Assembly (NCBI RefSeq): GCF_000518805.1
Contig: NZ_JAEH01000001.1
Span: 62,001-126,000 of the forward strand
From: Shewanella waksmanii ATCC BAA-643
GTDB taxonomy: Bacteria > Pseudomonadota > Gammaproteobacteria > Enterobacterales > Shewanellaceae
DNA length: 64,000 bases
Direction of reading: 5' to 3'
The notes under the pieces are model-generated. The model saw nothing but the letters and a program-made list of their open reading frames with translations. It ran no database searches and was not told the DNA's origin. A program made the translations under genes and the position numbers. The stretch's first letter is position 1. The number at the start of each line of letters is the position of its first letter. Shown here one piece after another: positions 1 to 64,000 of the stretch.

Positions 1-37
1 CGCTGTCTACCATAGGCAGTGCCGTATATAGCGCGAA

Positions 38-412
38 TTATCGCTCGCCCAGCACTTCAAACTCATCGCTAATCAAACGGGCACGGCCATTGTTATCTAG
101 CGTCCAGTGTTCGCGGTGTACCACGCCATAGGCTTTGTTCATGGTCCACTTTGACGTCAATATATAACCTTCATCGGGATGAGCCCGCCAGCTGACATCC
201 GTATAGTCAACATCGCAAAAGCCTTGTTCAATGATTCCTTGCCAAAACACTTCAATAGCGGCACGACCTTCAAAGCGGCCAAATGGCTTAGCTTCCATGA
301 TGCAGTCATCATGATACTGGGCAGCGCACCCCGCAGCGTCTTGATTATTAAACGCTTGCTGCCAAGCGGCAATTCCCTGCTGACATGCAGCCAAAACTTG
401 TTCAGGTGACAT
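38..412 (-). CDS. SnoaL/NTF2-like small protein
   Basis: A 124-residue cytoplasmic protein with no signal peptide. The pattern is that of SnoaL/NTF2-fold proteins: an N-terminal helix with an AWQQAFNNQDAAG stretch, then Y-x-D-D at about residues 34-37, a GRFEGRAAI segment, and a C-terminal sheet containing HREHW. This fold is used by many small hydrolases, isomerases and binding proteins, so the substrate cannot be named. The gene is divergent from a LysR-type regulator that starts 108 bp away, which suggests local regulation by that protein. The family is fairly sure from the overall pattern. The function is unknown. Confidence 0.75.
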   Translation of the reverse strand: MSPEQVLAACQQGIAAWQQAFNNQDAAGCAAQYHDDCIMEAKPFGRFEGRAAIEVFWQGIIEQGFCDVDYTDVSWRAHPDEGYILTSKWTMNKAYGVVHREHWTLDNNGRARLISDEFEVLGER

Positions 413-520
413 AACAATTTCCTATTAACGGGTAAAGATTGATAAAGATACTACCTCTACCTATTAACTAGAAAAACCGCTATATTAAAACCAACTGTTT
501 AACTAAACCGAACAATTAAC

Positions 521-1402
521 ATGCACCGTTTGCGTTACATGTCCGTCTTTGCCCATATTGTTGATTGTGGTTCAATCACTAAAGCCGCCGACAAACTGCA
601 ATTATCTAAGTCCGTTGTCAGCCAACACCTTAAATCTCTTGAATCTGACTTAGGTGTGGCGTTACTAAAGCGCACAACACGTAAGCAATGGTTAACAGCG
701 GCCGGTGAAAATTTTTATCGACAATGTAAGGCCATCAACCAGGTCGCTGACGGCGCTTGGGAGCACGCTCAAACAGCACAAGCCGTGCCCCACGGGAAAG
801 TGCGTATCACCGCGCCAAATGCGCTGATGGAAACATTAGTCACCCCAGTAATCGCTAATTTATTACGCCAATACCCTCGATTACAGCCACAACTCATCAG
901 CAGTGACCAGCAATTGGACCTAGCCAAACACAATATAGATCTGGCGATTCGTGTCGGCCGCTCAGCAAATAGCAGTGACAAACAGCGACGCATTGGTGAG
1001 TTTCGTGACATTCTTTGCGGGCAACAAGATTACCTATCAACCACGCCAATCGAGCAGGCGCGTTACATCGCCAATGATTGGCAAGGCGAGCAGATCTGCC
1101 ATCAATTTCTCCCCTGTGATGATAGTGTGCAAGGCTTTGAATATCGTGCTACCGCACACTGCAGCAGCAATTCATTTCATAGTTGTTTAGCACTGATCAA
1201 AGCCAGTGCTGGCATTGGGCTGGTACCCGAGTTTCATCCAAGCTTAAGCTCCTTTGCACTACAAGCTGTGTTTGCCCAGCACCAACTACCAGCTAATGCC
1301 GTTTATGTCGTCCACTCCTATTCGCAGTACCTGCCTTTATCTGTGCAAGTCTGTATAGAGAGTATCGAGCAACAGTTAGCACTACATCGATGCAGGCGGT
1401 GA
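521..1402 (+). CDS. LysR-family transcriptional regulator
   Basis: A 293-residue regulator. Residues 1-60 form the LysR winged helix-turn-helix, with the recognisable SITKAADKLQLSKSVVSQHL segment and the following LESDLGVALLKR wing. Residues from about 90 on are the periplasmic-binding-protein-like effector domain. It is divergent from the SnoaL-like gene at 38-412 with a 108-bp shared promoter region, the usual LysR arrangement for controlling the neighbour and itself. The effector is unknown. A strong hairpin lies downstream but has its T-run on the opposite strand. Confidence 0.9.
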   Translation: MHRLRYMSVFAHIVDCGSITKAADKLQLSKSVVSQHLKSLESDLGVALLKRTTRKQWLTAAGENFYRQCKAINQVADGAWEHAQTAQAVPHGKVRITAPNALMETLVTPVIANLLRQYPRLQPQLISSDQQLDLAKHNIDLAIRVGRSANSSDKQRRIGEFRDILCGQQDYLSTTPIEQARYIANDWQGEQICHQFLPCDDSVQGFEYRATAHCSSNSFHSCLALIKASAGIGLVPEFHPSLSSFALQAVFAQHQLPANAVYVVHSYSQYLPLSVQVCIESIEQQLALHRCRR

Positions 1403-1450
1403 CAACCAAGCGAAAAGGATTTCGGCTACAAACAGACAATGGAGAAAAGC

Positions 1451-1494
1451 AAAAAAACAGAGGCTCTTGGGCTTACCCCTCCTTGAGCCTCTGT
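1451..1494 (-). terminator. Rho-independent terminator of the PilZ gene
   Basis: A perfect 10-bp inverted repeat (1457-1466 with 1485-1494) is followed on the minus strand by a run of seven T. It lies just downstream of the PilZ gene stop. Confidence 0.8.
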
Positions 1495-1525
1495 GGCTGA
1501 CATACCAGCAAAACAGAAGCAGAAA

Positions 1526-2245
1526 TTAGCCAGCTTTCGGTAGCAACTGGTATTGCACAAACTGAGCGATTAGGTGTTTGTCCTCTTGGCTCATCTGCTC
1601 GGCAATGAACTCTATGCCCAACGACAACACACCATTACGTGCAGCATTACTGTTAGTCACCTTAGCTTTGATTTTCAGCGGTGCCGCCTGAGTATCTAAA
1701 CCAATATCTAGCGTTATCATTCTGTCCAGATGATTTAATACCCTAGCCGGACTATTGGCCTTAAATCGGCAACCGGAGACTGAAATATCATGAAGAGTGC
1801 CGGTCAGAACCTGGGTATATTGATCTGAACTGGCTTTTTGCAGGCTTATGCTGGCAGGCAGCTGGGTTGCCAATCTAGCCTGCTGACGCAAATGGAACAG
1901 CTCTAGCTTGCTAGGATAATCAACAAATAATAAGTAATAAGGTACTCTGCTTACCGATTGAATACGCACTTTAAAAGCCACACATGCTCCGGTATCCCCC
2001 TCGATAATGGCTCTAACAACCACACTTTGGCCTTCAGCCAACATGGTTTCATGGGCAGTAAATGCGGTTTTAGGCAATGCCAACAAAAAGTACTTGCCGC
2101 TCTGCGAACCAACAACCCGGCCTTTGAGGCGCTCATTACTAAAGAAAGCAAACTCTATATCAATATGGCTATCGGCCTTAAGCAAATCCAAAGTATGGTT
2201 AATTTGCTCTGGCTCAGTAACAAGTTGTACGCGTTTGTTGCTCAC
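1526..2245 (-). CDS. YcgR-like PilZ-domain c-di-GMP-binding protein
   Basis: About 239 residues. The N-terminal half resembles the YcgR flagellar-brake N-domain. The C-terminal half is a PilZ domain, with the RxxxR motif (RQQAR) followed by DISVSG, which fits the [D/N]xSxxG motif. These are the two known c-di-GMP-contacting elements. The role is probably to translate c-di-GMP level into motility or surface behaviour, and the partner is unknown. Start choice: a longer frame begins with TTG at 2284, but a GTG at 2245 has a GGAG 10 bases upstream and gives a more natural N-terminus. The gene stands alone. A GGDEF protein and an HD-GYP protein lie elsewhere in the window. Confidence 0.8.
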   Translation of the reverse strand: MSNKRVQLVTEPEQINHTLDLLKADSHIDIEFAFFSNERLKGRVVGSQSGKYFLLALPKTAFTAHETMLAEGQSVVVRAIIEGDTGACVAFKVRIQSVSRVPYYLLFVDYPSKLELFHLRQQARLATQLPASISLQKASSDQYTQVLTGTLHDISVSGCRFKANSPARVLNHLDRMITLDIGLDTQAAPLKIKAKVTNSNAARNGVLSLGIEFIAEQMSQEDKHLIAQFVQYQLLPKAG

Positions 2246-2445
2246 TATGCTGATACTCCATGATAAATAGGCAAGGCCCACCAAGGGTCAAAGTCGATTT
2301 ACGGGGAATATTAGCCAAGCATGGCAAAGACAATTGATCATTTCGCGCCAGTGGCATCATCTACTTGCTGGCATGGCGCAATCCGCCCAAATCCATTTAG
2401 TGATGTCGATAACAATGGTGTTGTGGGCTTTATTTGCTAGATAGC

Positions 2446-2476
2446 AAAAAGCGACCTCATTGGTTGAGGTCGCTTT
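2446..2476 (-). terminator. Terminator of the TonB-receptor gene
   Basis: A 12-bp inverted repeat (2448-2459 with 2465-2476) with a short loop is followed by a T-run on the minus strand. It lies 22 bp past the receptor stop codon. Confidence 0.8.
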
Positions 2477-2498
2477 AAACTAGAAGAACCGGGGGAAA

Positions 2499-4556
2499 CT
2501 AAAATTGATAACCTAAGGATAAACGGATATCTCGTCCGGCTTCATACAAACCTGCGACGCCTTCCCAACCAGCAATATGGTTGTAATCGCCAACACTTGA
2601 ATGATCACGATATTGCTCATCAAATAAATTTTGCACCGCCAAATTGAGCGTCAATGAGCCATCGGTCAATGGCTGCCATTGCACATAGATATCGTGTACT
2701 TGGTAGCTCGGTTTATCAATGGTTTGCGTCTGTTCAATCCAGCCAAGTTCGACACCACGCTGAAGCACTTCGATATCATCTAAGGCAAATACGTAGTTCA
2801 TATTCCAACCCAGTTCAAACTCATCTGACAGCATATAATTCACATTGAGCCCCAAGGTATCGCCGCGGGCATTTGCTAAACCGATATGCTCGTAGCCTTC
2901 AACTGTATTACCGTTTAATTCAGCATCGTTATTGGCATAACTTGCTGCTACACGCCAATCGTCATACCAATAGACACCACGCAGTTCAAAGCCCTTGGTT
3001 TCAAGCGTGCCAATGTTTTCATAAAGCACACCTCTACCGAGCTGGTCTAAAATAACATTATCAATATCAGAGCGATAAACCGAAGCCGTCAACTGCCAAC
3101 TGTCATCTTGGTAAGTGAGTCCTAGCTCAGTATTATCAACCTCTTCGGCTTGCAAGTTCGGGTCGATAGACTGCCAGTCAGGTGCCTGTTCGAGCGTGAA
3201 AGCATCACCAACTTCTTTACCACGCATAGCTTGAGCATAACCCGCTGTTACTTGCCAGTGTTGGTTAATATCATATTTAAGCCCCACATTCGGGCTAACA
3301 CCATCACTGTCTATGCTATGACCATAAGTCTCTTGTTTGACATCGTACTGATCGTAGCGCACACCGAAACTCAACAGTAAATCGCGAGTCACTTGCCAAT
3401 GGTCTTGAACATAAACCCCTTGTACCGTGCCCGTCTCTTTGAACTTACCCACAGTTGGATCCCAAGCCCATTGCTGCCACACATCTGCTGAAGCTAAGTA
3501 TTCACTGCTAACTTCGTCTTTGCGATATTCAACTCCGTAAGTGAGGGTATGATTTCCAAAAACACTCATATTACGTAGGTCAAAGCCATAGCTTTTCATT
3601 TCAGCACCGTAGGCACCCCAGCGGTCAAATCGATTCTGCTCAACTGACGATGCCGTATGGTAAAGCGTGGTTTCTAAATTAAGCCACTGATTGGCATTCC
3701 AAAGATGATTAGCGACAAACGTTTCGCGACTCCCATCCATAGGAAACAGCGTGTCACCCTCTAATGTGGGCCAGTTTGGACGGGCACCAAAATCCCCTTT
3801 CTCTTGGCGATTTTCATAACTTAAGCTAAGGTTTTGGTTAGCTGTTAGCTCGCCGTTGATCTTAATAAACCCTAAAGCCTGTTCGGCCGCGGTACCAAAG
3901 AGTTCATTGCCGTCGCCATCTTGCATATTGTCACGGTCGACATAAATATAAGAACCTAATACCCCCCAATTTTCACTCAGGTTGCCATATAAAGTAGCGC
4001 TGGCTTTGTAACCATCATTGCTAAAATACCCAGCCTTGACTGTGCCACCAAACTGCTCGTCGCTATCAAGCAAATCATCAACATTTTTAGTCTTAAAGCG
4101 AATCGCGCCGCCGATAGCCCCTGCACCACTTGTTGCCTCACCCGCGCCTGCTTGAACCTCAACTTGTTTAAGTAATTCAGGGTCAATTGCCACACGACCA
4201 ATATGATGAAATAGTGTTCCCGTTTGCGGGGCACCATCAACCGTGACGTTAAACAACGTATCTTCAAGACCACGAATATATACCTTTTGAGCGATGCCTA
4301 ACGACCCACCCACAGATACAGATGGAACAAAGCGAAAAATGTCAGCTAAGTCATTGGCTTGATACTTCTCCAACTCTGCCGGCGTAATCTCGGTGTTCGT
4401 GGTATGGCCCACAACCACGATCGACTCTATGGGTGGTAGCTCGGTATCAAGCTGAGTCTTATCTGCCTCTGCGCTTTGTGCGGCAACGGGAAAAATCGCC
4501 AGCGAAATCGCCACTGCTAATGCAGAAAGCCTGTTGGAGATTGGAGAAGTCATCAA
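2499..4556 (-). CDS. TonB-dependent outer-membrane receptor
   Basis: A 685-residue outer-membrane transporter, probably for an iron or other metal chelate. Residues 1-29 are a signal peptide (AQSA cleavage region). A TonB-box-like ESIVVVG follows at about residues 44-50, then a plug domain containing IRGLEDTLFNVTVDG and GAGAIGGAIRFKT. The beta-barrel ends in the aromatic terminus GYQF, as outer-membrane barrels do, preceded by NLFDEQYRDHSSVGDY. A Fur-box-like sequence sits 33-47 bp upstream of the ATG, so iron repression is likely. A response regulator and kinase follow in the same orientation upstream. I saw no heme-receptor FRAP/NPNL motif, so the ligand stays open. Confidence 0.92.
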   Translation of the reverse strand: MMTSPISNRLSALAVAISLAIFPVAAQSAEADKTQLDTELPPIESIVVVGHTTNTEITPAELEKYQANDLADIFRFVPSVSVGGSLGIAQKVYIRGLEDTLFNVTVDGAPQTGTLFHHIGRVAIDPELLKQVEVQAGAGEATSGAGAIGGAIRFKTKNVDDLLDSDEQFGGTVKAGYFSNDGYKASATLYGNLSENWGVLGSYIYVDRDNMQDGDGNELFGTAAEQALGFIKINGELTANQNLSLSYENRQEKGDFGARPNWPTLEGDTLFPMDGSRETFVANHLWNANQWLNLETTLYHTASSVEQNRFDRWGAYGAEMKSYGFDLRNMSVFGNHTLTYGVEYRKDEVSSEYLASADVWQQWAWDPTVGKFKETGTVQGVYVQDHWQVTRDLLLSFGVRYDQYDVKQETYGHSIDSDGVSPNVGLKYDINQHWQVTAGYAQAMRGKEVGDAFTLEQAPDWQSIDPNLQAEEVDNTELGLTYQDDSWQLTASVYRSDIDNVILDQLGRGVLYENIGTLETKGFELRGVYWYDDWRVAASYANNDAELNGNTVEGYEHIGLANARGDTLGLNVNYMLSDEFELGWNMNYVFALDDIEVLQRGVELGWIEQTQTIDKPSYQVHDIYVQWQPLTDGSLTLNLAVQNLFDEQYRDHSSVGDYNHIAGWEGVAGLYEAGRDIRLSLGYQF

Positions 4557-4586
4557 TTTAAAGCCCCTAATAATTCACAAAATATA

Positions 4587-4607
4587 AATGCGAATTATTA
4601 TCATTAC
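4587..4607 (-). promoter_or_regulatory. Fur-box-like operator
   Basis: Positions 4589-4603 match the 7-1-7 Fur consensus at 13 of 15 bases when read on the minus strand (TGATAAT-A-ATTCGCA). The position just upstream of the TonB-receptor start codon suits iron-dependent repression. Confidence 0.72.
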
Positions 4608-4674
4608 GACAGAAATTGACAGTAGTTTTACAATTGTTACATTCTTTACACTTGATAGCCCTATGAATAATGGG

Positions 4675-6015
4675 CTAGTTGAGCGGAATATCTACCTGCA
4701 TTTGCAACCCACCTTGAGGGCGATTGTTCGCTGTTATTTTGGCGCGAATGGTCGCCAATTGCCTACGCGCCAGCGCTAGGCCAAGGCCAAAGCTATTACC
4801 TTGAGCAGCACGTGATTTATCTAACCTAAAGAAAGGCTTAAATATATTTTCTAGGTGCTTTATGGGAACACCTGGGCCCTCATCTTCAATTGAGATCTGT
4901 ACCCATTTTCCGGTAAGTATTACAACAATACTCACTTTGCCGCCAACAGGTGTATGACGTAGAGCATTGCGTAAAATGTTTTCTAACGCTTGACCGGCTG
5001 CACGATGGCTAGAGTGATAAATAGTCAGGTTATCGGGCATTTGGCAATCTATATGCCTGTCTGGAAACTCAAATCTTGCATCATCTATCAACACATCAAG
5101 TAGGTCGATAATCTCAACCTCTTCCTGCTGTAACTGCGGCTGCTCATTCTCTAACCAGGCTAACGTTAACGTATCTTCAACTAACTGGCGAATCTGCTTA
5201 GATTCACGCTCAATTCTTTCCACAGGATGAGGGTCATAATGGCAAGGCTGCAGGGCCTGTACTGCAATATCAAGGCGGGTCAATGGAGTACGTAATTCAT
5301 GGGACAAGTCCGCGATAAGCTGACGTTGATTATAGATCTGCCCACTAATACGGGTGGCCATGTGATCAAATACGCGCGCAAGCTCTGAGAACTCATCATT
5401 GCGGTTGCCCATCACCGTTTGCGCACGCACATCATAATTGCCGCTACTAAAACGACTCGTGGTCATCTGCAGTTGCAATAAGGGTTTCATTATGTGCCGG
5501 TACAACACAAGCGCTAGCAGCGCCAGCAAAATGGTTGGCAGCACAATTTGAAAAATCACCTCAACATGACGCCAATAAACTCCCGGTCGCATCCGCTCGG
5601 GCAATTGGATCAAAAAGCTCACTCGCTGCTCATCAAAGGGTAACTCCATCACCGGATTGTCAGCAAAATACAGGTGCACTTTCCAATCGACACTGCGACC
5701 TAGATTGTAACCGCTAAAAAACCGAGCTTTAAGCGGATCGCCTGCCAGTTGCTGCACGTCAAACTTAGCCACAGCTAACCAGGTACTTTCTTGCTCACCT
5801 AACTGAAGTAACCACTGCTGCAATACCTGTTTATCTCCAGCGAGATATAGACGCTCCGCCTCTTTGCCCCACTGAGTGAGTTGCGCGCGATGTTCATTTG
5901 CAAGAAAGCTCATTCCCTCTTCGGTGCGTGAGGTTAATATACTTATCATGTAAAACAAGGCGACCACTCCTGTGGCGACCAGCAAGCATAGCTTCCAGAA
6001 TAGTTTTCGATTCAT
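4675..6015 (-). CDS. Sensor histidine kinase (HAMP-HisKA-HATPase)
   Basis: A 446-residue inner-membrane kinase. One transmembrane helix lies near residues 10-28, a periplasmic domain follows to about 150, and a second helix lies at about 153-175. Then come HAMP, HisKA with DLSHELRTPL (phospho-acceptor His), an N-box with NALRHTP, and G-boxes DEGPGVP and FGLGLALARR. The start is ATG at 6015, which overlaps the TGA of the upstream response-regulator gene in an ATGA arrangement, so the two are translationally coupled. A TTG nine bases further upstream is in frame but less likely. It lies downstream of its regulator and ends 119 bp before the TonB-receptor start, so the pair may control that receptor. 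The signal is unknown. Confidence 0.9.
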   Translation of the reverse strand: MNRKLFWKLCLLVATGVVALFYMISILTSRTEEGMSFLANEHRAQLTQWGKEAERLYLAGDKQVLQQWLLQLGEQESTWLAVAKFDVQQLAGDPLKARFFSGYNLGRSVDWKVHLYFADNPVMELPFDEQRVSFLIQLPERMRPGVYWRHVEVIFQIVLPTILLALLALVLYRHIMKPLLQLQMTTSRFSSGNYDVRAQTVMGNRNDEFSELARVFDHMATRISGQIYNQRQLIADLSHELRTPLTRLDIAVQALQPCHYDPHPVERIERESKQIRQLVEDTLTLAWLENEQPQLQQEEVEIIDLLDVLIDDARFEFPDRHIDCQMPDNLTIYHSSHRAAGQALENILRNALRHTPVGGKVSIVVILTGKWVQISIEDEGPGVPIKHLENIFKPFFRLDKSRAAQGNSFGLGLALARRQLATIRAKITANNRPQGGLQMQVDIPLN

Positions 6016-6698
6016 AGCAAGCAATAACCTTTACCATGGCAAGTTTGCAAGCGATCACCGCGCCAATGAGCATCGTTAAGCTTGCGCCTAACACGGCTCA
6101 AATGCATATCTAAACTACGATCATAAGCGCCAATGGTGCGGTTGAGTACACGTTGGTATAGGTACGCTTTGCTTAGCACCTCACCTTGGTTCGCCATCAA
6201 CTCCCACAGTAATTTAAATTGAATCGGCGTAAAATCTAATTGTTGTTCAGCGACCCAAACCGACTGTAACTGATGATCGGCACGCAGTGTATCAAGATGC
6301 AGAGTTTGTTGACTGAGTGCGGTGTTAGCAGGCTGGCTGCGTCTAAGCAGTGCTTCGATACGTAACAGCAGTTCAACTGAGCTAAAGGGCTTGGCGACAT
6401 AATCATCAGCACCTTGACTAAAACCTTGAATGCGTTCTTGCTCGGCCCCTTTAGCCGTCACCATTATCACCGGCGTTAGGCAGGACTTACGCAGAATATT
6501 TAACAGAGAGAAGCCGTCCCTTTCGGGCAGCATTACATCAAGTAAAATAAGTTGATAATTTGCCGATGTTGCTTGCAGTAAGCCGCTTTCACCATCAAAG
6601 CAACTGGTAACCGCAAAGCCGTTTTCTGTGAGTAGTTCTACAAGGTGTTGATTGAGAATAACATCATCCTCAATCACTAAAATATTTGTCGCATCCAT
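6012..6698 (-). CDS. OmpR-family response regulator
   Basis: A 228-residue cytoplasmic regulator. Residues 1-115 are a receiver domain: acidic pair IEDD near residue 10, phospho-acceptor Asp in LLDVMLPERDG, Thr in MVTAKG, Lys in YVAKPFS. The C-terminal half is an OmpR/PhoB winged helix (LHLDTLRADHQ to SRVRRKLNDAHW). It overlaps the kinase gene by four bases, so it is its cognate partner. Target genes are not shown by the sequence. The TonB receptor on the same strand is the obvious candidate by position. Confidence 0.92.
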   Translation of the reverse strand: MDATNILVIEDDVILNQHLVELLTENGFAVTSCFDGESGLLQATSANYQLILLDVMLPERDGFSLLNILRKSCLTPVIMVTAKGAEQERIQGFSQGADDYVAKPFSSVELLLRIEALLRRSQPANTALSQQTLHLDTLRADHQLQSVWVAEQQLDFTPIQFKLLWELMANQGEVLSKAYLYQRVLNRTIGAYDRSLDMHLSRVRRKLNDAHWRGDRLQTCHGKGYCLL

Positions 6699-6794
6699 GA
6701 CTTCATCTGCTTAAAAGTGAAGCATCACAGTGTAATCAATCCCCACCTATAGGCCTATCTTTATCCGCTGTAGACAATGTAAAGATTGGCCCGA

Positions 6795-8897
6795 TCACTT
6801 ATCCCACATGCCCAATACAGATTTACGTATATCAGTAATGGCACTGCGACCCGCTTTTAGCTCTTGTGCATCGGGACGAGTTTTTGGATAGTGGGATTTA
6901 ACCAATAGCTTACTGACTGCGTCAGTAATGAAGCGGCTTTTACCACCATAAACATGCTTATCCCCCCAACTTTGCTGTTCTGGCACCCAGTACTTTAACG
7001 GTTGAATAAGGTGTAACTCCTCTTTTGCCCGGGTGATTGCCACATTGAGCAAACGCCGCTCCTCCTCGATTTGCCGCGCATCACCAGCGGCATACTCATT
7101 GGGAAAATTACCATCGGCCATATTCAGTAAAAATACACTATGCCACTCTTGGCCTTTCGCGCTATGCACCGTCGATAAGATCAAGAAATCGTCATCAATG
7201 TGTGGGTCACCGGCCAGGTCGCCGCTTGACTGTGGCGGGTCTAAAGTTAACTCGGTTAAAAATCGCTGCCGAGATGAATATTGCCCAGCCAGCTGGATGA
7301 GTTGCTCTATATCACCCCAACGAACAAAACCATCTTCGTAATTTCTCTCAAGCAAACCTTGATAGGCATTGGCTGCCAACTGAGTTTGTGCAGGCCAAGC
7401 CACAGTGTTGCTGTTGATGCCTACCAGTGCACTGACTAACAATTGCGATTCATCTTGCGCCGCACTCGGGAAACTGAAACTTGCTAAACTGCCAATATCG
7501 AGCTGATTCTCAAGCACATGTAAAATCGCTTTTTCGGCAATTTTAGGACCGACACCCGGCAGTAGCTTTAACACCCTAAATGCAGACATTCTATGTTTGG
7601 GGTTATCGGCCCAGCGCATCAATGCCAGCAGATCTTTGACATGAGATGCTTCTAAGAACTTAAGCCCCCCATACTTCACATAAGGTATATTGCGACGGGT
7701 TAGCTCAAGCTCAAGACGATCGCTGTGGTAACTGGAGCGAAATAATACCGCCTGCTGTTTTAGTTCCGTACCAGCTTCTCGTGCTGCGAGCACCTGCTCA
7801 ACAATATATTCAGCCTGTTTAACATCATCATCTACCGACACTAACTTAGGTGCAGGCCCCTGCTTTTTATCGCTAAATAGTTCGACTTTATACCCTTCGC
7901 TGCCTTCACTTAATAACGTATTAGACAGGTCAAGAATAGCTTGGTGCGAGCGATAATTTTGCTTGAGAGAAATGATGGTAGCCGGTGAACTAAACTGCTG
8001 GGAAAAGTTAAGAATGTTGTCTACTGTTGCACAGCGAAAACCGTAAATAGATTGGGCGTCATCGCCAACGACCGTGACTCCCTTTCCCGTCGGAAACAGC
8101 CGCGTCAATATGCCAGCTTGCAGCACATTCGTGTCTTGGTATTCATCCACTAAAATATAGTCAAACTGGGCTCGGATTAGCGCTGCAATCTCCTCAACAG
8201 CAGCCATGTGATAGCAGTACAGCAACAGATCATCATAGTCTAAGCAAAACTGCTCTGCTTTAGCGTGCGCATATGCGCCAAAAAGCTGTTTTAGCTCATC
8301 ATGCCAGTCACTGCAATGGGGAAAATGGCTATCCACCACTTCATCGAGAGGTTGCTGCGCGTTGACACAACGTGAGTATATTTCTAAACAGGTTTTCTTT
8401 TTCGGAAAGCGTTTATCGGTATGGCTAAAGCCAAGCTCATGACGAATGATGTCGAGCATATCGGCGGCATCATTGCGATCCATCACAGTAAAGTCGCGCT
8501 CTAAACCTATGCTCAAAGCATATTCACGCAATAAACGGACAGCAATAGAATGAAATGTTCCCATCCAAGGCAGTGACACGGCCATATCGGTTGCGCTTTT
8601 AGCGGAGTTTGCCGCGAGCCCTGAGTCATTGGCCTGCAGCCATTGCTGCTCAACAATACGCGAGGCTCTAGAGGCCAGCTCTGCGGCGGCTCGGCGCGCG
8701 AAGGTCATCAACAAAATCCGCTCTGGCTGAGCACCATTAAGCATTAGCTCAGCTGCACGATGGGCCAAGGTATTAGTTTTGCCGGTGCCCGCGCCTGCAA
8801 TCACTAGCAGCGGGCATGATGCATCGATGCCAGCATCGGATATTCCAAACTCAACGGCTTGGCGTTGCTGTTGATTAAGCTCTATTTTCACTGCCAT
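6795..8897 (-). CDS. UvrD/Rep-type superfamily 1A DNA helicase
   Basis: A 700-residue ATP-dependent 3'-5' helicase. Motifs seen in order: Q-motif LNQQQRQAVEFG near the start, Walker A GAGTGKTNT at about residues 35-43, MTFARRAAAEL (Ia), VDEYQDTN (II), VVGDDAQSIYGFR (III), LKQNYRSHQ (IV), VHSAKGQEW (V) and EERRLLNVAITRAKEEL (VI). The full motif set indicates an active enzyme of DNA repair or replication-restart type. It is shorter than UvrD and lacks an obvious UvrD-type C-terminal tail, so it may be a paralogue rather than UvrD itself. It is transcribed alone. I do not assign a symbol. Confidence 0.9.
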   Translation of the reverse strand: MAVKIELNQQQRQAVEFGISDAGIDASCPLLVIAGAGTGKTNTLAHRAAELMLNGAQPERILLMTFARRAAAELASRASRIVEQQWLQANDSGLAANSAKSATDMAVSLPWMGTFHSIAVRLLREYALSIGLERDFTVMDRNDAADMLDIIRHELGFSHTDKRFPKKKTCLEIYSRCVNAQQPLDEVVDSHFPHCSDWHDELKQLFGAYAHAKAEQFCLDYDDLLLYCYHMAAVEEIAALIRAQFDYILVDEYQDTNVLQAGILTRLFPTGKGVTVVGDDAQSIYGFRCATVDNILNFSQQFSSPATIISLKQNYRSHQAILDLSNTLLSEGSEGYKVELFSDKKQGPAPKLVSVDDDVKQAEYIVEQVLAAREAGTELKQQAVLFRSSYHSDRLELELTRRNIPYVKYGGLKFLEASHVKDLLALMRWADNPKHRMSAFRVLKLLPGVGPKIAEKAILHVLENQLDIGSLASFSFPSAAQDESQLLVSALVGINSNTVAWPAQTQLAANAYQGLLERNYEDGFVRWGDIEQLIQLAGQYSSRQRFLTELTLDPPQSSGDLAGDPHIDDDFLILSTVHSAKGQEWHSVFLLNMADGNFPNEYAAGDARQIEEERRLLNVAITRAKEELHLIQPLKYWVPEQQSWGDKHVYGGKSRFITDAVSKLLVKSHYPKTRPDAQELKAGRSAITDIRKSVLGMWDK

Positions 8898-9262
8898 TTA
8901 TTGATCGCTCAACAAAGGAGCTGCCTACAACAATATAGGGTTACCACGCAGCTCAGTTTTCTCTGTGTTGTATAGTAACTTTTTTGCTAGCAAATGGTAA
9001 CGGCATGCCGAGTTTCGACAGCATTGATTGATAATAAAAATGGCAGTTCGGACTAATAAAACCTAGAAAAAACCACAGATGTATCCCCTCTCCCACCTGT
9101 TTAGTAACATTTCAAAGCAATGAGATTTAACCTCCTGTCTAACGTCACAGTATGACGTTTTCCCCACCAATCTAAGGCCGCTATTTGATAAGTTAAACCA
9201 TCGGTCTTTCCTTCACTAGGCAAGGCTATAGCGGGGTTCACAGTTACACCAAGGAGCGTTCG
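8898..9262. other. Intergenic region between helicase and chemoreceptor genes
   Basis: A 365-bp divergent promoter region. I see no ORF with coding character, no strong hairpin and no convincing operator. The chemoreceptor has a good ribosome-binding site (AAGGAG at 9251-9256). Confidence 0.6.
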
Positions 9263-10354
9263 ATGCTATTTAGTACTAAGCTAAAACAACAAAATCAAGC
9301 TTTACAGCAGCAACTCGAAACACTGACCGCTGAGTATCAGCAACAGGTTGAATCATTAAAACAACAATTGCTGGAAAAAGACCAACTCTTGGCTAACCTC
9401 ACCGCCAGCCAAGAGCTGGATGCTGCATTAATGCTGAGCCATTTACGAGGCGGCGAAATGCTCACAGCCATTCGTTCCGGATTGGCCCACAGCGCAGACA
9501 ACTTGGTCCATGAAAATGATGAGCTAAAGGTGCTCGATGAGATGTTCAATCAAACCCATACAGCATTGAATCGCTTGTCTTCTAGAGCAACTAATATTGT
9601 TGGCCAAGCCGACAAGAGCATGCATGCAACTGAAGAGCTGAATCGAACTGCCAGCTCAATTGGCGGTTTAGTTCAATCGATACAGGAAATATCCGATCAA
9701 ACAAACCTGTTGGCACTCAATGCAGCGATTGAAGCAGCACGAGCAGGGAGTGCTGGTCGAGGTTTTGCAGTCGTTGCTGACGAAGTGCGTAATTTGGCAG
9801 CCAAGGCACATCAGGCCAGTGGCAAAATTGAAACTCTGGTCAATCAAGTGATGAAGCAAACTCAAAGCATCAGAACCACCATCAGCGATAATCAACAATG
9901 TGCCATGGAAGTGTCTGCCTCATCTGAGCAAATCGATGCAGTAGTGCGCAGCGTCCTCAACAAATCAGCACACATGCAGGAGGTTATCCGCATCGCGACA
10001 GCGCAAACGTTTTTAGATACGGTGAAATTGGATCATGCAGTCTGGAAAAATAATATCTATCAACAGATAGAGCAAAACCAATTCTCTACACCGGTTAACA
10101 CCCACACAGAGTGCCGACTAGGAAAATGGTACTTTGAAGGTCAAGGGGCGCAACTTTACCGTCACTTGCCGAGTTTTAATCTTATCGATCCACCGCACAA
10201 GAGCGTACACGAATCGGGCAAACAGGCGTTGGCAGCTGGACTCAAGCAAAATTATCAAGACATCATCGCACAGATCAACAATATGGAAGATGCCAGTGAG
10301 CAGGTGGTTGCGGCGATTGACAGCTTATTACAAGAAGTGATAACTCAACGCTAG
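9263..10354 (+). CDS. Soluble methyl-accepting chemoreceptor with C-terminal CZB domain
   Basis: 363 residues with no transmembrane segment. Residues 1-60 are a Gln-rich coiled coil. The MCP signalling hairpin follows, with the near-invariant tip [18 protein letters not shown] and [14 protein letters not shown] at about residues 145-180. The C-terminal part is a CZB (chemoreceptor zinc-binding) domain: [15 protein letters not shown] and HKSVHE supply the expected His/Cys/His/His zinc ligands. Known soluble CZB receptors sense zinc or oxidants such as hypochlorous acid and act through CheA/CheW in the cytoplasm. The gene is a monocistron with its own promoter region. Confidence 0.93.
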
Positions 10355-10872
10355 CACTGCTTTGTTGAACAAAAAAAGCGGTCATCCATGACCTTATCGA
10401 TGCACTGCCACCAAGTAGGTGGCAGCCTGAAATCAACTCGCCATAAAATGAAAGTGCTAATTAAAGCCACTGTTCGTTAGCGACTGTTATCCATAACATA
10501 ACAAGGTTAATAAACTACCTAGCGGTAAAGCATACTCAAATGTGCTGGTATCCCTGGCTCTCAACAGGAATGCCAAACACTATCTCAGTCAAATAGGGCA
10601 AGATTTGCTAGCCCTATTTGGCCGCTAGCTTAACGGCAAACTACACAAGTGCATAGTCACACGAACAACTGGATCCCTTCCCTTGTAAAATACTTCCATA
10701 GCGATCACATTTTCTCAGTCAGTATGATTGCGTTTGCATCGACTAAATGGAGCCGATAAATTTTGCTAACATTTATTCGATTGACTTCTGACGCGATTCT
10801 TACAAGATAGAGCGGTTTAATAAAAAATAAAATTGACAGCACTACCGCACTCTTGAAGGAATTAAGAAAACA
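10355..10872. other. Intergenic region with two perfect hairpins
   Basis: A 518-bp gap without a coding ORF. It holds an 8-bp perfect inverted repeat with a 5-nt loop (10405-10425), likely the end of the chemoreceptor transcript though without a T-run, and a 10-bp perfect inverted repeat with an 11-nt spacer (10590-10620). The second hairpin is unexplained. The last 30 bp carry the AAGGA ribosome site of the M13 peptidase gene. Confidence 0.55.
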
Positions 10873-12936
10873 ATGAAAAAGTCCTTAGTCGCAATCGCAT
10901 TAGCCACAAGCTTATTGACCGCTTGTGGTACCTCAGAGGTAAACACTAATAGTACTAGCGCCACCGCTCCCGCCGCCAAAGCAGAGCTAGGTAGCTTTGG
11001 GGTTGATTTAACCGCACAAAATGAAGCAGTTAAACCGGGTGATGATTTCTTTATGTACGCCAGTGGTACTTGGTATGACAACTATGTCATGCCTGCAGAC
11101 AAAACTCGCTTTGGTGCATTTACCGGTCTTGCTGAGCGCAGCGAAAAGCAGGTAAAAGAGATCATCGATGACATCGCCAGTCGTAAAGACCTCAATGCCG
11201 AAGAGCAGTTAATCGCTGACTTCTACAACGCTTATATGGACACCGACACCATAAACAAGCAAGGCATTACCCCAATTAAACCCACTCTTGAGCAAATCAG
11301 CGCGATCCAAAATACTGATGATTTGACCAAAGTTTTTGGTCAAGCGTGGCTCACTGGCGCAGCATCACCTATTGCAGGTGGTATGTGGTTTAACCGGTTA
11401 GACCCCAACCAGTATCAAATGTCGATTGGTGCCAGCGGTCTTGGCTTGCCGGATCGTTCTTACTATCTTGAAGACAGCGAGCGCTTCGCCAATATTCGCA
11501 GCGCTTATGTCGCCCACATTGCTGAAATGCTCGCGTATGCAGGCATTGAAGATGGACAAGCACGTGCAGAAGCCATTTTAGCGCTGGAAACAAAAATGGC
11601 AGAAGGCCAGTGGCCTCGTGAAAAACGCCGTAATCGTGACCTAACCCTGAATCAAATCGCCCGTGCTGATCTTGCTAAGAGTTACCCCGGCTTTGACTGG
11701 GATCTCTACTTCAAGCAAACCGGCTACCAAGTACCTGAGCTGAATATTTCACAGCCTGATCCTGTCAACGCCATGATTACCTTGGTGAATGAACAGCCTC
11801 TTAATGTATGGCAAGACTACTTGACCTTCCATACCATCAGCAACAATGCAGACTTACTGGCTGAAGATATCTACAACACCAGTTTTGCGTTTTACGGCAA
11901 AATACTGCGCGGTCAAGAAGAGCCTCGTCCACGTTGGAAACGTGCCGTGTCAGAAATGTCTGGCACTCAGTCGCTAGGTTTTGCCATCGGTAAAGTCTAC
12001 GTTGCCCGCTACTTCCCAGAATCTTCTAAGAAGCAGATGGCAGAGTTGGTTGAAAACCTGCGCACCGCTATGGGCCAACGTATCGATGGCTTAGATTGGA
12101 TGGGGGCAGAAACTAAAGTCAATGCGCACGCTAAACTCGCCGCATTCAACCCTAAGATTGGTTATCCAGATGTATGGCAAGAGTTTGATGGCCTAGCGTT
12201 AACCAAGGACAACCTACTGACTAATGTACAGAACCTGCGCCAATTCTTCCGCGAAGACAGTGTCGCAAAAGAGCTCAAGAAAACCGATCGCAACCGCTGG
12301 GGCATGACACCACAGCGCGTGAACGCCTACTACAATAGTTCGTTCAATGAGATTGTATTCCCAGCGGCTATTCTGCAACCACCGTTTTTCGATCCTAATG
12401 CCGACCCTGCAGTCAACTATGGCGGGATTGGTGCCGTTATTGGCCACGAAATGGGACACGGGTTTGATGACCAAGGTTCTAAATCGGATGCCAACGGTAT
12501 TCAGCGTAACTGGTGGACAGATGCTGACCGCGCAGCTTTTGAAGCCAAAGCTGATCAGCTTGCCGCGCAATACAGTCAGTACGAGCCAATTCCAGACAAC
12601 TTTGTTAATGGCCGTAACAGCCTTGGCGAGAACATTGGTGATGTCGGCGGACTGGCGATGGCTTACCACGCTTACAAGCTTAGCCTCAACGGCAAAGAAG
12701 CCCCTGTCATTGATGGGGTAACAGGTGATCAACGCTTCTTCCTTGCTTGGGCACAAGTTTGGAAAGAAAAGCGTACTGAACAAAGCATGCTTAATCAGCT
12801 GCGCGCTGGTACCCACGCGCCAGGTCGCTACCGCGCCCTAGCACCGCGTAACCACGATGCATGGTACAAAGCCTTTGATGTTAAGCCAGGTGATAAACTG
12901 TACCTTTCTGAAGAAGAACGTGTTCGTATTTGGTAA
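10873..12936 (+). CDS. M13-family zinc metallopeptidase, lipoprotein (PepO-like)
   Basis: 687 residues, the usual length of the neprilysin/PepO family. Residues 1-18 form a lipoprotein signal with lipobox LLTAC (Cys18), so the enzyme is anchored on the outside of the inner membrane or in the outer membrane. The zinc site is GHEMGHGFDDQG, with His525 and His529, and the third ligand region is ENIGDVGGLAMAYHAY. The NAYYNSSFNEIVFPA substrate-binding segment and the C-terminal family signature APGRYR are present. It cleaves peptides on the amino side of hydrophobic residues in known relatives. Single gene with a good downstream terminator. Confidence 0.93.
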   Translation: MKKSLVAIALATSLLTACGTSEVNTNSTSATAPAAKAELGSFGVDLTAQNEAVKPGDDFFMYASGTWYDNYVMPADKTRFGAFTGLAERSEKQVKEIIDDIASRKDLNAEEQLIADFYNAYMDTDTINKQGITPIKPTLEQISAIQNTDDLTKVFGQAWLTGAASPIAGGMWFNRLDPNQYQMSIGASGLGLPDRSYYLEDSERFANIRSAYVAHIAEMLAYAGIEDGQARAEAILALETKMAEGQWPREKRRNRDLTLNQIARADLAKSYPGFDWDLYFKQTGYQVPELNISQPDPVNAMITLVNEQPLNVWQDYLTFHTISNNADLLAEDIYNTSFAFYGKILRGQEEPRPRWKRAVSEMSGTQSLGFAIGKVYVARYFPESSKKQMAELVENLRTAMGQRIDGLDWMGAETKVNAHAKLAAFNPKIGYPDVWQEFDGLALTKDNLLTNVQNLRQFFREDSVAKELKKTDRNRWGMTPQRVNAYYNSSFNEIVFPAAILQPPFFDPNADPAVNYGGIGAVIGHEMGHGFDDQGSKSDANGIQRNWWTDADRAAFEAKADQLAAQYSQYEPIPDNFVNGRNSLGENIGDVGGLAMAYHAYKLSLNGKEAPVIDGVTGDQRFFLAWAQVWKEKRTEQSMLNQLRAGTHAPGRYRALAPRNHDAWYKAFDVKPGDKLYLSEEERVRIW

Positions 12937-12961
12937 TCATTAGCTGATTTATTACTAAAAC

Positions 12962-12990
12962 AAAACGCCAGTCAATGACTGGCGTTTTTT
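12962..12990 (+). terminator. Terminator of the M13 peptidase gene
   Basis: A 13-bp inverted repeat (12962-12974 with 12976-12988) ends in a run of six T. It is 26 bp past the stop codon. The remaining 250 bp up to the pilin gene show nothing I can name. Confidence 0.85.
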
Positions 12991-13240
12991 ATTGAACATG
13001 CCGCTAAAAAAGAACCACAATAAGCTCAGTTCTAACCATCAATGGTATTGAAATTACTGGACATAACATTAATACCTTAAGCGATACAGCACGCTGACAT
13101 ACCTAACGATAGGCCTCTGCACTCTGTTACACCACCTCAGCCAACTGACTATCATTTCTATACTGGCATGGCGCCAAAAGATAACTAATCCGCCTTCAAC
13201 TCCTAGATAATGCCCAACAATTATTGAGGAGGCATTATCT

Positions 13241-13735
13241 ATGAAAGGTAATCAAGGTTTTACCCTAATCGAATTAGTTGTAGTGATTATTGTGCTCGGT
13301 ATTCTAGCGGTCACCGCAGCACCTAAATTCATTAACTTACAAAGTGACGCTTATGAGTCAACCTTACAAGGCATGTCGGGTGCTTTGCTCAGTGCCAATA
13401 ATTTAGTGTATTCGAAAGCCGCCATCAACGGTGTTGAAAACGTCGAATCCATTGATGCATCTAGCATCGGTGATGAATATGTTGGCGGGACGTTAGTCTA
13501 CGGCAAGATGCAAGCGGATGAGACCACTTTAACCCTATTTGTTGAGGGGCTAGATGATACCGAAGCTTGGACACTCGAGCCAAACGGCACCGTTAATATG
13601 CGCATCCATCCTGCTGGACACGCTACTATCGGTGCTGGTGCGGGGAACTGCTTTGTACAATACAGTCATCAATGGACTGACGTGCTAGGTAACGTCTATC
13701 CGGCTAAAACCACACTGTACACCGATGACTGCTAA
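13241..13735 (+). CDS. Type IV pilin-like protein (MSHA-type prepilin)
   Basis: 164 residues. The N-terminus MKGNQGFTLIELVVVI is a class III prepilin signal: a short basic leader, the G-F cleavage site between residues 6 and 7, and Glu at mature position 5. The hydrophobic helix ILGILAVTAAPKFINLQ follows. The mature domain has a Cys pair near the end (NCFVQYSH and the terminal DDC), as in MSHA-type and minor pilins. Processing needs a PilD-type peptidase, which is not in this window. No assembly genes are adjacent, so this pilin is an orphan. A strong AGGAGG ribosome site precedes the ATG. Confidence 0.88.
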   Translation: MKGNQGFTLIELVVVIIVLGILAVTAAPKFINLQSDAYESTLQGMSGALLSANNLVYSKAAINGVENVESIDASSIGDEYVGGTLVYGKMQADETTLTLFVEGLDDTEAWTLEPNGTVNMRIHPAGHATIGAGAGNCFVQYSHQWTDVLGNVYPAKTTLYTDDC

Positions 13736-13773
13736 GGTTAACAAAAACAGCTAATTAACTGCTTTTGTTAACC
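13736..13773. terminator. Bidirectional hairpin between convergent pilin and methyltransferase genes
   Basis: A 15-bp inverted repeat with one mismatch (13736-13750 with 13759-13773) begins right at the pilin stop codon and covers the last codons and stop of the methyltransferase gene. Its length and position suit a shared terminator. Confidence 0.65.
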
Positions 13774-14717
13774 TGTAGTCGCCATGCAAGTATTTGTTTG
13801 TCGTCACTCACTAAACTATCTAGGCTGGCTAGGGTTACTTTATTTGTCAAACAAGGCTGCAGTGTCGCTAACAACGTCTCCTGAGATTGAGCAGCGGCAA
13901 TTAATTCACCCAAGCGGGTTTTTAATGCAAGTTGCTGTTCCGAGCAATGATTAATAAAGCTCTGGCGCTTATCTAATGGCCAGCCTAAACCCTGCTTAAA
14001 ATACTGGGATACATATGTAAGCAACTCGCTATCTTCAAGCCCTTGCTGGCTAATTTGTGCCAATATCGACAGTGCCTCATTGAGCGAAATACGCAAGGAT
14101 TCGCACTCCTTACTGGTTTTAATCACTTCAAGGTCTTGTTGCGTACGTACTTGAATCATGGCATTCGCTAGACCTGCCAAGCAGTCGATGACTTGAGCGG
14201 CTTTTGGATGACTAATGACCTGCAAAATGTCACGATTGCGATTGATAATTAGTGAATCTTCATGGTGCCCAATAATGACTAATTTGCCACCTGGCTTCAG
14301 GACTCTTATTGCTTCAACAAGCGATTTATTTAAATCAGAGTATTCTATTCCAAATTGAGAAGTAACAATATCAAAATGATCATCAGGAAAACTCAGTTTC
14401 GCGCAATCCACGCCACCGATTAGTTCGACGGCTAGGTACTCCGAATTCTTAGGGCGGTAATCATTAACAGTGGCAAGGTCCACTCCTATTACCTGACCAT
14501 ACTTTTTATCTTCAGCGAAGTGGTCTGCAATCAGCTGCGGAATAGCGCCATTACCCGTTGCTAAATCCAGCACAGCAAAGTTATCTGGTAAATTAACGAT
14601 TATATCTTGCCATACCTCTTTTAATACGCCGGTATAGTTACCTGAAAAACTCTGACCAAATGACGTGATATGCCCTTGTTGCCAGTAATTGCTCCAATGC
14701 TGATTCGGTGTTGTCAT
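13755..14717 (-). CDS. Class I SAM-dependent methyltransferase
   Basis: A 320-residue cytoplasmic protein. The SAM-binding motif I is VLDLATGNGAIPQL at about residues 48-61, motif II surrounds VIGVDLATVNDY, and the post-motif DIVTSQFGIEYSD precedes RVLKPGGKLVIIGH, the typical strand-5 motif of ubiquinone/menaquinone-type methyltransferases. The C-terminal 140 residues are helical and match nothing I recognise. The substrate is unknown. The gene is single, convergent with the pilin gene, and shares its terminator. Confidence 0.88.
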   Translation of the reverse strand: MTTPNQHWSNYWQQGHITSFGQSFSGNYTGVLKEVWQDIIVNLPDNFAVLDLATGNGAIPQLIADHFAEDKKYGQVIGVDLATVNDYRPKNSEYLAVELIGGVDCAKLSFPDDHFDIVTSQFGIEYSDLNKSLVEAIRVLKPGGKLVIIGHHEDSLIINRNRDILQVISHPKAAQVIDCLAGLANAMIQVRTQQDLEVIKTSKECESLRISLNEALSILAQISQQGLEDSELLTYVSQYFKQGLGWPLDKRQSFINHCSEQQLALKTRLGELIAAAQSQETLLATLQPCLTNKVTLASLDSLVSDDKQILAWRLQVNKSS

Positions 14718-14822
14718 GCTTAAGCTCTTATTGTTGTCGTTAGAATGGGAGAGGCGACGACTTATTAATTGGTCTTCAATACTAGGTCAAAGTGGTGACT
14801 CATAGCAATCAACTAAACTATG

Positions 14823-15071
14823 TTAATGTTTATTTTTGACGCCATTTTGTACCAGCGATTTACCGCTGTTAAAAACTTCATCGGTTATCCAGCGGGCATG
14901 CAATAGCTTGTGGTTATTATCAAACACCGCGACAAAATGGCGACCATCTGCATTATTGGTCGCCATCCCCACACCAGCGACATTCTCTAACCCTAAGCCA
15001 CCACTCTCAACCGCTAATAAAAAGCTTTCTAGGTCGGCGAGATTATCGATTACATCTTGTTCATTGTTCAT
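14823..15071 (-). CDS. Small conserved-looking hypothetical protein
   Basis: 82 residues, acidic N-terminus, no signal peptide or membrane segment. The middle has a Gly-rich GGLGLENVAGVGMATN stretch and a beta-type segment HFVAVFDNNHKLLHARW. I do not recognise the family. The amino-acid composition is normal for a globular protein, and the gene sits upstream of the methyltransferase on the same strand (105-bp gap), so it may be cotranscribed. Confidence 0.55.
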   Translation of the reverse strand: MNNEQDVIDNLADLESFLLAVESGGLGLENVAGVGMATNNADGRHFVAVFDNNHKLLHARWITDEVFNSGKSLVQNGVKNKH

Positions 15072-15512
15072 TGTTCATAAGCACTCTTGATGGTTTGGTT
15101 GCCAAAGACAGTTCAGCAAATACCTTTTTGGGAGGCGCCGCGGTCTTGGCTGATGAAGGTTAAGTTTGATGGGCCGATTTTTTCAACTAACGTCCATGCT
15201 GTCAACGGCGGCTTGCAAGAGCCGGGGTCACTTTACCAGCAATTAGCCACTTGAAATCGTTGGACTTTGAGTGGGTTTGGTTTTTTTAGATATAAAAAAC
15301 AATAAAAAACCACATAAAATCAAATAGAAAAAGTGACCTACTGCACAATTAGTTTGCCTACGTAAACCAAGTGGTTGCAGTTAACATTTTGCCGTCAGAA
15401 CCACATGGTAAGGTGTGTTCATGCCCGCTAGCAGATGCACTCTGTGTATTTGTGTGGCCGTTTTAACTCTTTGTTCGCATCATAGGCTTTCATGATAAAT
15501 AGGTTTATCCAT
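15072..15512. other. Intergenic region with a possible 54-codon ORF
   Basis: A 441-bp stretch. From 15090 to 15254 on the plus strand an ATG opens a 54-codon frame with a plausible composition (it contains KVKFDGPIFSTN and QEPGSLYQQLAT), but there is no ribosome-binding site. I treat it as a weak candidate gene or a remnant. The rest is AT-rich (notably 15280-15340) and probably holds the promoter of the downstream exported protein. Confidence 0.3.
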
Positions 15513-15848
15513 ATGAAAAAAACACTCTACTTAAGTTTGTTAACTTGCGTTTTATCAACCTCTGCAGTGGCAGAAAACCTCGATCCTGATATCGCGGTTG
15601 GGATGGCAGGTCTAATGGTTTGTAGTACTTTCTACAGTGAAAATAATATGCAAGTTGAGGGGACAATTGTCGGCTCAGCCGCCACTGCCCATATGAAGGC
15701 GGGAATAGATCAAATGATAGTCAGTGAACAGACCAGCGAAAAGCTTGAGGCTTACATGGACAATTTCAAAGCATCCAGTAAAGAGCAACGCTTTCAAATT
15801 TGTGACCAAGCCATCGAGTTTGCACGCACCAGCCGTTTTGCCGGTTAA
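15513..15848 (+). CDS. Small exported protein of unknown function
   Basis: 111 residues from the ATG at 15513; a longer frame starts at 15492 but the signal peptide begins at the second Met. Residues 1-20 are a Sec signal peptide (MKKTLYLSLL... ending SAVA|EN). The mature part is about 90 residues, helical, with two Cys (MVCSTF and QICDQA) that could form a disulfide. It is probably periplasmic. I do not recognise the family. Single gene, closed by a perfect hairpin at 15858-15880. Confidence 0.7.
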   Translation: MKKTLYLSLLTCVLSTSAVAENLDPDIAVGMAGLMVCSTFYSENNMQVEGTIVGSAATAHMKAGIDQMIVSEQTSEKLEAYMDNFKASSKEQRFQICDQAIEFARTSRFAG

Positions 15849-15857
15849 CTAGCCAAA

Positions 15858-15880
15858 CAGGCTAGTCGATGACTAGCCTG
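15858..15880. terminator. Hairpin between convergent genes
   Basis: A perfect 10-bp inverted repeat with a 3-nt loop lies between the stop of the small exported protein and the stop of the nitroreductase. There is no clear T-run on either side. Confidence 0.6.
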
Positions 15881-15906
15881 TATAATGCAATTAAGCCTAC
15901 TTAAGT

Positions 15907-16566
15907 TTATAGCACTGCAATCACATCTTCTGCAGCTAGACGCGCTTTAGGCAAACCATGGTTATAGTCATCGCCATCAAGATGATAGCCAATAGCCAGC
16001 GCAAACTCACACACATAACCGTCTAGTTCTGCATCAAAAGCTTCACCAATTAACGTAGCATCGACCCCTTCCATTGGCGTGGAGTCAATCCCTAAACGGG
16101 CTAACACATGCAGAGTATTGCCCAGTGCGATATAAGTCTGTGCCTTGGTCCAGTGACCGTTAAACCCTGACTCGTCGGTGTTCGACTCGGCGAAGGTAAA
16201 GCCACCATTTAACATGTTGTCGTACATTTCAGCAGGTAAATGTCCTGAACTCACTTCGACATCAACACGTTTGCGATAATCATCTTTGCTGAAATATGGG
16301 TTGTGAGCAAATAAGATAATGTGTGATGCTTCTTTAGCGTGAGGCTGATTGAACTGATGCATTTTGGCAAAAGTATTGTGAAAGCGTTGCTTAGCCTCGG
16401 CCGTTTCTAGCACGATAAACTTCCAAGGTTGAGAGTTTATTGAAGAGGCTGATAAACGCATAGCTTCTGTCAATACCGCCATATCATCAGCAGCAACACG
16501 TTTGCTGGCATCATACTTTTTAACGGTGTAGCGGCGATTTAGGTCACGGATAATAGGATGAGACAT
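15907..16566 (-). CDS. NAD(P)H-dependent nitroreductase family protein (NfsB-like)
   Basis: 219 residues, the usual size for the NfsB branch of FMN-dependent oxygen-insensitive nitroreductases. Visible marks are the N-terminal RRYTVKKYD (FMN phosphate-binding Arg region), RLSASSINSQPWKFIV (FMN contact Ser-x-x-N-x-Q-P-W), and the later KAQTYIALGNTL and GIDSTPMEG segments. It reduces nitroaromatics or quinones with NAD(P)H in the cytoplasm. Its neighbours include other flavin oxidoreductases (NemA, flavin reductase) but it is not in an operon with them. Confidence 0.9.
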   Translation of the reverse strand: MSHPIIRDLNRRYTVKKYDASKRVAADDMAVLTEAMRLSASSINSQPWKFIVLETAEAKQRFHNTFAKMHQFNQPHAKEASHIILFAHNPYFSKDDYRKRVDVEVSSGHLPAEMYDNMLNGGFTFAESNTDESGFNGHWTKAQTYIALGNTLHVLARLGIDSTPMEGVDATLIGEAFDAELDGYVCEFALAIGYHLDGDDYNHGLPKARLAAEDVIAVL

Positions 16567-16732
16567 GGCGGATTTCCTTACTAAGTAATGTTAATGGCGC
16601 CATATTACGTCCATAAACCTACCCAATAAATGGGAATTAAAACCAATCATTATGGATAAAAGTATCCACAATAAGACATACCACTTATCATCTTAGCCAT
16701 CGCTTAATGCCACCTAAACGCTACCTTGTCCC

Positions 16733-17731
16733 TCAATCCAAACAGGTCTTGTAGTTGATCTGATCGCAAAAGCGTAGCGGGATCTCTACGGTATGTTGAT
16801 ACGACTGCTGATTGACGATTTGATACAAGGTTTTAATGGCCTGCTTACCCATTTCAAATGGGTTTTGACCCACATTTGCTGCTACCACCCCCTCTGCCAA
16901 GTAAGTCATCTGCTGCCGGGCAGTATCGCCAATAACCAGTACCATTTGCTGCGATTGTAGTGCCTCCCGGTAAGGTTCAACGGTGAGTCGAAAAGTGTCT
17001 GAAAATTGCACCCACCCCCCTACCGCAACAAAAGCATCGACCAGATCGTCATTGTAGAGTTTTAAAACAGTTTGCAAATCTTGGAGTGCATCTACATTGT
17101 GGCCAAAGTTGTGCATTGGTGGCCGAAACTCTCGCCAACCGTTCTCTCCTTGCAACCTTTCACCTGGGGGCTTAGTGTAGGTTTTTCCTGATAGTGCCAT
17201 ACGAATACCCATCACCCGTTGATTGAGATTAGGCGAATCTGGGCGGCCACTTTGTATTATCAATACCCCACCATCAGGTCTAAGACGCTGCAGCTGCATG
17301 CCTAAGCCTTGGCCTATTGCAAGGTTGTCTGAGCCAACGTAGGCCTTGCGAATATTGGGGTTGGTTTGTAGGGTTGCTGCACTAAAATCTGCATCATAAG
17401 TAATAAGTGGAATGCCTAAACGCGCAGCTTTTGCCACACTGTGAGCGGCCAAAAATTCTGACTGTGTCACGGCAATGGCAATGCCATCGACACCTTGATC
17501 AAGCAGCTCAGATATAATTTTATCTTGCAGCCTGACATCAATATGTTTGTTGCCTCTAAAAATACACTCGACATTGCCCAGTTCAGCGGCGGCAACACGG
17601 CACCCTTCTGCGGTCGCCATAAAGAACGGGTTATCGGTTTCTTTGGGAACCATAGCAAGGCGCCATGTTTTGGCAAATGCAGGCGTTGCAAAACATAAAC
17701 TCGCTATCAGACCTAACCAGCTCAATCGCAT
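16733..17731 (-). CDS. Orphan periplasmic sugar-type substrate-binding protein
   Basis: 332 residues. Residues 1-20 are a Sec signal peptide (ending AFA|KT). The mature protein has the ribose-binding (Peripla_BP_4) pattern: LAMVPKETDNPFFMATAEG at the first strand, LLDQGVDGIAIAV, IPLITYDAD, AYVGSDNLAIGQGLG and later VAVGG and GDTARQQM. Three Cys in the mature chain are unusual. No permease or ATPase gene is adjacent, so it either serves a transporter encoded elsewhere or acts as a sensor input for a kinase. A TorT-like role is possible in principle but no partner kinase is beside it. The ligand is unknown. Confidence 0.82.
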   Translation of the reverse strand: MRLSWLGLIASLCFATPAFAKTWRLAMVPKETDNPFFMATAEGCRVAAAELGNVECIFRGNKHIDVRLQDKIISELLDQGVDGIAIAVTQSEFLAAHSVAKAARLGIPLITYDADFSAATLQTNPNIRKAYVGSDNLAIGQGLGMQLQRLRPDGGVLIIQSGRPDSPNLNQRVMGIRMALSGKTYTKPPGERLQGENGWREFRPPMHNFGHNVDALQDLQTVLKLYNDDLVDAFVAVGGWVQFSDTFRLTVEPYREALQSQQMVLVIGDTARQQMTYLAEGVVAANVGQNPFEMGKQAIKTLYQIVNQQSYQHTVEIPLRFCDQINYKTCLD

Positions 17732-17945
17732 ATGCAGTCCTCACTTTCCGTTCGGCAAACGATGCTGTTAATAAGTATAGGTATGGGCGGTTATATAGGA
17801 AAGTATTAGCCAAAATCAGCATGCAGGCGCAGATATCGCCGCCCGGTCAGCGAGCCTCGCATTCGGTTACAAACTGGCAATTGAATCGTTTTAACGTCAA
17901 TGCTAGGGTCTAGTCAAAGAAACAAATAAGACTAAGGAAAGCATA

Positions 17946-18699
17946 ATGTTGAAGAAAATTCTTGCTAGTGTTGGCATCGGCAAAGCAACAGTCGATACCC
18001 TACTGTTAAGCCCTCAGCTCAAAGCCGGAGAAGATTTCAGCGTCGAAGTTATTATTAAAGGTGGCGACGTAGAACAACAAGCTTAATGGATTAGAGTTTG
18101 CCATTATGGCGCAGGCCAAAACCGAACAAAAACTGGGCGATGAAGAGGTCAAATACAATAAGAGTGTCGTGCTTCAAAGTTGGAAGCCGATGCTTAATCA
18201 AACGATTGGGGCTAACGAGACTCTCAGCCGCCAGTTTAAACTCAATTTGCATCCAGAAGCCCCTGCAACACGTCTATTTGGGCAGCAGATAGCCAAGGTG
18301 TGGCTACAAACTGGGCTAGACATTAAAAACGGTATTGATGGGAGTGATAAAGATCCACTCGTAATCGAACCTTCTAATACACAATTGGCAGTGCTAGAGA
18401 TGATTGAAAACAGCGGTTATCGGTTATACAAAACCGATATTGAAGCCGGTGGCATAAGAACACGCGAATTTAGCTCTCACCTGCCCTGTTACCAAGAATA
18501 CGAATTTAAACCTCAATCTCGCTCATTCTTTGGCGCGCGAGAACTTGAAGTAACATTTGTCGACAATGGCGCAGAAACTGGGGTACTTATCGAAATTGAC
18601 CGGGCCTTTGTCGGTGACGGTTATCGTAGCATCTCAATCCCTAACCACTGTGATAGTGTTGAATCAGTCAAGCCGTATATTGAACGATTACTAAGCTAA
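17946..18699 (+). pseudogene. spo0M family gene broken by a +1 frameshift
   Basis: The first frame runs from ATG 17946 to TAA 18084-18086 and encodes MLKKILASVGIGKATVDT through KGGDVEQQA, the classic N-terminus of Spo0M (arrestin-fold) proteins. The next frame continues the family without a gap: codons from 18082 read LNGLEFAIMAQAKTEQK and go on to 18699. One extra base at about 18081 explains the break; removing it gives one protein of about 250 residues, the family's usual length. Spo0M in Bacillus affects sporulation control; its role in Gammaproteobacteria is not settled. It may be a true mutation, a sequencing error, or less likely recoding. An ATG at 18106 could still start the C-terminal part. 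Confidence 0.85.
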
Positions 18700-18709
18700 T
18701 CAGCTCCGA

Positions 18710-18736
18710 CCAGTACTGGTTAATTACCGGTACTGG
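18710..18736. terminator. Shared hairpin between spo0M and the EamA gene
   Basis: An 11-bp inverted repeat with one mismatch and a TAATT loop lies across the ends of two convergent genes. It includes the EamA stop codon. Confidence 0.6.
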
Positions 18737-19607
18737 CTTGCTGCAATTGTTTCAATTTTGCTTCTCGACGAGACAGCTTAATGTAAGCTATCAGTGATAA
18801 CATAATCAAACCGGCGCCGACTAATTTTTGCCAAGCTAGCTGCTCTTGCAATAGCGTAATGCTAAGTAACATGGTCCAAACGGGCTCCAAAATCATAATC
18901 AAAGCCGCCGTCTCTAATTTAACTTTATATTGCCCCATAGTTTGCAGTAAATAGCGCACCGACGTTGCAAATACGGTGGAGATAACAAACCACCAAAGCA
19001 AATTCCACGAGTAATCAACCACAGCCGGTTCACTCAATGACGCGGTAATAAGTCCAACGACACCGACGGCAAAAAGCTGCAAGCAGATTGATAACAAGGG
19101 GGGTAAACGACTACCTATGTTTTTGTTAAGCACAAAATGAATCGACAGCAGCGCCGACGCCATTAAAAAATACAACTGGCTACTTTCAAGATGCCAACCA
19201 CTGCCGAGTGTCAGCAGCGCCATGCCCATCATGCTGACCGGCAAGGCCAGCCAAAATGAACGATTGGGCTTAATCTGAAACAATGACCAAGAGACAAGTG
19301 GGGCGATAATCATCGCGAGACTCATAATAAACGCCCCTTCAGATAAACTATCGCTAATGGTGACCGCATGCACCCATACTTGCAGTGCGAGCCCTAAAAA
19401 TACGCCAACCCCAAGGACAGTTAGAATTTGCTTGAGATCCAGCTTAGCTAAACGCTGATAGCAAAAAGGCAGCAGTATCAGACTGGCCAAAACAAAGCGT
19501 ACCCCCAAAAACAGGTCGCCAGGCATATGGCTAACAACAAACTTTGACGCCACCCAGCCCATCGCAGCAAGTAAGGTTGCAATCAATAAGTAAATGATAC
19601 CGCGCAT
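18720..19607 (-). CDS. EamA/DMT-family membrane transporter
   Basis: 295 residues with ten hydrophobic helices arranged as two EamA repeats of five. The first starts IIYLLIATLLAAMGWVASKF, the second follows LNKNIGSRLPPLL. The EPVWTM segment in the second repeat is characteristic of the drug/metabolite exporters. Start choice: ATG at 19607 begins right at the first helix and has GAGTGG upstream; a TTG at 19640 is in frame but would add a basic tail. It is on the same strand as nemA-gloA but separated by a terminator-like hairpin, so it is probably transcribed on its own. The substrate is unknown. Confidence 0.88.
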   Translation of the reverse strand: MRGIIYLLIATLLAAMGWVASKFVVSHMPGDLFLGVRFVLASLILLPFCYQRLAKLDLKQILTVLGVGVFLGLALQVWVHAVTISDSLSEGAFIMSLAMIIAPLVSWSLFQIKPNRSFWLALPVSMMGMALLTLGSGWHLESSQLYFLMASALLSIHFVLNKNIGSRLPPLLSICLQLFAVGVVGLITASLSEPAVVDYSWNLLWWFVISTVFATSVRYLLQTMGQYKVKLETAALIMILEPVWTMLLSITLLQEQLAWQKLVGAGLIMLSLIAYIKLSRREAKLKQLQQASTGN

Positions 19608-19660
19608 TAATACCACTCTAAGCCGCTTTGCTTGCAGCAAAGCTACAAGGTTAGAAAAAC

Positions 19661-19686
19661 AAATAGCAACTCATTTGAGTTGCTAT
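19661..19686 (-). terminator. Terminator of the gloA-nemA unit
   Basis: A perfect 11-bp inverted repeat (19663-19673 with 19676-19686) is followed by a T-rich tail on the minus strand. It lies 45 bp past the nemA stop. Confidence 0.75.
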
Positions 19687-19730
19687 TGACAGGAACAAAG
19701 CCGATTTTAACCTATTAGTGATTAAGCAAA

Positions 19731-20828
19731 CTACTGGCCGTACTCACAATAATCGGTTAAACCTTTCTCTGCACCACCAAACAATGTAGCAGGATCATGA
19801 CTGGCTAATGGATAACCGTATTTAATTCGGTTAGGTAAATCTGGGTTAGCCACAAACGGGCGACCAAAGCCAACCATATCGGCTAAACCGGCTTCCAGTA
19901 CCGTCGCCGCTTTTTGCGCGTCGTATTTTCCAGCGTAAATTAGCACACCCTCGTACGCTTCACGGACAGCTTGCTTGAATGAGGCTGGCGTATCTGGCGC
20001 ATCATCCCAGTCAACTTCAGCGATATGCAGATAGACAATTTTATGCTGATTCAACATGGCTGCTGCTGCGGTATAAGTTTCCTCTGGGTTAGCGTCAACC
20101 GTACCATTTAGCGATGTGAAAGGCGCTAGACGTACACCCACACGTTCTGCACCAATGGCTTCAACCATTGCCGCCACAACTTCACTTAAAAAGCGTAGCC
20201 GATTCTCCACACTTCCACCGTATTCATCAGTGCGACTATTCGCTTCTGAATCAATAAACTGGTTAATCAAGTAACCATTAGCCGCATGTAGCTCAACACC
20301 ATCAAAGCCCGCTTCAATGGCATTGAGTGCGGCTTGACGATATTGCTCAATAACAAGATTAATGTCGTCTTTGGTCATAGCACGAGGCTCAACCACATCA
20401 ACAAATCCGGGCTCATCCGTACCATTATCAATAAATACTTTAACGCTTTCGGCTTTAATCGCAGAAGATGAAATCGGCTGCTGTCCGCCAATATTATCTG
20501 GATGAGTCACTCGACCGACATGCCACAATTGCGCAAAAATAACCCCGCCTTTTTGGTGTACGGCATCAGTTGTTAATTTCCAGCCAGCGATTTGCTCGGC
20601 GGTATAAATACCAGGGGTCCAAGCGTAACCTTGCCCCATGGCTGATATCTGAGTACCTTCAGCCACAATCAGGCCTGCTTGTGCACGCTGAGCATAATAT
20701 TGCGCCATAATGGCATTGGCGCTATTGCCTGGTTGGCTGGCACGCGAGCGCGTCATTGGTGGCATAACAATGCGGTTTTTAAGACTGTGCTCACCCAGCT
20801 GAACTGGGTTAAATAATGGGTTTGTCAT
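19731..20828 (-). CDS. nemA: Old-yellow-enzyme ene-reductase NemA
   Basis: 365 residues, the same length as E. coli NemA as I know it. FMN-dependent ene-reductase of the old yellow enzyme family: N-terminal LKNRIVMPPMTRSRA, the substrate-binding His-x-x-Asn in LHAANGYLINQF, NSRTDEYGGSVENRLRFL, GVRLAPF, and the C-terminal FGRPFVANPDLP FMN-phosphate site. It reduces activated alkenes, maleimides and nitro compounds with NADPH. Start: ATG at 20828 has AGGA seven bases upstream; the ATG six codons earlier (20846) is less likely. It follows gloA with a 58-bp gap. The nemA-gloA pairing is the known electrophile-detoxification unit of E. coli, but no nemR repressor is present here. Confidence 0.93.
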   Translation of the reverse strand: MTNPLFNPVQLGEHSLKNRIVMPPMTRSRASQPGNSANAIMAQYYAQRAQAGLIVAEGTQISAMGQGYAWTPGIYTAEQIAGWKLTTDAVHQKGGVIFAQLWHVGRVTHPDNIGGQQPISSSAIKAESVKVFIDNGTDEPGFVDVVEPRAMTKDDINLVIEQYRQAALNAIEAGFDGVELHAANGYLINQFIDSEANSRTDEYGGSVENRLRFLSEVVAAMVEAIGAERVGVRLAPFTSLNGTVDANPEETYTAAAAMLNQHKIVYLHIAEVDWDDAPDTPASFKQAVREAYEGVLIYAGKYDAQKAATVLEAGLADMVGFGRPFVANPDLPNRIKYGYPLASHDPATLFGGAEKGLTDYCEYGQ

Positions 20829-20886
20829 AATATCATCCTCATGCAATACAGCCGCATCTTGGCAGCTGCGCGATAATCTGTCGGTT

Positions 20887-21270
20887 TTAGTCCAGCTGAA
20901 TCAATTCGATTTGATATCCATCGGGATCGGTAATGAAAGCGATATGCGTCTCGCCACCTTTTACCGGCCCTGGTGCACGGGTCACATTGCCTCCTAACTG
21001 GGCAATTTTTTCGCACGCAAGGTAGATATCTTCAACACCGAGCGCAACATGCCCAAACGCATTGCCCATTTCGTACTCATGGGTATCCCAGTTGTGAGTC
21101 AGTTCAATCGTGGCGCTGTCAGGACCATTGTCATAGCCAACAAACACCAATGTATATCGATACTGCTGGTTATCGGCTCTTTGCAACTCCTTCATGCCCA
21201 GCACTTGGGTATAAAACGCGATTGATTTCTCTAAGTCAGCAACGCGTAACATGGTATGTAAGAATTTCAT
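20887..21270 (-). CDS. gloA: Glyoxalase I (lactoylglutathione lyase)
   Basis: 127 residues from the ATG at 21270. It isomerises the hemithioacetal of glutathione and methylglyoxal to S-lactoylglutathione in the cytoplasm. All four metal ligands of the Ni-dependent E. coli type are in place: His5, Glu56, His74 and Glu122. Other marks are [39 protein letters not shown] and [10 protein letters not shown]. The longer frame from 21312 adds 14 unlikely residues. It is the first gene of the unit with nemA. The promoter lies in the 297-bp gap upstream, which contains an ATCAA...TTGAT inverted repeat near 21368-21388 that might be an operator. Confidence 0.94.
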
Positions 21271-21609
21271 ATAGACCTCAAGCTTTGTGCAATGTGATGG
21301 CCCAACGAGCAATACTCGTTGTAGCGAATACCGACATCATACGGACAATACAAATAACAAACTAATTATCAATTCTTCTTAATTTGATAAATATTATTTA
21401 TAGATGTAGTGACTAACATGAATGGATAACACAGAGGAGTTTTAGCAATTTTGCTAAGCAAGCTAAAAAATCGGTTAATAAAAAGCGCTGGGGGTAATAG
21501 CCGCTTTATATACGCTAAAAGCGCAAAGCAAAGCCAATTGACTGCGGCTTTAAACGGCCCACATTGATTAACACAGGCAACGAGCCGGTATAAAATGAAA
21601 AGAGAGGCG

Positions 21610-23316
21610 CTATTTCAATAGTGGCGTCACTACCTTATTTCCCAGCTCCTTTTTGTCCTTAGCTTCCTCACAACTATATTCGGCTGTACTGGCTTGATAG
21701 GCCAGAACTTGATCCCGTCCTTGCTCCTTAGCGCGATACAGCGCCATATCAGCAAACTTAACTAATTGGTCTCTATCGCCTTGCACTTTAGGGTAATTCA
21801 CCACACCGATAGAAACGGTGACTTTTCCTAGAGACAACCCTTTGAGCTCAAGGTGCAATTCGGCAATTTGTTTACGGATACGATTGGCCAACTCAAATGC
21901 ACTTTCCACTGATCGATTTGGCACGATAACCGCTAACTCCTCTCCCCCTAATCGACAAGCAACGTCGTCAGCGCTGATCATCTGAACGATTAAGGTACTG
22001 ACCTCTTTAAGCACATAGTCTCCTGCATCATGTCCAAAATTATCATTGAAACGTTTGAAATGATCTAAATCTAGCATCATTAACGTCATGGTTTGTTGGC
22101 TGTTTTTGGCTTCTAGTAGCAATGTGTCAAACGACTGCTCAAAATGACGGCGGTTATACAGCCCCGTCAGCGGATCACTTAGCGCCTGCGAGCGCAGTTT
22201 GTCCTGTAAGCTTAAATTAGCCAACGCCAGACCCAAGTGCTCAGCCACGGTAAAAGCCAACCGCAAGGTTGCCGGGTCAACGACTACAGATGATGCCCCA
22301 AAATATAAATGCAGCATACCGATTGTATTGCCATGGGCGGTTAGCGGGATACAAAGGGTTTGGTCACTACCAAGTTCAGCCATATGCGAGCATGGAAGAC
22401 AGTGATAGTCGTCATTGGAGAGATGATATTTTCCTTTACGTAACGCCCAACAATCATTTGGCGAATAGACCTGAGTCGCAGGCCAAGGCTTGCCCCAATC
22501 CAGTTTAACTTCGAGTTGATTACGCGATGCGCGCATCATGGCTACGCTGCCGTTGATCTCCCCCAAAATACGCGGAACAATATCCTCGACGACCTTTTGC
22601 GTTTCAGCTATCGAAGTACACGCCGCTAGCATATTCGCTAATCGATGCAACAACTCAATCTCTTTAGTTCGATGCATAATACGCTCTTCTTGCTGCTCAC
22701 GTTCTTTAGCTACCCGGTGATTCACCTGATAAGCACTAAGCATGCTACTTCCTGCCATTGCCGCTGCAGAAATTGATAACAATACAATGAAAATCCACAT
22801 TAATTCATCGGACATGGTTTTCAACTCATCCATTGGCATTGCCATCCTGACAACATAAGGTTCATTGTCCAAAATCACTCTTTGGGCAACGTAGAGCATG
22901 TCTACTTTAAGTGCACTGCTAAAATGAATATTTTCGCCAACGCCAACCTTGAACGCACTGGCAATTTCCTCCCGTAACAGATGATTATCCATTGCTATCA
23001 TCTCTAAGTAGCTCAACGAAGTATCGGCTAATACCACGCCTTCTGCGTCAATCAGTGTAATACGCTTGTCTTTAGTCGCTTGAGAAAGGTTACTAAAATA
23101 ATTATGTCGTGCTGCTGAAGAGAGAGTAGCGAGGTATTGCTGATCATTGGTGATATGGACGACAACATCTTTAGTTAGCCCAGAAAGGTGACTTTTTATC
23201 GTTTTTGTCACCCACTTATCTAAACTTGAATTAAGAAAAAATAAGCCGCCTAAGATAGAAATCAGCAACATCACTAGCGGTAAATACTGCCATTTCTTGT
23301 CAAATAACATCGACAT
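21610..23316 (-). CDS. Membrane diguanylate cyclase (sensor-GAF-GGDEF)
   Basis: About 568 residues. One helix near the N-terminus (LPLVMLLISILGGLFFL), a periplasmic domain to about residue 165, a second helix (LMWIFIVLLSISAAAMAGSS), a short coiled linker, a GAF-like domain (about 215-385; contains a CSHM/C-rich patch) and a C-terminal GGDEF domain. The catalytic motif is GGEEL, a form compatible with activity. The usual inhibitory-site Arg three residues before the upstream Asp is replaced by Ser, so product inhibition through the I-site is likely absent. The start is uncertain: ATG at 23316 has AAGG nine bases away; a TTG at 23334 is also in frame. It makes c-di-GMP; the signal is unknown. 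Confidence 0.88.
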   Translation of the reverse strand: MSMLFDKKWQYLPLVMLLISILGGLFFLNSSLDKWVTKTIKSHLSGLTKDVVVHITNDQQYLATLSSAARHNYFSNLSQATKDKRITLIDAEGVVLADTSLSYLEMIAMDNHLLREEIASAFKVGVGENIHFSSALKVDMLYVAQRVILDNEPYVVRMAMPMDELKTMSDELMWIFIVLLSISAAAMAGSSMLSAYQVNHRVAKEREQQEERIMHRTKEIELLHRLANMLAACTSIAETQKVVEDIVPRILGEINGSVAMMRASRNQLEVKLDWGKPWPATQVYSPNDCWALRKGKYHLSNDDYHCLPCSHMAELGSDQTLCIPLTAHGNTIGMLHLYFGASSVVVDPATLRLAFTVAEHLGLALANLSLQDKLRSQALSDPLTGLYNRRHFEQSFDTLLLEAKNSQQTMTLMMLDLDHFKRFNDNFGHDAGDYVLKEVSTLIVQMISADDVACRLGGEELAVIVPNRSVESAFELANRIRKQIAELHLELKGLSLGKVTVSIGVVNYPKVQGDRDQLVKFADMALYRAKEQGRDQVLAYQASTAEYSCEEAKDKKELGNKVVTPLLK

Positions 23317-23632
23317 GGGCGCCATCCTTTGCAAAGAATCGATTTAAAATCGATGGCAATGGCCATCGCTATAAGTAAAGCAGAAATATCCGCTTTTCAC
23401 CAACCGAGCCGATGATTAATGGACGTGACCTAGCCCAGTGTGTGACAAACAGATATCAAGGCAGGAGCTAAGTTAAGGTTTTTGTCATGCTGGTATCACT
23501 ATTGGAGTGGGAGATACAAATCATCACCACAGCTTACTTGCCCACAAACTCACCATTCGATAGCCTGTAACCAACGCCATGAAAACCACTTTGCCTCTAA
23601 CAATACTCCATTAGCCGATACCGAGACGATAG

Positions 23633-24808
23633 ATGATCAACGAACTTAAACAGCACAATGAAATGTTCACTCAATGGCGCAAAGCCATTCATCAACACCC
23701 TGAATTAGGTTTTGAAGAACAGCAAACCGCTGACTTTGTCGCCAACAAGTTACGCCAATGGGGCCTAGATGAAGTGCATACTGGCATAGCGACTACAGGA
23801 GTCGTGGGGGTGTTAAGAGGCCAATCACCCAATAGCCGCGCTATTGGGCTGCGGGCTGATATGGATGCGCTAGCATTAGATGAAGCTAACGATTTTAGTC
23901 ATGCATCGCATATTGCCGGCAAAATGCATGCCTGTGGCCACGATGGCCATACCGCCATTTTATTAGCAAGCGCCTGGTATTTAGCGCAAAATCGTAACTT
24001 CAGCGGTACGGTTTATTTTATTTTCCAACCTGCTGAAGAGGGGCTTGGTGGCGCACAGGCTATGATTGATGACGGGCTATTCGAACGCTTTAAATATGAC
24101 AGGATTTATGCGCTACACAATATGCCGGGTATTCCGCAGTCGCATATCTGGCTCAAGCCCGGCCCACTGATGGCGAGTGCTGATCGCTTTGATATTGCCA
24201 TTGAGGCTAAAGGAGGCCATGCAGCAATGCCGCAGCACCTGATTGACCCCTCTTTAGTGATGAGCAATATCATTCTTAGCGCGCAAACAATTGTTAGTCG
24301 TAATACATCACCGCTCGACACCTGTGTCATCTCATTTACCGATATCCACAGTGGTGAAGGGACATACAACGTGGTGCCCGATAGCGCTCAATTAAAGGGT
24401 TGCTTGCGTACTTTTAATCCGCAAGTACGACAACAAGCCCTTGAGCGCTTACAACAAGTGGTTGAGCAAACAGCAAAACTGTATGGTGCAACGGCGAATT
24501 TAACAATACAACCTGGCAGTTACCCTGCAACAGTCAATGAGCAACAATCCTATGAGTTTGCCGCAAACATCGCCGAGCAATTGCTTGGCAAAGAACGGGT
24601 AAATACTCACTGTGACCCGCTATCAGGCAGTGAAGACTTCTCCTTTATGCTCAATAAAGTGGCAGGCTGTTATTTGCTGTTAGGTAATGGCTTGAGCGGC
24701 GAGAAAGGTGGCGTGTGTGTACATAACCCACATTATGATTTTAATGATGACATCATCCCAGTGGGAGCGGCGCTATTCTGCTCGCTTGTCACGGCAGAAC
24801 TTAAGTAA
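23633..24808 (+). CDS. M20 family amidohydrolase (HipO/AbgB type)
   Basis: 391 residues, cytoplasmic. M20D metallopeptidase marks: IHQHPELGFEEQQTADFV near the start, GLRADMDALALDE, ACGHDGHTAILL (metal ligands), FQPAEEGLGGAQAMI with the catalytic Glu pair, and ALHNMPG. The dimerisation (lid) domain spans about residues 180-295, and the last metal-binding part is SGSEDFSFMLNKVAGCYLLLGNG. Relatives remove acyl groups from N-acyl-amino acids or hippurate-like amides. The exact substrate cannot be read from sequence. It stands alone, convergent with a small membrane protein gene. Confidence 0.9.
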   Translation: MINELKQHNEMFTQWRKAIHQHPELGFEEQQTADFVANKLRQWGLDEVHTGIATTGVVGVLRGQSPNSRAIGLRADMDALALDEANDFSHASHIAGKMHACGHDGHTAILLASAWYLAQNRNFSGTVYFIFQPAEEGLGGAQAMIDDGLFERFKYDRIYALHNMPGIPQSHIWLKPGPLMASADRFDIAIEAKGGHAAMPQHLIDPSLVMSNIILSAQTIVSRNTSPLDTCVISFTDIHSGEGTYNVVPDSAQLKGCLRTFNPQVRQQALERLQQVVEQTAKLYGATANLTIQPGSYPATVNEQQSYEFAANIAEQLLGKERVNTHCDPLSGSEDFSFMLNKVAGCYLLLGNGLSGEKGGVCVHNPHYDFNDDIIPVGAALFCSLVTAELK

Positions 24809-24836
24809 AAACATACTGAATAGTTTGCGCAATAAG

Positions 24837-25076
24837 TTAGTGCTGACTATCTTGCTGCTCGGCTTCACGCTTGACCAAAATAAATGTCAGGTACATCTTG
24901 GTTGGCAGTGACAGCGCCATCCCCACGGCCACACACACCGCACTGAGAATGATACCTTTGACCCCCATGGCCTCAACACTGGGGCTAAAGTTATGAAAGT
25001 AGATACCGGTTAAAATCAGGCAAATTCCCAAGACTATGCATGATTTCAGTAGCCGGATAAGTTTTGCATCTGACAT
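24837..25076 (-). CDS. Small membrane protein with two helices
   Basis: 79 residues from the ATG at 25076; an earlier ATG at 25085 adds three residues. Two transmembrane helices are plain (LLKSCIVLGICLILTGIYF and IILSAVCVAVGMALSLPT), with a basic and polar C-terminal tail in the cytoplasm. I do not recognise the family. It is convergent with the amidohydrolase gene (28 bp between stops), and no other gene is close on its strand. Confidence 0.6.
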   Translation of the reverse strand: MSDAKLIRLLKSCIVLGICLILTGIYFHNFSPSVEAMGVKGIILSAVCVAVGMALSLPTKMYLTFILVKREAEQQDSQH

Positions 25077-25192
25077 GATGTCCAATATTGAGTTGTATTA
25101 AACCTGCATCAATCATGACTAAATATTAGCCAGCACGCGTTGATTCAGATCAAGCTAATATGTTTGTCTCTGCGCTGTTGATTTAGGTATTT

Positions 25193-25861
25193 TTAATCCG
25201 ACTCAAACTCTGACTCTCCAGCCACTGACAAATGAATCGGTAATGTGTCAGGCTTAGCGTAGCTTAGTCTCGCTAAGCGTTGGCCGCGGTGATAGCTGTC
25301 TAGCCCTGTGACCGCTACCGCCTCTAGTGCTTCAATGTCTATGTAGCCATCTTGCTTAAGGGCGCAATCGGGCACTATCACATGCTGCACTTCTCCAATC
25401 ACTAAAAGCGTGTCATTCAAAGACAGTGGTGATATTTCTCGAACCGCTAATGCCACTTTAAGCTCGCTTTCAGCAACAAATGGCGCAGTAAATCCGGCAA
25501 TAAACTGCTCAGTGAGTCCAACCTGGGTGAACTCTGATACCGATGAAAGATAGCGAGCAGAAGTCTGATGTGCTCGCCTAAAATTGGCCGAGTTAACCTG
25601 ATTTAACGTATAGCACTGCGTCGCTTTGATATTTGTAAGGGTATCCCTTGGCACACTGTCAGGACGAATGATCATCCCCATCAGCGCAGGATCTGCACCG
25701 ATATGGAACACGGAGCTGACGATCGCCAAGTTGCTATTGCCGCTACTATCAATGCTGCCAACCAAATTGGCACTTTTAAACCCAGATAGGCTATTGATAA
25801 AGCGAGCACGATAACGCTGCTCCATTGCTTCGAAATCAGCTTGGGTAAAATGTTTGTTCAT
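25193..25861 (-). CDS. Flavin reductase-like FMN-binding protein
   Basis: 222 residues with the split-barrel pattern of flavin reductase-like (DIM6/NTAB) proteins: FKSANLVGSIDSSGNSNLAIVSSVFHIGADP, then MIIRPDSVPRDTLTNI, CYTLNQVN and later VALAVREISP and GEVQHVIVPD. Proteins of this group bind FMN and reduce flavin or act as oxidoreductases. It starts 21 bp after the DUF2256 gene and is on the same strand, so the two form an operon. A divergent LysR gene sits upstream. The physiological substrate is not known. Confidence 0.82.
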   Translation of the reverse strand: MNKHFTQADFEAMEQRYRARFINSLSGFKSANLVGSIDSSGNSNLAIVSSVFHIGADPALMGMIIRPDSVPRDTLTNIKATQCYTLNQVNSANFRRAHQTSARYLSSVSEFTQVGLTEQFIAGFTAPFVAESELKVALAVREISPLSLNDTLLVIGEVQHVIVPDCALKQDGYIDIEALEAVAVTGLDSYHRGQRLARLSYAKPDTLPIHLSVAGESEFESD

Positions 25862-25882
25862 ATTGATTTCATCGTTAGTTAT

Positions 25883-26065
25883 TTATCCCGCCACATCACC
25901 ACAGTGTTGATTGTGTACATTCATCTCACTGGCAACATGTCTGTGCCCAGCACAACGCTTAGAGCAATACTTAACCTCATCCCAGTCTTTGCGCCACTTC
26001 TTGCGCCAGGTAAAAGGGCGCACGCAAACAGGGCAGAGTTTCCATGGTAATGATGATTTATTCAT
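25883..26065 (-). CDS. DUF2256 Cys-rich small protein
   Basis: 60 residues. The pattern is that of DUF2256: [15 protein letters not shown], then [11 protein letters not shown], with four Cys forming a zinc-ribbon-like site. In other bacteria DUF2256 genes tend to lie near cryptochrome/photolyase or flavin genes; here the next gene is a flavin reductase-like protein, which fits. The C-terminal 18 residues after the KRC motif contain extra His and Cys ([17 protein letters not shown]) that could add metal-binding capacity. The function is unknown. It is probably transcribed with the downstream gene from the promoter that faces the LysR gene. Confidence 0.85.
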
Positions 26066-26129
26066 AAGTAGGCCTCTAATTGAGTGTCACTGGCTATGCT
26101 GGCAACTACCAGTCAGTACGCACCAAAGT

Positions 26130-26166
26130 ACATTTCGGTTCACTTCTCTTGACGGAACCGAAATGT
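26130..26166. promoter_or_regulatory. Perfect 12-bp inverted repeat, candidate operator
   Basis: Arms at 26130-26141 (ACATTTCGGTTC) and 26155-26166 (GAACCGAAATGT) are perfectly complementary with a 13-nt spacer. It sits in the 182-bp divergent promoter region between DUF2256 and the LysR gene and is not followed by a T-run, so an operator is more likely than a terminator. Confidence 0.6.
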
Positions 26167-26247
26167 CGACAGCTTCACCAGCCAATGGTCATCGCACACA
26201 TTTTTTAGTAACGTATCTGATTAATAGCGAAATTATCTGAGGTGCGA

Positions 26248-27159
26248 TTGAAAAACCGTGTCGATCTAAATTTATATCGATTTATGATTTGTCTGGTTAA
26301 GCTGAAAACCTTAAGTAAAACTTGTCATGAACTCGATATCAGCCGCGCAACGTTTAATCGCCACCTAGCCAGTTGCCGTGAGCTATTTAATAACGAACTA
26401 TTTGTCGTCACCAACGGCAGCTATACGCCGACCTTGTTGATGACGCAACTTGCACAGTACATTGATGAGCCTTTATCTGTACTAGAACAAAGCCATCATG
26501 CTGCCAAACTGTTTACCAATGAGCACCGTGATATTGAATGCACCATCAATATCATTAGCCCATTAAGCAGTGCACTTACCCTGCCACTGGTCAGCGAGTT
26601 ATCAACCCAAGATCAGCATTGCCGTTTAACTTTTGTCGATTGGTCGCTTAACGGTGTCGAGCAGCCAGAAGTTGGCGCGTTGGCAATAGGTATCGCCGGA
26701 TACCCCAACCAGTTCAGTGAACATTTAGTTGAAAGAAAAATCACCACCGTTCCGCTGTATGTGTACCTACCTGAAACTCATCAACTTAACGTGGCAAGCC
26801 ATATCAATATTTTTGACATGGTCGACTATCAAATGGTGCGAATTTCGCTTGGTGCACATGACGGCAGTGCTTACTTCGAGCAAGTGCGTAAACAAACCGG
26901 ATGTGATCTGCAGCAAAAGCTTACCGTATCGACGATTAACTCAGCATTAGCCTGTGTGCTAGCCCATCAATATTTGTTTGTTTGCACCAAAATTGCCGAC
27001 CAAGATATCCCTGCGGGTATTACCGCTAAACCGCTTTATGCCAATGCTAACCCTCTTACATATGATGTTGGCATTCATCATCACCGCTTGGTGTATCAAC
27101 ACCCACTAATTAAAACGATAGAGAAAGTCATCATTCAAAGCTTACAAAAAAGCGAGTAA
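26248..27159 (+). CDS. LysR-family transcriptional regulator
   Basis: 303 residues from the TTG at 26248, which has GAGG five bases upstream; the GTG two codons earlier would overlap that site. The HTH is MICLVKLKTLSKTCHELDISRATFNRHL at about residues 12-39, followed by the FNNELFVVTNG wing. The effector-binding half is present to the end (YQHPLIKTIEKVI). It is divergent from the DUF2256-flavin reductase pair and is the natural regulator of it. A 37-bp inverted repeat lies between them. The gene body overlaps the hairpin that ends the convergent DUF1254 transcript. Confidence 0.85.
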   Translation: MKNRVDLNLYRFMICLVKLKTLSKTCHELDISRATFNRHLASCRELFNNELFVVTNGSYTPTLLMTQLAQYIDEPLSVLEQSHHAAKLFTNEHRDIECTINIISPLSSALTLPLVSELSTQDQHCRLTFVDWSLNGVEQPEVGALAIGIAGYPNQFSEHLVERKITTVPLYVYLPETHQLNVASHINIFDMVDYQMVRISLGAHDGSAYFEQVRKQTGCDLQQKLTVSTINSALACVLAHQYLFVCTKIADQDIPAGITAKPLYANANPLTYDVGIHHHRLVYQHPLIKTIEKVIIQSLQKSE

Positions 27160-27176
27160 GGCTTAGCCTTACTCGC
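27152..27176 (-). terminator. Terminator between LysR and DUF1254 genes
   Basis: A perfect 11-bp inverted repeat with a TTA loop is followed on the minus strand by a run of six T. It overlaps the LysR stop codon. Confidence 0.8.
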
Positions 27177-27191
27177 CGTTAGCACAGAATG

Positions 27192-28307
27192 CTAGTGAGG
27201 TAGTGCAACCCCTTTAGCGTAATCAACAATCTCCGCTTCGCTGACGGGCTTATACATGCGTAAAATCCCTGTCCAATTCGGTTCAACATCAATGTTGTTT
27301 ATCGCATTGTCACCGCAGTTGAAGTGCACCGTATAACTGCCATCTGTATTGGCTTCAAGTTCGCCCTGGCGGCTAGATAGCGCAAAGTTATCTGTATGCA
27401 CGTAGGCATCTTCCCCGTAGGTGGTAATTGAGAAGAAACCATTATCTTGCAATGGTGGCGCATCAAAGTTCATTTTTTGGCACTGGCCATCTCGGTTTTC
27501 TGCTAGCAACACCTTGTAGTAAGCATGCTCACTGGGCAAGCCACCAAAGCCCATTGCCGTAAGCCCACGGGCATGAAACTGGGTAATTTGGCGTGGTTCG
27601 ACGTTTTGTGCCGCCACAATAGGTTTACCTTCTGGGGCGCCCATCGCTTTGGTGAAGTCCAGTGACAATACGTCGTTTTCTAAGCTTAAACGTACCTGCT
27701 CACGTTGGTATTGATTGAACCCTTTTGCTTGATACAGGGTCGCCGAGCTGGCATCAGCCTTTATCAAGTCCTGTTTGCGGTTACCTTCAGCAATGGCTGC
27801 CGCCGTATCTGAAGCCACCTGCGTTCTAGCCACAACCCACACATGTTGACCATGGCTCAGCATATCTGGCGTGATAGTGATTTGGTTCTTGCCATGCTGG
27901 GCATACAAAACCGCCACTGTGCGGTGATTCTCATCAATCACTTGCAGCGACTGATAGCTGTCTAGGACAGGTAAGGTAAATGTCAATCCACCTTGAGTAT
28001 CCCAAATTGACTTTGAGTACAAGGTATCACGGTTCTGCCTTACCACAGTTTGTGTATCCATAGTGAGCAAAACGCGATCGTGAGTGAAGTGGTTTATGCC
28101 TGATTTTTGTTGCTGCTCAAAGAAGTACTTATCTGACTCAGCAGCAATGAAATTGTCTTTAGTGACCGCAATGTCTCCACCAAACTGTAACTGTACAGCA
28201 GTTGGTTGACCTTTCTTTGGTAGGTGGTCGCCTAGCTCGTGGGCGATTACAGGTTGAACAAACAAACTAGTCGCGATAATGGTAGCGATAAGAGTCATGT
28301 TTTTCAT
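27192..28307 (-). CDS. Exported DUF1254/DUF1214 protein
   Basis: 371 residues. Residues 1-22 are a Sec signal peptide (ending VIA|HE). The DUF1254 part contains VVRQNRDTLYSKSIWD and LPVLDSYQSLQVIDENH. The DUF1214 part is at the C-terminal third (GQCQKMNFDAPPLQDNGFFSIT; NFALSSRQGELEANTDGSY; WTGILRMYKPVSE). This two-domain protein is common in Proteobacteria and has no settled function. It is probably periplasmic. It is a single gene between a LysR gene and nrfA. Confidence 0.85.
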   Translation of the reverse strand: MKNMTLIATIIATSLFVQPVIAHELGDHLPKKGQPTAVQLQFGGDIAVTKDNFIAAESDKYFFEQQQKSGINHFTHDRVLLTMDTQTVVRQNRDTLYSKSIWDTQGGLTFTLPVLDSYQSLQVIDENHRTVAVLYAQHGKNQITITPDMLSHGQHVWVVARTQVASDTAAAIAEGNRKQDLIKADASSATLYQAKGFNQYQREQVRLSLENDVLSLDFTKAMGAPEGKPIVAAQNVEPRQITQFHARGLTAMGFGGLPSEHAYYKVLLAENRDGQCQKMNFDAPPLQDNGFFSITTYGEDAYVHTDNFALSSRQGELEANTDGSYTVHFNCGDNAINNIDVEPNWTGILRMYKPVSEAEIVDYAKGVALPH

Positions 28308-28467
28308 GGTGATATCCTCAATGTGTCAATCTAAAAGTGAGCTTATTAGCTAAGCGATTGAGTACAGGATAAAGCAGCCAAACAGACATTTCTGACAAAC
28401 TACAGACTCATAAATGAGCCTGATATTAATTCAAATAAGATTGCTTGATTAATTCTGGCAGCAACAT

Positions 28468-28503
28468 AAAAAGTGCCAGTCAACTGAGTTGGCTGGCACT
28501 TTT
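28468..28503 (-). terminator. Terminator of nrfA
   Basis: A 16-bp inverted repeat with one mismatch and a TGA loop lies 37 bp past the nrfA stop, with a T-run on the minus strand. Confidence 0.8.
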
Positions 28504-28540
28504 ACATGGAGGTGGGATGTTGGGTAATGCTATAGAGTGA

Positions 28541-30097
28541 CTATTTCAGGTCGGCAGGCCACTCCTTCTCTACGCGTTGCTCGATGAAGTTTTGCTTAGA
28601 CTTTTCCATACCTTCTAGGTTAAGACCAGCTAACGGTTGCAGTTTAGCTTTGGTATCGTATTTACTCGCATCATACTTATAGTTAGGTGCGTATTTCGCC
28701 AGTAATGCGTCGGCTTCTTTTAACGCCGCATCAAGGATAGTGTTAGATTTCTCGAGCAAGCGAATCGCTTCAGCTGGGTTATGAGCGTGAATACCATGTG
28801 AAGCGGTTGCACTGTCCCAGAACCACTGCGCATTACGCACCTTAACCAGCAGGCTATTCATCTCATTTGCCAATGGTGTTTTCGCTTTAAGCGCAGCTTC
28901 ATAGTTTGCTTTTGCTTGAGCAATATTCTTACCAGCGTCTAAACCTTTAACACCGTTAGCAGACCAAATAGCTTGGGCTTTAAAGTGAACTTCAGTAAGA
29001 CGAGGATCGGTACCATTTGGCTCGAATCTTAGTTTATTGATCTCAGCTTTACGCTCGCTCAAAATCTCTTTGAAATCGCCGGCATCATGGCAACCAATAC
29101 AGGTTTTCGGTAGCTGCTCAGCTTCAAATGTGACTTTGTGATTCGAATACTTCGCCCCTTTGTCATTCTTTGCCTTTGGCATATGACAAGTGGTGCAGCT
29201 AAATTTCATGTGGCTGTCCATTTCGTGGGAAGTGCGATCTAGCATGTTCTCAAATTCAGGATGCTGTGCTTTCAACATCGGTGCACCTGAAATAGCGTTG
29301 GTCCAGTCATTAAACTTAATTAAGTCGTAATAGGCTAACTGCGCTTCGGCGGCGAAACCTTGATAAAGCCCGTCATTACCTTTGTAACCGACAATCTGTT
29401 TGTAGTCTGTATTAACACCTGGAACCCAATGATCCCATGGGAAGCGAACTTTCTTGCTGTCTTTAACGTCAAAGTAATACTCGACGTGACACTGAGCACA
29501 GGTTTGGCTGGCTTGCATGTCAGCATCCTGCTTATCGAAGTCTAGACCTATGGCTTTCATGGCTCGCTCTGTATAAGGACGGCTTAAGCGCAGTTCTTCA
29601 CTGCCAAGCTCATGGCAATCAGCACAACCTATGGTGTTAGACATCTCATGGCCCCAAGTAGACCAACTGTTATCAGAGAAATTAGCTTCGCCGACTTTGT
29701 CGTACATGCGCGCAACGTCTGGGGTTTTACAAGACCAGCAACTTGCCGGCATTGCTTCGCCCACTACCTCGCCATGGGCAACTGTAGGATGACCCGTTCT
29801 CAGTGTTTCAATAATATCTGTCAATGCGAAGTGGTGGCCACGAGCACGGTTGTAATCCTTAGCAAAGCCATAACCAGCCCATGCTGATACTAAGTTAGGA
29901 TTGGCTTCAAGTAGATCGTCAGGTTTGCCTGATGCAGGGTTACTTTGCTCTGTTTCTGCCCAAGTTTCATATTGCGATGGGTAACTTGATTTCCAGTTGT
30001 CACTATTATAAAGATCAACTTCTTTATCTTTAGCAACCGCATTGCCGGTAAATATAGCGGATACAATGATTGCAGCGGTAAGTTTATTTAACTTCAT
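28541..30097 (-). CDS. nrfA: Ammonia-forming cytochrome c nitrite reductase
   Basis: 518 residues. Periplasmic pentaheme enzyme that reduces nitrite to ammonium with six electrons. Signal peptide 1-22. The active-site heme has the diagnostic Lys ligand motif CWSCK (Cys120-Lys124); the other four are CADCH, CAQCH, CTTCH and CIGCH. It is about 40 residues longer than E. coli NrfA, with a Lys-rich C-terminal extension. No nrfBCD or nrfH partner is adjacent, as is usual in Shewanella, where CymA delivers electrons (established for that genus; CymA is not in this window). The upstream region carries a NarP/NarL-type 7-2-7 site and a CRP-like site. Confidence 0.96.
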   Translation of the reverse strand: MKLNKLTAAIIVSAIFTGNAVAKDKEVDLYNSDNWKSSYPSQYETWAETEQSNPASGKPDDLLEANPNLVSAWAGYGFAKDYNRARGHHFALTDIIETLRTGHPTVAHGEVVGEAMPASCWSCKTPDVARMYDKVGEANFSDNSWSTWGHEMSNTIGCADCHELGSEELRLSRPYTERAMKAIGLDFDKQDADMQASQTCAQCHVEYYFDVKDSKKVRFPWDHWVPGVNTDYKQIVGYKGNDGLYQGFAAEAQLAYYDLIKFNDWTNAISGAPMLKAQHPEFENMLDRTSHEMDSHMKFSCTTCHMPKAKNDKGAKYSNHKVTFEAEQLPKTCIGCHDAGDFKEILSERKAEINKLRFEPNGTDPRLTEVHFKAQAIWSANGVKGLDAGKNIAQAKANYEAALKAKTPLANEMNSLLVKVRNAQWFWDSATASHGIHAHNPAEAIRLLEKSNTILDAALKEADALLAKYAPNYKYDASKYDTKAKLQPLAGLNLEGMEKSKQNFIEQRVEKEWPADLK

Positions 30098-30295
30098 ACA
30101 TCACTCCTCGATGGGATTTGTTTTTATATTTAGCAACTATTCAATTTGATCACTAAAACTTTAAAAAGCCGCTTTAAAGTAATTAAATTAATATCACAGC
30201 CACTAACCCAACTCAGAAAAATACCTAACCAGTGTGATCCAACCCTAACCGCAACAAGCAAGTTTGCTGCCGATCATAAAAGTAAAATAAACACC

Positions 30296-30311
30296 TACCC
30301 CCTTAGGGGTA
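30296..30311. promoter_or_regulatory. NarP/NarL-type 7-2-7 site upstream of nrfA
   Basis: TACCCCC-TT-AGGGGTA matches the known 7-2-7 heptamer arrangement (TACYYMT-N2-AKRRGTA) with one deviation. It lies about 200 bp before the nrfA ATG. Nitrate/nitrite control of nrfA through NarP is known in related bacteria. Confidence 0.6.
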
Positions 30312-30535
30312 AATTATTGGTTGTTTAACGATTAGTTTATCAACCTCTCATATAACCATAGGGAATATTAACTTGTAGATATAGTATTACCAAATTTGGC
30401 AGGCATTAAACTAATGGATATAAAGCCTTCAAAATAAGCACCTTATACTAAATTACCCAAATAAGAACCAAGGCTAATTTACAGCCCACTAATTCAGTAA
30501 TCAATTAAAAATCGTTTAAATATTAAACGTATTTA

Positions 30536-30551
30536 TTTGAAGTAAATCACA
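30536..30551. promoter_or_regulatory. CRP-like site upstream of nrfA
   Basis: TTTGA-N6-TCACA matches the CRP consensus at 9 of 10 half-site bases. It is about 440 bp before the nrfA start, farther than usual, so its role is uncertain. CRP controls anaerobic respiration genes in Shewanella. Confidence 0.4.
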
Positions 30552-30787
30552 TCTTTCAAACATCTAAAAAAACAAAAACTTTATTGTTAAATTTAGAAAA
30601 AACACAAATATTAAATCAACCTTAAATCAAAATTAAGAAGCACTTAATAAATTAACAAATTAAATTCTCAGAGAGAAATTAAAACAAATAAAAATAAACC
30701 ACAGAAAATAAAACCATGAAAAAAAATCAATAATAAATCGCAACAAAGACATGAAAACCAACCATAACTAAATTAAATCAACACCAA

Positions 30788-30814
30788 TAAAAAACCCCCA
30801 AACGAATTTGAGGG
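30788..30814 (-). terminator. Terminator of the large secreted protein gene
   Basis: An 8-bp stem (CCCTCAAA with TTTGGGGG, one G-T pair) closes a TTCG tetraloop and is followed by a T-run on the minus strand. Confidence 0.8.
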
Positions 30815-30863
30815 CTTGATGATAATCTGTAGACTGAAATGCTATAGCCTACACAGTGATGTG

Positions 30864-33140
30864 TTAGTCACGAACAACACCTTGGTAGTCTGCTTTATCT
30901 CGCTCGCGCTCTATATTCATGCGTGCAGGAATGTAAGTCTTAAACCCTGGCTCACCGCCATACCAAAGCTCTGCATCCCGCTCTTCACGTTCAATCACAT
31001 AAAACACCCGTTCGCCGTCGATGACGGTATCGGTAATCGGGTACCAATAACGCTTTGCAAAATCAAAGCGATTAATGACCACAGAATTGGCATTCTCAAT
31101 AAAGCTCACTGGCGGTTGTGATACAAACGCTAAACTACTTTCACCGTTGCTATCAGGCTCGCTCCATTGTGTTGCAAAGGTATTGCTAACATCGATACTA
31201 GAAAATGCCCAGCCCCATAGCCTTGATGGGATCACTAGGCCGCTAGATTCTATCGAACCGGGTATCCAAGTATTGACCTCGCCAGCCCAAAACCTTGTCG
31301 ATTCGCCAGGTAATAAGTAATTTGTGTCTAAACTAAAACTGTTATCAGCTCTAACCCAAATGTCATAACTTGCAAATCGCTCATCTCCGTTCTCGAAACT
31401 TGAAAATACCCCAAACTCCAACGCATTTTGATCGAGTATCTGACTAGTCTGTACCATCCCGTTTGCATAAGCGATCACTAACCGGCCATCACCATCAACC
31501 GACCAGGTCGCACTCACACCAGATATCTCCCCCTCTGTTACATTGTCAGCTGCAAAAGTAATTAATTCAGCATAAGCCGATTCAGGAAAAACAAAGTCAT
31601 CATAAGTACGTGGACCTTCAGAGTAATGATATACCCCTCCCCAATCACCCTGTACACAAGTCGAACCATCGCTGCACTGTGCATCAAACGCTATCGGCGT
31701 GATATCTAAGCTAGAACGAAATGTCTCATTTTCATTGCCGATGATTAACTTTGGAGCAGCAATAGTGAGTACGCTACCGTCGGCCAAAGTGATCGGTGCC
31801 GTTACTAACGTACTGCGAACCTCCACTGAAACAACATCAACCAAGTTGCCATCTACAACGCGTGTATATGCGCGTTGGGTAGTGGTGCGCTGGGTGAAGA
31901 AATTATCATCTACCCCTCCACCGGCATAAAAAGCGGCAATTTCTTGCGGGTCATCTGTCACATATTCAATTTCTGCAACCAGTTCTTCGATAGTATCAGG
32001 TGCACTGTAAATCACTTCAATTCGGCCATTATTCAACTGCCAGTTAAATGCCTGGTTTAACGGTTGGCCTGACGGCGCATTGAAGCTAAGAGCACTGCCA
32101 CTGCCATTAACACTATCAAATTCTAGCGCTGAACCTGACCGAGCGATATACCCCGGCGTTGTCACTGCAATGGCATAATAGAGAGAAGGTATGTCTTCAG
32201 CATCAAAGCCGGCAACAAGATCGCTATCAGATAAAATATCTTCAACTGCGGCATTGAGGTCCTCTGCTGGGGTTGCGGCAATATAAGCATCAACGGCTGC
32301 TTCATCACTGACTAAGTCCAACACACTATCGTAACCATCAGGCAAGCTATAGTCAGGGTTATCGACAATGAGTTTAATCACAGCCGCGAGCTCAAATAGC
32401 TCTGTGGCATCTACGGCAGTCTCAGCGGTTGCCAATTCTTCTGCTGTGGTCGGCGCAGCACCGCCATTTGCCTCAACAACAAGCGCATAACTGGCTGTTG
32501 TGACATTGGTGACGTTTACCGGATCGGGGTCTGATAATACCCGGGAGAAGCTCCCCACCATATTAACAAAGTTAATTTCATCACCAGTTGCTTCGTTGAT
32601 CGCTGACGATTCAATCACCAATAGCTCTTGCAAATTTGCGCTAACGATATCTAAGCTGTATGCCCCATTTACGTCAGCGGTAGTGGTGTAAGTTTGTCCA
32701 CCAATAGTGACACTCACGCTTGCGTAAGGAATAGGTTCATCGGTAATTAGCCCGGTCAATGTTGTCGTATAGCCGCCACATAACTCTGGGGCATTCGTGA
32801 CAGACTCATACACAATGTCGTTTAACTCTCCTTCGATAACGACACCAACCTCACAGGGTATGTAGGCGAGATCTGCTTGCTTTATCCGTGCGCGAAAAGC
32901 ACGTTTTGCATAGGTACTCGCTAGCACGGTAGTCGGATTAGCCGCATCAACGATTTCAACAAGTTTATTTTCACGACGAGAGTTAGGCATGCCGGGTTCT
33001 CGTTCTATACTGCCTCGAACTGACAGTACTTGACTGTTTTGCTGATATTTTGCGTATTTAATTTGGGCTGATTCAGCCATTGTGTTGGGGGTGGTGAAAG
33101 CCGCTATCAGACCTAGCGACGTTAATATTTTATACTGCAT
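30864..33140 (-). CDS. Large exported protein of unknown function with a Cna-B-like domain
   Basis: 758 residues from the ATG at 33140, where a signal peptide begins (MQYKILTSLGLIAAFTTPN, cleavage near TMA|ES); the frame extends 18 codons upstream but those do not look like a leader. The only domain I see is a carboxypeptidase-regulatory/Cna-B-like segment at about residues 118-160 (LTGLITDEPIPYASVSVTIGG, ending ADVNGAYSLDI). A long acidic, Ala-rich helical part follows (about 200-300), and the C-terminal half is rich in beta-type segments, Trp and Tyr, with one Cys pair (CSDGSTC). It is probably secreted or surface-located. Single gene ending in a clear terminator. Confidence 0.75.
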   Translation of the reverse strand: MQYKILTSLGLIAAFTTPNTMAESAQIKYAKYQQNSQVLSVRGSIEREPGMPNSRRENKLVEIVDAANPTTVLASTYAKRAFRARIKQADLAYIPCEVGVVIEGELNDIVYESVTNAPELCGGYTTTLTGLITDEPIPYASVSVTIGGQTYTTTADVNGAYSLDIVSANLQELLVIESSAINEATGDEINFVNMVGSFSRVLSDPDPVNVTNVTTASYALVVEANGGAAPTTAEELATAETAVDATELFELAAVIKLIVDNPDYSLPDGYDSVLDLVSDEAAVDAYIAATPAEDLNAAVEDILSDSDLVAGFDAEDIPSLYYAIAVTTPGYIARSGSALEFDSVNGSGSALSFNAPSGQPLNQAFNWQLNNGRIEVIYSAPDTIEELVAEIEYVTDDPQEIAAFYAGGGVDDNFFTQRTTTQRAYTRVVDGNLVDVVSVEVRSTLVTAPITLADGSVLTIAAPKLIIGNENETFRSSLDITPIAFDAQCSDGSTCVQGDWGGVYHYSEGPRTYDDFVFPESAYAELITFAADNVTEGEISGVSATWSVDGDGRLVIAYANGMVQTSQILDQNALEFGVFSSFENGDERFASYDIWVRADNSFSLDTNYLLPGESTRFWAGEVNTWIPGSIESSGLVIPSRLWGWAFSSIDVSNTFATQWSEPDSNGESSLAFVSQPPVSFIENANSVVINRFDFAKRYWYPITDTVIDGERVFYVIEREERDAELWYGGEPGFKTYIPARMNIERERDKADYQGVVRD

Positions 33141-33470
33141 CTCTATCTTCCCTAATTTCCAAATTGTTTTTATTGCGTCACCCATTGCAGGCAAACGCTA
33201 AGCTCCTGTTGAGTACCAACGATTAACTAAAGGTCATTGGCATGCGCATAAAGCTAGTACAATCCGTCCATTTGGCTAGTTTATAACAGGGAAAATCAGC
33301 CATTTGGTCTACAAAACTGATAGCAAAGAAGAATCTAACAGCACTGATATCTCGCTGTCGGTTATAGCTAATACCCTAGGGCCTTAGCGCATAAACTAAG
33401 TACAGCAACACTCAATTGAGTTACTTTCTAATCCGCCCCAAGTGAAAACCAAGATAACCCTGCGCAGCAT

Positions 33471-33484
33471 TGACAGCGCTGTCA
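33471..33484. promoter_or_regulatory. Perfect 14-bp palindrome, candidate operator
   Basis: TGACAGCGCTGTCA is fully self-complementary. It lies 104 bp before the small amber-interrupted ORF and 330 bp before the large secreted protein gene, in a 447-bp divergent gap that holds nothing else I can name. Confidence 0.45.
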
Positions 33485-33587
33485 TATTAGCTGTAGGTTA
33501 ACTAGTCGGTAGATAAAGGAGTACTACCGAAAATACTAGGCTACTCAAGCCTAAGCTTGAAAATCATAATAAATAAAGGAATATAGA

Positions 33588-33851
33588 ATGAAAAAATCTT
33601 CAATGGTCGCCACCTGTATACTTAGCGCTTCAATGTTATTTGCAGGATTAGCCTCTGCCGGCGACTAGTGGCGCACAGTGTCAGTGACATTGTCGCAAAG
33701 TGTACCTGCCGATCACAATCAGCTCTGTGCCAATGCTGAAAACCAGTTGCGCGCACAATACTCTGATGTCACTACCGTGCAACACCGTATTAGTTTCGAT
33801 CAATACGGTGGCCGTTTGTATTGCACTGCACTAGGTCAATCAAAGCAGTAA
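33588..33851 (+). pseudogene. Small exported protein gene with an in-frame amber codon
   Basis: ATG 33588 starts a perfect Sec signal peptide of about 24 residues (MKKSSMVATCILSASMLF, then AGLASA|GD). Codon 27 is TAG (33666-33668). The same frame then continues for 60 codons to TAA at 33849-33851 with normal protein composition and two Cys (LCANAEN and LYCTALG), so the two parts are one gene of 87 codons. AAAGGA lies ahead of the ATG and a hairpin follows the true end. Either a nonsense mutation has inactivated it, or the base call is wrong; suppression is possible but unsupported. I do not recognise the mature domain. Confidence 0.75.
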
Positions 33852-33865
33852 GTTGTCATCTTTAG

Positions 33866-33895
33866 CAGGGAGTCATTTTTAGCAATGACTCCCTG
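33866..33895 (+). terminator. Hairpin after the amber-interrupted gene
   Basis: A perfect 12-bp inverted repeat with a 6-nt loop, 14 bp past the TAA. The tail is only moderately T-rich. Its presence supports 33588-33851 having been one transcription unit. Confidence 0.6.
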
Positions 33896-34042
33896 ATTTA
33901 CTTGGCATTACAGCGTAGAGTGTTAGCGCATCTTATTTTCAAATCTGATTGATTTGTTAATTAGCAATCAAATGTCACTCAGGTGATTTATTTCAGTAAG
34001 CAAGCTAGTATGGTTGAGGCTGCAATCTCAAGGAGTGTATCG

Positions 34043-35575
34043 ATGCCGCATTTCAACCTTTCCAATAAGTATTCTGATCTGACTGCGCTGGTTGTCGATG
34101 ACTTTCCAGCTATGCTAAAAACTGTTGGCAGCATGCTGACTGCTATCGGCTTTAAACATGTCTTTAAAGCGGCTAATGGTAAAGAAGCACTATTGATATT
34201 GGCTGAAGAGCAAGTTGACCTCATCGTTTCAGACTGGAACATGCCAAAAATGAATGGTGTGGAGTTGCTCAAGGCAGTAAGAATGAGTGACTTGGGCTAC
34301 CAACACATTCCTTTTATGATGCTCACTGCCAACGTCAATCAAGACGATGTGAGACAAGCAATTGATTTGGGCGTGTCTGAATACCTAATAAAGCCCTTCA
34401 ATCAAAATACCTTAAAAGACAAAATTGCCACTGCCCTGATTACACCAGTAAGAACCCAAGTCAGCAGCATTGCTTCGACGGCAAGTGAACCCACACCCGC
34501 TAAGCAAATCTCAAAATCGACTCTGCTGATTGTTGATGACAACCCCAACAATGTCACGGTGTTAACTGAATTATTGAAAAATGACTACCGACTTAAAGCC
34601 AGTTTATCGGGACAAAAAGCACTTGATATTTGTCAGCAAGAGCCCAAGCCAGATTTGATCTTACTGGATATCATGATGCCAGATATGGACGGATTAGCAG
34701 TATGTAGTCAGCTAAAATCTGATCCACTCACTGAGCATATTCCAATCATATTTATCTCGGCTTTATCCCAGGACCAAGATGTGATTAAAGGACTCTCTTT
34801 GGGGGCTGTGGATTACATTACCAAGCCGATATCACCCGAGATCACCAAAGCGCGAATTGCGACACATATCCGCTTAGTTGAGCAGCGAAAAGCAATGAGT
34901 CAGCAGCTTGATACATTAGTTGAAAATGCCCGGCTCAAAGCCGATATTGAGCGCATCATACACCATGATTTAAAAGGCCCGTTATCTACCATTATGGCCG
35001 CCACTGAAATGCTAGAAGCTAAACAGCTAGATTGTGAAAATGAGATTGATATTTTGCATAGTTCCAGTGCCGCTATGCAGCAAATGATTGATAATCACAT
35101 GCTGCTCTACAAGTTAGAAAATGACAGTTATCAAACGGATCTATCAATATTAAATGCATTTAAAGCCGTTAATGAAGTGCTGTATGGACTTAAGCAAAAG
35201 AGCAAAGAGCGTCAGGTGTTTTTGTCGTCGAAAGTACCGGCAGACTTAGCATTCCATGGCAATCCGGTATTAAGCCGCAATATGCTTTATAACTTACTGA
35301 TCAATGCCATTGAGGCAGCGCCAACAAACAGTAAAGTGCAGATAGCCACTACAGCGTCGGCTGAGTCAATCACCATTCACATCCATAACGATGGTGCCGT
35401 ACCCGCTGATATTCGCCCAGTATTTTTTGATAAATTTGTCACAGCAGGCAAGGCTAATGGGACCGGCATAGGTACCTACTCAGCTAAACTATCGGCTAAG
35501 GCGCAAGGCGGGGATATTGAGTTTGTCAGTGGTGACAACGGCACCACTCTCAGCGTAACTTTACAGCGGGCTTAA
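34043..35575 (+). CDS. REC-REC-histidine kinase signalling protein
   Basis: 510 residues, all cytoplasmic. First receiver at about residues 10-130 (VVDDFPAM, phospho-acceptor in VSDWNMPKMNG, EYLIKPFN). Second receiver at about 150-275 (IVDDNPNN, LLDIMMPDMDG, GAVDYITKPISP). Then a HisKA segment with HHDLKGPLSTIMA and an HATPase domain (NLLINAIEAAP; GTGIGTYSAKL). So it is a kinase controlled by two receivers rather than by a sensor domain. Start: ATG at 34043 has AAGGAG seven bases away; the frame is open further up but without a site. Its gene is convergent with the HD-GYP gene, with stops only 3 bp apart. The second receiver closely resembles the receiver of that neighbour. Confidence 0.9.
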   Translation: MPHFNLSNKYSDLTALVVDDFPAMLKTVGSMLTAIGFKHVFKAANGKEALLILAEEQVDLIVSDWNMPKMNGVELLKAVRMSDLGYQHIPFMMLTANVNQDDVRQAIDLGVSEYLIKPFNQNTLKDKIATALITPVRTQVSSIASTASEPTPAKQISKSTLLIVDDNPNNVTVLTELLKNDYRLKASLSGQKALDICQQEPKPDLILLDIMMPDMDGLAVCSQLKSDPLTEHIPIIFISALSQDQDVIKGLSLGAVDYITKPISPEITKARIATHIRLVEQRKAMSQQLDTLVENARLKADIERIIHHDLKGPLSTIMAATEMLEAKQLDCENEIDILHSSSAAMQQMIDNHMLLYKLENDSYQTDLSILNAFKAVNEVLYGLKQKSKERQVFLSSKVPADLAFHGNPVLSRNMLYNLLINAIEAAPTNSKVQIATTASAESITIHIHNDGAVPADIRPVFFDKFVTAGKANGTGIGTYSAKLSAKAQGGDIEFVSGDNGTTLSVTLQRA

Positions 35576-35578
35576 TAG

Positions 35579-36667
35579 TTACTGATCAACAAACTGTTGG
35601 GCAATAGCATTAAACTCATCTGTTATTTCACTAAAGGCATCCACCATCTTAGGGTCGAAATGGCTGCCTTTGCCCTCTAAGATAATTTGCACCGCTTTTT
35701 CGTGGGTGAATGCCGGCTTATAAACCCGTTTACTAATCAAGGCATCATAAACATCGGCAATCGCCATTAACCGCGCCGACAAAGGGATTTGCTCAGCAAC
35801 AAGCCCCTCTGGATAACCAGAGCCATCCCATTTCTCTTGGTGAGAATAGGCGATTTCTTTGGCAAAAACGAGAAAGTTATCAGCGGCGTCCATGGTTTTT
35901 TCAGCGGCAATAATGGCATCACGACCATAGGTCGTGTGCTTTTTCATTATCTCAAACTCTTCCTCTGTCAGTTTGCCCGGTTTCAGTAAAATACTGTCGG
36001 CAATACCCACTTTACCAATATCATGCAATGGCGCAGATTTATAAAGCGCAGTGATCACCTCAGGAGTTAACACTGTGGCGAATTCACTCTGTTCAGCGAG
36101 TTTTTTTGCGAGTGCCTTAACATAATGCTGGGTTCGGCGAATATGGTTGCCGGTTTCCGGATCGCGAGACTCTGCCAGTGCTCCCATGGCCACCATAGCC
36201 ACATCTTGTAGTTCCGCTAGCTGCTTTGTTCGCTCTATCACTCGCTCTTCTAGCAACTCGTTTTGACGCTCCATCAAGTCCCGAGAAGCCTTGAGTAACA
36301 AATGATTCTTCACCCGCTCTTTTAGTATCGCTGGGCTAATGGGCTTAGTAATATAATCGACGGCACCTAATGCAAGCCCCTTGGTTTCATCTTCCTCTTG
36401 GACTTTGGCGGTAAGGAAAATAACCGGTATATCTTTGGTCTCTGGCTGTGATTTAAGGATGCGGCAAACCTCATAGCCATCCATTTCCGGCATCATCACA
36501 TCCAGGAGAATCAGGTCCGGCTTTCTTTTGTCGATGATCTTAAGTGCCATTTTGCCACTGAGTGCAGCCTGAATAAGGTAGTCGTCAGCCAATACCCCTT
36601 TGACGACTTCAATGTTTGTCGCGGTATCATCAACCGTCAACACTGTGGCTTTATTGGTATCTATCAT
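35579..36667 (-). CDS. REC-HD-GYP c-di-GMP phosphodiesterase
   Basis: 362 residues. N-terminal receiver (TVDDTATNIEVVKG; phospho-acceptor in LLDVMMPEMDG; GAVDYITKPISP), a coiled linker at about 125-150, and an HD-GYP domain with HDIGKVGI, a later SHQEKWDGSGYPEGL and ARLMAIADVYDAL. This is the RpfG-type design: the receiver controls hydrolysis of c-di-GMP. All catalytic marks are present, so it should be active. The gene begins 45 bp after the giant hybrid kinase on the same strand, so it is most likely that kinase's output partner. Confidence 0.94.
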   Translation of the reverse strand: MIDTNKATVLTVDDTATNIEVVKGVLADDYLIQAALSGKMALKIIDKRKPDLILLDVMMPEMDGYEVCRILKSQPETKDIPVIFLTAKVQEEDETKGLALGAVDYITKPISPAILKERVKNHLLLKASRDLMERQNELLEERVIERTKQLAELQDVAMVAMGALAESRDPETGNHIRRTQHYVKALAKKLAEQSEFATVLTPEVITALYKSAPLHDIGKVGIADSILLKPGKLTEEEFEIMKKHTTYGRDAIIAAEKTMDAADNFLVFAKEIAYSHQEKWDGSGYPEGLVAEQIPLSARLMAIADVYDALISKRVYKPAFTHEKAVQIILEGKGSHFDPKMVDAFSEITDEFNAIAQQFVDQ

Positions 36668-36712
36668 GACCTATTCCTCAAGTTAAAACGGATACTCATC
36701 GCACTATGATAC

Positions 36713-39700
36713 TTATTCATCTAATGTCCCTATTAAACTGTTGAGCAGCTGCTCACCAGCATCAAAATCAAACTCGCTAACCTTAGCCAGTAGCTTAGTT
36801 AATGCTTGCTCCACCTCATCGCTCAATGGCTGTTCTAGCAGCAACTCCACAGAATCTGACACGGTTGAGTCAAAGTTATCAATCTGCTGCGCGATCAAAT
36901 TGAGCTGAGAGAGTAATTCAGTATGACTCAGCATAGCTTGTGGTGTCGATGAAGCGCGTGGTTGCTCCGGTGAGAATTGATGACTGATCTGCTCAACAAA
37001 TGGCGCAACCAAGGTTTCTGCACGATCGAAATCGTATTCTGCCAGCGCGGCTAATAATGCTTGCCCCGAGCTTAAATCGGCAACCCCAGAGAGCTGTTCT
37101 AACACAATCTCAAGTTGATCGACCGTAGTACTATCGAGCATGGCAATTTGCTCACTAATCTGCTCACAATGCTTTAGAAAATCAGCCAAGCTAATATTCA
37201 CAGTCCCTTGCGGGTTATCAGCCTGCGTTAAGGCAGTGTCAATGGTTGTTACCATCTGCGCAATTTTGCCACGGCAGTTCTCTAGCATGGGCGACAACAG
37301 CTCAATATCAACCGCTTGTTGTTGCTGCTTGTACTCAGTCAATTGCAGTTCTATCTGCTCTGCACTCTCAACAACAAACATAGCACCGACATTGGCGGCA
37401 ACCCCTTTCACGGTATGGATTGCAATGATCGCCGTAGCTAAATCCTCTTGCTCAATAGCCCGAGAAACTCTGTCGATGACATCAGCTTCAGATGCGGCAA
37501 CTTTGGCCAACGTGCGTCGATAAGCTTTTTGATTGCCTCCCATACGAGCCAACGCCGCTTCGGTATCAAATTCCGGTAATAGCAACGCTGCCTCAAGCTG
37601 CTCATCGGCTGGCTCTACCGTCAGTACTTGACCAGTCGGTCCCACCCATCGGGCAAGCGTCTTATACACTTCTTGCGGGTTAATCGGTTTAGGGATGTGA
37701 TCGTTCATGCCAGCTTCAATGCACTTTTCCCTATCGCCGCTCATCGCGTTTGCAGTCATTGCAATAATCGGCAGCGCCTGTTTATCACTAAGCTTGCGGA
37801 TCTGCCGTGTCGCTTCATAGCCATCCATCACCGGCATTTGAATGTCCATTAATATCGCATCACATTCATTGCTAGCGACCCAATCGACTGCTTGCTGCCC
37901 ATTGGATGCGACAGAAACCTGCAATCCGGCCATATTAAGCAGCTCCATGGCAATCTCTTGGTTGATATCATTGTCTTCCACCAGCAGGATATGCGCGCCG
38001 ACAATCTCTTGAGCGGCGGAAACATTTAACTTACCTTGCGCATTCTTAGGCTGAATAACACTGCTGCGGCCCATCACCGCCATTACCGTATCAAATAATG
38101 TCGACGCGCTCACCGGCTTGGTGAGTGCACTATCTAGCTGGACATCACCCGCTCTTTTAAGCATATCATCACGATCATACGCGGTGACTATGACCAATTT
38201 GGGTAACACTGATAGCGACAAGGATTGCTGAACGGTACGGCATAGCTCGACGCCATCCATCTGCGGCATTTTCCAGTCAGCTAATAGTAGCTGATAGGGC
38301 GTGCCCTGCTCGTCAGCTTGTTGTAGCTTGGCTATCGCTGCCTGGCCAGACTCCGCCACATCAGCTTTAAAGCCTAAGCTCTGCGATAAAGTATGTAAAA
38401 TTTCTCTAGCTGCGACGCTGTCATCCACAATCAAAATGGGCAAATTAAGTAAACTCTTAGCCGACGCAGGGCGTATAGTCGGTACGGCATCAGATACTGC
38501 AAACTTGGCAGTGAAGTAGAAGCGGCTGCCAACGCCAGATTCACTTTCAACCCAGATCTTGCCGGCCATCATCTCGGTGAGGGTTTTACAGATGGTCAAC
38601 CCCAACCCAGTACCGCCATACTTACGTGTGGTTGACGCATCCGCCTGACTGAATGACTGAAACAAACGCTTTTGTTGCTCAGGAGTCATGCCGATGCCGC
38701 TATCCTCAACGCAAAACTCAACCATGACTGAGTCGCTGTCTTGGTCGAGCAACTTAGCGCGTACAATAATTTCGCCCTGCTCGGTAAACTTGATAGAGTT
38801 ATTGGTTAGGTTAATGAGCACTTGGCCAAGGCGTAACGGGTCGCCCTCTAAATTTGTCGGAAGTTGCGGGTCAATATCAATCAGTAATTCCAAACCTTTT
38901 TGCTGGCTCTTATGCGAGATGAGCTCAACCAAACTATCGAAGCTTTCATTGAGGTTAAACTGGGTCACCTCTAACGACAACTTACCTGCCTCGATTTTAG
39001 AAAAGTCGAGAATATCGTTGATAATACCTAGTAGTGACTCAGCCGAGTTCTGAATTTTGTTAACGTAATCAGCTTGTTTACGATTAAGATTAGTTTGCTG
39101 GGTCAGATAACTCATGCCAATAATGGCATTCATTGGCGTGCGAATTTCATGGCTCATATTGGCTAAAAAGTCACTTTTCGCCTTAGTTGCCTCATCGGCA
39201 GTTCTAACCGCTTCTTCTAACTGACGGGCGTTTTCTTTCTCACTGGTAATGTCGATAAAGTTACCCACTAAACCTGCTGGGTTGTCTTGGCTGTCTTTAA
39301 AGCCCGTTACCCAATATAAAGTGTCATGCATTTTTCCGTCAGCAAACGGAATCTGCATCTCTTTCTTAATTGTAGTTTGATTAGCAATAACCTCGGTGTC
39401 TTCAGCCTGATATAACTCTCGGTCCTGCTCACTTAGGTAGGTCAAGTCAGTGACTTTCAGGCCAATCAGATCTTCAGCTTTCACGTTAAATGTCTGCTCA
39501 TAGGCTTTGTTAAAGCCTAAGTATCGCCCTTCAGCATTTTTGTAAAACAGCGGAATAGGCACCGTATCAATCAACAACTGCTGCAACTTCATCTGTTCAG
39601 CAAGAGAGCGCTTTGCAGCTTCGGCTTTTTCCATCGCAATCTTTAATGCTTCTTCAGCCTCTTTACGCTCTGTCGTATCGCGAACAATGCCAGTGAACAT

Positions 39701-42586
39701 CGGTACTTTATCGATTATCGCCTCACCCACTGCGACTTCGATTGTAATTTCTGTACCGTCTTTCTTAATCCCGGTTAGCTCATAAGTTGACTGTTCTTCA
39801 TCGCCTTTAGCCTGATCTTCAAGGTAATGGATATGAAAAGCGGGCGAAATTAATTGACTGATATTCCCCTGCGTCACTTCGTTCGCGCTATAGCCAAAAA
39901 TGCTCTCTGCCGCAGGGCTAAATTCTTCAATGATTCCCTGTTCATTAACAACAATGATGCCGTCAGATGCGTTATCAATAATGGTACGGGTTCGTTGCAT
40001 ACTGACTTGCAGCGCATCGGTTCGGGCCGCCACTAACTCTTCAAGTTTCAGCTGCGAACGAGTTAATGCCCGCGTCGCGCGGGTGCCCACTCTTAAAGTA
40101 AATAAGGTACTGCCTAACAGTAATGCTAGGGAGATTAACAATGTCGCCCAGACGGTATTTTTAAATACGGTAATTAACGAAAATGACTCAATGGCATCTA
40201 ATTCTGCTGCCAAGCCCATATTGAGTTTCTCATCCCAAAGCCAGCTGCCGACCACTTTGACACCCCGGTAATCATTGTAACCCTCAATATTTTGACCAGA
40301 CGCTTGGTTAGCAATACTGGCCGCCATCTCAGTCAACGGCCAGTTAGCATCAGCAGAGACTTTAGCACCACTATTAATGAGGTTGGTGCCTGGGTTAGCG
40401 ACACGAATATTCAGTGAGGCTTGCTGGTTTTCACCAATTAAGCCAACCTCCCTAAGCTGTGGCTCAAAGCGGACATTAGATAACAACAAACCGGTTTTAT
40501 CTACGGCGTAGGTTTCACCACTATGGCCGATGAAACCAGCCGAAAGTATCGATGAAAACACACCGTTAAAGTTGACTCGCTTAGTGAGGATTGCGATCAC
40601 TTGATTGTCTGCATTAACCACTGGGGCGGCAAAAAACATCGTAGACGGCATATCATCAACACCGCTAGCGCTTGCAGAGAACATCACATCTGAGCGGATA
40701 GGCGGAATAAACACACTCTCGCCACGCAACACTTGTGCAAGTAATTCAGGCCTTTGCTGCGCTATCAAGTTGAGACTGCCAATATTGGAATCTCGGCGCG
40801 ATGACAAACTGATGCTATCTGGGGCGATAACAAAAAAACCAAATGAGCCGGACTCCCCTTCACGGTCTCGAAAGAACTTACGCACTTGCGATTGGATTGG
40901 CGCTTCTTTTAACGACGCCGTATTTCGTGGAACAACCAATAGTTGCTCAACTAAACCGGCAAGTTGTTTGTTCTTACCCACCTGTTGCAGGTGGTTCAAT
41001 TCATACTCTACCCAATACAGCAGGCGCTGGTGCGTCGAGTTAAGCAGAGTTTGTAAATTGTACTCCACCTCGCTGCGATGTTTTTGCTCTGCACCATCGA
41101 TGATCATCGCAATAACACTGAGTAAAACTACAGATAAAAAGGTCAAGCCGATAAATATGGTGCGCTTAAAGCTTGCCGAACCAAACTTGCTTACCAACTC
41201 TTTATCAGATGCTTTGAGAATTCTGGAACTGACCAAAGTGGCTAAGATTAATAGGCCAACCACCGCCAAAATAATGGTATATAGAGAATCAATTAACTTG
41301 GGCTCGTTGCTGCTAACCTCTGCTTGATTAGACTCTAGCCAATCATTACGGGTAAGCATCAAGTCTCTGAGTTTTAACGAATCTAGCGCTTTTTGAACAA
41401 TAGAGTGGAGTAAAGGGTGTTGATTGTGGCTCAGCAGGTGGACAGAAGTCGGTGGAAACACATCTTGGTTAATTGCGCGCAGCTTGTTGGGTTGATTCCG
41501 TTGATTCATGGTGTGCTGTATCGCTAACTGCGAATCAAGTAAACCATCTACTTCGCCAGCCAGAACTCTATCTATTGAATCGTCCATTCCGGTAGTTTCA
41601 ACAATAGTAATATCGGGATATAACACCCGTAATTTATCGATAGAGGTATAACCTTGCGGAACGGCTATCTTGGCCTTAGCCATATCAGCAAGGCTATTAA
41701 GCTGATCATTGGTATTGCTGACATGGAACAACTCGCGCACCAAAAAATAGGGCGTAGTAAACTTGCCGTAAGCTTTGCGCTCTTCTTCCATATAGGCATC
41801 TGGAAGTAAATCAATTTTTCCTTGCTTGAACGCCGCGAGATTGTCGTCCCAATCACCTTCAACAATCTCTATTTGTAATCCCGTTGCTAAGACAATTTTA
41901 TTGACAATAGCACCAGCTAGCCCACCAATTGTGCCATCTTCATGCATAAATAACATTGGCGGCCAATGATCAATACCGACACGAATGCGGTTGTCACTGA
42001 TCCATTGCTGCTCTTCGGGTGTCAGTGAGATCAGTGTGTCGACTGCCATTGAGCTGTCAGGCTGAGCTGTGGCGCGTAACTTTAGGTTGTCGGCATAACT
42101 CATCAGCTGGGTTAAATAATCGCTCTTAAGCTGATGATATTCATCGCTGTTTATGATTTCCATGGCAAGCTTACGATCGCCACTATCGATGGCAGTAAGG
42201 GTTTTTAGCTCTAGTTCGACTAAGCGCTGGTTGGTTAGCTCAAGCAAAGCTATCAGCTGATTGTCATTTGCGTGTTGCCTAGCCAACAACCGGTTAATTA
42301 ACTCGGCCAGTTTAGGTTCATATTCGTTGTAGCGATTTAACCATTTCTCATCACCTGAAAACGCATAACTTAGCACTGAAGAGGTAAGGATTTCGTCTAA
42401 GTACTTCAGTTCAGTGGTGAGCTGATTAACTTCAGCCACACTTAACTGCTGTTGGTAGGCTTGCGGGGCAGTAGGGACTTGCGCATGACTGGTGAACGAC
42501 ATTGTCGTCAACAACAATAAAAAAAACGATAGATAACGACGAATTACTTTGCCGCTAAAGCCAGCCTTAATCCTAACTGTAGACAT
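36713..42586 (-). CDS. Giant hybrid sensor kinase (SBP-sensor-PAS-PAS-HK-REC-REC-HPt)
   Basis: 1957 residues. Signal/first helix at about 15-35. A periplasmic SBP_bac_3-like domain follows (about 190-425; [31 protein letters not shown]). Helices lie near 435-460 and 475-498; a second extracytoplasmic sensor resembling dCache spans about 505-800, with a helix near 810-835. Two PAS domains lie at about 860-1120 (second: [16 protein letters not shown]). HisKA has [10 protein letters not shown] with His1146, then HATPase, two receivers ([23 protein letters not shown]) and HPt with [11 protein letters not shown] (His1724). The C-terminus holds a tandem repeat. This BarA/EvgS-like relay has a binding-protein input of unknown ligand. 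The downstream REC-HD-GYP gene is its likely target. Confidence 0.93.
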
Positions 42587-42790
42587 GGCCTCAGCCCCTT
42601 AATTCATCCGATGAAATACGCAAGTAATCTGCATAAAGAATTTACACAATACACTGACATTAAACAAGTTTAGAACAGGTACATTTATAAACAATCCTGA
42701 GCCACTGTGCTGTTGCTACCAAGGTGGCATTATGGCAAGAAAATCACAATCAGGCCGACTAACCCACGCCTGTCCAAACTAGAACTTATA

Positions 42791-43183
42791 CTAGAACTCG
42801 GCTTTAAATCTCGCGGTTCTGGCCTCTATAAGCGTACAGTTAGTCGCGTGCATTAGCTCTGCAAGGGTAATATTCGGACTTGCCGCTATCACCCGTGCAA
42901 GCTTATCTTCGAGTGACTCTAACTTATCAAGGTTAAGCTGCAGCTCAGCCTCTATCTTAGCAATCAAATAACGCCACTCATCAATTGGCAAAGTCTTCAG
43001 GTGCAGCATAAATGATTGAACATGCTCGGCTTGCCCCACCAGCTGCCAATTGCGTGAACGGCGCACTCGTTTCAGATTGCAACCATAGTTCACAACCAGG
43101 CTTTTTACCTGCTTGACTCGTTCGCCCCCCAAGCGGTGGATTAATGAGGGTAAAGCCACAACAATGTTAGTGTCGGTACTCAT
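42791..43183 (-). CDS. Small protein resembling the RRF_GI family
   Basis: 130 residues, basic first half (RLGGERVKQVKSLVV and NLKRVRRSRNWQLVG) and acidic helical second half (IEAELQLNLDKLESLEDKLARV) ending in a helix-turn-helix-like ITLAELMHATNCTLIEARTARF. The length and the LIHRLGG start agree with a family I recall as RRF_GI, annotated as ribosome recycling factor family in Shewanella and Vibrio, although it has no clear likeness to true RRF. The C-terminal part reads as a possible nucleic-acid-binding helix pair. It is 40 bp upstream of nothing on its own strand; the LysR gene behind it ends 41 bp away and may be cotranscribed. Moderate confidence in the family, none in a function. Confidence 0.55.
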   Translation of the reverse strand: MSTDTNIVVALPSLIHRLGGERVKQVKSLVVNYGCNLKRVRRSRNWQLVGQAEHVQSFMLHLKTLPIDEWRYLIAKIEAELQLNLDKLESLEDKLARVIAASPNITLAELMHATNCTLIEARTARFKAEF

Positions 43184-43223
43184 TTATCTCGTTTCAGTTA
43201 ATTGTTGATCAACACAGACCAAG

Positions 43224-44099
43224 TTATTTAGCGGGTAATGCCTGAACACCGTCGATGACAAATTGCATCGCGGGATTAATAATGCGATTAGATTGCCAGA
43301 TAAGATCGCTATTCCAGCGCGCAAAGACTTCATTCGTGGCCATCAGATACTTGACCTCCCCCGCATCAGCCGCGCTTTGGCAAACAAAGCGCGGTAAATG
43401 GCCCCACCCAGTGCCAGCCTTAATCAAATTCAGTAACTGGGGCGCATTGTTACATTGCAGCACGCGATGGCTGATAATATCACTGTCTCGCATACCCACG
43501 TCTTCTAAAAACGTTAGGGATAACTGCAGTTTATCTAACAATGCCCGAGGCAAATGCTGTGACTCAATCTGCCAGCTAACTGGAATAACTCGCACCACTT
43601 CAAAAGAATAACCATTGCTGGTCATCAAATCTGCACCAGTCGACAGCGTAGAAAACAACAAGCCTATGTCAGCTTTACCCGATAACACCCAACCTTTAAC
43701 TTGCAGTGTATCGCCATTGAGCACTTTCAAAGACAGGAAGGGAAAAGCCAGCAGTAGCTCAGCCAGTAACTCATCCAGTGCCGGTTCCACTAAACTCATA
43801 TCAATCGCAATGGTTAATTTATCTGGTACGCCTTGCAGTAAGCTATCAACTTTAGCATCGAATAAACTCGATTCCTTCAACATCGCTTGCGCATAGGTGT
43901 AGAGTTGCAGCCCCTGCTCTGTCACCTGTAAAGAACGCGGCAGCCGAGTAAATAATGTTAAGCCGGTATCGATCTCTAATGTGTTAATTTGCTCACGCAA
44001 TGTCGATACATGCTTGCCAATGCTGCGCGCAGCCTGAGCCACGCCGCCTTGTTCAACAACGGCCACAAAGGCATGTAATTGCTCTAATGATACAGCCAC
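43224..44099 (-). CDS. LysR-family regulator of the first amidase module
   Basis: About 291 residues from a GTG at 44099 that has GGAG seven bases upstream; an ATG at 44138 would add 13 basic residues. The HTH is LHAFVAVVEQGGVAQAARSIGKHVSTL, unusual for the GKH at the recognition helix, shared with the LysR at 48312-49181. It is divergent from the choloylglycine-hydrolase-type gene at 44320, and an imperfect T-N11-A inverted repeat lies between them. By position it regulates that gene. The effector may be the substrate or product of the amidase (inference). Confidence 0.85.
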   Translation of the reverse strand: MAVSLEQLHAFVAVVEQGGVAQAARSIGKHVSTLREQINTLEIDTGLTLFTRLPRSLQVTEQGLQLYTYAQAMLKESSLFDAKVDSLLQGVPDKLTIAIDMSLVEPALDELLAELLLAFPFLSLKVLNGDTLQVKGWVLSGKADIGLLFSTLSTGADLMTSNGYSFEVVRVIPVSWQIESQHLPRALLDKLQLSLTFLEDVGMRDSDIISHRVLQCNNAPQLLNLIKAGTGWGHLPRFVCQSAADAGEVKYLMATNEVFARWNSDLIWQSNRIINPAMQFVIDGVQALPAK

Positions 44100-44165
44100 T
44101 TCCTTGCTCCATTTCTTTAGAAATAACCGGGTACCCATAACAAGACGCCAATAGATTCACGCACT

Positions 44166-44190
44166 CGTATATGGATTGCTAGCATACACG
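44166..44190. promoter_or_regulatory. LysR-type T-N11-A operator candidate
   Basis: CGTATAT (44166-44172) and ATACACG (44184-44190) are inverted with one mismatch and an 11-nt spacer bounded by T and A, the classical LysR box. It lies between the divergent LysR and amidase genes. Confidence 0.5.
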
Positions 44191-44319
44191 TTAAGAGGGG
44201 TTTTACCTAGTCTCAGCCACTTTGAGAATAGAGTTTTAGCGTCATAATGCAACCAACAAAGCAAAACCAACAACTCAGCTATTTTGCTTTATTCATATCA
44301 TTATCGACGAGGTCTTATT

Positions 44320-45384
44320 ATGAAAAACGCTAACTTGAAGAAAATCTCCGCACTAGTTATTGCCCTCGCTTCAGTCGCTGGACTATCACAGGCTCAAGCA
44401 TGTTCTCGTATCACCTTAGATACTCCGCACGGGGTTTCTACAGTGCGTTCACTAGACTGGGGGACACAGTTAGGCAATATCAGTCAGGTGAATCCTGTCG
44501 GTATCGAACGCAGCACGCAGGCACCTAGCTATAAGCGCGCAATGCAGTGGACCACCAAATACCATTCCATTGCTCAAATGGAATGGGATGTGTTTCACGG
44601 CGTCGCATCTGATGCGATTAACTCACAGGGCTTAGGCACTTCATTATTGTACATGGCTGACTCAGCCCCCTACATTAAGGACTATAAAGACAATGGCGCC
44701 CCGGCCGTCAGCTTCCTTGACTTAGTCTCATACATCAATGAAACCTATGCCAATGTCGACGAAGTCGTCAACGCCTTTGAGGCCAACGAGTTCCAAGTGG
44801 CCTGGGCCGACGGATTACACGGCGTACAACATGGTTTGCATTTCTCTGTACATGACAGGTCTGGCGACATTGCACTGTTCCAGCTAAATGAAGGTGGCAA
44901 AGTCGTCGTGCATCGTGGCGATGTACAATCAGATATGCGTGTGATGGCTAATGCGCCTTTGCAACAACACCACCGCGAATATGTTAATCAGGTCGACTTG
45001 AACAATTTAGAAGCCAAGTCAGTACCTTCGTCAATCTCATCGCTAGACAGAAACTTACGCGGCCTGTTCAATACCAGTCACGTTAAATTTGATGGCAACA
45101 AAAGTTGGGCGCAAACTCGTGGCAAGCTGCTAAGCACCTATAATGCAGGTAACTTGGTACCGCAAGACCTGATTGACCCAGTCAATGGCGAAACGTATGC
45201 CACTTGGACTCAGTTTGTTTACAACCATCAAAATGGTGACTTCTTGCTGACCGATTATGATACTCGCATGCAAATTGGCTATAACTTTAATGACACCTTG
45301 TCATTTACCGAAACACGCTGCGCCAATACGCTTGAACAAGCTAACGCAGGCGAAACACAGGTCACTTGGGGGACTTGTAAGTAA
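44320..45384 (+). CDS. Exported choloylglycine-hydrolase-type linear amide hydrolase
   Basis: 354 residues from the ATG at 44320 (the frame is open from 44284). The signal peptide (MKNANLKKISALVIAL...) ends SQAQA|C, so Cys28 becomes the N-terminal nucleophile after cleavage, as in Ntn hydrolases of the C59 type. Other family residues: RSLDW (Arg and Asp), AINSQGL (Asn) and MANAPLQQHH. Relatives hydrolyse penicillin V, conjugated bile salts or acyl-homoserine lactones. The substrate here is unknown. It is periplasmic and divergent from its probable LysR regulator. Confidence 0.88.
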   Translation: MKNANLKKISALVIALASVAGLSQAQACSRITLDTPHGVSTVRSLDWGTQLGNISQVNPVGIERSTQAPSYKRAMQWTTKYHSIAQMEWDVFHGVASDAINSQGLGTSLLYMADSAPYIKDYKDNGAPAVSFLDLVSYINETYANVDEVVNAFEANEFQVAWADGLHGVQHGLHFSVHDRSGDIALFQLNEGGKVVVHRGDVQSDMRVMANAPLQQHHREYVNQVDLNNLEAKSVPSSISSLDRNLRGLFNTSHVKFDGNKSWAQTRGKLLSTYNAGNLVPQDLIDPVNGETYATWTQFVYNHQNGDFLLTDYDTRMQIGYNFNDTLSFTETRCANTLEQANAGETQVTWGTCK

Positions 45385-45390
45385 GGAAAT

Positions 45391-45429
45391 AAAAAGCCCT
45401 TTCACTGAATTGCAGTAAAAGGGCTTTAA
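45391..45429. terminator. Bidirectional terminator
   Basis: A 15-bp inverted repeat with one mismatch (45393-45407 with 45413-45427), with A-rich and T-rich flanks, lies between the convergent amidase and DUF3083 genes. Confidence 0.75.
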
Positions 45430-45446
45430 TTTAGGCTTGTAGCGTA

Positions 45447-46520
45447 CTAGCTAGCCTGATTGTAGCTAATATGCTGATGGAAGCGCACAATCAAATCTTG
45501 ACGAGACTTGTCCAATTCCAATTGCGCAGTAAAGCGCTTTAACGCTTCTTCGACATTGTTCATAAAGCGGCCGTAACCCGCATCTTTACTGTCTTTTTCG
45601 CCTGCCACTATGGTAAAGCTCACCATTTCAACTAACCTTTCAGCATCCCAGTGACGAATAAACTGCTGCTCTTCAATGTTAGGATCGAAACCTAACATCT
45701 GCACTTCATCGGTACCATCAACTTGGTCGTACTTACTGTTACGCACCAATGGGGTTAATCCATTGGCCACCATAGCAATACGCTTAAGTTGCTTCGATGC
45801 TGCCGCATCGACAAAACTCTGTTCCAGCTTTTGGTAGAGCGGTGCAAAATCTTCAGTATTGGCAGGCAAAATAGCCTGCTTTAGCATACGGCTCAGCGGC
45901 AGTTTAACGGTTACATAGCAAATTGAACCATGACCTTCAGGTAACGGACAGTTACGTGCTTTATAGCGACGATCGATAGCGCGAAGCTTGTAGGCGTGGG
46001 TTTCTTTATTACCTTTGGATTTAGCAAACAAATCGTAGGACAGATGCTGATGATCACGCACTTTCAAAACCAAATTCTGCTCGGGTAATTGCGGCATAAG
46101 TTTGGCTACAAAATCTTGTACTTTGGCATGGAAAGTGGCCGAGTTACTGCGAATGTCATTACCGGTAGCTAAGAACACAATGCGAATTTTACGGGCACGG
46201 TAATCATCTTGGCTATGCAGTGTTTGCGACTCATGATATTCAGGGTTGTAGAAAAAGATGATCTGCTCGGCCGTTGGGAAACAGTAGGCTTCAGTGTGAA
46301 AACGCACCACCGGAAGTTTATCATTGGTGATGACATGCAAATTACGAATTTCTTCTTGATCTGCTAGCGCAAAAATAGCTTGGCTCAGTGTTTGGTAACA
46401 CGTTTTGTAATCAGGATAGTGCGCTAATAAAGCATCCGTTACTTTAATTTCTGCAGTAATGTACTGATTGCTGCGAACGTCCTTGGGTATGTACACTTTT
46501 TGCTGATGGCTAAGGGACAT
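45447..46520 (-). CDS. DUF3083-like protein
   Basis: 357 residues from the ATG at 46520, which has AAGGAG five bases upstream; the frame runs 37 codons further up without a site. A cytoplasmic protein with no signal peptide. I recall this size and these segments (KVYIPKDVRSNQYITAEI; IIFFYNPEYHESQTLHS; NCPLPEGHGSICYVTVKLPL; WDAERLVEMVSFTIVAGEKD) as DUF3083, a family of Shewanella, Vibrio and relatives with no known function. It is Arg/Lys- and Tyr-rich, with three Cys. It lies between the two amidase modules and is transcribed alone, away from the SYLF-like lipoprotein gene. Confidence 0.65.
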   Translation of the reverse strand: MSLSHQQKVYIPKDVRSNQYITAEIKVTDALLAHYPDYKTCYQTLSQAIFALADQEEIRNLHVITNDKLPVVRFHTEAYCFPTAEQIIFFYNPEYHESQTLHSQDDYRARKIRIVFLATGNDIRSNSATFHAKVQDFVAKLMPQLPEQNLVLKVRDHQHLSYDLFAKSKGNKETHAYKLRAIDRRYKARNCPLPEGHGSICYVTVKLPLSRMLKQAILPANTEDFAPLYQKLEQSFVDAAASKQLKRIAMVANGLTPLVRNSKYDQVDGTDEVQMLGFDPNIEEQQFIRHWDAERLVEMVSFTIVAGEKDSKDAGYGRFMNNVEEALKRFTAQLELDKSRQDLIVRFHQHISYNQAS

Positions 46521-46710
46521 AGATACTCCTTGTGATAAGTTAACCATATGTAGCCTGGTGCAGATGATAACGATAAAATCTGACAAAAATGCTGCGGTGG
46601 CACACACTTTTTTACCTGCTGACAACATCATAAGGGCTGAATATGATTTATTACTTAAAAAATAACCATGAGTGAATACTTTTCAAGCACAAAGGGGCTA
46701 AACAACATCC

Positions 46711-48201
46711 CTAAAAACGATAATTTAGCGCTGATACAAACTGGTGTTTGTCACTGCCTTTTTGTCCATACTCCATCGACAATGACCAAGTGCGATTGAA
46801 ATTATAGTTGGCACCAGCGATGAATGACCACTTATCGATATTTTCCTGGCGAATTTTGTAATCAATGTACTCTGCGGCCCCATCACCAGGCAGCGGAATT
46901 TCGTGCTGGCCAATAATGGTCAGATCACTGTCTAAATAACTGGCACCAACATAAACATCGACACTTTGATCTAAATAGGTTGCTATCTGCTTACCCACCC
47001 GCGGTGAGATATTCACCACCAGCTCTTCCGCCTTAGCATTTTTCATATCAATGTAGCTAAATGAAATGGGAACAGTCACAAAGTAGTCGCGCCAACCGGC
47101 AGCTAAAATCGTCCCTACCGTGTAATTATATCCATCAAGATCAACATCTAATGGTACATAGAGTGAATTATCTTTGAGCGCATCGTAGACTTTTTGACAG
47201 ACAGGCTTAGGTGGAAAGCCTGAACAGTCTAGCCCGATTTGGTCTATCAAGTCGTTGCCGTCGAGTTCAAACTCAATATGCGCCATACCATTGACTTTAC
47301 CTATACTGGCAAACACGTTCATAAAGGGAAATAACCACGCATCAAGCTTTAACTGCGGCGACTCAGAGTGCGAGTAATTATTATCGAAAGTGACAAACTT
47401 CATCGGCACGCGGCCTTTATCCCAAAAACTAAAACCAGCTTCCAGCTCATCTATGGTCATAGCTTGCTTAGTCTCAGCATATATCAAGCTCACCCCATAT
47501 GGTTTGGGCAAGGTATATCCTTTATCAATCACATCTTGGGCGAAAAATGGCAACGCTCGATTCCATTTCGCTGGCGCAGTTCTTTCAATTTCTTGCTCTT
47601 TATTGGCAACCCGTGCATCGCCAAGGCCAGTGTCGGTCAATGAATGATTTACTGATATGGTTTGTAATTGCAGGCTACCAACAAGGTTAGTATCGGACTC
47701 ATAATACACATAGGTAGGGTAATCGCTGTTTTCACCGATAAAATAGTGATTCAATACATCACTGCTACCATCGCTCCAATTAGATTCTTTGGCGAAAGCA
47801 CCACGGTAACCACCATTAGCAAACTGCTCTAAGCTCGCTTTTGACTCAAATATCGTTACTGTTTGATAGTTGCCATACGCTAGGCCTGCGCCTAAATCAT
47901 ATCGATTTACATCAATGTAAATAACCGAACCATCCTGATTATTGTATATGGCGCCTATCCCGCTTCCGCCGCCAATTAAAGGCACCTTTAGCCGAGACAT
48001 GAAAACGGTTGCATATCCGTAGGAATGAGTCACTTTTTCGCTAAGATTGGGATAAGTGCGACCGAGATTATCAATTAGCTGCTGGGATTGCTGATCGATT
48101 GAGCGAGTGACTGCATCTCTTTGGTCAATGGGAACGCTAGTACTGCAAGCAGTTAATAGCAGGGCTGCGCAGCTCGTGAGCAACTGAAAAAGTTTATTCA
48201 T
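46711..48201 (-). CDS. Lipoprotein with SYLF-like domain and probable outer-membrane barrel
   Basis: 496 residues. Lipobox LLTAC (Cys19) after a short signal. Residues about 50-130 resemble the SYLF (Ysc84/BPSL1445) domain: a GYATVFMSRLKVPLIGGGSG start, IGAIYNNQDGSVIYIDV, DLGAGLAYGNYQTVTIFES and LEQFANGGY. From about 235 on the pattern is alternating amphipathic strands, ending NFNRTWSLSMEYGQKG and the final ALNYRF with C-terminal Phe, as in outer-membrane barrels. SYLF domains bind lipids in eukaryotes; the bacterial ones are exported and poorly known. A lipidated SYLF part joined to a barrel is unusual to my knowledge. It sits between the two amidase modules. Confidence 0.72.
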   Translation of the reverse strand: MNKLFQLLTSCAALLLTACSTSVPIDQRDAVTRSIDQQSQQLIDNLGRTYPNLSEKVTHSYGYATVFMSRLKVPLIGGGSGIGAIYNNQDGSVIYIDVNRYDLGAGLAYGNYQTVTIFESKASLEQFANGGYRGAFAKESNWSDGSSDVLNHYFIGENSDYPTYVYYESDTNLVGSLQLQTISVNHSLTDTGLGDARVANKEQEIERTAPAKWNRALPFFAQDVIDKGYTLPKPYGVSLIYAETKQAMTIDELEAGFSFWDKGRVPMKFVTFDNNYSHSESPQLKLDAWLFPFMNVFASIGKVNGMAHIEFELDGNDLIDQIGLDCSGFPPKPVCQKVYDALKDNSLYVPLDVDLDGYNYTVGTILAAGWRDYFVTVPISFSYIDMKNAKAEELVVNISPRVGKQIATYLDQSVDVYVGASYLDSDLTIIGQHEIPLPGDGAAEYIDYKIRQENIDKWSFIAGANYNFNRTWSLSMEYGQKGSDKHQFVSALNYRF

Positions 48202-48311
48202 TGTATCCCCAAAGAATCAGACAACCGCCTAGATTACAAATAATAAACAAATAGTTAACCGCCAGCAACCAACTAGGGGAAAGCGTGTTTAGCGATTGTG
48301 CCATTGTCAGC

Positions 48312-49181
48312 TTAGAACCACTGTTCAATACCCTGCTGGAAAAATCGGTGCACCTCATTTTCAGGCTGGGTTTTCGGCCATATCAAGTCATATTGTAGCT
48401 GCATTTTGGTCTTGAGAAACTCCGGCTGCAATACGGTTATCGTCGAAGGCATCTGCCCACCTACAGACCCCAACATGGCCCAACCCACACCAGATTCAAC
48501 AAGCTGCATCATATTGCTATAACCATTGGCAAAACAGACTGTAGGTGACATTTTGATCACTTGATATAAGGCTTGTTGGTCCGTCAATGATTGACTAAGG
48601 ATCTGAGTATGCGCCATAAGTTCATCATTACTTACCTGGCGCTTACGTGCTAAAGGGTGGCTTTTTGCGCACACCAGCAGTATGTTCAAATGACCGATAG
48701 CTTGGAACTCATAAAACTGACTGTTGCCCTCAACTGTCGGTGTCAGAGCAAGATCCACTTTGCCTTGCCTCACCGCTGCAAAAATATCATCCACCCCCTT
48801 ACTGAAAACAGAAAAACGGATATAAGGCCATTGCTGCTGCGCTTTACTTACTAATTTGGCAATGGGCTCAAACGCCATATTCTCATCGATGACAATCGTG
48901 AAACTTGCAGGCAAACCCAGCGACAACTGACTGGCGTTTCGGCTAAAGCGCTCAACGCTATCGACCACCACTTTCGCGCCGTCATATAAATTTAAACCCG
49001 CCTCTGTCAACTGCGGGTATTTACCATCTCGGTCGAACAACAACACCCCCAATTCATCCTCTAGACGGGCGATGTTACCGCTAACGGTCGCGAGATGCTT
49101 GCCTACTCGTTTACCCGCGGCCGTAAACGATCCGGTATCTGCCGCGGCAATAAAACATTGCAGTAAGTCAGGCTTGATCAT
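48312..49181 (-). CDS. LysR-family regulator of the second amidase module
   Basis: 289 residues. HTH LLQCFIAAADTGSFTAAGKRVGKHLATVSGNIARL with the same GKH recognition-helix element as the regulator at 43224-44099, then LGVLLFDRDGKYPQLTEAG. The effector domain follows. It is divergent from the C45-type amidase gene with 122 bp between the starts, and a perfect TATCTA/TAGATA inverted repeat lies there. The two regulators look like paralogues serving analogous modules. Confidence 0.88.
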   Translation of the reverse strand: MIKPDLLQCFIAAADTGSFTAAGKRVGKHLATVSGNIARLEDELGVLLFDRDGKYPQLTEAGLNLYDGAKVVVDSVERFSRNASQLSLGLPASFTIVIDENMAFEPIAKLVSKAQQQWPYIRFSVFSKGVDDIFAAVRQGKVDLALTPTVEGNSQFYEFQAIGHLNILLVCAKSHPLARKRQVSNDELMAHTQILSQSLTDQQALYQVIKMSPTVCFANGYSNMMQLVESGVGWAMLGSVGGQMPSTITVLQPEFLKTKMQLQYDLIWPKTQPENEVHRFFQQGIEQWF

Positions 49182-49239
49182 TTTAGTTCATCTCCTTCAG
49201 GCAACCCTATGAAAAAACCATAGCAAACCTATTAAATGA

Positions 49240-49259
49240 TATCTAAAAAATTATAGATA
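49240..49259. promoter_or_regulatory. LysR-type operator candidate
   Basis: TATCTA (49240-49245) and TAGATA (49254-49259) form a perfect inverted repeat with an 8-nt spacer, in the divergent region between the LysR and C45 amidase genes. Confidence 0.5.
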
Positions 49260-49303
49260 ATGAACTCGAACACAACAACTACCAATTGATTTGAGGTCAC
49301 ACC

Positions 49304-50446
49304 ATGAAAAAAACTATCCTAGCTCTCACCACAATGGCACTACTTTCTTCAGCTGCTATGGCGCAATCTGTACCAGGCGATAAACTGGACTACTACAACC
49401 CTCAACGTGCAGCCCACCAACTAGGCGCCAACGTTGTCGACTACTCAGGCGACAAACAGCCACAGCTGGCTGGCTACTTAGCAACATTACACCGCTTAAC
49501 CCCTGAACCCATCGTGATTGAGATTGCTCAAAATGCGGTTAATAACAACCGTGCAATCGCACCAAAGTATGCAGAATTAATGGAGCAACAAGCACAAATA
49601 AAGGGTGTTCCTGTTCACGAGCTTTACGCAGCAATTGCCCAGGCTGACTGGAACATCAACAAGCCTTTTATCGCCGCGGATGATGATTTGGCATTGCTGC
49701 AGTCGGCGGCAGAGTCCATGAATGGTTGCACCACTCTGGCTTTTGCCGACTCTGGAATCGTTGGCCAGAACAACGATATGAACATTGATAACCTCATGGC
49801 TGCAGAAACCACAGTCATAAAAACTGATGATAGGATTTTTATTGCTACAGACGGCGGCCACTTTCAAGGCATGGGTAAGCATGTCGGCGCAGTATTAAAC
49901 TTCATGGGCGAGCCGAGTGCGCCATCAGCCACTGCCGATACACCTAATGTTGTCACACCCGATGCGGTATTTGCTGCTATCACCAGCTCAAAAAGCGTTG
50001 AGGAGGCTTACAGCAAGCTGAAAGGCTATACCACCCCAGTTGCGATTAACTTTACCGTCGCCGATGACAGTGGTGATCACGGTGCAATAGAGATGACCAC
50101 ACAAGGTACAAAGCTCATCAGAGGAGAATCCGGTATTGGTCGTGCAAACCACACCCGTGAAATGCGTACAGCCTTTTTAGCGGACAAGACTCTGCTTGAA
50201 GCAAACCAAGTATTTGCCGATACCTTTGCGCGTGAAGATAGCGCCAATAACTTTATTAACTTCGCCAAAGAGCGCGACGTAGCGGGCATGCAGTATATCT
50301 TGGAGCAAAAGCCAATCAACATTACTAAGTATGATTCTGACTTCGTTACGGTTGAGTCCATGGTATTTGATACTAAAGCCGGTTGTGCCTATGTGTCGGG
50401 CGATAACCCTAAATTTGGTCAATATACTCAGGTATGTTTCGAGTAA
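49304..50446 (+). CDS. Exported C45-type acyltransferase/amidase
   Basis: 380 residues. Signal peptide 1-20 (ending AMA|QS). The family is that of isopenicillin-N acyltransferase (peptidase family C45): autoproteolysis at Gly-Cys to free an N-terminal Cys, here NG|CTTLAF with Cys142, followed by GQNNDMN (typical GxNxD) and later GESGIGRANHTREM, which fits the family's GI.RANH motif. So a proenzyme of about 120 mature residues is cut from a larger chain. It is periplasmic or secreted. The substrate is unknown; linear amides, beta-lactam side chains and N-acyl signals are known for relatives. It is divergent from its LysR gene. Confidence 0.85.
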   Translation: MKKTILALTTMALLSSAAMAQSVPGDKLDYYNPQRAAHQLGANVVDYSGDKQPQLAGYLATLHRLTPEPIVIEIAQNAVNNNRAIAPKYAELMEQQAQIKGVPVHELYAAIAQADWNINKPFIAADDDLALLQSAAESMNGCTTLAFADSGIVGQNNDMNIDNLMAAETTVIKTDDRIFIATDGGHFQGMGKHVGAVLNFMGEPSAPSATADTPNVVTPDAVFAAITSSKSVEEAYSKLKGYTTPVAINFTVADDSGDHGAIEMTTQGTKLIRGESGIGRANHTREMRTAFLADKTLLEANQVFADTFAREDSANNFINFAKERDVAGMQYILEQKPINITKYDSDFVTVESMVFDTKAGCAYVSGDNPKFGQYTQVCFE

Positions 50447-50483
50447 CTTTGCACTGACACTGCTATCAGCTCAAGCTACCTAT

Positions 50484-50505
50484 CAGCCCAGCATCAGCTG
50501 GGCTG
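50484..50505. terminator. Hairpin between C45 amidase and antiporter genes
   Basis: A perfect 9-bp inverted repeat with an ATCA loop in the convergent gap; no T-run follows, so its terminator role is moderate. Confidence 0.45.
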
Positions 50506-50573
50506 ACTGCTCAAGCTCAATGATACTTACCTACCATGCGAGGGTTCGTCTCGGCCATGCAACCCCCACCCCG

Positions 50574-51800
50574 TTAACTTTTTTTGTCTCCTGCTGGGAG
50601 CATTGGGTGACGATGTAGCTGGGTTAAACTCCACTTAAGCAATATGGGCCCAACTAAGGTAGTGATAGCAATAATCACCACCAATTCAGTAAATAGCTTG
50701 GTATCTATAATGCCAGTTTGTAATCCCAATTCGGCGAACACTAAGCCAACTTCACCACGCGGTACCATCGCACTACCCGCAACCGCTTTCGCTTGCCATG
50801 CTTTACCCGCAAACCAGCCACTGACCAGTTTGCTTGCTATTGCCAACACCGAAAGCCACAAGAGTAAAAGTACCCCTGCCGCACTGAGATCCAATTGACT
50901 CAAATCGAGACGGATACCAACATAAACAAAAAATATCGGACCAAACACCTGCACCAGCGATTGGCTGGAACGCTCCATGCTATGGGTAAACTTAAACGGA
51001 TTGACTAAATAGCGGTTCACTGGCGACACAAATTGACGGCTCAAGGCAAGGCCAACAGCAAACCCGCCCAACAATGCTGGCGCGCCAAACAGATGTGCAA
51101 GCCAAGCAAATAGACAGATGAGCGATAAGGTAATGATCACCTCATAGCCCGCTTTGTCAGCCAGTGGCTTCAGCCCTCTGGCTAAATAAAGTAGCCCTCT
51201 AGCTAAAGGCGGCGCGATGGCTAAAAATAGCAACAACTTAGCCATTAGCCACAATGCGCTAATCGCATCAAATTGACCTTGGCTGGCAAAGTTAAATAGC
51301 AAGCTGAGTAAGATCACCCCCGCGACATCATCAATGACTGCCGCGCCCAAAATGGTGTGTCCCACTGGGGTTTGTGACTGTCCGGCACTGGCCAGTACAC
51401 GCAAAGAAATGCCGATACTTGTGGCAGTTAAGGCGCAGCCCAAATAGATAGCAGTGAAAACTGAGTCGGTTAACCACAACACACTGCTGAGTGCGACCAC
51501 AATAAAAGGCGCCACAATTCCAACACAGGCAATTGCGACCGCAGGCCTTCCTGCTAGGGCTAAATGCTTAATCGATGTTTCGCAGCCAATGGCGAACAAC
51601 AACAAGATGACACCAAGCTCAGCCAATACCGCTAAGGTTGGGTCTGGGGATATCCAATTGAGTACAGTTGGACCCAGCAACAAGCCAGCTGTGATTTCAC
51701 CAACGACGGCGGGTAGGCCTAACTTTTCAAATAAGCTGGCAAGTAATTTGCCGAGGAGCAGGATTAAGCACAACGAGATTATAAACTGTTCTACAGCCAT
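50574..51800 (-). CDS. CPA2-family cation:proton antiporter
   Basis: 408 residues with about 12 helices and no cytoplasmic NAD-binding (RCK) domain, so it is the transport domain only. Marks of the CPA2/KefB-type fold: GLPAVVGEITAGLLLGPTVL in the first helices, CALTATSIGISLRVLA and GAAVIDDVAGVILLSLL with the ion-binding Asp pair, GGFAVGLALSR and MVPRGEVGLVFAELGL. It exchanges Na+ or K+ for protons at the inner membrane. It is divergent from a universal-stress-protein gene 117 bp away, which suggests a shared stress response. Confidence 0.9.
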   Translation of the reverse strand: MAVEQFIISLCLILLLGKLLASLFEKLGLPAVVGEITAGLLLGPTVLNWISPDPTLAVLAELGVILLLFAIGCETSIKHLALAGRPAVAIACVGIVAPFIVVALSSVLWLTDSVFTAIYLGCALTATSIGISLRVLASAGQSQTPVGHTILGAAVIDDVAGVILLSLLFNFASQGQFDAISALWLMAKLLLFLAIAPPLARGLLYLARGLKPLADKAGYEVIITLSLICLFAWLAHLFGAPALLGGFAVGLALSRQFVSPVNRYLVNPFKFTHSMERSSQSLVQVFGPIFFVYVGIRLDLSQLDLSAAGVLLLLWLSVLAIASKLVSGWFAGKAWQAKAVAGSAMVPRGEVGLVFAELGLQTGIIDTKLFTELVVIIAITTLVGPILLKWSLTQLHRHPMLPAGDKKS

Positions 51801-51917
51801 TTTTGCCTCGCCCGCACAGGGGTATTGCCTAATTATCGTGCGATTTAGTGATAAAGATCAAGCTGTATCTTGGCGAATTTAGTTATGTTTAAACTGAGGC
51901 AAAAGAAGGAGGTATGC

Positions 51918-52772
51918 ATGGATAAGCTCTATATCATTGCACAAAAAGACCAGCAGCAAACCGATGCTGTTAGTTCAGGAATTGCATTAGCTCAACAGCT
52001 AAATTTACGTCCTGAAATTGGTGCCTATAGCTATGAGTCTTTAAGTGGTGATGCCTATGATCACGATGTTGCAGACTCGGCGCAGGCTCAGGTTATGGCT
52101 GCCGACAAAGCCGCCATAGATGATCTGCTACATCGGCTTGATGCCTGCCAAACCCCCATCACTCAAAATTGGTGTAAACACCTTGCAGAACATGCCTGCC
52201 AACATGTTAGGCCTGAGAACTATGCCATGATGCTCAAATCCATTCACGAGTCAGAACAATTCTTACCGGCTGACTGGCAACTAATCCGCAATACTCAAGT
52301 CCCGCTAATGCTAATGAGTAACAAGCCACTGAATAAGCCAGAATCAATATTGATGGCGGTAGACTTAGGCACCAATAAGCCTGATAAACAACGACTTAAC
52401 CAAGCCATCATCGCACAGGCTAAACGCCTCGAAGCAGCCAGTGGTTGCCAACTTCATTTAGGCTTTGTAGTACGAGTGCCTAAAATTTTGCGCGATATGG
52501 ACATCGTCAATACCCGCACCTTGATAAAAGACGCATACGAAAAATACCAACAGGCAATTGCAGAAACGGGCCTAGCGCGCGACCAAGTGCATATTTTGGC
52601 TGGCAACGCGGATATGTGTTTGTTTGAACTCAGCTGCCGTTTGAAAGCCCAATACTTAGTGATGGGGATTCATAAAAAACAAGGCATTTTTGGCCATATT
52701 ATTGGCAACACTTCAGAGGCGATTCTCAGTCGTATGCGCAGCAATATTTTAGTGGTACCGAGCACCCGCTAA
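51918..52772 (+). CDS. Universal stress protein family (UspE-like)
   Basis: 284 residues from the ATG at 51918, which has AAGGAGG five bases upstream; the frame from 51870 lacks a site. Two Usp-like halves are visible: a degenerate first one (MDKLYIIAQKDQQQT, EIGAYSYES) and a second one with VPLMLMSNKPLNKPESILMAVDLG, HLGFVVRVPKI and the C-terminal LVMGIHKKQGIFGHIIGNTSEAIL...NILVVPS, which fits the ATP-binding G-2x-G-9x-G type loop. This tandem form is like UspE. It is divergent from the antiporter. It acts in the cytoplasm; the exact role is not known. Confidence 0.85.
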   Translation: MDKLYIIAQKDQQQTDAVSSGIALAQQLNLRPEIGAYSYESLSGDAYDHDVADSAQAQVMAADKAAIDDLLHRLDACQTPITQNWCKHLAEHACQHVRPENYAMMLKSIHESEQFLPADWQLIRNTQVPLMLMSNKPLNKPESILMAVDLGTNKPDKQRLNQAIIAQAKRLEAASGCQLHLGFVVRVPKILRDMDIVNTRTLIKDAYEKYQQAIAETGLARDQVHILAGNADMCLFELSCRLKAQYLVMGIHKKQGIFGHIIGNTSEAILSRMRSNILVVPSTR

Positions 52773-52815
52773 CCATAAGCAATTAAGCCAAACACTCAGT
52801 ATCAATATGCAAACA

Positions 52816-52843
52816 AAAAAGCCGCCTCAACAGGCGGCTTAAA
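52816..52843. terminator. Terminator shared by usp and marR genes
   Basis: A 9-bp perfect inverted repeat (52819-52827 with 52832-52840); the T-run lies on the minus strand, serving the MarR gene best. Confidence 0.75.
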
Positions 52844-52859
52844 TTGAATGATAGATTCG

Positions 52860-53387
52860 CTAACTGCGGCTCGCTCCCATAAACTGCACGCGGTGTGGAT
52901 ACACTAGCTCACCGCTGTTCATGGTTTTCATAATGCGCTGCATCATACTATCGAGTTGCTGCAAATCGGCAGCAGACAGTGCTTCAACCATCTGCTTTTC
53001 ACGCTGATGCAGCACCGGCATTATGGTTTCCACCAAAGACTTACCAGCCGCAGTGAGGGTCACCAGTTTACTGCGCTTATCCTCAGGGTTATCCAATCTA
53101 TCAATATAGCCCTGTTTTTGCAGCCTAGTGAGCACCTTAGTTAGCCCCCCAGAACTAAATAACATGCTTTGATACAGATCTGTCGGTGACAGTGTGTGCG
53201 GGGCTGGATTACGACGTAAACAGGACAGTAGATTAAAATCGGAGCTTTGAATACCGTATGATTCAACACACTCTCTGATAATTTGAATAAAAATATTATT
53301 CACTTGGGTCAATCGCAACAAAGCAGGGTATGAAGTTTGCGCACACTCGGGCCAATTCGCTTCATTTAACTGCAAAATGTCTTCCAT
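52860..53387 (-). CDS. MarR-family transcriptional regulator
   Basis: 175 residues from the ATG at 53387. A GTG at 53399 with AGAGGT seven bases upstream is an equally possible start, adding four residues. Winged helix of the MarR family: ECVESYGIQSSDFNLLSCLRR, then LSPTDLYQSMLFSSGGLTKVLTRLQKQGYIDRL and the DNA-contacting wing DNPEDKRSKLVTLTAAG. The C-terminal dimerisation helix spans HQREKQMVEALSAADLQQL. Three palindromes of one type lie 52-100 bp upstream of the gene, so it probably represses itself. The co-regulated gene and the ligand are not evident. Confidence 0.9.
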   Translation of the reverse strand: MEDILQLNEANWPECAQTSYPALLRLTQVNNIFIQIIRECVESYGIQSSDFNLLSCLRRNPAPHTLSPTDLYQSMLFSSGGLTKVLTRLQKQGYIDRLDNPEDKRSKLVTLTAAGKSLVETIMPVLHQREKQMVEALSAADLQQLDSMMQRIMKTMNSGELVYPHRVQFMGASRS

Positions 53388-53438
53388 GCACTTTTCCACT
53401 TGCTCTACCTCTCACTTTTAATCTCTGCTCCAGATTAT

Positions 53439-53500
53439 ATCTTGCTAGAAAGATGAATGCCATCTAGTATCTTTCCAGAAAGAAGCTTTCCAGAAAGATA
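53439..53500. promoter_or_regulatory. Three MarR-type operator palindromes
   Basis: Repeats of the type ATCTTTC-CA-GAAAGAT: 53439-53454 (one mismatch), 53470-53483 (perfect 6-2-6) and 53486-53497 (perfect 5-2-5). Centres are 30 and 15 bp apart. They sit just upstream of the MarR start, so autoregulation is likely. Confidence 0.7.
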
Positions 53501-54058
53501 CTAATTAAGAATTTATTCGCTACGCCAACACGGCAATCGAAAATGACGACGATTGAGTAGCGCTAGCAGGTGGTAAAACCGCCGCAAATATTGCGTATAA
53601 CATTTTATATTTATTCAATATTTGGCCGATTGAAATGTATTAAACATCTTCTACGGCAAACAAAATTAACCGCCATTAACCACAATTTTCTAATGGTTAA
53701 TAGCACGAGTAAACCGAACAATAACATGCCGAGAACTGCGCCAGTGGATCGGCAAAAGTGAGTGCCGGGTCACAACTGGGCCCATTAAGCAGCACCGATT
53801 GTCATTGGACAAGGTCGGTAATTGCAGACGGTAATGATGCTGGTCAATCGCCTCCATACCAGCAAACAAACCATGGAATGCTATGCACTCTCTGGGTCTA
53901 GCGATACACATTGCTGCTTAAAACAGATAACGCATTAGGCCCTCGCTGGCCTAATTTTGCAGCAACGTAGACCCGACAGTTGGTCACCGCTAAATGGACA
54001 CCAACTGGCTTAATCAATGCCGTCAAAGAACGGCATATTTAACAAAGAGAGTGATGAA
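53501..54058. other. Non-coding stretch before the octaheme cytochrome gene
   Basis: 558 bp with no ORF of convincing composition. Besides the promoter of the cytochrome gene (AAAGAGAGTGATG before the ATG) I see no strong hairpin or known site. The region 53730-53990 has a more coding-like base composition than its flanks and might be a remnant. Confidence 0.45.
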
Positions 54059-55582
54059 ATGGGATTATATAAAACAGCATCATTAGCCATGCTGATAGGA
54101 CTCACTGTGACAGCATGTGGCAGTGATGACTCATCAGACAATGACAACAAAGCGCCTGTGGCCGTTGCCGATACAGCAACCGCATGGGTCGGAACTGAGG
54201 TACGTATAGATGTACTTGCCAATGACTATCACCCCCAAGGCCTGCCAATCAGCATCAGTGAATACAGCATTACCGAAGGCACTGGCGAGATAGACCAACA
54301 AGGCGATCTTTTGCTTTACACCGCTGACGCTGCCGGCACCACAATCATTAACTACACCATCACAGACCCTCAAGGGGCGAGCGATTCTACTACCGTTACC
54401 GTCACTATTAATGCCCCTGATGAAGGTGTGGCTGAATATGTGGGTTCGCAAAGCTGTGTATCGTGCCATAGCGACAAACAGACCTTCTTTGAAACTGGGC
54501 ATAACTTTAAGCTGAACAAAGTGGTTGACGGCAAAGCACCTGAGTATCCATTTAGCTCGCTTGAAGGTGCCGTTGAGTTAATGTATGGCGCCAATAACAG
54601 CAGTGGCATCCCCACCGACTGGAGTGATATTAGCTATGTTATCGGCGGCTACGACACTTGGGCTAACTTCTTAGATAAAGATGGTTATATCTACACCGGC
54701 ACCGGTATTGCCGTGTCAATGCCGCAAAATGGTGAAGACATCTCTATTAACCATATGCAAGGCTATCTTCCGGACGCAGCACCGGACTCTCAAGAGTTTG
54801 ACTGTGGTATTTGTCACTCGACTGGGTGGAAAGATTTTACCCCAGATTCAGATCTTAACCCTCACCGACAAGATGATCTAAAAGGCTTTGGTGGTACCTA
54901 CAATCAACCAGGCATTCAATGTGAAGCTTGTCATGGTGCGGGTAGTAAACATATTCAAACTCAATCGGCTGACGATATCTCTCGGGTTGCAACGGGCAGA
55001 CTGACTGCTGATTTAGTCAAAGACGACATGGGCTTTGGTTTGGCAATTTCATGCTCAGAATGCCACAGTAAGAAAACTAATCGTCACTACCCCGACTTTG
55101 TCAGCGAGCACAACCAAGATTTTGGTGGCGACAGCATCGGCGGCCGCACCATCCCTTACTTTGATGGTGGCCGTGTTGCTGGCGATGCCATGTTAGGGCT
55201 CGATGCCAACACGGGTGAGAGAACCGGTAAAAAACATGCAATGGCCTGCCATACCTGTCATAACCCGCACAGATCCAAAGCGAATGAAGATCAGCCAGGT
55301 CATGAAGATGCGTTGATTAAAACCTGCCTTGATTGCCATGGCGAGAAAGAGTTTAGCCAAGGGCTAGAGGTCCATCAGTACGAAGCTAAATGTACCAGCT
55401 GTCATATGCCCAAGAGCCAACACTTCTTTAGAATCAACTTGGAATTTGCCTCAGACAGCCCAGAGAACTTCTCTAAAGATGGTAAGTACGTGCAGCCATG
55501 GAATGTGGCCAAGGATAGCTGTGGTAGCTGCCACCAAGACTACGACGAACGTGCAGCCTTAATTAAGCAAATGCACAAATAA
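54059..55582 (+). CDS. Octaheme c-type cytochrome lipoprotein with an Ig-like domain
   Basis: 507 residues from the ATG at 54059; the frame opens at 54017 but the lipoprotein signal starts here. Lipobox VTAC, then an acidic Ser/Asp linker, an Ig/cadherin-like domain at about residues 32-122 (VAVADTATAWVGTEVRIDVLAND, ADAAGTTIINYTITDPQG). Eight CxxCH motifs follow from Cys133: CVSCH, CGICH, CEACH, CSECH, CHTCH, CLDCH, CTSCH, CGSCH. It is not OmcA/MtrC-like (those have ten hemes), nor are mtrAB genes adjacent. It probably transfers electrons in the periplasm or on the cell surface; partners and acceptor are unknown. It could also be a tetrathionate/hydroxylamine-type octaheme reductase relative, but I see no Lys-ligated heme. 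Confidence 0.85.
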   Translation: MGLYKTASLAMLIGLTVTACGSDDSSDNDNKAPVAVADTATAWVGTEVRIDVLANDYHPQGLPISISEYSITEGTGEIDQQGDLLLYTADAAGTTIINYTITDPQGASDSTTVTVTINAPDEGVAEYVGSQSCVSCHSDKQTFFETGHNFKLNKVVDGKAPEYPFSSLEGAVELMYGANNSSGIPTDWSDISYVIGGYDTWANFLDKDGYIYTGTGIAVSMPQNGEDISINHMQGYLPDAAPDSQEFDCGICHSTGWKDFTPDSDLNPHRQDDLKGFGGTYNQPGIQCEACHGAGSKHIQTQSADDISRVATGRLTADLVKDDMGFGLAISCSECHSKKTNRHYPDFVSEHNQDFGGDSIGGRTIPYFDGGRVAGDAMLGLDANTGERTGKKHAMACHTCHNPHRSKANEDQPGHEDALIKTCLDCHGEKEFSQGLEVHQYEAKCTSCHMPKSQHFFRINLEFASDSPENFSKDGKYVQPWNVAKDSCGSCHQDYDERAALIKQMHK

Positions 55583-55604
55583 GCCAGCCGTCATTCGTCC
55601 AATA

Positions 55605-55635
55605 AAAAACGCCGCTTTGATTAGCGGCGTTTTTG
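55605..55635. terminator. Bidirectional terminator
   Basis: A 7-bp GC-rich stem (55611-55617 with 55624-55630) is flanked by six A and five T, between the convergent cytochrome and DUF3297 genes. Confidence 0.8.
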
Positions 55636-55698
55636 TCGGTCATTCTCGGTGGTGTGTCTAAGCGTCTAAACAACAAAGCAACTGTTAGCTATCGCCTT

Positions 55699-55947
55699 TT
55701 ACTTGTAAAAAGCTTCCACAGTACCTTTGATAGTCATCAGCAAAGGTTGACCACGACGGTCCAACGCTTTGCCAGCTGGGACTTTTACCCAACCTTCACT
55801 AATGCAATACTCTTCAACGTCAAAACGTTCTTTACCGTTCACGGTAATACCAATATCGTGCTCAAAAATAGCCGCAACGTGGAATTTGCTTCGTGGATTA
55901 ACAGAAAGACGATCGGGTAAAGCCGGTTGTGCACTGGTGTCGTTCAT
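55699..55947 (-). CDS. DUF3297 family protein
   Basis: 82 residues from the ATG at 55947; the frame runs further up to 55992 without support. The segments LPDRLSVNPRSKFHVAAIF, DIGITVNGKERFDVEEYC, EGWVKVPAGKALDRRGQPL and the terminal KGTVEAFYK are characteristic of DUF3297, a small cytoplasmic family found widely in Proteobacteria. The glutamyl-tRNA-type neighbourhood sometimes reported is not present. The function is unknown. Single gene in a convergent position with the cytochrome. Confidence 0.88.
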   Translation of the reverse strand: MNDTSAQPALPDRLSVNPRSKFHVAAIFEHDIGITVNGKERFDVEEYCISEGWVKVPAGKALDRRGQPLLMTIKGTVEAFYK

Positions 55948-56034
55948 GATCATGCTCAAATAGTAAAAAGAATCGACGGCTATTGTAGGCAATCACTGAC
56001 CTTTGCTCAAGACTCTATATCTGGGCCTAGAAAC

Positions 56035-56071
56035 AAAAATCCGAGTTCATTGTTAAAATGAACTCGGATTG
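56035..56071 (-). terminator. Terminator of the M3 peptidase gene
   Basis: A 14-bp perfect inverted repeat (56038-56051 with 56057-56070) flanked on the minus strand by a T-rich tail. It is 36 bp past the peptidase stop. Confidence 0.8.
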
Positions 56072-56106
56072 CCACCTAAAGCTTTAATCACAGATATCTT
56101 AAAGCG

Positions 56107-58251
56107 CTAGTTGATACCGCGACGCTTAAGTAATGCTTCAGTGGTTGGCGCACTACCTTTAAAGTTTTGGTAGGCCTCCATACCATCAACGCTGTTACCC
56201 ACCTCTAATATGGTGCGACGGAACTTGTCACCGTTTTCACGGTTCAATCCACCATTTTGCTGCACATACTCAAATGCATCTGCCGCCATAATTTCACTCC
56301 ACATGTAAGCGTAATAGCTTGCAGAATAGCCACCAGCAAATGTGTGTGAGAAGAAGGTTGAGCGATAACGTGGCGGTACTAAGTCAATATCCACCCCAGT
56401 ATTGGCCAACGCTTGTGCTTCAAAAGCTTCAACATCTTGCAGCGGCAACTCATGGCTAATGCTATGCCATTGCTGATCTAACAGTGATGCCGCCATATAC
56501 TCTAACGTATCAAAGCCTTGGTTAAACTGCGCTGCGGCGATCGCTTTGTCCAACAAAGGCTTTGGAATCGCCTCACCTGTCTGATGGTGCTTGGCGTAAT
56601 TGCTTAGCACTTGGGGATCAATCGACCAGTCTTCTTGGAACGTAGATGGAAACTCCACCATGTCGCGCGATACGGCGGTCCCCGCTAGCGAAGGATAGTT
56701 AACGTTAGACAATGCACCGTGCAAACCGTGGCCCATTTCATGGAACATAGTGCTGACATTATCAAAGCTCACCAGTTGTGGTTGCCCTTGCGCCGCTTTA
56801 GGAATGTTCATCACATTCACGACTACAGGTTTTTGCTCAAGCAAGCGACTTTGGCCAACAAACGAACTCATCCAAGCTCCGCCACGCTTGCCTTCTCTTG
56901 CAAAATAATCAGCAAAGAAAATAGCTAACGAATCGCCATTATCATCGAAAATCTCATAGGCTTTCACATCAGGGTGATATACTGGCAAATCAGGGCGAGG
57001 CTTGAATGTAATACCAAATAGCTGGTTCATGGTATAAAACACGCCTTTTTCTAGCACATTATCAAACTGGAAATACTGCTGTAATTGGGCTGAATCGATC
57101 GCGTATTTATCTTGACGCACCTTTTCGGCGTAATACGCCCAATCCCAGGGTTTAACGTCAAAATCACCGCCTTGGCGCTCGATCATTTGCTTAATGGCCG
57201 CGGCTTCTTTTTCAGTGTTAGCTACCACGTTTGGCACCATCGCCGAGAACATATCAATCACCGCATCAGGAGTTTGCGCTAAGGTGTTTTGTAATCGATA
57301 TTCAGCCCAATTTTCAAACCCAAGCACGTGGGCTTTTTGAGCGCGTTTTTTGGCGAGCTTAGCGACAATTTGACGGGTATCGTTATCACCTTGGTTAGCA
57401 CGGTTAAACGACGCTTTAAACACCTTTTCACGGCTATCGCGGTTATCTAAAGAAGCGAGTACAGACTGACGCGTGGTATTGGAAAGTTTCAGCGCATACT
57501 GGCCCTCTTTCCCCTGTTTAGCGGCTAAAGCGGCTGCATTGGAAAGTGCGCCGTCTGATAGTCCGGCTAGTGCGGCTTTGTTATCAAAATACACAAACTG
57601 CTCAGATAAAATTGCCAATTGCTTTTGACCAAACTCATTCTGCAGGCTAGCTAAGTCTTTATTCAGTTCGCGCACTTTGGCTTTGCCTTCATCGTCTAAG
57701 GCTGCACCGGCACTAATAAAGCGCTCATAGGTAATTTGCAGTAAACGTGCAGATTCACCGTCTAAATTAAGCGATGCCTGTTGGTTAACAAGGGTTTTTA
57801 CCTTGGAAAATAATTGCGCATTGAGATAGATATCGTCCCGATGACTGGACAGCATTGGCGCCAACTCAGTTTGTAACGCTCGCATCTGCTCGTTAGAGTC
57901 TGTACCGGCAAGATTGTAAAACACGCCCGAAGCACGCTTTAATAATGCGCCACTTTTTTCCATCGCGACAATAGTATTGTCAAAGCTTGGCGCTGCACGG
58001 TTATTTGCAATGGCTGTTATTTGTTGTTTTTGTTCCGCAATGCCCGCCATGATTGCGGGGCGGAAATGGGCAAACTCAATTTTTGTAAAATCAGGAGTTT
58101 GATATTGCAGCGTGCTCGCTGTCATCAATGGATTTGCCGTAACAGCTTGTGTTTGTACCGCTGAATTATCATTTTGCGTGCTTGTCATCGCACCGCCAGC
58201 ACAACCTGATAGGGCGACACAAATCCCTATAGCTAACGTGGTTCTCAACAT
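56107..58251 (-). CDS. M3-family metallopeptidase, lipoprotein (Dcp-like)
   Basis: 714 residues. Residues 1-16 are a lipoprotein signal with lipobox ALSGC. The thimet-oligopeptidase/Dcp zinc site is FHEMGHGLHGAL with His504 as first ligand; the following MVEFPSTFQEDW and FSHTFAGGYSASYYAYMWSE segments are Dcp-type (substrate-binding Tyr). E. coli Dcp is cytoplasmic and cuts dipeptides from C-termini; this lipoprotein form would act in the periplasm or on the outer membrane. A near-perfect CRP-like site lies 85-100 bp upstream of the ATG. Single gene. Confidence 0.93.
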   Translation of the reverse strand: MLRTTLAIGICVALSGCAGGAMTSTQNDNSAVQTQAVTANPLMTASTLQYQTPDFTKIEFAHFRPAIMAGIAEQKQQITAIANNRAAPSFDNTIVAMEKSGALLKRASGVFYNLAGTDSNEQMRALQTELAPMLSSHRDDIYLNAQLFSKVKTLVNQQASLNLDGESARLLQITYERFISAGAALDDEGKAKVRELNKDLASLQNEFGQKQLAILSEQFVYFDNKAALAGLSDGALSNAAALAAKQGKEGQYALKLSNTTRQSVLASLDNRDSREKVFKASFNRANQGDNDTRQIVAKLAKKRAQKAHVLGFENWAEYRLQNTLAQTPDAVIDMFSAMVPNVVANTEKEAAAIKQMIERQGGDFDVKPWDWAYYAEKVRQDKYAIDSAQLQQYFQFDNVLEKGVFYTMNQLFGITFKPRPDLPVYHPDVKAYEIFDDNGDSLAIFFADYFAREGKRGGAWMSSFVGQSRLLEQKPVVVNVMNIPKAAQGQPQLVSFDNVSTMFHEMGHGLHGALSNVNYPSLAGTAVSRDMVEFPSTFQEDWSIDPQVLSNYAKHHQTGEAIPKPLLDKAIAAAQFNQGFDTLEYMAASLLDQQWHSISHELPLQDVEAFEAQALANTGVDIDLVPPRYRSTFFSHTFAGGYSASYYAYMWSEIMAADAFEYVQQNGGLNRENGDKFRRTILEVGNSVDGMEAYQNFKGSAPTTEALLKRRGIN

Positions 58252-58709
58252 ATTGCTTCCTACTTTATTATTATGAATCTAACCCATTACAACTACCTCA
58301 AATGGAATAGTAATCAAAGTAGACCAAAGCACAATAGTGATCTCGATCACACCCAACCAGAAGTGGTACGCTGTTTACAATAAAGCTTGAGTATAACCGC
58401 AGCTACCTTGAGCCAATAAAATTAGTCTTCTAAGCAATCGACATCCAAACTGCTATAGCAAAAACCAGCCAAATGACTAAATCGGTGTCATTTAGCTATC
58501 AAGCAGCCAGAATAAGATATAAACACTAGTGATTAGCACCTGTATAGCATATCCCTCCAATGTTTAATTCTCCGACAAAACCAGAGCATACGCAAAGCAA
58601 TAATTGTTAATTGATTTAACAATTACCTTTGGGTATCCTCAACGCCGATAGGATATCGTAAACAATTGCTATTAAACACAAATTTTAGAGAAACCTAAAA
58701 TAACTAGGG
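58252..58709. other. Divergent promoter region of the M3 peptidase and subtilase genes
   Basis: 458 bp with no ORF. It contains the CRP-like site at 58336-58351. Nothing else with clear symmetry stands out; the subtilase start has only a weak ribosome-binding site (TAGGG). Confidence 0.5.
58336..58351. promoter_or_regulatory. CRP-like site
   Basis: AGTGA-TCTCGA-TCACA: 9 of 10 half-site bases agree with the CRP consensus, and the central 12 bases TGATCTCGATCA are almost palindromic. It is well placed for activation of the M3 peptidase gene (start codon 85 bp away). Confidence 0.65.
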
Positions 58710-61700
58710 ATGGGTATGAAATTAGCTATACTGACAATTGGCTTATTAACTTTTACTTGTCAAGCCGTAATAAAACCAACGTCAACTTCAGCACCGCAAA
58801 CGCCGACTGTAAGCAATACGGCAATAAGCCAAAAGCTTAGTACTAGTATTTCCTCTCCACAACAGCAGCAAATACAGCGCTACTTTATTGAGTTAATAGA
58901 CGATGATTTTTCTAGCTCTTATAAGTTAACCACTTCAAATCAACAACTAGTAGATGTTCGAGCCCGACAGCAGCAAAGCCTTGTCAGTGGTTTAACCGCT
59001 AAAGTACCGAACTTTACGTTAAAGGCACAACTGAGCAGAACCCAGAATCTCATTGTGGCCGAGTTTTATGAACAAGACTTGGACAAGGTATTGAACGACC
59101 CCGCTGTCCTACGTGTACATCCCAGCTATGATCTGAAAATTCAAGTCTCTGATAGCATTCAACAAATTAAAGCAGACCAAGTTTGGAATCTTCATGGTGA
59201 AAACACGATAACCGGAGAAGGTACACTTGTCGCTGTAATTGACACAGGTATCGACTACACCCACCCAGACCTTGGAGGCTGCTTAGGTTCGGCTTGTAAA
59301 GTGATGGGTGGCTATGATTTCATCAATGATGATAATGACCCGATGGATGATGAAAGTCATGGTACTCATGTTGCGGGAATTGTCGCCGCAAACGGTAATC
59401 TAAAAGGTGTAGCTCCAGACGCCAAACTGCTGGCATACAAAGCATGTAATGAATGGGGGGATTGCCCTGATTATAAAGTCATCCAAGCAATCGAAGCTGC
59501 CAGTGATCCTGACGGAGATCCATCAACTAATGATGGTGCGGACATCATCAATCTCAGTTTAAGTAGTAATCATAAACCTACAGAGCCACTGGAAAATGCC
59601 ATCAATATTGCCTCAGATTCGGGCATTTTAGTGGTTATAGCTGCAGGCAATAACGAGGAATCTGGCAATTTTCAAATACGCTCACCCGGCAATGCTGAAA
59701 AAGGGCTTACCGTGGCAGCATCATCAGGTTTAGACGATATTGCCGACTTCAGTTCAATAGGGTACGCCAAAGCGAATGGCCACGCGAAACCCGAAATTGC
59801 CGCACCAGGAAGCAATATTAATTCCACGACACTAAATGGAGATTATCAACACCTCAGTGGCACCAGTATGGCGGTACCTATGGTAGCCGGTGCAGCAGCG
59901 CTACTATTATCAAACAACAACCAGCTTACGGGAGCTGAATTAAAAAGTTTGCTCATGGCAAATACTATCGACTTAAATAAACCCTTTAATCAACAAGGAA
60001 CTGGTATCGTTGATGTATTGAATGCTGCACAATCAGCAGTCGTAAGTGACACTGCCATTATTAATCTCGGTTGGCAACATCAACGCTCGAGTAGTACAAG
60101 CTCTCACAACATTGAACTTAAAAATCTTGGTAGTGCTCAAAAAACTGTTTCTTTAAGCATACGTAAAGATGATGACAACCCCATCGATTATGTACTTTCT
60201 AGCCAGTCACTGACATTAGAACAACTCGAACAAGCCAATATTAATATAGCTATCGATGTGCCTGCTAATTTGCCTAAAAAGACTTTGGACAATCCAGCTT
60301 ACATTGCATGGCTAGATATCATCACCGATAACCAAACAAGCGCTATTCCGATTGCCCTTATGCACCCTCATACAATCACAGTGCAATGGCCAGATTTCCA
60401 AAATAATATTGTATACTTTGAGTTGGTAGATAAAGAGCATGGGGTCATCGGTAGCTACTTAGGCGCATATGAGAGCAGTCAACACATTTTTCCTGCTGAT
60501 CCAAGTGAGTACGCTGTTATTATGTACACATGGAATAATTATACTGGATTGCATTATCTTGGTGCATTGTTAGAAATAGAAACGGATTCTACAGCGACGT
60601 TTTCAAAGTCACTGAAATGGCATCCTGTAGAGTACGATATCGTTGTTGATGACATCCATATCGATCAGCAAGGCCGCTTACCTTCCCCCTACGAAGCCTC
60701 AACGATGTTGGTTTTACCTAGCTACAAAAGAACACATTTTTCAACGCAAACCGTTAGGCCATTTGCAGAGGCGCTTCCACAACTTTATATTATACCTCCA
60801 TCCGACGAGATGTATTATGATAGCGTCGTCAACCGAAGCTTTGACCACATTGGCGTTAAAGATATGGCGTTGCCTCAACGATTAGATTCTGCAAGCATTC
60901 AAAGCGATGGCAAAGCGCTGTTTTCAATAGCAGAAAATGATATTCACAAACTTAATTTTGCCTATGCTGACAATGAAATTCAACCTTCTGGAAAACTATC
61001 ACTTAATCATTATTTTTCGTACCTAGACCCGTCAATAGGTATTTTTCCGACAGGGGGAACCTATTTAGATATCAACACGCCAATTCAAACGCGCCAATTA
61101 ACTGTATCGCCGCGGCCTGATAAGGGGTTTAGTTATGTAAGTAGCTCGCAAGATTATTCCAGTTACAGCCCAAACTCTAATGAAGAAGACTATGGTTACC
61201 GAACCGCCCAATATCAAATTAATTCACCAAATAAGTTAACGCTAACAAATACAGTCAGTACTAAAGAGACTTTAAAGGAGATTGAATTTGAAAATTACCA
61301 GTTCAACGTTAAAGTGGCGCACACATTACCAGCCTTTAAAGCAAAGCTCATTAATAAAAATAATCAGTATTTCCTCAGTTTTGATGAAGCTAATAGCACC
61401 GCCTTGTTTTCTGATAATTTATTAACCCATTATCATGGGCAGGTTCAGTTTACTATTGATAGTCCCCATCACCAAACTAGTTGGGAAATAGGAAATAGCC
61501 AATTTACCTACCAATATAGTCCTGAGGCCCTAGGTAGTATCTGGCTAGACAGTGAGTCAACTAATGGCCACTTTGAGTTCGATCAATATAGAATTGAAGG
61601 CACACCTGTCTTACTTACAGCCACATTAGACTATGACTTAACTGCGACTGATTTTTCACCACCAGTAATTGAAGAGCTAAGTATCAAGACCCTCGGTGGG

Positions 61701-62846
61701 GAGCATACTCACTTGGCAAAAGGAAGCGGTGAGGTTCATCTAACAGTAAATGATGACAATATCTTCAGTACCGCAATATTCTATAAACCAAGTTCAGAAT
61801 CAGATTGGTTACTGCTTGCTGAATCCAATACCAATCACGCCTCGGGGCAACTGAATTCGCTGCCAGAAGCCAGTTATGACTTAAAAATTGAAAGCAGTGA
61901 TGTAACTGGCAACAAATTGACCTATATTGCATCACCTGCTTTTTTTGCATCAAATGACTGTCATTACGACATCGATTGCGATGGTCTCTGGAATCAATTT
62001 GACAATGATTCCGATAATGATGGTGTTAACGACGATGAAGATGCATTTCCTTATGATAATCAAGAATCGGTCGACACAGATAATGACGGCATAGGTAACA
62101 ATGCTGATAACGATGATGATAACGACGGTGTCGCTGATCACGAGGATGCTTTCCCGGTTGACGCTAGCGAATGGGTCGATACCGACAGTGATGGCATAAG
62201 CAACAATGCCGACACCGATGATGATAACGATGGCGTGGCTGACACTGCCGATATTTTCCCACTCGACGCTTCAGAATGGCTAGATACCGACAACGATGGT
62301 ATCGGTAATAATGCCGACAATGATGACGACAATGATGGCGTTGTTGATTCAGAAGATGCGTTGCCGCAAGATCCAACCGAGTCGGTTGATACTGACAATG
62401 ACGGTATAGGCAACAATGCTGACACAGATGATGATAACGATGGTGCAGCTGATACTGCCGATGCTTTCCCACTCGACGCTTCAGAATGGCTAGATTCTGA
62501 CAGCGATGGTATAGGCAACAATGCCGATACCGATGATGACAACGACGGCGTAGCAGATAGTCTAGATGCCTTCCCACTTGATTCGACTGAATCTGTAGAC
62601 ACTGACAACGATGGCATTGGCAACAACACTGATACCGATGATGATAACGATGGTGTTAGCGATACCATTGACGCCTACCCACTCGACCCATCACGTTCAA
62701 GTAACAGCAGTTCAAATGGCGGTAGTGGTAATAGTGATAATAATGACAATGCCGATTCAGGTGGCTCTGGAGGGGGCAGTATGAACTTCTGGGTTATAGC
62801 GTTAGTGACATTAGCCCTATTTAGAAGACGTAGCATGACCAGGTAA
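58710..62846 (+). CDS. Exported subtilase (S8) with calcium-type repeats and a GlyGly-CTERM-like tail
   Basis: 1378 residues. Signal peptide about 1-20, an I9-type inhibitor propeptide (about 55-145), then the S8 catalytic domain with Asp178 (AVIDTGIDYTHPDL), His217 (ESHGTHVAGIV) and Ser386 (LSGTSMAVPMVAG), so it should be active. Residues 440-1080 are a large beta-rich region I do not recognise. Six 35-residue Asp-rich repeats of thrombospondin-3 type follow (about 1121-1330; DTDNDGIGNN), likely Ca2+-binding. The tail has a Ser/Gly linker, SGGSGGGSMNF, a hydrophobic helix and RRR, the GlyGly-CTERM pattern processed by rhombosortase and exported by type II secretion. Start: ATG 58710 or ATG 58716. 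Confidence 0.92.
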   Translation: MGMKLAILTIGLLTFTCQAVIKPTSTSAPQTPTVSNTAISQKLSTSISSPQQQQIQRYFIELIDDDFSSSYKLTTSNQQLVDVRARQQQSLVSGLTAKVPNFTLKAQLSRTQNLIVAEFYEQDLDKVLNDPAVLRVHPSYDLKIQVSDSIQQIKADQVWNLHGENTITGEGTLVAVIDTGIDYTHPDLGGCLGSACKVMGGYDFINDDNDPMDDESHGTHVAGIVAANGNLKGVAPDAKLLAYKACNEWGDCPDYKVIQAIEAASDPDGDPSTNDGADIINLSLSSNHKPTEPLENAINIASDSGILVVIAAGNNEESGNFQIRSPGNAEKGLTVAASSGLDDIADFSSIGYAKANGHAKPEIAAPGSNINSTTLNGDYQHLSGTSMAVPMVAGAAALLLSNNNQLTGAELKSLLMANTIDLNKPFNQQGTGIVDVLNAAQSAVVSDTAIINLGWQHQRSSSTSSHNIELKNLGSAQKTVSLSIRKDDDNPIDYVLSSQSLTLEQLEQANINIAIDVPANLPKKTLDNPAYIAWLDIITDNQTSAIPIALMHPHTITVQWPDFQNNIVYFELVDKEHGVIGSYLGAYESSQHIFPADPSEYAVIMYTWNNYTGLHYLGALLEIETDSTATFSKSLKWHPVEYDIVVDDIHIDQQGRLPSPYEASTMLVLPSYKRTHFSTQTVRPFAEALPQLYIIPPSDEMYYDSVVNRSFDHIGVKDMALPQRLDSASIQSDGKALFSIAENDIHKLNFAYADNEIQPSGKLSLNHYFSYLDPSIGIFPTGGTYLDINTPIQTRQLTVSPRPDKGFSYVSSSQDYSSYSPNSNEEDYGYRTAQYQINSPNKLTLTNTVSTKETLKEIEFENYQFNVKVAHTLPAFKAKLINKNNQYFLSFDEANSTALFSDNLLTHYHGQVQFTIDSPHHQTSWEIGNSQFTYQYSPEALGSIWLDSESTNGHFEFDQYRIEGTPVLLTATLDYDLTATDFSPPVIEELSIKTLGGEHTHLAKGSGEVHLTVNDDNIFSTAIFYKPSSESDWLLLAESNTNHASGQLNSLPEASYDLKIESSDVTGNKLTYIASPAFFASNDCHYDIDCDGLWNQFDNDSDNDGVNDDEDAFPYDNQESVDTDNDGIGNNADNDDDNDGVADHEDAFPVDASEWVDTDSDGISNNADTDDDNDGVADTADIFPLDASEWLDTDNDGIGNNADNDDDNDGVVDSEDALPQDPTESVDTDNDGIGNNADTDDDNDGAADTADAFPLDASEWLDSDSDGIGNNADTDDDNDGVADSLDAFPLDSTESVDTDNDGIGNNTDTDDDNDGVSDTIDAYPLDPSRSSNSSSNGGSGNSDNNDNADSGGSGGGSMNFWVIALVTLALFRRRSMTR
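62070..62699 (+). repeat. Six tandem 105-bp (35-residue) Asp-rich repeats
   Basis: Units start at 62070, 62175, 62280, 62385, 62490 and 62595, each encoding [VL]D[TS]D[NS]DGI[GS]NN with a second half ...DGVAD..AFPLD. A more diverged copy precedes them (61965-62069). The pattern is that of thrombospondin type 3 calcium-binding repeats. Copy number may vary between strains. Confidence 0.88.
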
Positions 62847-62858
62847 TTGGCACAGTAT

Positions 62859-62888
62859 ACAGTAAGGGGGATAGACACCTCTTACTGT
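62859..62888 (+). terminator. Hairpin after the subtilase gene
   Basis: An 8-bp perfect inverted repeat (62859-62866 with 62881-62888) with a 14-nt loop whose sides can extend the stem. It lies 12 bp past the stop. Confidence 0.5.
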
Positions 62889-63116
62889 CTGCCCTACCAG
62901 CCTACAAAGTTCTAGCAACATCAGCTTCTACATCGGCTCTAAAACAAACCACACTTCACTCACTACACACCTTAAGCCTTTGTAATAGCGTAAACACATT
63001 TTCACTAAACGCTGTTTTTAACAAATTAAGCTTTACTCCCCGATAGTAAACAGCTCAAAATAGCGCTTAGGTAAGTTAATTGATTTGAAAAGCATAAATT
63101 TAGGAGTTTCAAACAA

Positions 63117-63554
63117 ATGATGACTAAATGGGCGACACGTTTTTTACAGATGGCCGAGCTCGTTGCATCTTGGAGCAAGGACCCCTCCACACAAGTTGGC
63201 GCGGTGATCACCGAAGATAACCGCATTGTTGCACTCGGTTTTAACGGTTACCCTCACGGCATATCTGATAGTGCTGAGACTGACAACCGTGAAATGAAGC
63301 TGCTCAAAACCCTACATGCTGAAGAGAATGCCATTTTATATGCTAAGCGAGACCTGAGTGGCTGTGAAATTTGGGTCACCCATTTCCCCTGCCCCAATTG
63401 TGCGGCGAAGATAATCCAAACAGGACTAACGGCGGTACACAGCCCACAACCTAGTGAAGATTTTCTGTCACGCTGGGGAGATAAAATTAAGATAAGCCAA
63501 GATATGTTTGACCAAGCTGGAGTCAATGTCGATTGGTTGCAGGTTAACAAGTAA
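63117..63554 (+). CDS. dCMP deaminase-type cytidine deaminase
   Basis: 145 residues, cytoplasmic. Zinc-dependent deaminase fold: SKDPSTQVGAVITEDNRIV, the catalytic HAEENAIL (His zinc ligand, Glu proton shuttle) and PCPNCAAKI (two Cys ligands). The sequence GFNGYPHGI is the usual substrate-loop of dCMP deaminases. It converts dCMP to dUMP for thymidylate synthesis. No allosteric extension is present. The start is ATG 63117 or ATG 63120; AGGAG lies about ten bases ahead. It is alone on this strand, convergent with the cyclophilin gene. Confidence 0.9.
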   Translation: MMTKWATRFLQMAELVASWSKDPSTQVGAVITEDNRIVALGFNGYPHGISDSAETDNREMKLLKTLHAEENAILYAKRDLSGCEIWVTHFPCPNCAAKIIQTGLTAVHSPQPSEDFLSRWGDKIKISQDMFDQAGVNVDWLQVNK

Positions 63555-63615
63555 TAGCAACCTCGCAAGCAGTGGTGCTGCCGATAAATATCTGCAGCAC
63601 TAACCATCACCACAT

Positions 63616-64000
63616 TTAATCCATATTTACGCTAACTTTCTCAATAATGATAGGCTCTCGGGGCACATCATCATGACCTAGTATTGATGTGGTTCGAACC
63701 CGTTCTATCTTCTTCACCACATCCATTCCGGCGGTCACAGCGCCAAATACAGCGTAACCCCAACCGGCATTAGTGGTTGCCCGATGATCCAAAAAGTCAT
63801 TATTTTCAAGGTTGATAAAAAACTGTGCCGTTGCGGAATGTGGCGCGTCGGTGCGAGCCATGGCAATGGTGCCTTTAATGTTCTTTAAACCGCGATTGGC
63901 CTCGTTAACAATAGCAGCATGGGTAGGTAATTCTTGCATGTCGGCATCGAACCCACCGCCTTGCACCATAAACCCTTTAATGACTCGATGGAAAATCGTG
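63616..64000 (-). CDS. ppiB: Cyclophilin-type peptidyl-prolyl isomerase, N-terminus outside the window
   Basis: The last about 128 residues are present; the frame is open past 64000, so the gene is cut by the window edge. Just inside the edge it reads [17 protein letters not shown], the active-site segment of cyclophilins (catalytic Arg in FHRV). [22 protein letters not shown] follows, then [21 protein letters not shown]. The lack of a long C-terminal extension and the segment pattern point to the cytoplasmic PpiB type, but the missing N-terminus means a signal peptide (PpiA) cannot be ruled out. It catalyses cis-trans isomerisation of X-Pro bonds. Confidence 0.88.

What the first reader, a model, noticed from the sequence alone, without database searches (positions are those of the whole stretch)
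46711..48201. A lipidated SYLF-like domain joined to a probable outer-membrane barrel
The N-terminal part reads as a SYLF (Ysc84-type) domain behind a lipobox, and the rest looks like a barrel ending in Phe. SYLF proteins are usually small and free-standing in bacteria. The fusion could place a lipid-binding domain on an outer-membrane protein. I am not aware of a description of this architecture.
Basis: partly seen in the sequence, partly recalled or inferred. Interest (0 to 1): 0.6.

Follow-up and report, generated by a model that had tools for sequence, protein, structure and literature searches.

The report
Lipid-anchored SYLF domain on outer-membrane barrel
A bacterial gene joins a membrane-anchored lipid-binding-type domain to a probable outer-membrane barrel in one protein; the same join recurs in eleven genomes, and its barrel relatives often sit beside lipid-cutting enzymes, which hints at an unstudied way of handling lipids at the outer membrane.

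Summary
Window 46711-48201 (-) encodes 496 aa: lipobox (Cys19, Ser at +2), a SYLF domain (about 23-192) and a C-terminal module (206-496) ending in Phe. An HMM of 23 standalone SYLF relatives finds residues 6-134 (E 2.5e-19); a profile of ten fusions finds the solved SYLF proteins BefA (6.4e-11) and BPSL1445 (2.8e-5); an HMM of 20 SYLF-less barrel relatives finds residues 205-496 (4.5e-58). The barrel fold is supported (sub-threshold OMP_b-brl hits, beta alternation, aromatic C-terminus) but not shown: both AlphaFold runs failed (pLDDT 33). Eleven full-length fusions were found in eleven genomes; their SYLF halves form one clade (100/99). Of 46 SYLF-less barrel relatives examined, 28 lie in tight gene runs with an Omp85-like protein, a DUF4056 lipoprotein and/or lipid-type hydrolases; one fusion (L145) has the Omp85-like and hydrolase genes beside it, the other ten do not. 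Best reading: the periplasmic lipid-binding subunit of an outer-membrane lipid-remodelling set. The papers I could search describe no such architecture. Novelty: new variant of a known kind.

The parts
46711..48201 (-). Whole gene of the SYLF-barrel fusion, 496 aa plus stop
   Evidence: ORF; 10 full-length relatives of 29-58% identity
48148..48201 (-). Signal peptide, residues 1-18, ending in LTA
   Evidence: Read from sequence; no signal-peptide program was run
48145..48147 (-). Cys19, predicted lipidated residue; Ser at +2
   Evidence: Cys and Ser invariant in 10 of 10 rows of A1; L145 has Cys-Thr; lipidation itself not tested
47626..48135 (-). SYLF domain, about residues 23-192
   Evidence: A1 profile positions 23-192 match BefA 7rfq, 6.4e-11; HMM of 23 standalone SYLF relatives aligns residues 6-134, 2.5e-19
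47587..47625 (-). Linker, about residues 193-205
   Evidence: Between the two domain matches
46714..47586 (-). C-terminal probable beta-barrel module, residues 206-496
   Evidence: HMM of 20 SYLF-less family members aligns 205-496, 4.5e-58; sub-threshold OMP_b-brl; beta alternation
47494..47565 (-). Family signature before the barrel, residues 213-236 (WxRxLPFxxQxVxDxGxxLPxPxG)
   Evidence: Invariant columns in A1; P218, G228 and P232 also invariant across 26 barrel rows
47197..47226 (-). Conserved cysteine pair, residues 326 and 335, possible disulphide in a loop
   Evidence: Both invariant in 10 of 10 aligned fusions; the bond is inference
46714..46725 (-). C-terminal NYRF, beta-signal-like end
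   Evidence: Last residue F or Y in 11 of 11 fusions

Best explanation
A single-chain outer-membrane protein: the N-terminus is lipidated and held in the inner leaflet of the outer membrane, the SYLF domain lies in the periplasm against that leaflet and binds phospholipid, and the C-terminal module is a beta-barrel in the outer membrane. I propose that it is the lipid-binding or lipid-presenting subunit of an outer-membrane lipid-remodelling set whose other members are an Omp85-like barrel and lipid-acting hydrolases, working somewhat as MlaA with OmpC does but in one chain. Shown: the two homologous modules, the lipobox, conservation of the fusion, the gene partners of the barrel family. Inferred: localisation, barrel closure, lipid binding by this SYLF, and the remodelling role.
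For: SYLF homology to BefA and BPSL1445; a review calls BPSL1445 a lipid/phosphoinositide-binding SYLF protein (PMC10787603, passages). Cys-Ser after the lipobox in 10 of 10 aligned fusions. Barrel family membership. Of 46 SYLF-less barrel-family genes at 44 chosen loci, 28 lie in a same-strand run (gaps under 150 bases) with at least one of six partner clusters: Omp85-like 24, DUF4056 23, alpha/beta hydrolase 11, patatin 2, PLD 1, carboxylesterase 1 (with L145 added 29 of 47 and 25; families by Pfam on one representative each). The fusion in L145 is followed 2 bases later by an Omp85-like gene (PF01103, 3.7e-8) and then an alpha/beta hydrolase gene (4.6e-29). DUF4056 is placed in the Lipocone superfamily, members of which are predicted to act on lipids (PMC12419801, passages and section 21). 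The window's genome holds four proteins of the Omp85-like cluster, three of them in stretches without a family barrel, so an unlinked partner is possible.
Against: Only 1 of 11 fusion loci has the Omp85-like and hydrolase partners; HMMs of the six partner clusters found nothing near the other 10, the window included (64 kb for the window, 18-19 kb for eight loci, 5.9 kb for L034). 18 of the 46 SYLF-less barrels also lack a partner in a tight run. No residue of a lipid site was tested. AlphaFold failed. No solved structure matches the barrel half. A profile comparison with another small neighbouring family taken for an OMP found nothing. What the Lipocone paper predicts for DUF4056 itself I did not see; the outer-membrane section concerns other Lipocone families.
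Confidence: 0.4

Rival explanations
1. The barrel serves as a translocator or display platform and carries the SYLF domain to the cell surface, where it perturbs membranes of other cells as BefA does.
For: BefA, the best-scoring solved homologue, is called membrane-disrupting (PMC11796346, passages, citing Hill 2022, which is not held).
Against: Lipid anchor, SYLF, barrel in that order with Ser at +2 suggests retention on the periplasmic side (rule recalled, not tested); the linker is only about 13 residues by the domain limits used.
Confidence: 0.15
2. The barrel is a porin or channel for amphipathic compounds such as acyl amides or fatty acids, and SYLF is a periplasmic receptor or plug; neighbouring acyl-amide hydrolases process what enters.
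For: Window neighbours are a choloylglycine-hydrolase-family protein and a C45/AAT-type protein, each beside a LysR gene; a Vibrio plasmid cluster with a barrel relative also holds a linear amide C-N hydrolase.
Against: None of the window's neighbours (36-60 kb, ORFs of 90 aa or more) clusters with genes of the nine other fusion loci compared.
Confidence: 0.2
3. The barrel and the Omp85-like protein form an export or assembly device for lipoprotein hydrolases, and SYLF was fused as one such cargo or as an adaptor.
For: Barrel genes lie next to hydrolase genes, several with lipobox-like starts by reading, and an Omp85-like gene.
Against: In L145 the hydrolase is present together with the SYLF fusion, so SYLF did not replace it there; the other 10 fusions have neither partner near.
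Confidence: 0.2
4. Chance similarity, or a frameshift or assembly artefact.
For: Pfam alone does not recognise SYLF in this protein and scores the barrel below its cut-off.
Against: 11 full-length members in 11 genomes; E-values with held-out HMMs and shuffle controls.
Confidence: 0.02

Closest known systems
Bacterial SYLF proteins (Pfam Ysc84, PF04366), including BPSL1445 (PDB 7OFN)
   Same: Same domain, often behind a lipobox-like start by reading; 22 of 24 rows of A2 match Pfam Ysc84 at E up to 0.1, best 1.2e-9
   Different: The 23 standalone rows are about 183-221 aa and have no barrel
BefA (PDB 7RFQ)
   Same: Homologous SYLF domain
   Different: Described as secreted, with SYLF in its C-terminal part; no barrel mentioned in the passages read (PMC5154760)
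Unnamed barrel family often beside Omp85-like, DUF4056 and alpha/beta hydrolase genes
   Same: The C-terminal half is a member
   Different: 36 of the 47 barrels examined are 275-388 aa without SYLF; ten have another N-terminal part, the one scanned without a Pfam match
Lipocone proteins fused to or encoded with OMP barrels (YfiM-Griddle, YfiM-DUF2279; PMC12419801, section 21)
   Same: A lipid-acting domain coupled to an outer-membrane barrel, with patatin-like neighbours
   Different: Lipocone is a predicted enzyme domain of another fold; the word SYLF does not occur in the main text
MlaA-OmpC
   Same: Lipoprotein plus outer-membrane barrel in lipid handling (MlaA as a lipoprotein is recalled; papers seen as search listing with abstract starts only)
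   Different: Two proteins; homology to the present protein was not tested

Membership tests
SYLF / Ysc84 (PF04366) | Match to the Pfam model above its cut-off | tested here: not met
   No match for the window protein at E up to 1; 3 of 10 fusions match weakly, best 0.0022
SYLF / Ysc84 (PF04366) | Sequence homology to proteins whose SYLF fold is solved | tested here: met
   7rfq 6.4e-11 and 7ofn 2.8e-5 with the fusion profile
SYLF / Ysc84 (PF04366) | Homology to proteins that do match Ysc84 | tested here: met
   HMM of 23 standalone relatives, 2.5e-19; 22 of the 24 rows of A2, the window row not among them, match Ysc84 at E up to 0.1
SYLF / Ysc84 (PF04366) | Lipid binding | not testable with these tools
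   Needs purified protein
Bacterial lipoprotein | Signal peptide and lipobox Cys | tested here: met
   LTAC at residues 16-19 by reading; Cys invariant in 10 of 10; 3 of 11 fusions deviate from the strict pattern at one position; no prediction program was run
Outer-membrane beta-barrel | Pfam OMP barrel match above cut-off | tested here: not met
   OMP_b-brl 17.6 bits against a cut-off of 28.7
Outer-membrane beta-barrel | Alternating hydrophobicity and aromatic C-terminus | tested here: met
   4 of 2000 shuffles reach the alternation; F or Y end in 11 of 11; a cruder count was not significant, 66 of 500
Outer-membrane beta-barrel | Closed barrel in a structure model | tested here: inconclusive
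   Mean pLDDT 33 in both runs
Barrel family beside Omp85-like and DUF4056 genes | Sequence membership | tested here: met
   4.5e-58 with an HMM of 20 SYLF-less members
Barrel family beside Omp85-like and DUF4056 genes | Omp85-like or DUF4056 gene adjacent | tested here: not met
   Absent from the window; Omp85-like present in 1 of 11 fusion loci, DUF4056 in 0 of 11

The most novel reading that the evidence does not exclude
The SYLF-barrel fusion is the core of an undescribed outer-membrane phospholipid-handling machine, in which a periplasmic SYLF domain feeds lipid between the inner leaflet and a barrel, with a small Omp85-like barrel and a lipase or lipocone enzyme as partners. It would give a bacterial SYLF domain a defined role in the envelope.
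Probability: 0.15. Interest if true: 0.75.

Novelty: new variant of a known kind. Interest (0 to 1): 0.48.

Why it matters
SYLF domains have been described in organisms of all kingdoms, with little known of their function beyond possible lipid binding (as the 2016 BefA paper put it, PMC5154760, passage). A natural fusion to an outer-membrane-type module would tie the domain to one membrane and gives a tractable test. The barrel family's repeated company of an Omp85-like protein, a Lipocone-superfamily protein and lipid-type hydrolases points to an uncharacterised outer-membrane lipid system that also occurs on plasmids typed as conjugative.

Tried and rejected
Three scans of viral contigs for relatives found none. 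A count of amphipathic windows did not exceed shuffles (SYLF half 8 windows, reached by 71 of 500; barrel half 14, reached by 66 of 500); an autocorrelation measure, tried after that, did for the barrel half. A profile comparison of the barrel family with a neighbouring small family taken for an OMP gave nothing. No PDB relative of the barrel at E up to 10.

Search for other SYLF architectures with the Pfam Ysc84 model in 321 class genomes: 105 have a match. This model misses the window's own fusion, so it would miss others like it. Five of the listed frames exceed 550 aa; the one I opened (L171, 657-aa frame) looks like an over-long frame around a SYLF protein of ordinary size; I did not open the others, and the list is cut.

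The idea that SYLF genes usually neighbour Omp85-like genes was rejected: apart from one pair in the window's own genome (L184, L192), none of 54 SYLF-bearing loci among 58 scanned (some are the same place fetched twice), and none of 19 further loci (18 with a SYLF HMM hit), has one in the about 1.5 kb held on each side. The flanking acyl-amide hydrolases as fixed partners were rejected, since the other fusion loci compared lack them in shared clusters.

Limits. The 23 standalone SYLF rows were found by searching with this protein or its N-half, so the HMM test is not blind; the PDB hits do not depend on them. The barrel HMM's 20 rows were likewise found with this protein and include 5 barrels trimmed from another N-terminal part. 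The 45 neighbourhoods were picked by me from hit lists (20, 20 mostly, three plasmid records of the 20, two of the own genome), not at random; L145 is one of them. L068 was left out of both trees as a near copy of L064; SYLF candidates of 300 aa or more were left out of the SYLF tree.

Full report
OBSERVATION. The gene is one open frame at 46711-48201 (-), 496 aa. It begins with a signal-peptide-like stretch and lipobox (LTAC, Ser at +2) and ends in NYRF. A DUF3083 gene starts 79 bases downstream and a LysR gene ends 110 bases upstream, all on the same strand. G+C of the two halves is alike (0.439 and 0.434; window 0.452), so nothing marks a recent join. The consensus scan of 46400-48700 found no terminator-like site and no excess of promoter-like sites (6 found, mean 5.7 in shuffles).

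N-TERMINAL HALF. Pfam does not recognise SYLF in this protein at E up to 1. Three other lines do. phmmer against solved structures gives a single hit at E up to 10, BefA (7rfq, E 8.8e-4, residues 50-134). A profile of the 10 fusions gives two hits at E up to 1, BefA (6.4e-11, positions 23-192) and the lipoprotein 7ofn (2.8e-5); 7OFN is named as a Burkholderia SYLF protein in PMC10787603 (passages read). An HMM of 23 standalone relatives, with the window row left out, finds all 10 fusions given to it at 2.3e-18 or better (window 2.5e-19), while the best of 200 shuffled copies reaches 2.9. These standalone proteins are SYLF proteins in their own right: 22 of the 24 rows of A2 match Pfam Ysc84 at E up to 0.1 (best 1.2e-9) and the window row does not; the A2 profile finds 7rfq at 1.5e-36 and 7ofn at 6.1e-18 (A2 includes the window row).

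C-TERMINAL HALF. It belongs to a family of proteins of about 275-390 aa without SYLF (lengths), which begin with signal-peptide-like stretches by reading. An HMM of 20 SYLF-less members finds residues 205-496 at 4.5e-58. The barrel fold is supported, not proven: OMP_b-brl below the cut-off for the window protein, in 5 of 10 fusions and 12 of 26 barrel rows, both at E up to 1; alternation of hydrophobic positions for 206-496 reached by 4 and 2 of 2000 shuffles on two scales, with no such signal in the SYLF half (576 and 414 of 2000); an aromatic last residue in 11 of 11 fusions. Against: a simpler strand count was not significant, no solved relative, a null profile comparison with another small family, and two AlphaFold runs with pLDDT 33.

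DISTRIBUTION. Eleven full-length fusions were found: the window's; Paraferrimonas haliotis (L034, 58% identical); eight more in 394 genomes of the order (where 9 of 394 including the window's have a frame of 494-536 aa and 103 of 394 have any match to the N-half); and one in another family of the class (L100/L145, 29%). At E 1e-12 only the window's own among 369 class genomes, and three of 398 phylum genomes (own, G043, G942), showed full-length matches; these samples overlap with those of the order. In a tree of SYLF halves all 10 fusion rows used lie on one side of a 100/99 branch against 50 standalone rows, 46 of them different. In a tree of 56 barrel rows nine fusions form a 98/97 clade; the tenth, L145, joins them only together with two SYLF-less barrels from G115 (97/92, order unresolved), so the label needs two changes; it needs one in 21% of bootstrap trees. 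One fusion event with one later loss, or a misplaced long branch, fits both trees; both outputs warn of long branches. L068 was left out of the trees.

GENE NEIGHBOURHOODS. The ten fusion loci compared share few neighbours. The window shares none. In one genus (five loci) several genes are shared, among them a gene upstream in 5 of 5 whose L066 copy is DUF2141 (5e-26). Outside it the only shared cluster is one 343-385-aa protein in L034 and L062, at different distances. The wider barrel family is different. In 45 loci that I chose (L145 among them) an Omp85-like cluster occurs in 27, DUF4056 in 23, an alpha/beta hydrolase in 11, PLD in 7, carboxylesterase in 6 and patatin in 5 (names by Pfam on one representative each). 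Of the 47 barrel genes there, 29 are in a tight same-strand run with at least one of these, 25 with the Omp85-like gene; without L145, 28 of 46 and 24. The Omp85-like proteins of the cluster are 367-438 aa, shorter than BamA or TamA (recalled); absence of POTRA domains was not tested. In L145 the order is SYLF-barrel, Omp85-like gene 2 bases on, then an alpha/beta hydrolase gene. Ten barrels carry a different N-terminal part, a separate group in the tree (92/65), without Pfam match in the one scanned; their loci hold a PLD gene in 7 of 10 and a carboxylesterase gene in 6 of 10.

MECHANISM. From anatomy: Ser at +2 predicts an outer-membrane inner-leaflet anchor (Lol sorting rule, recalled), so the SYLF domain would be held in the periplasm between lipid anchor and barrel. 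SYLF protein BPSL1445 is described as lipid/phosphoinositide-binding (PMC10787603, passages) and BefA as membrane-disrupting (PMC11796346, passages). DUF4056 is a CapCone family of the Lipocone superfamily; the authors predict for other, outer-membrane Lipocone families action on lipid head groups, and describe these fused to or encoded with OMP barrels (PMC12419801, passages and section 21). I therefore propose a lipid-presenting subunit of an outer-membrane lipid-remodelling set. The weak point is that 10 of 11 fusions, the window's included, have no such partner nearby. The window's genome does hold a complete SYLF-less set (barrel, hydrolase, DUF4056, Omp85-like; L072) and three more proteins of the Omp85-like cluster elsewhere, one of them directly beside a standalone Ysc84 gene.

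COMPARISON AND NOVELTY. The protein has a SYLF domain and a member of the barrel family by sequence; it fails Pfam's own thresholds for both, so the names rest on the other tests. Searches of open-licence PMC for SYLF or Ysc84 with barrel or outer-membrane words returned four listings, three different papers; another SYLF paper on Shewanella came up. I read the passages with the word in all four: a review of the Brucella envelope, two proteomic tables that list a SYLF or Ysc84 protein, and a transposon insertion next to a SYLF gene in Shewanella sp. ANA-3. None of these passages describes a SYLF-barrel fusion. Subscription papers and preprints were not searchable.

Noticed in passing
window 43224-45384 and 48312-50446: Two pairs, each a LysR gene divergent from a gene for a choloylglycine-hydrolase-family protein (PF02275, 3.2e-12) or an AAT/C45-type protein (PF03417, 4.6e-6), flank the finding.
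   Followed up: partly
L184 6604-8606 (own genome, contig C4): An Omp85-like gene (386 aa) overlaps the longest frame of a standalone Ysc84 gene on the same strand; the pairing was not seen at the other SYLF loci scanned.
   Followed up: partly
L075 4794-8096 (E. coli plasmid p12A2, typed conjugative): Barrel relative, Omp85-like gene and DUF4056 gene in a row with IS66-type genes on both sides; 11 Escherichia plasmid records hold a barrel relative.
   Followed up: partly
L071 1605-7239 (own genome): A 606-aa protein with an unrecognised N-terminal part fused to the same barrel, in a row with carboxylesterase and PLD genes; ten such barrels form a group.
   Followed up: partly
L076 540-10526 (Vibrio alfacsensis plasmid pYa108): A barrel relative lies in a cluster annotated with amidohydrolase, autotransporter assembly (TamA-like), patatin, TRIC channel, BamA/TamA-family and linear amide C-N hydrolase genes.
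   Followed up: no
phage records OR851737 and OR845327 (hits H21, H22): Short unannotated records labelled as Salmonella and Escherichia phages hold a barrel relative; perhaps host DNA.
   Followed up: no
window 36713-42586: A very large (1957 aa) frame that reads as a hybrid sensor histidine kinase; by reading only.
   Followed up: no
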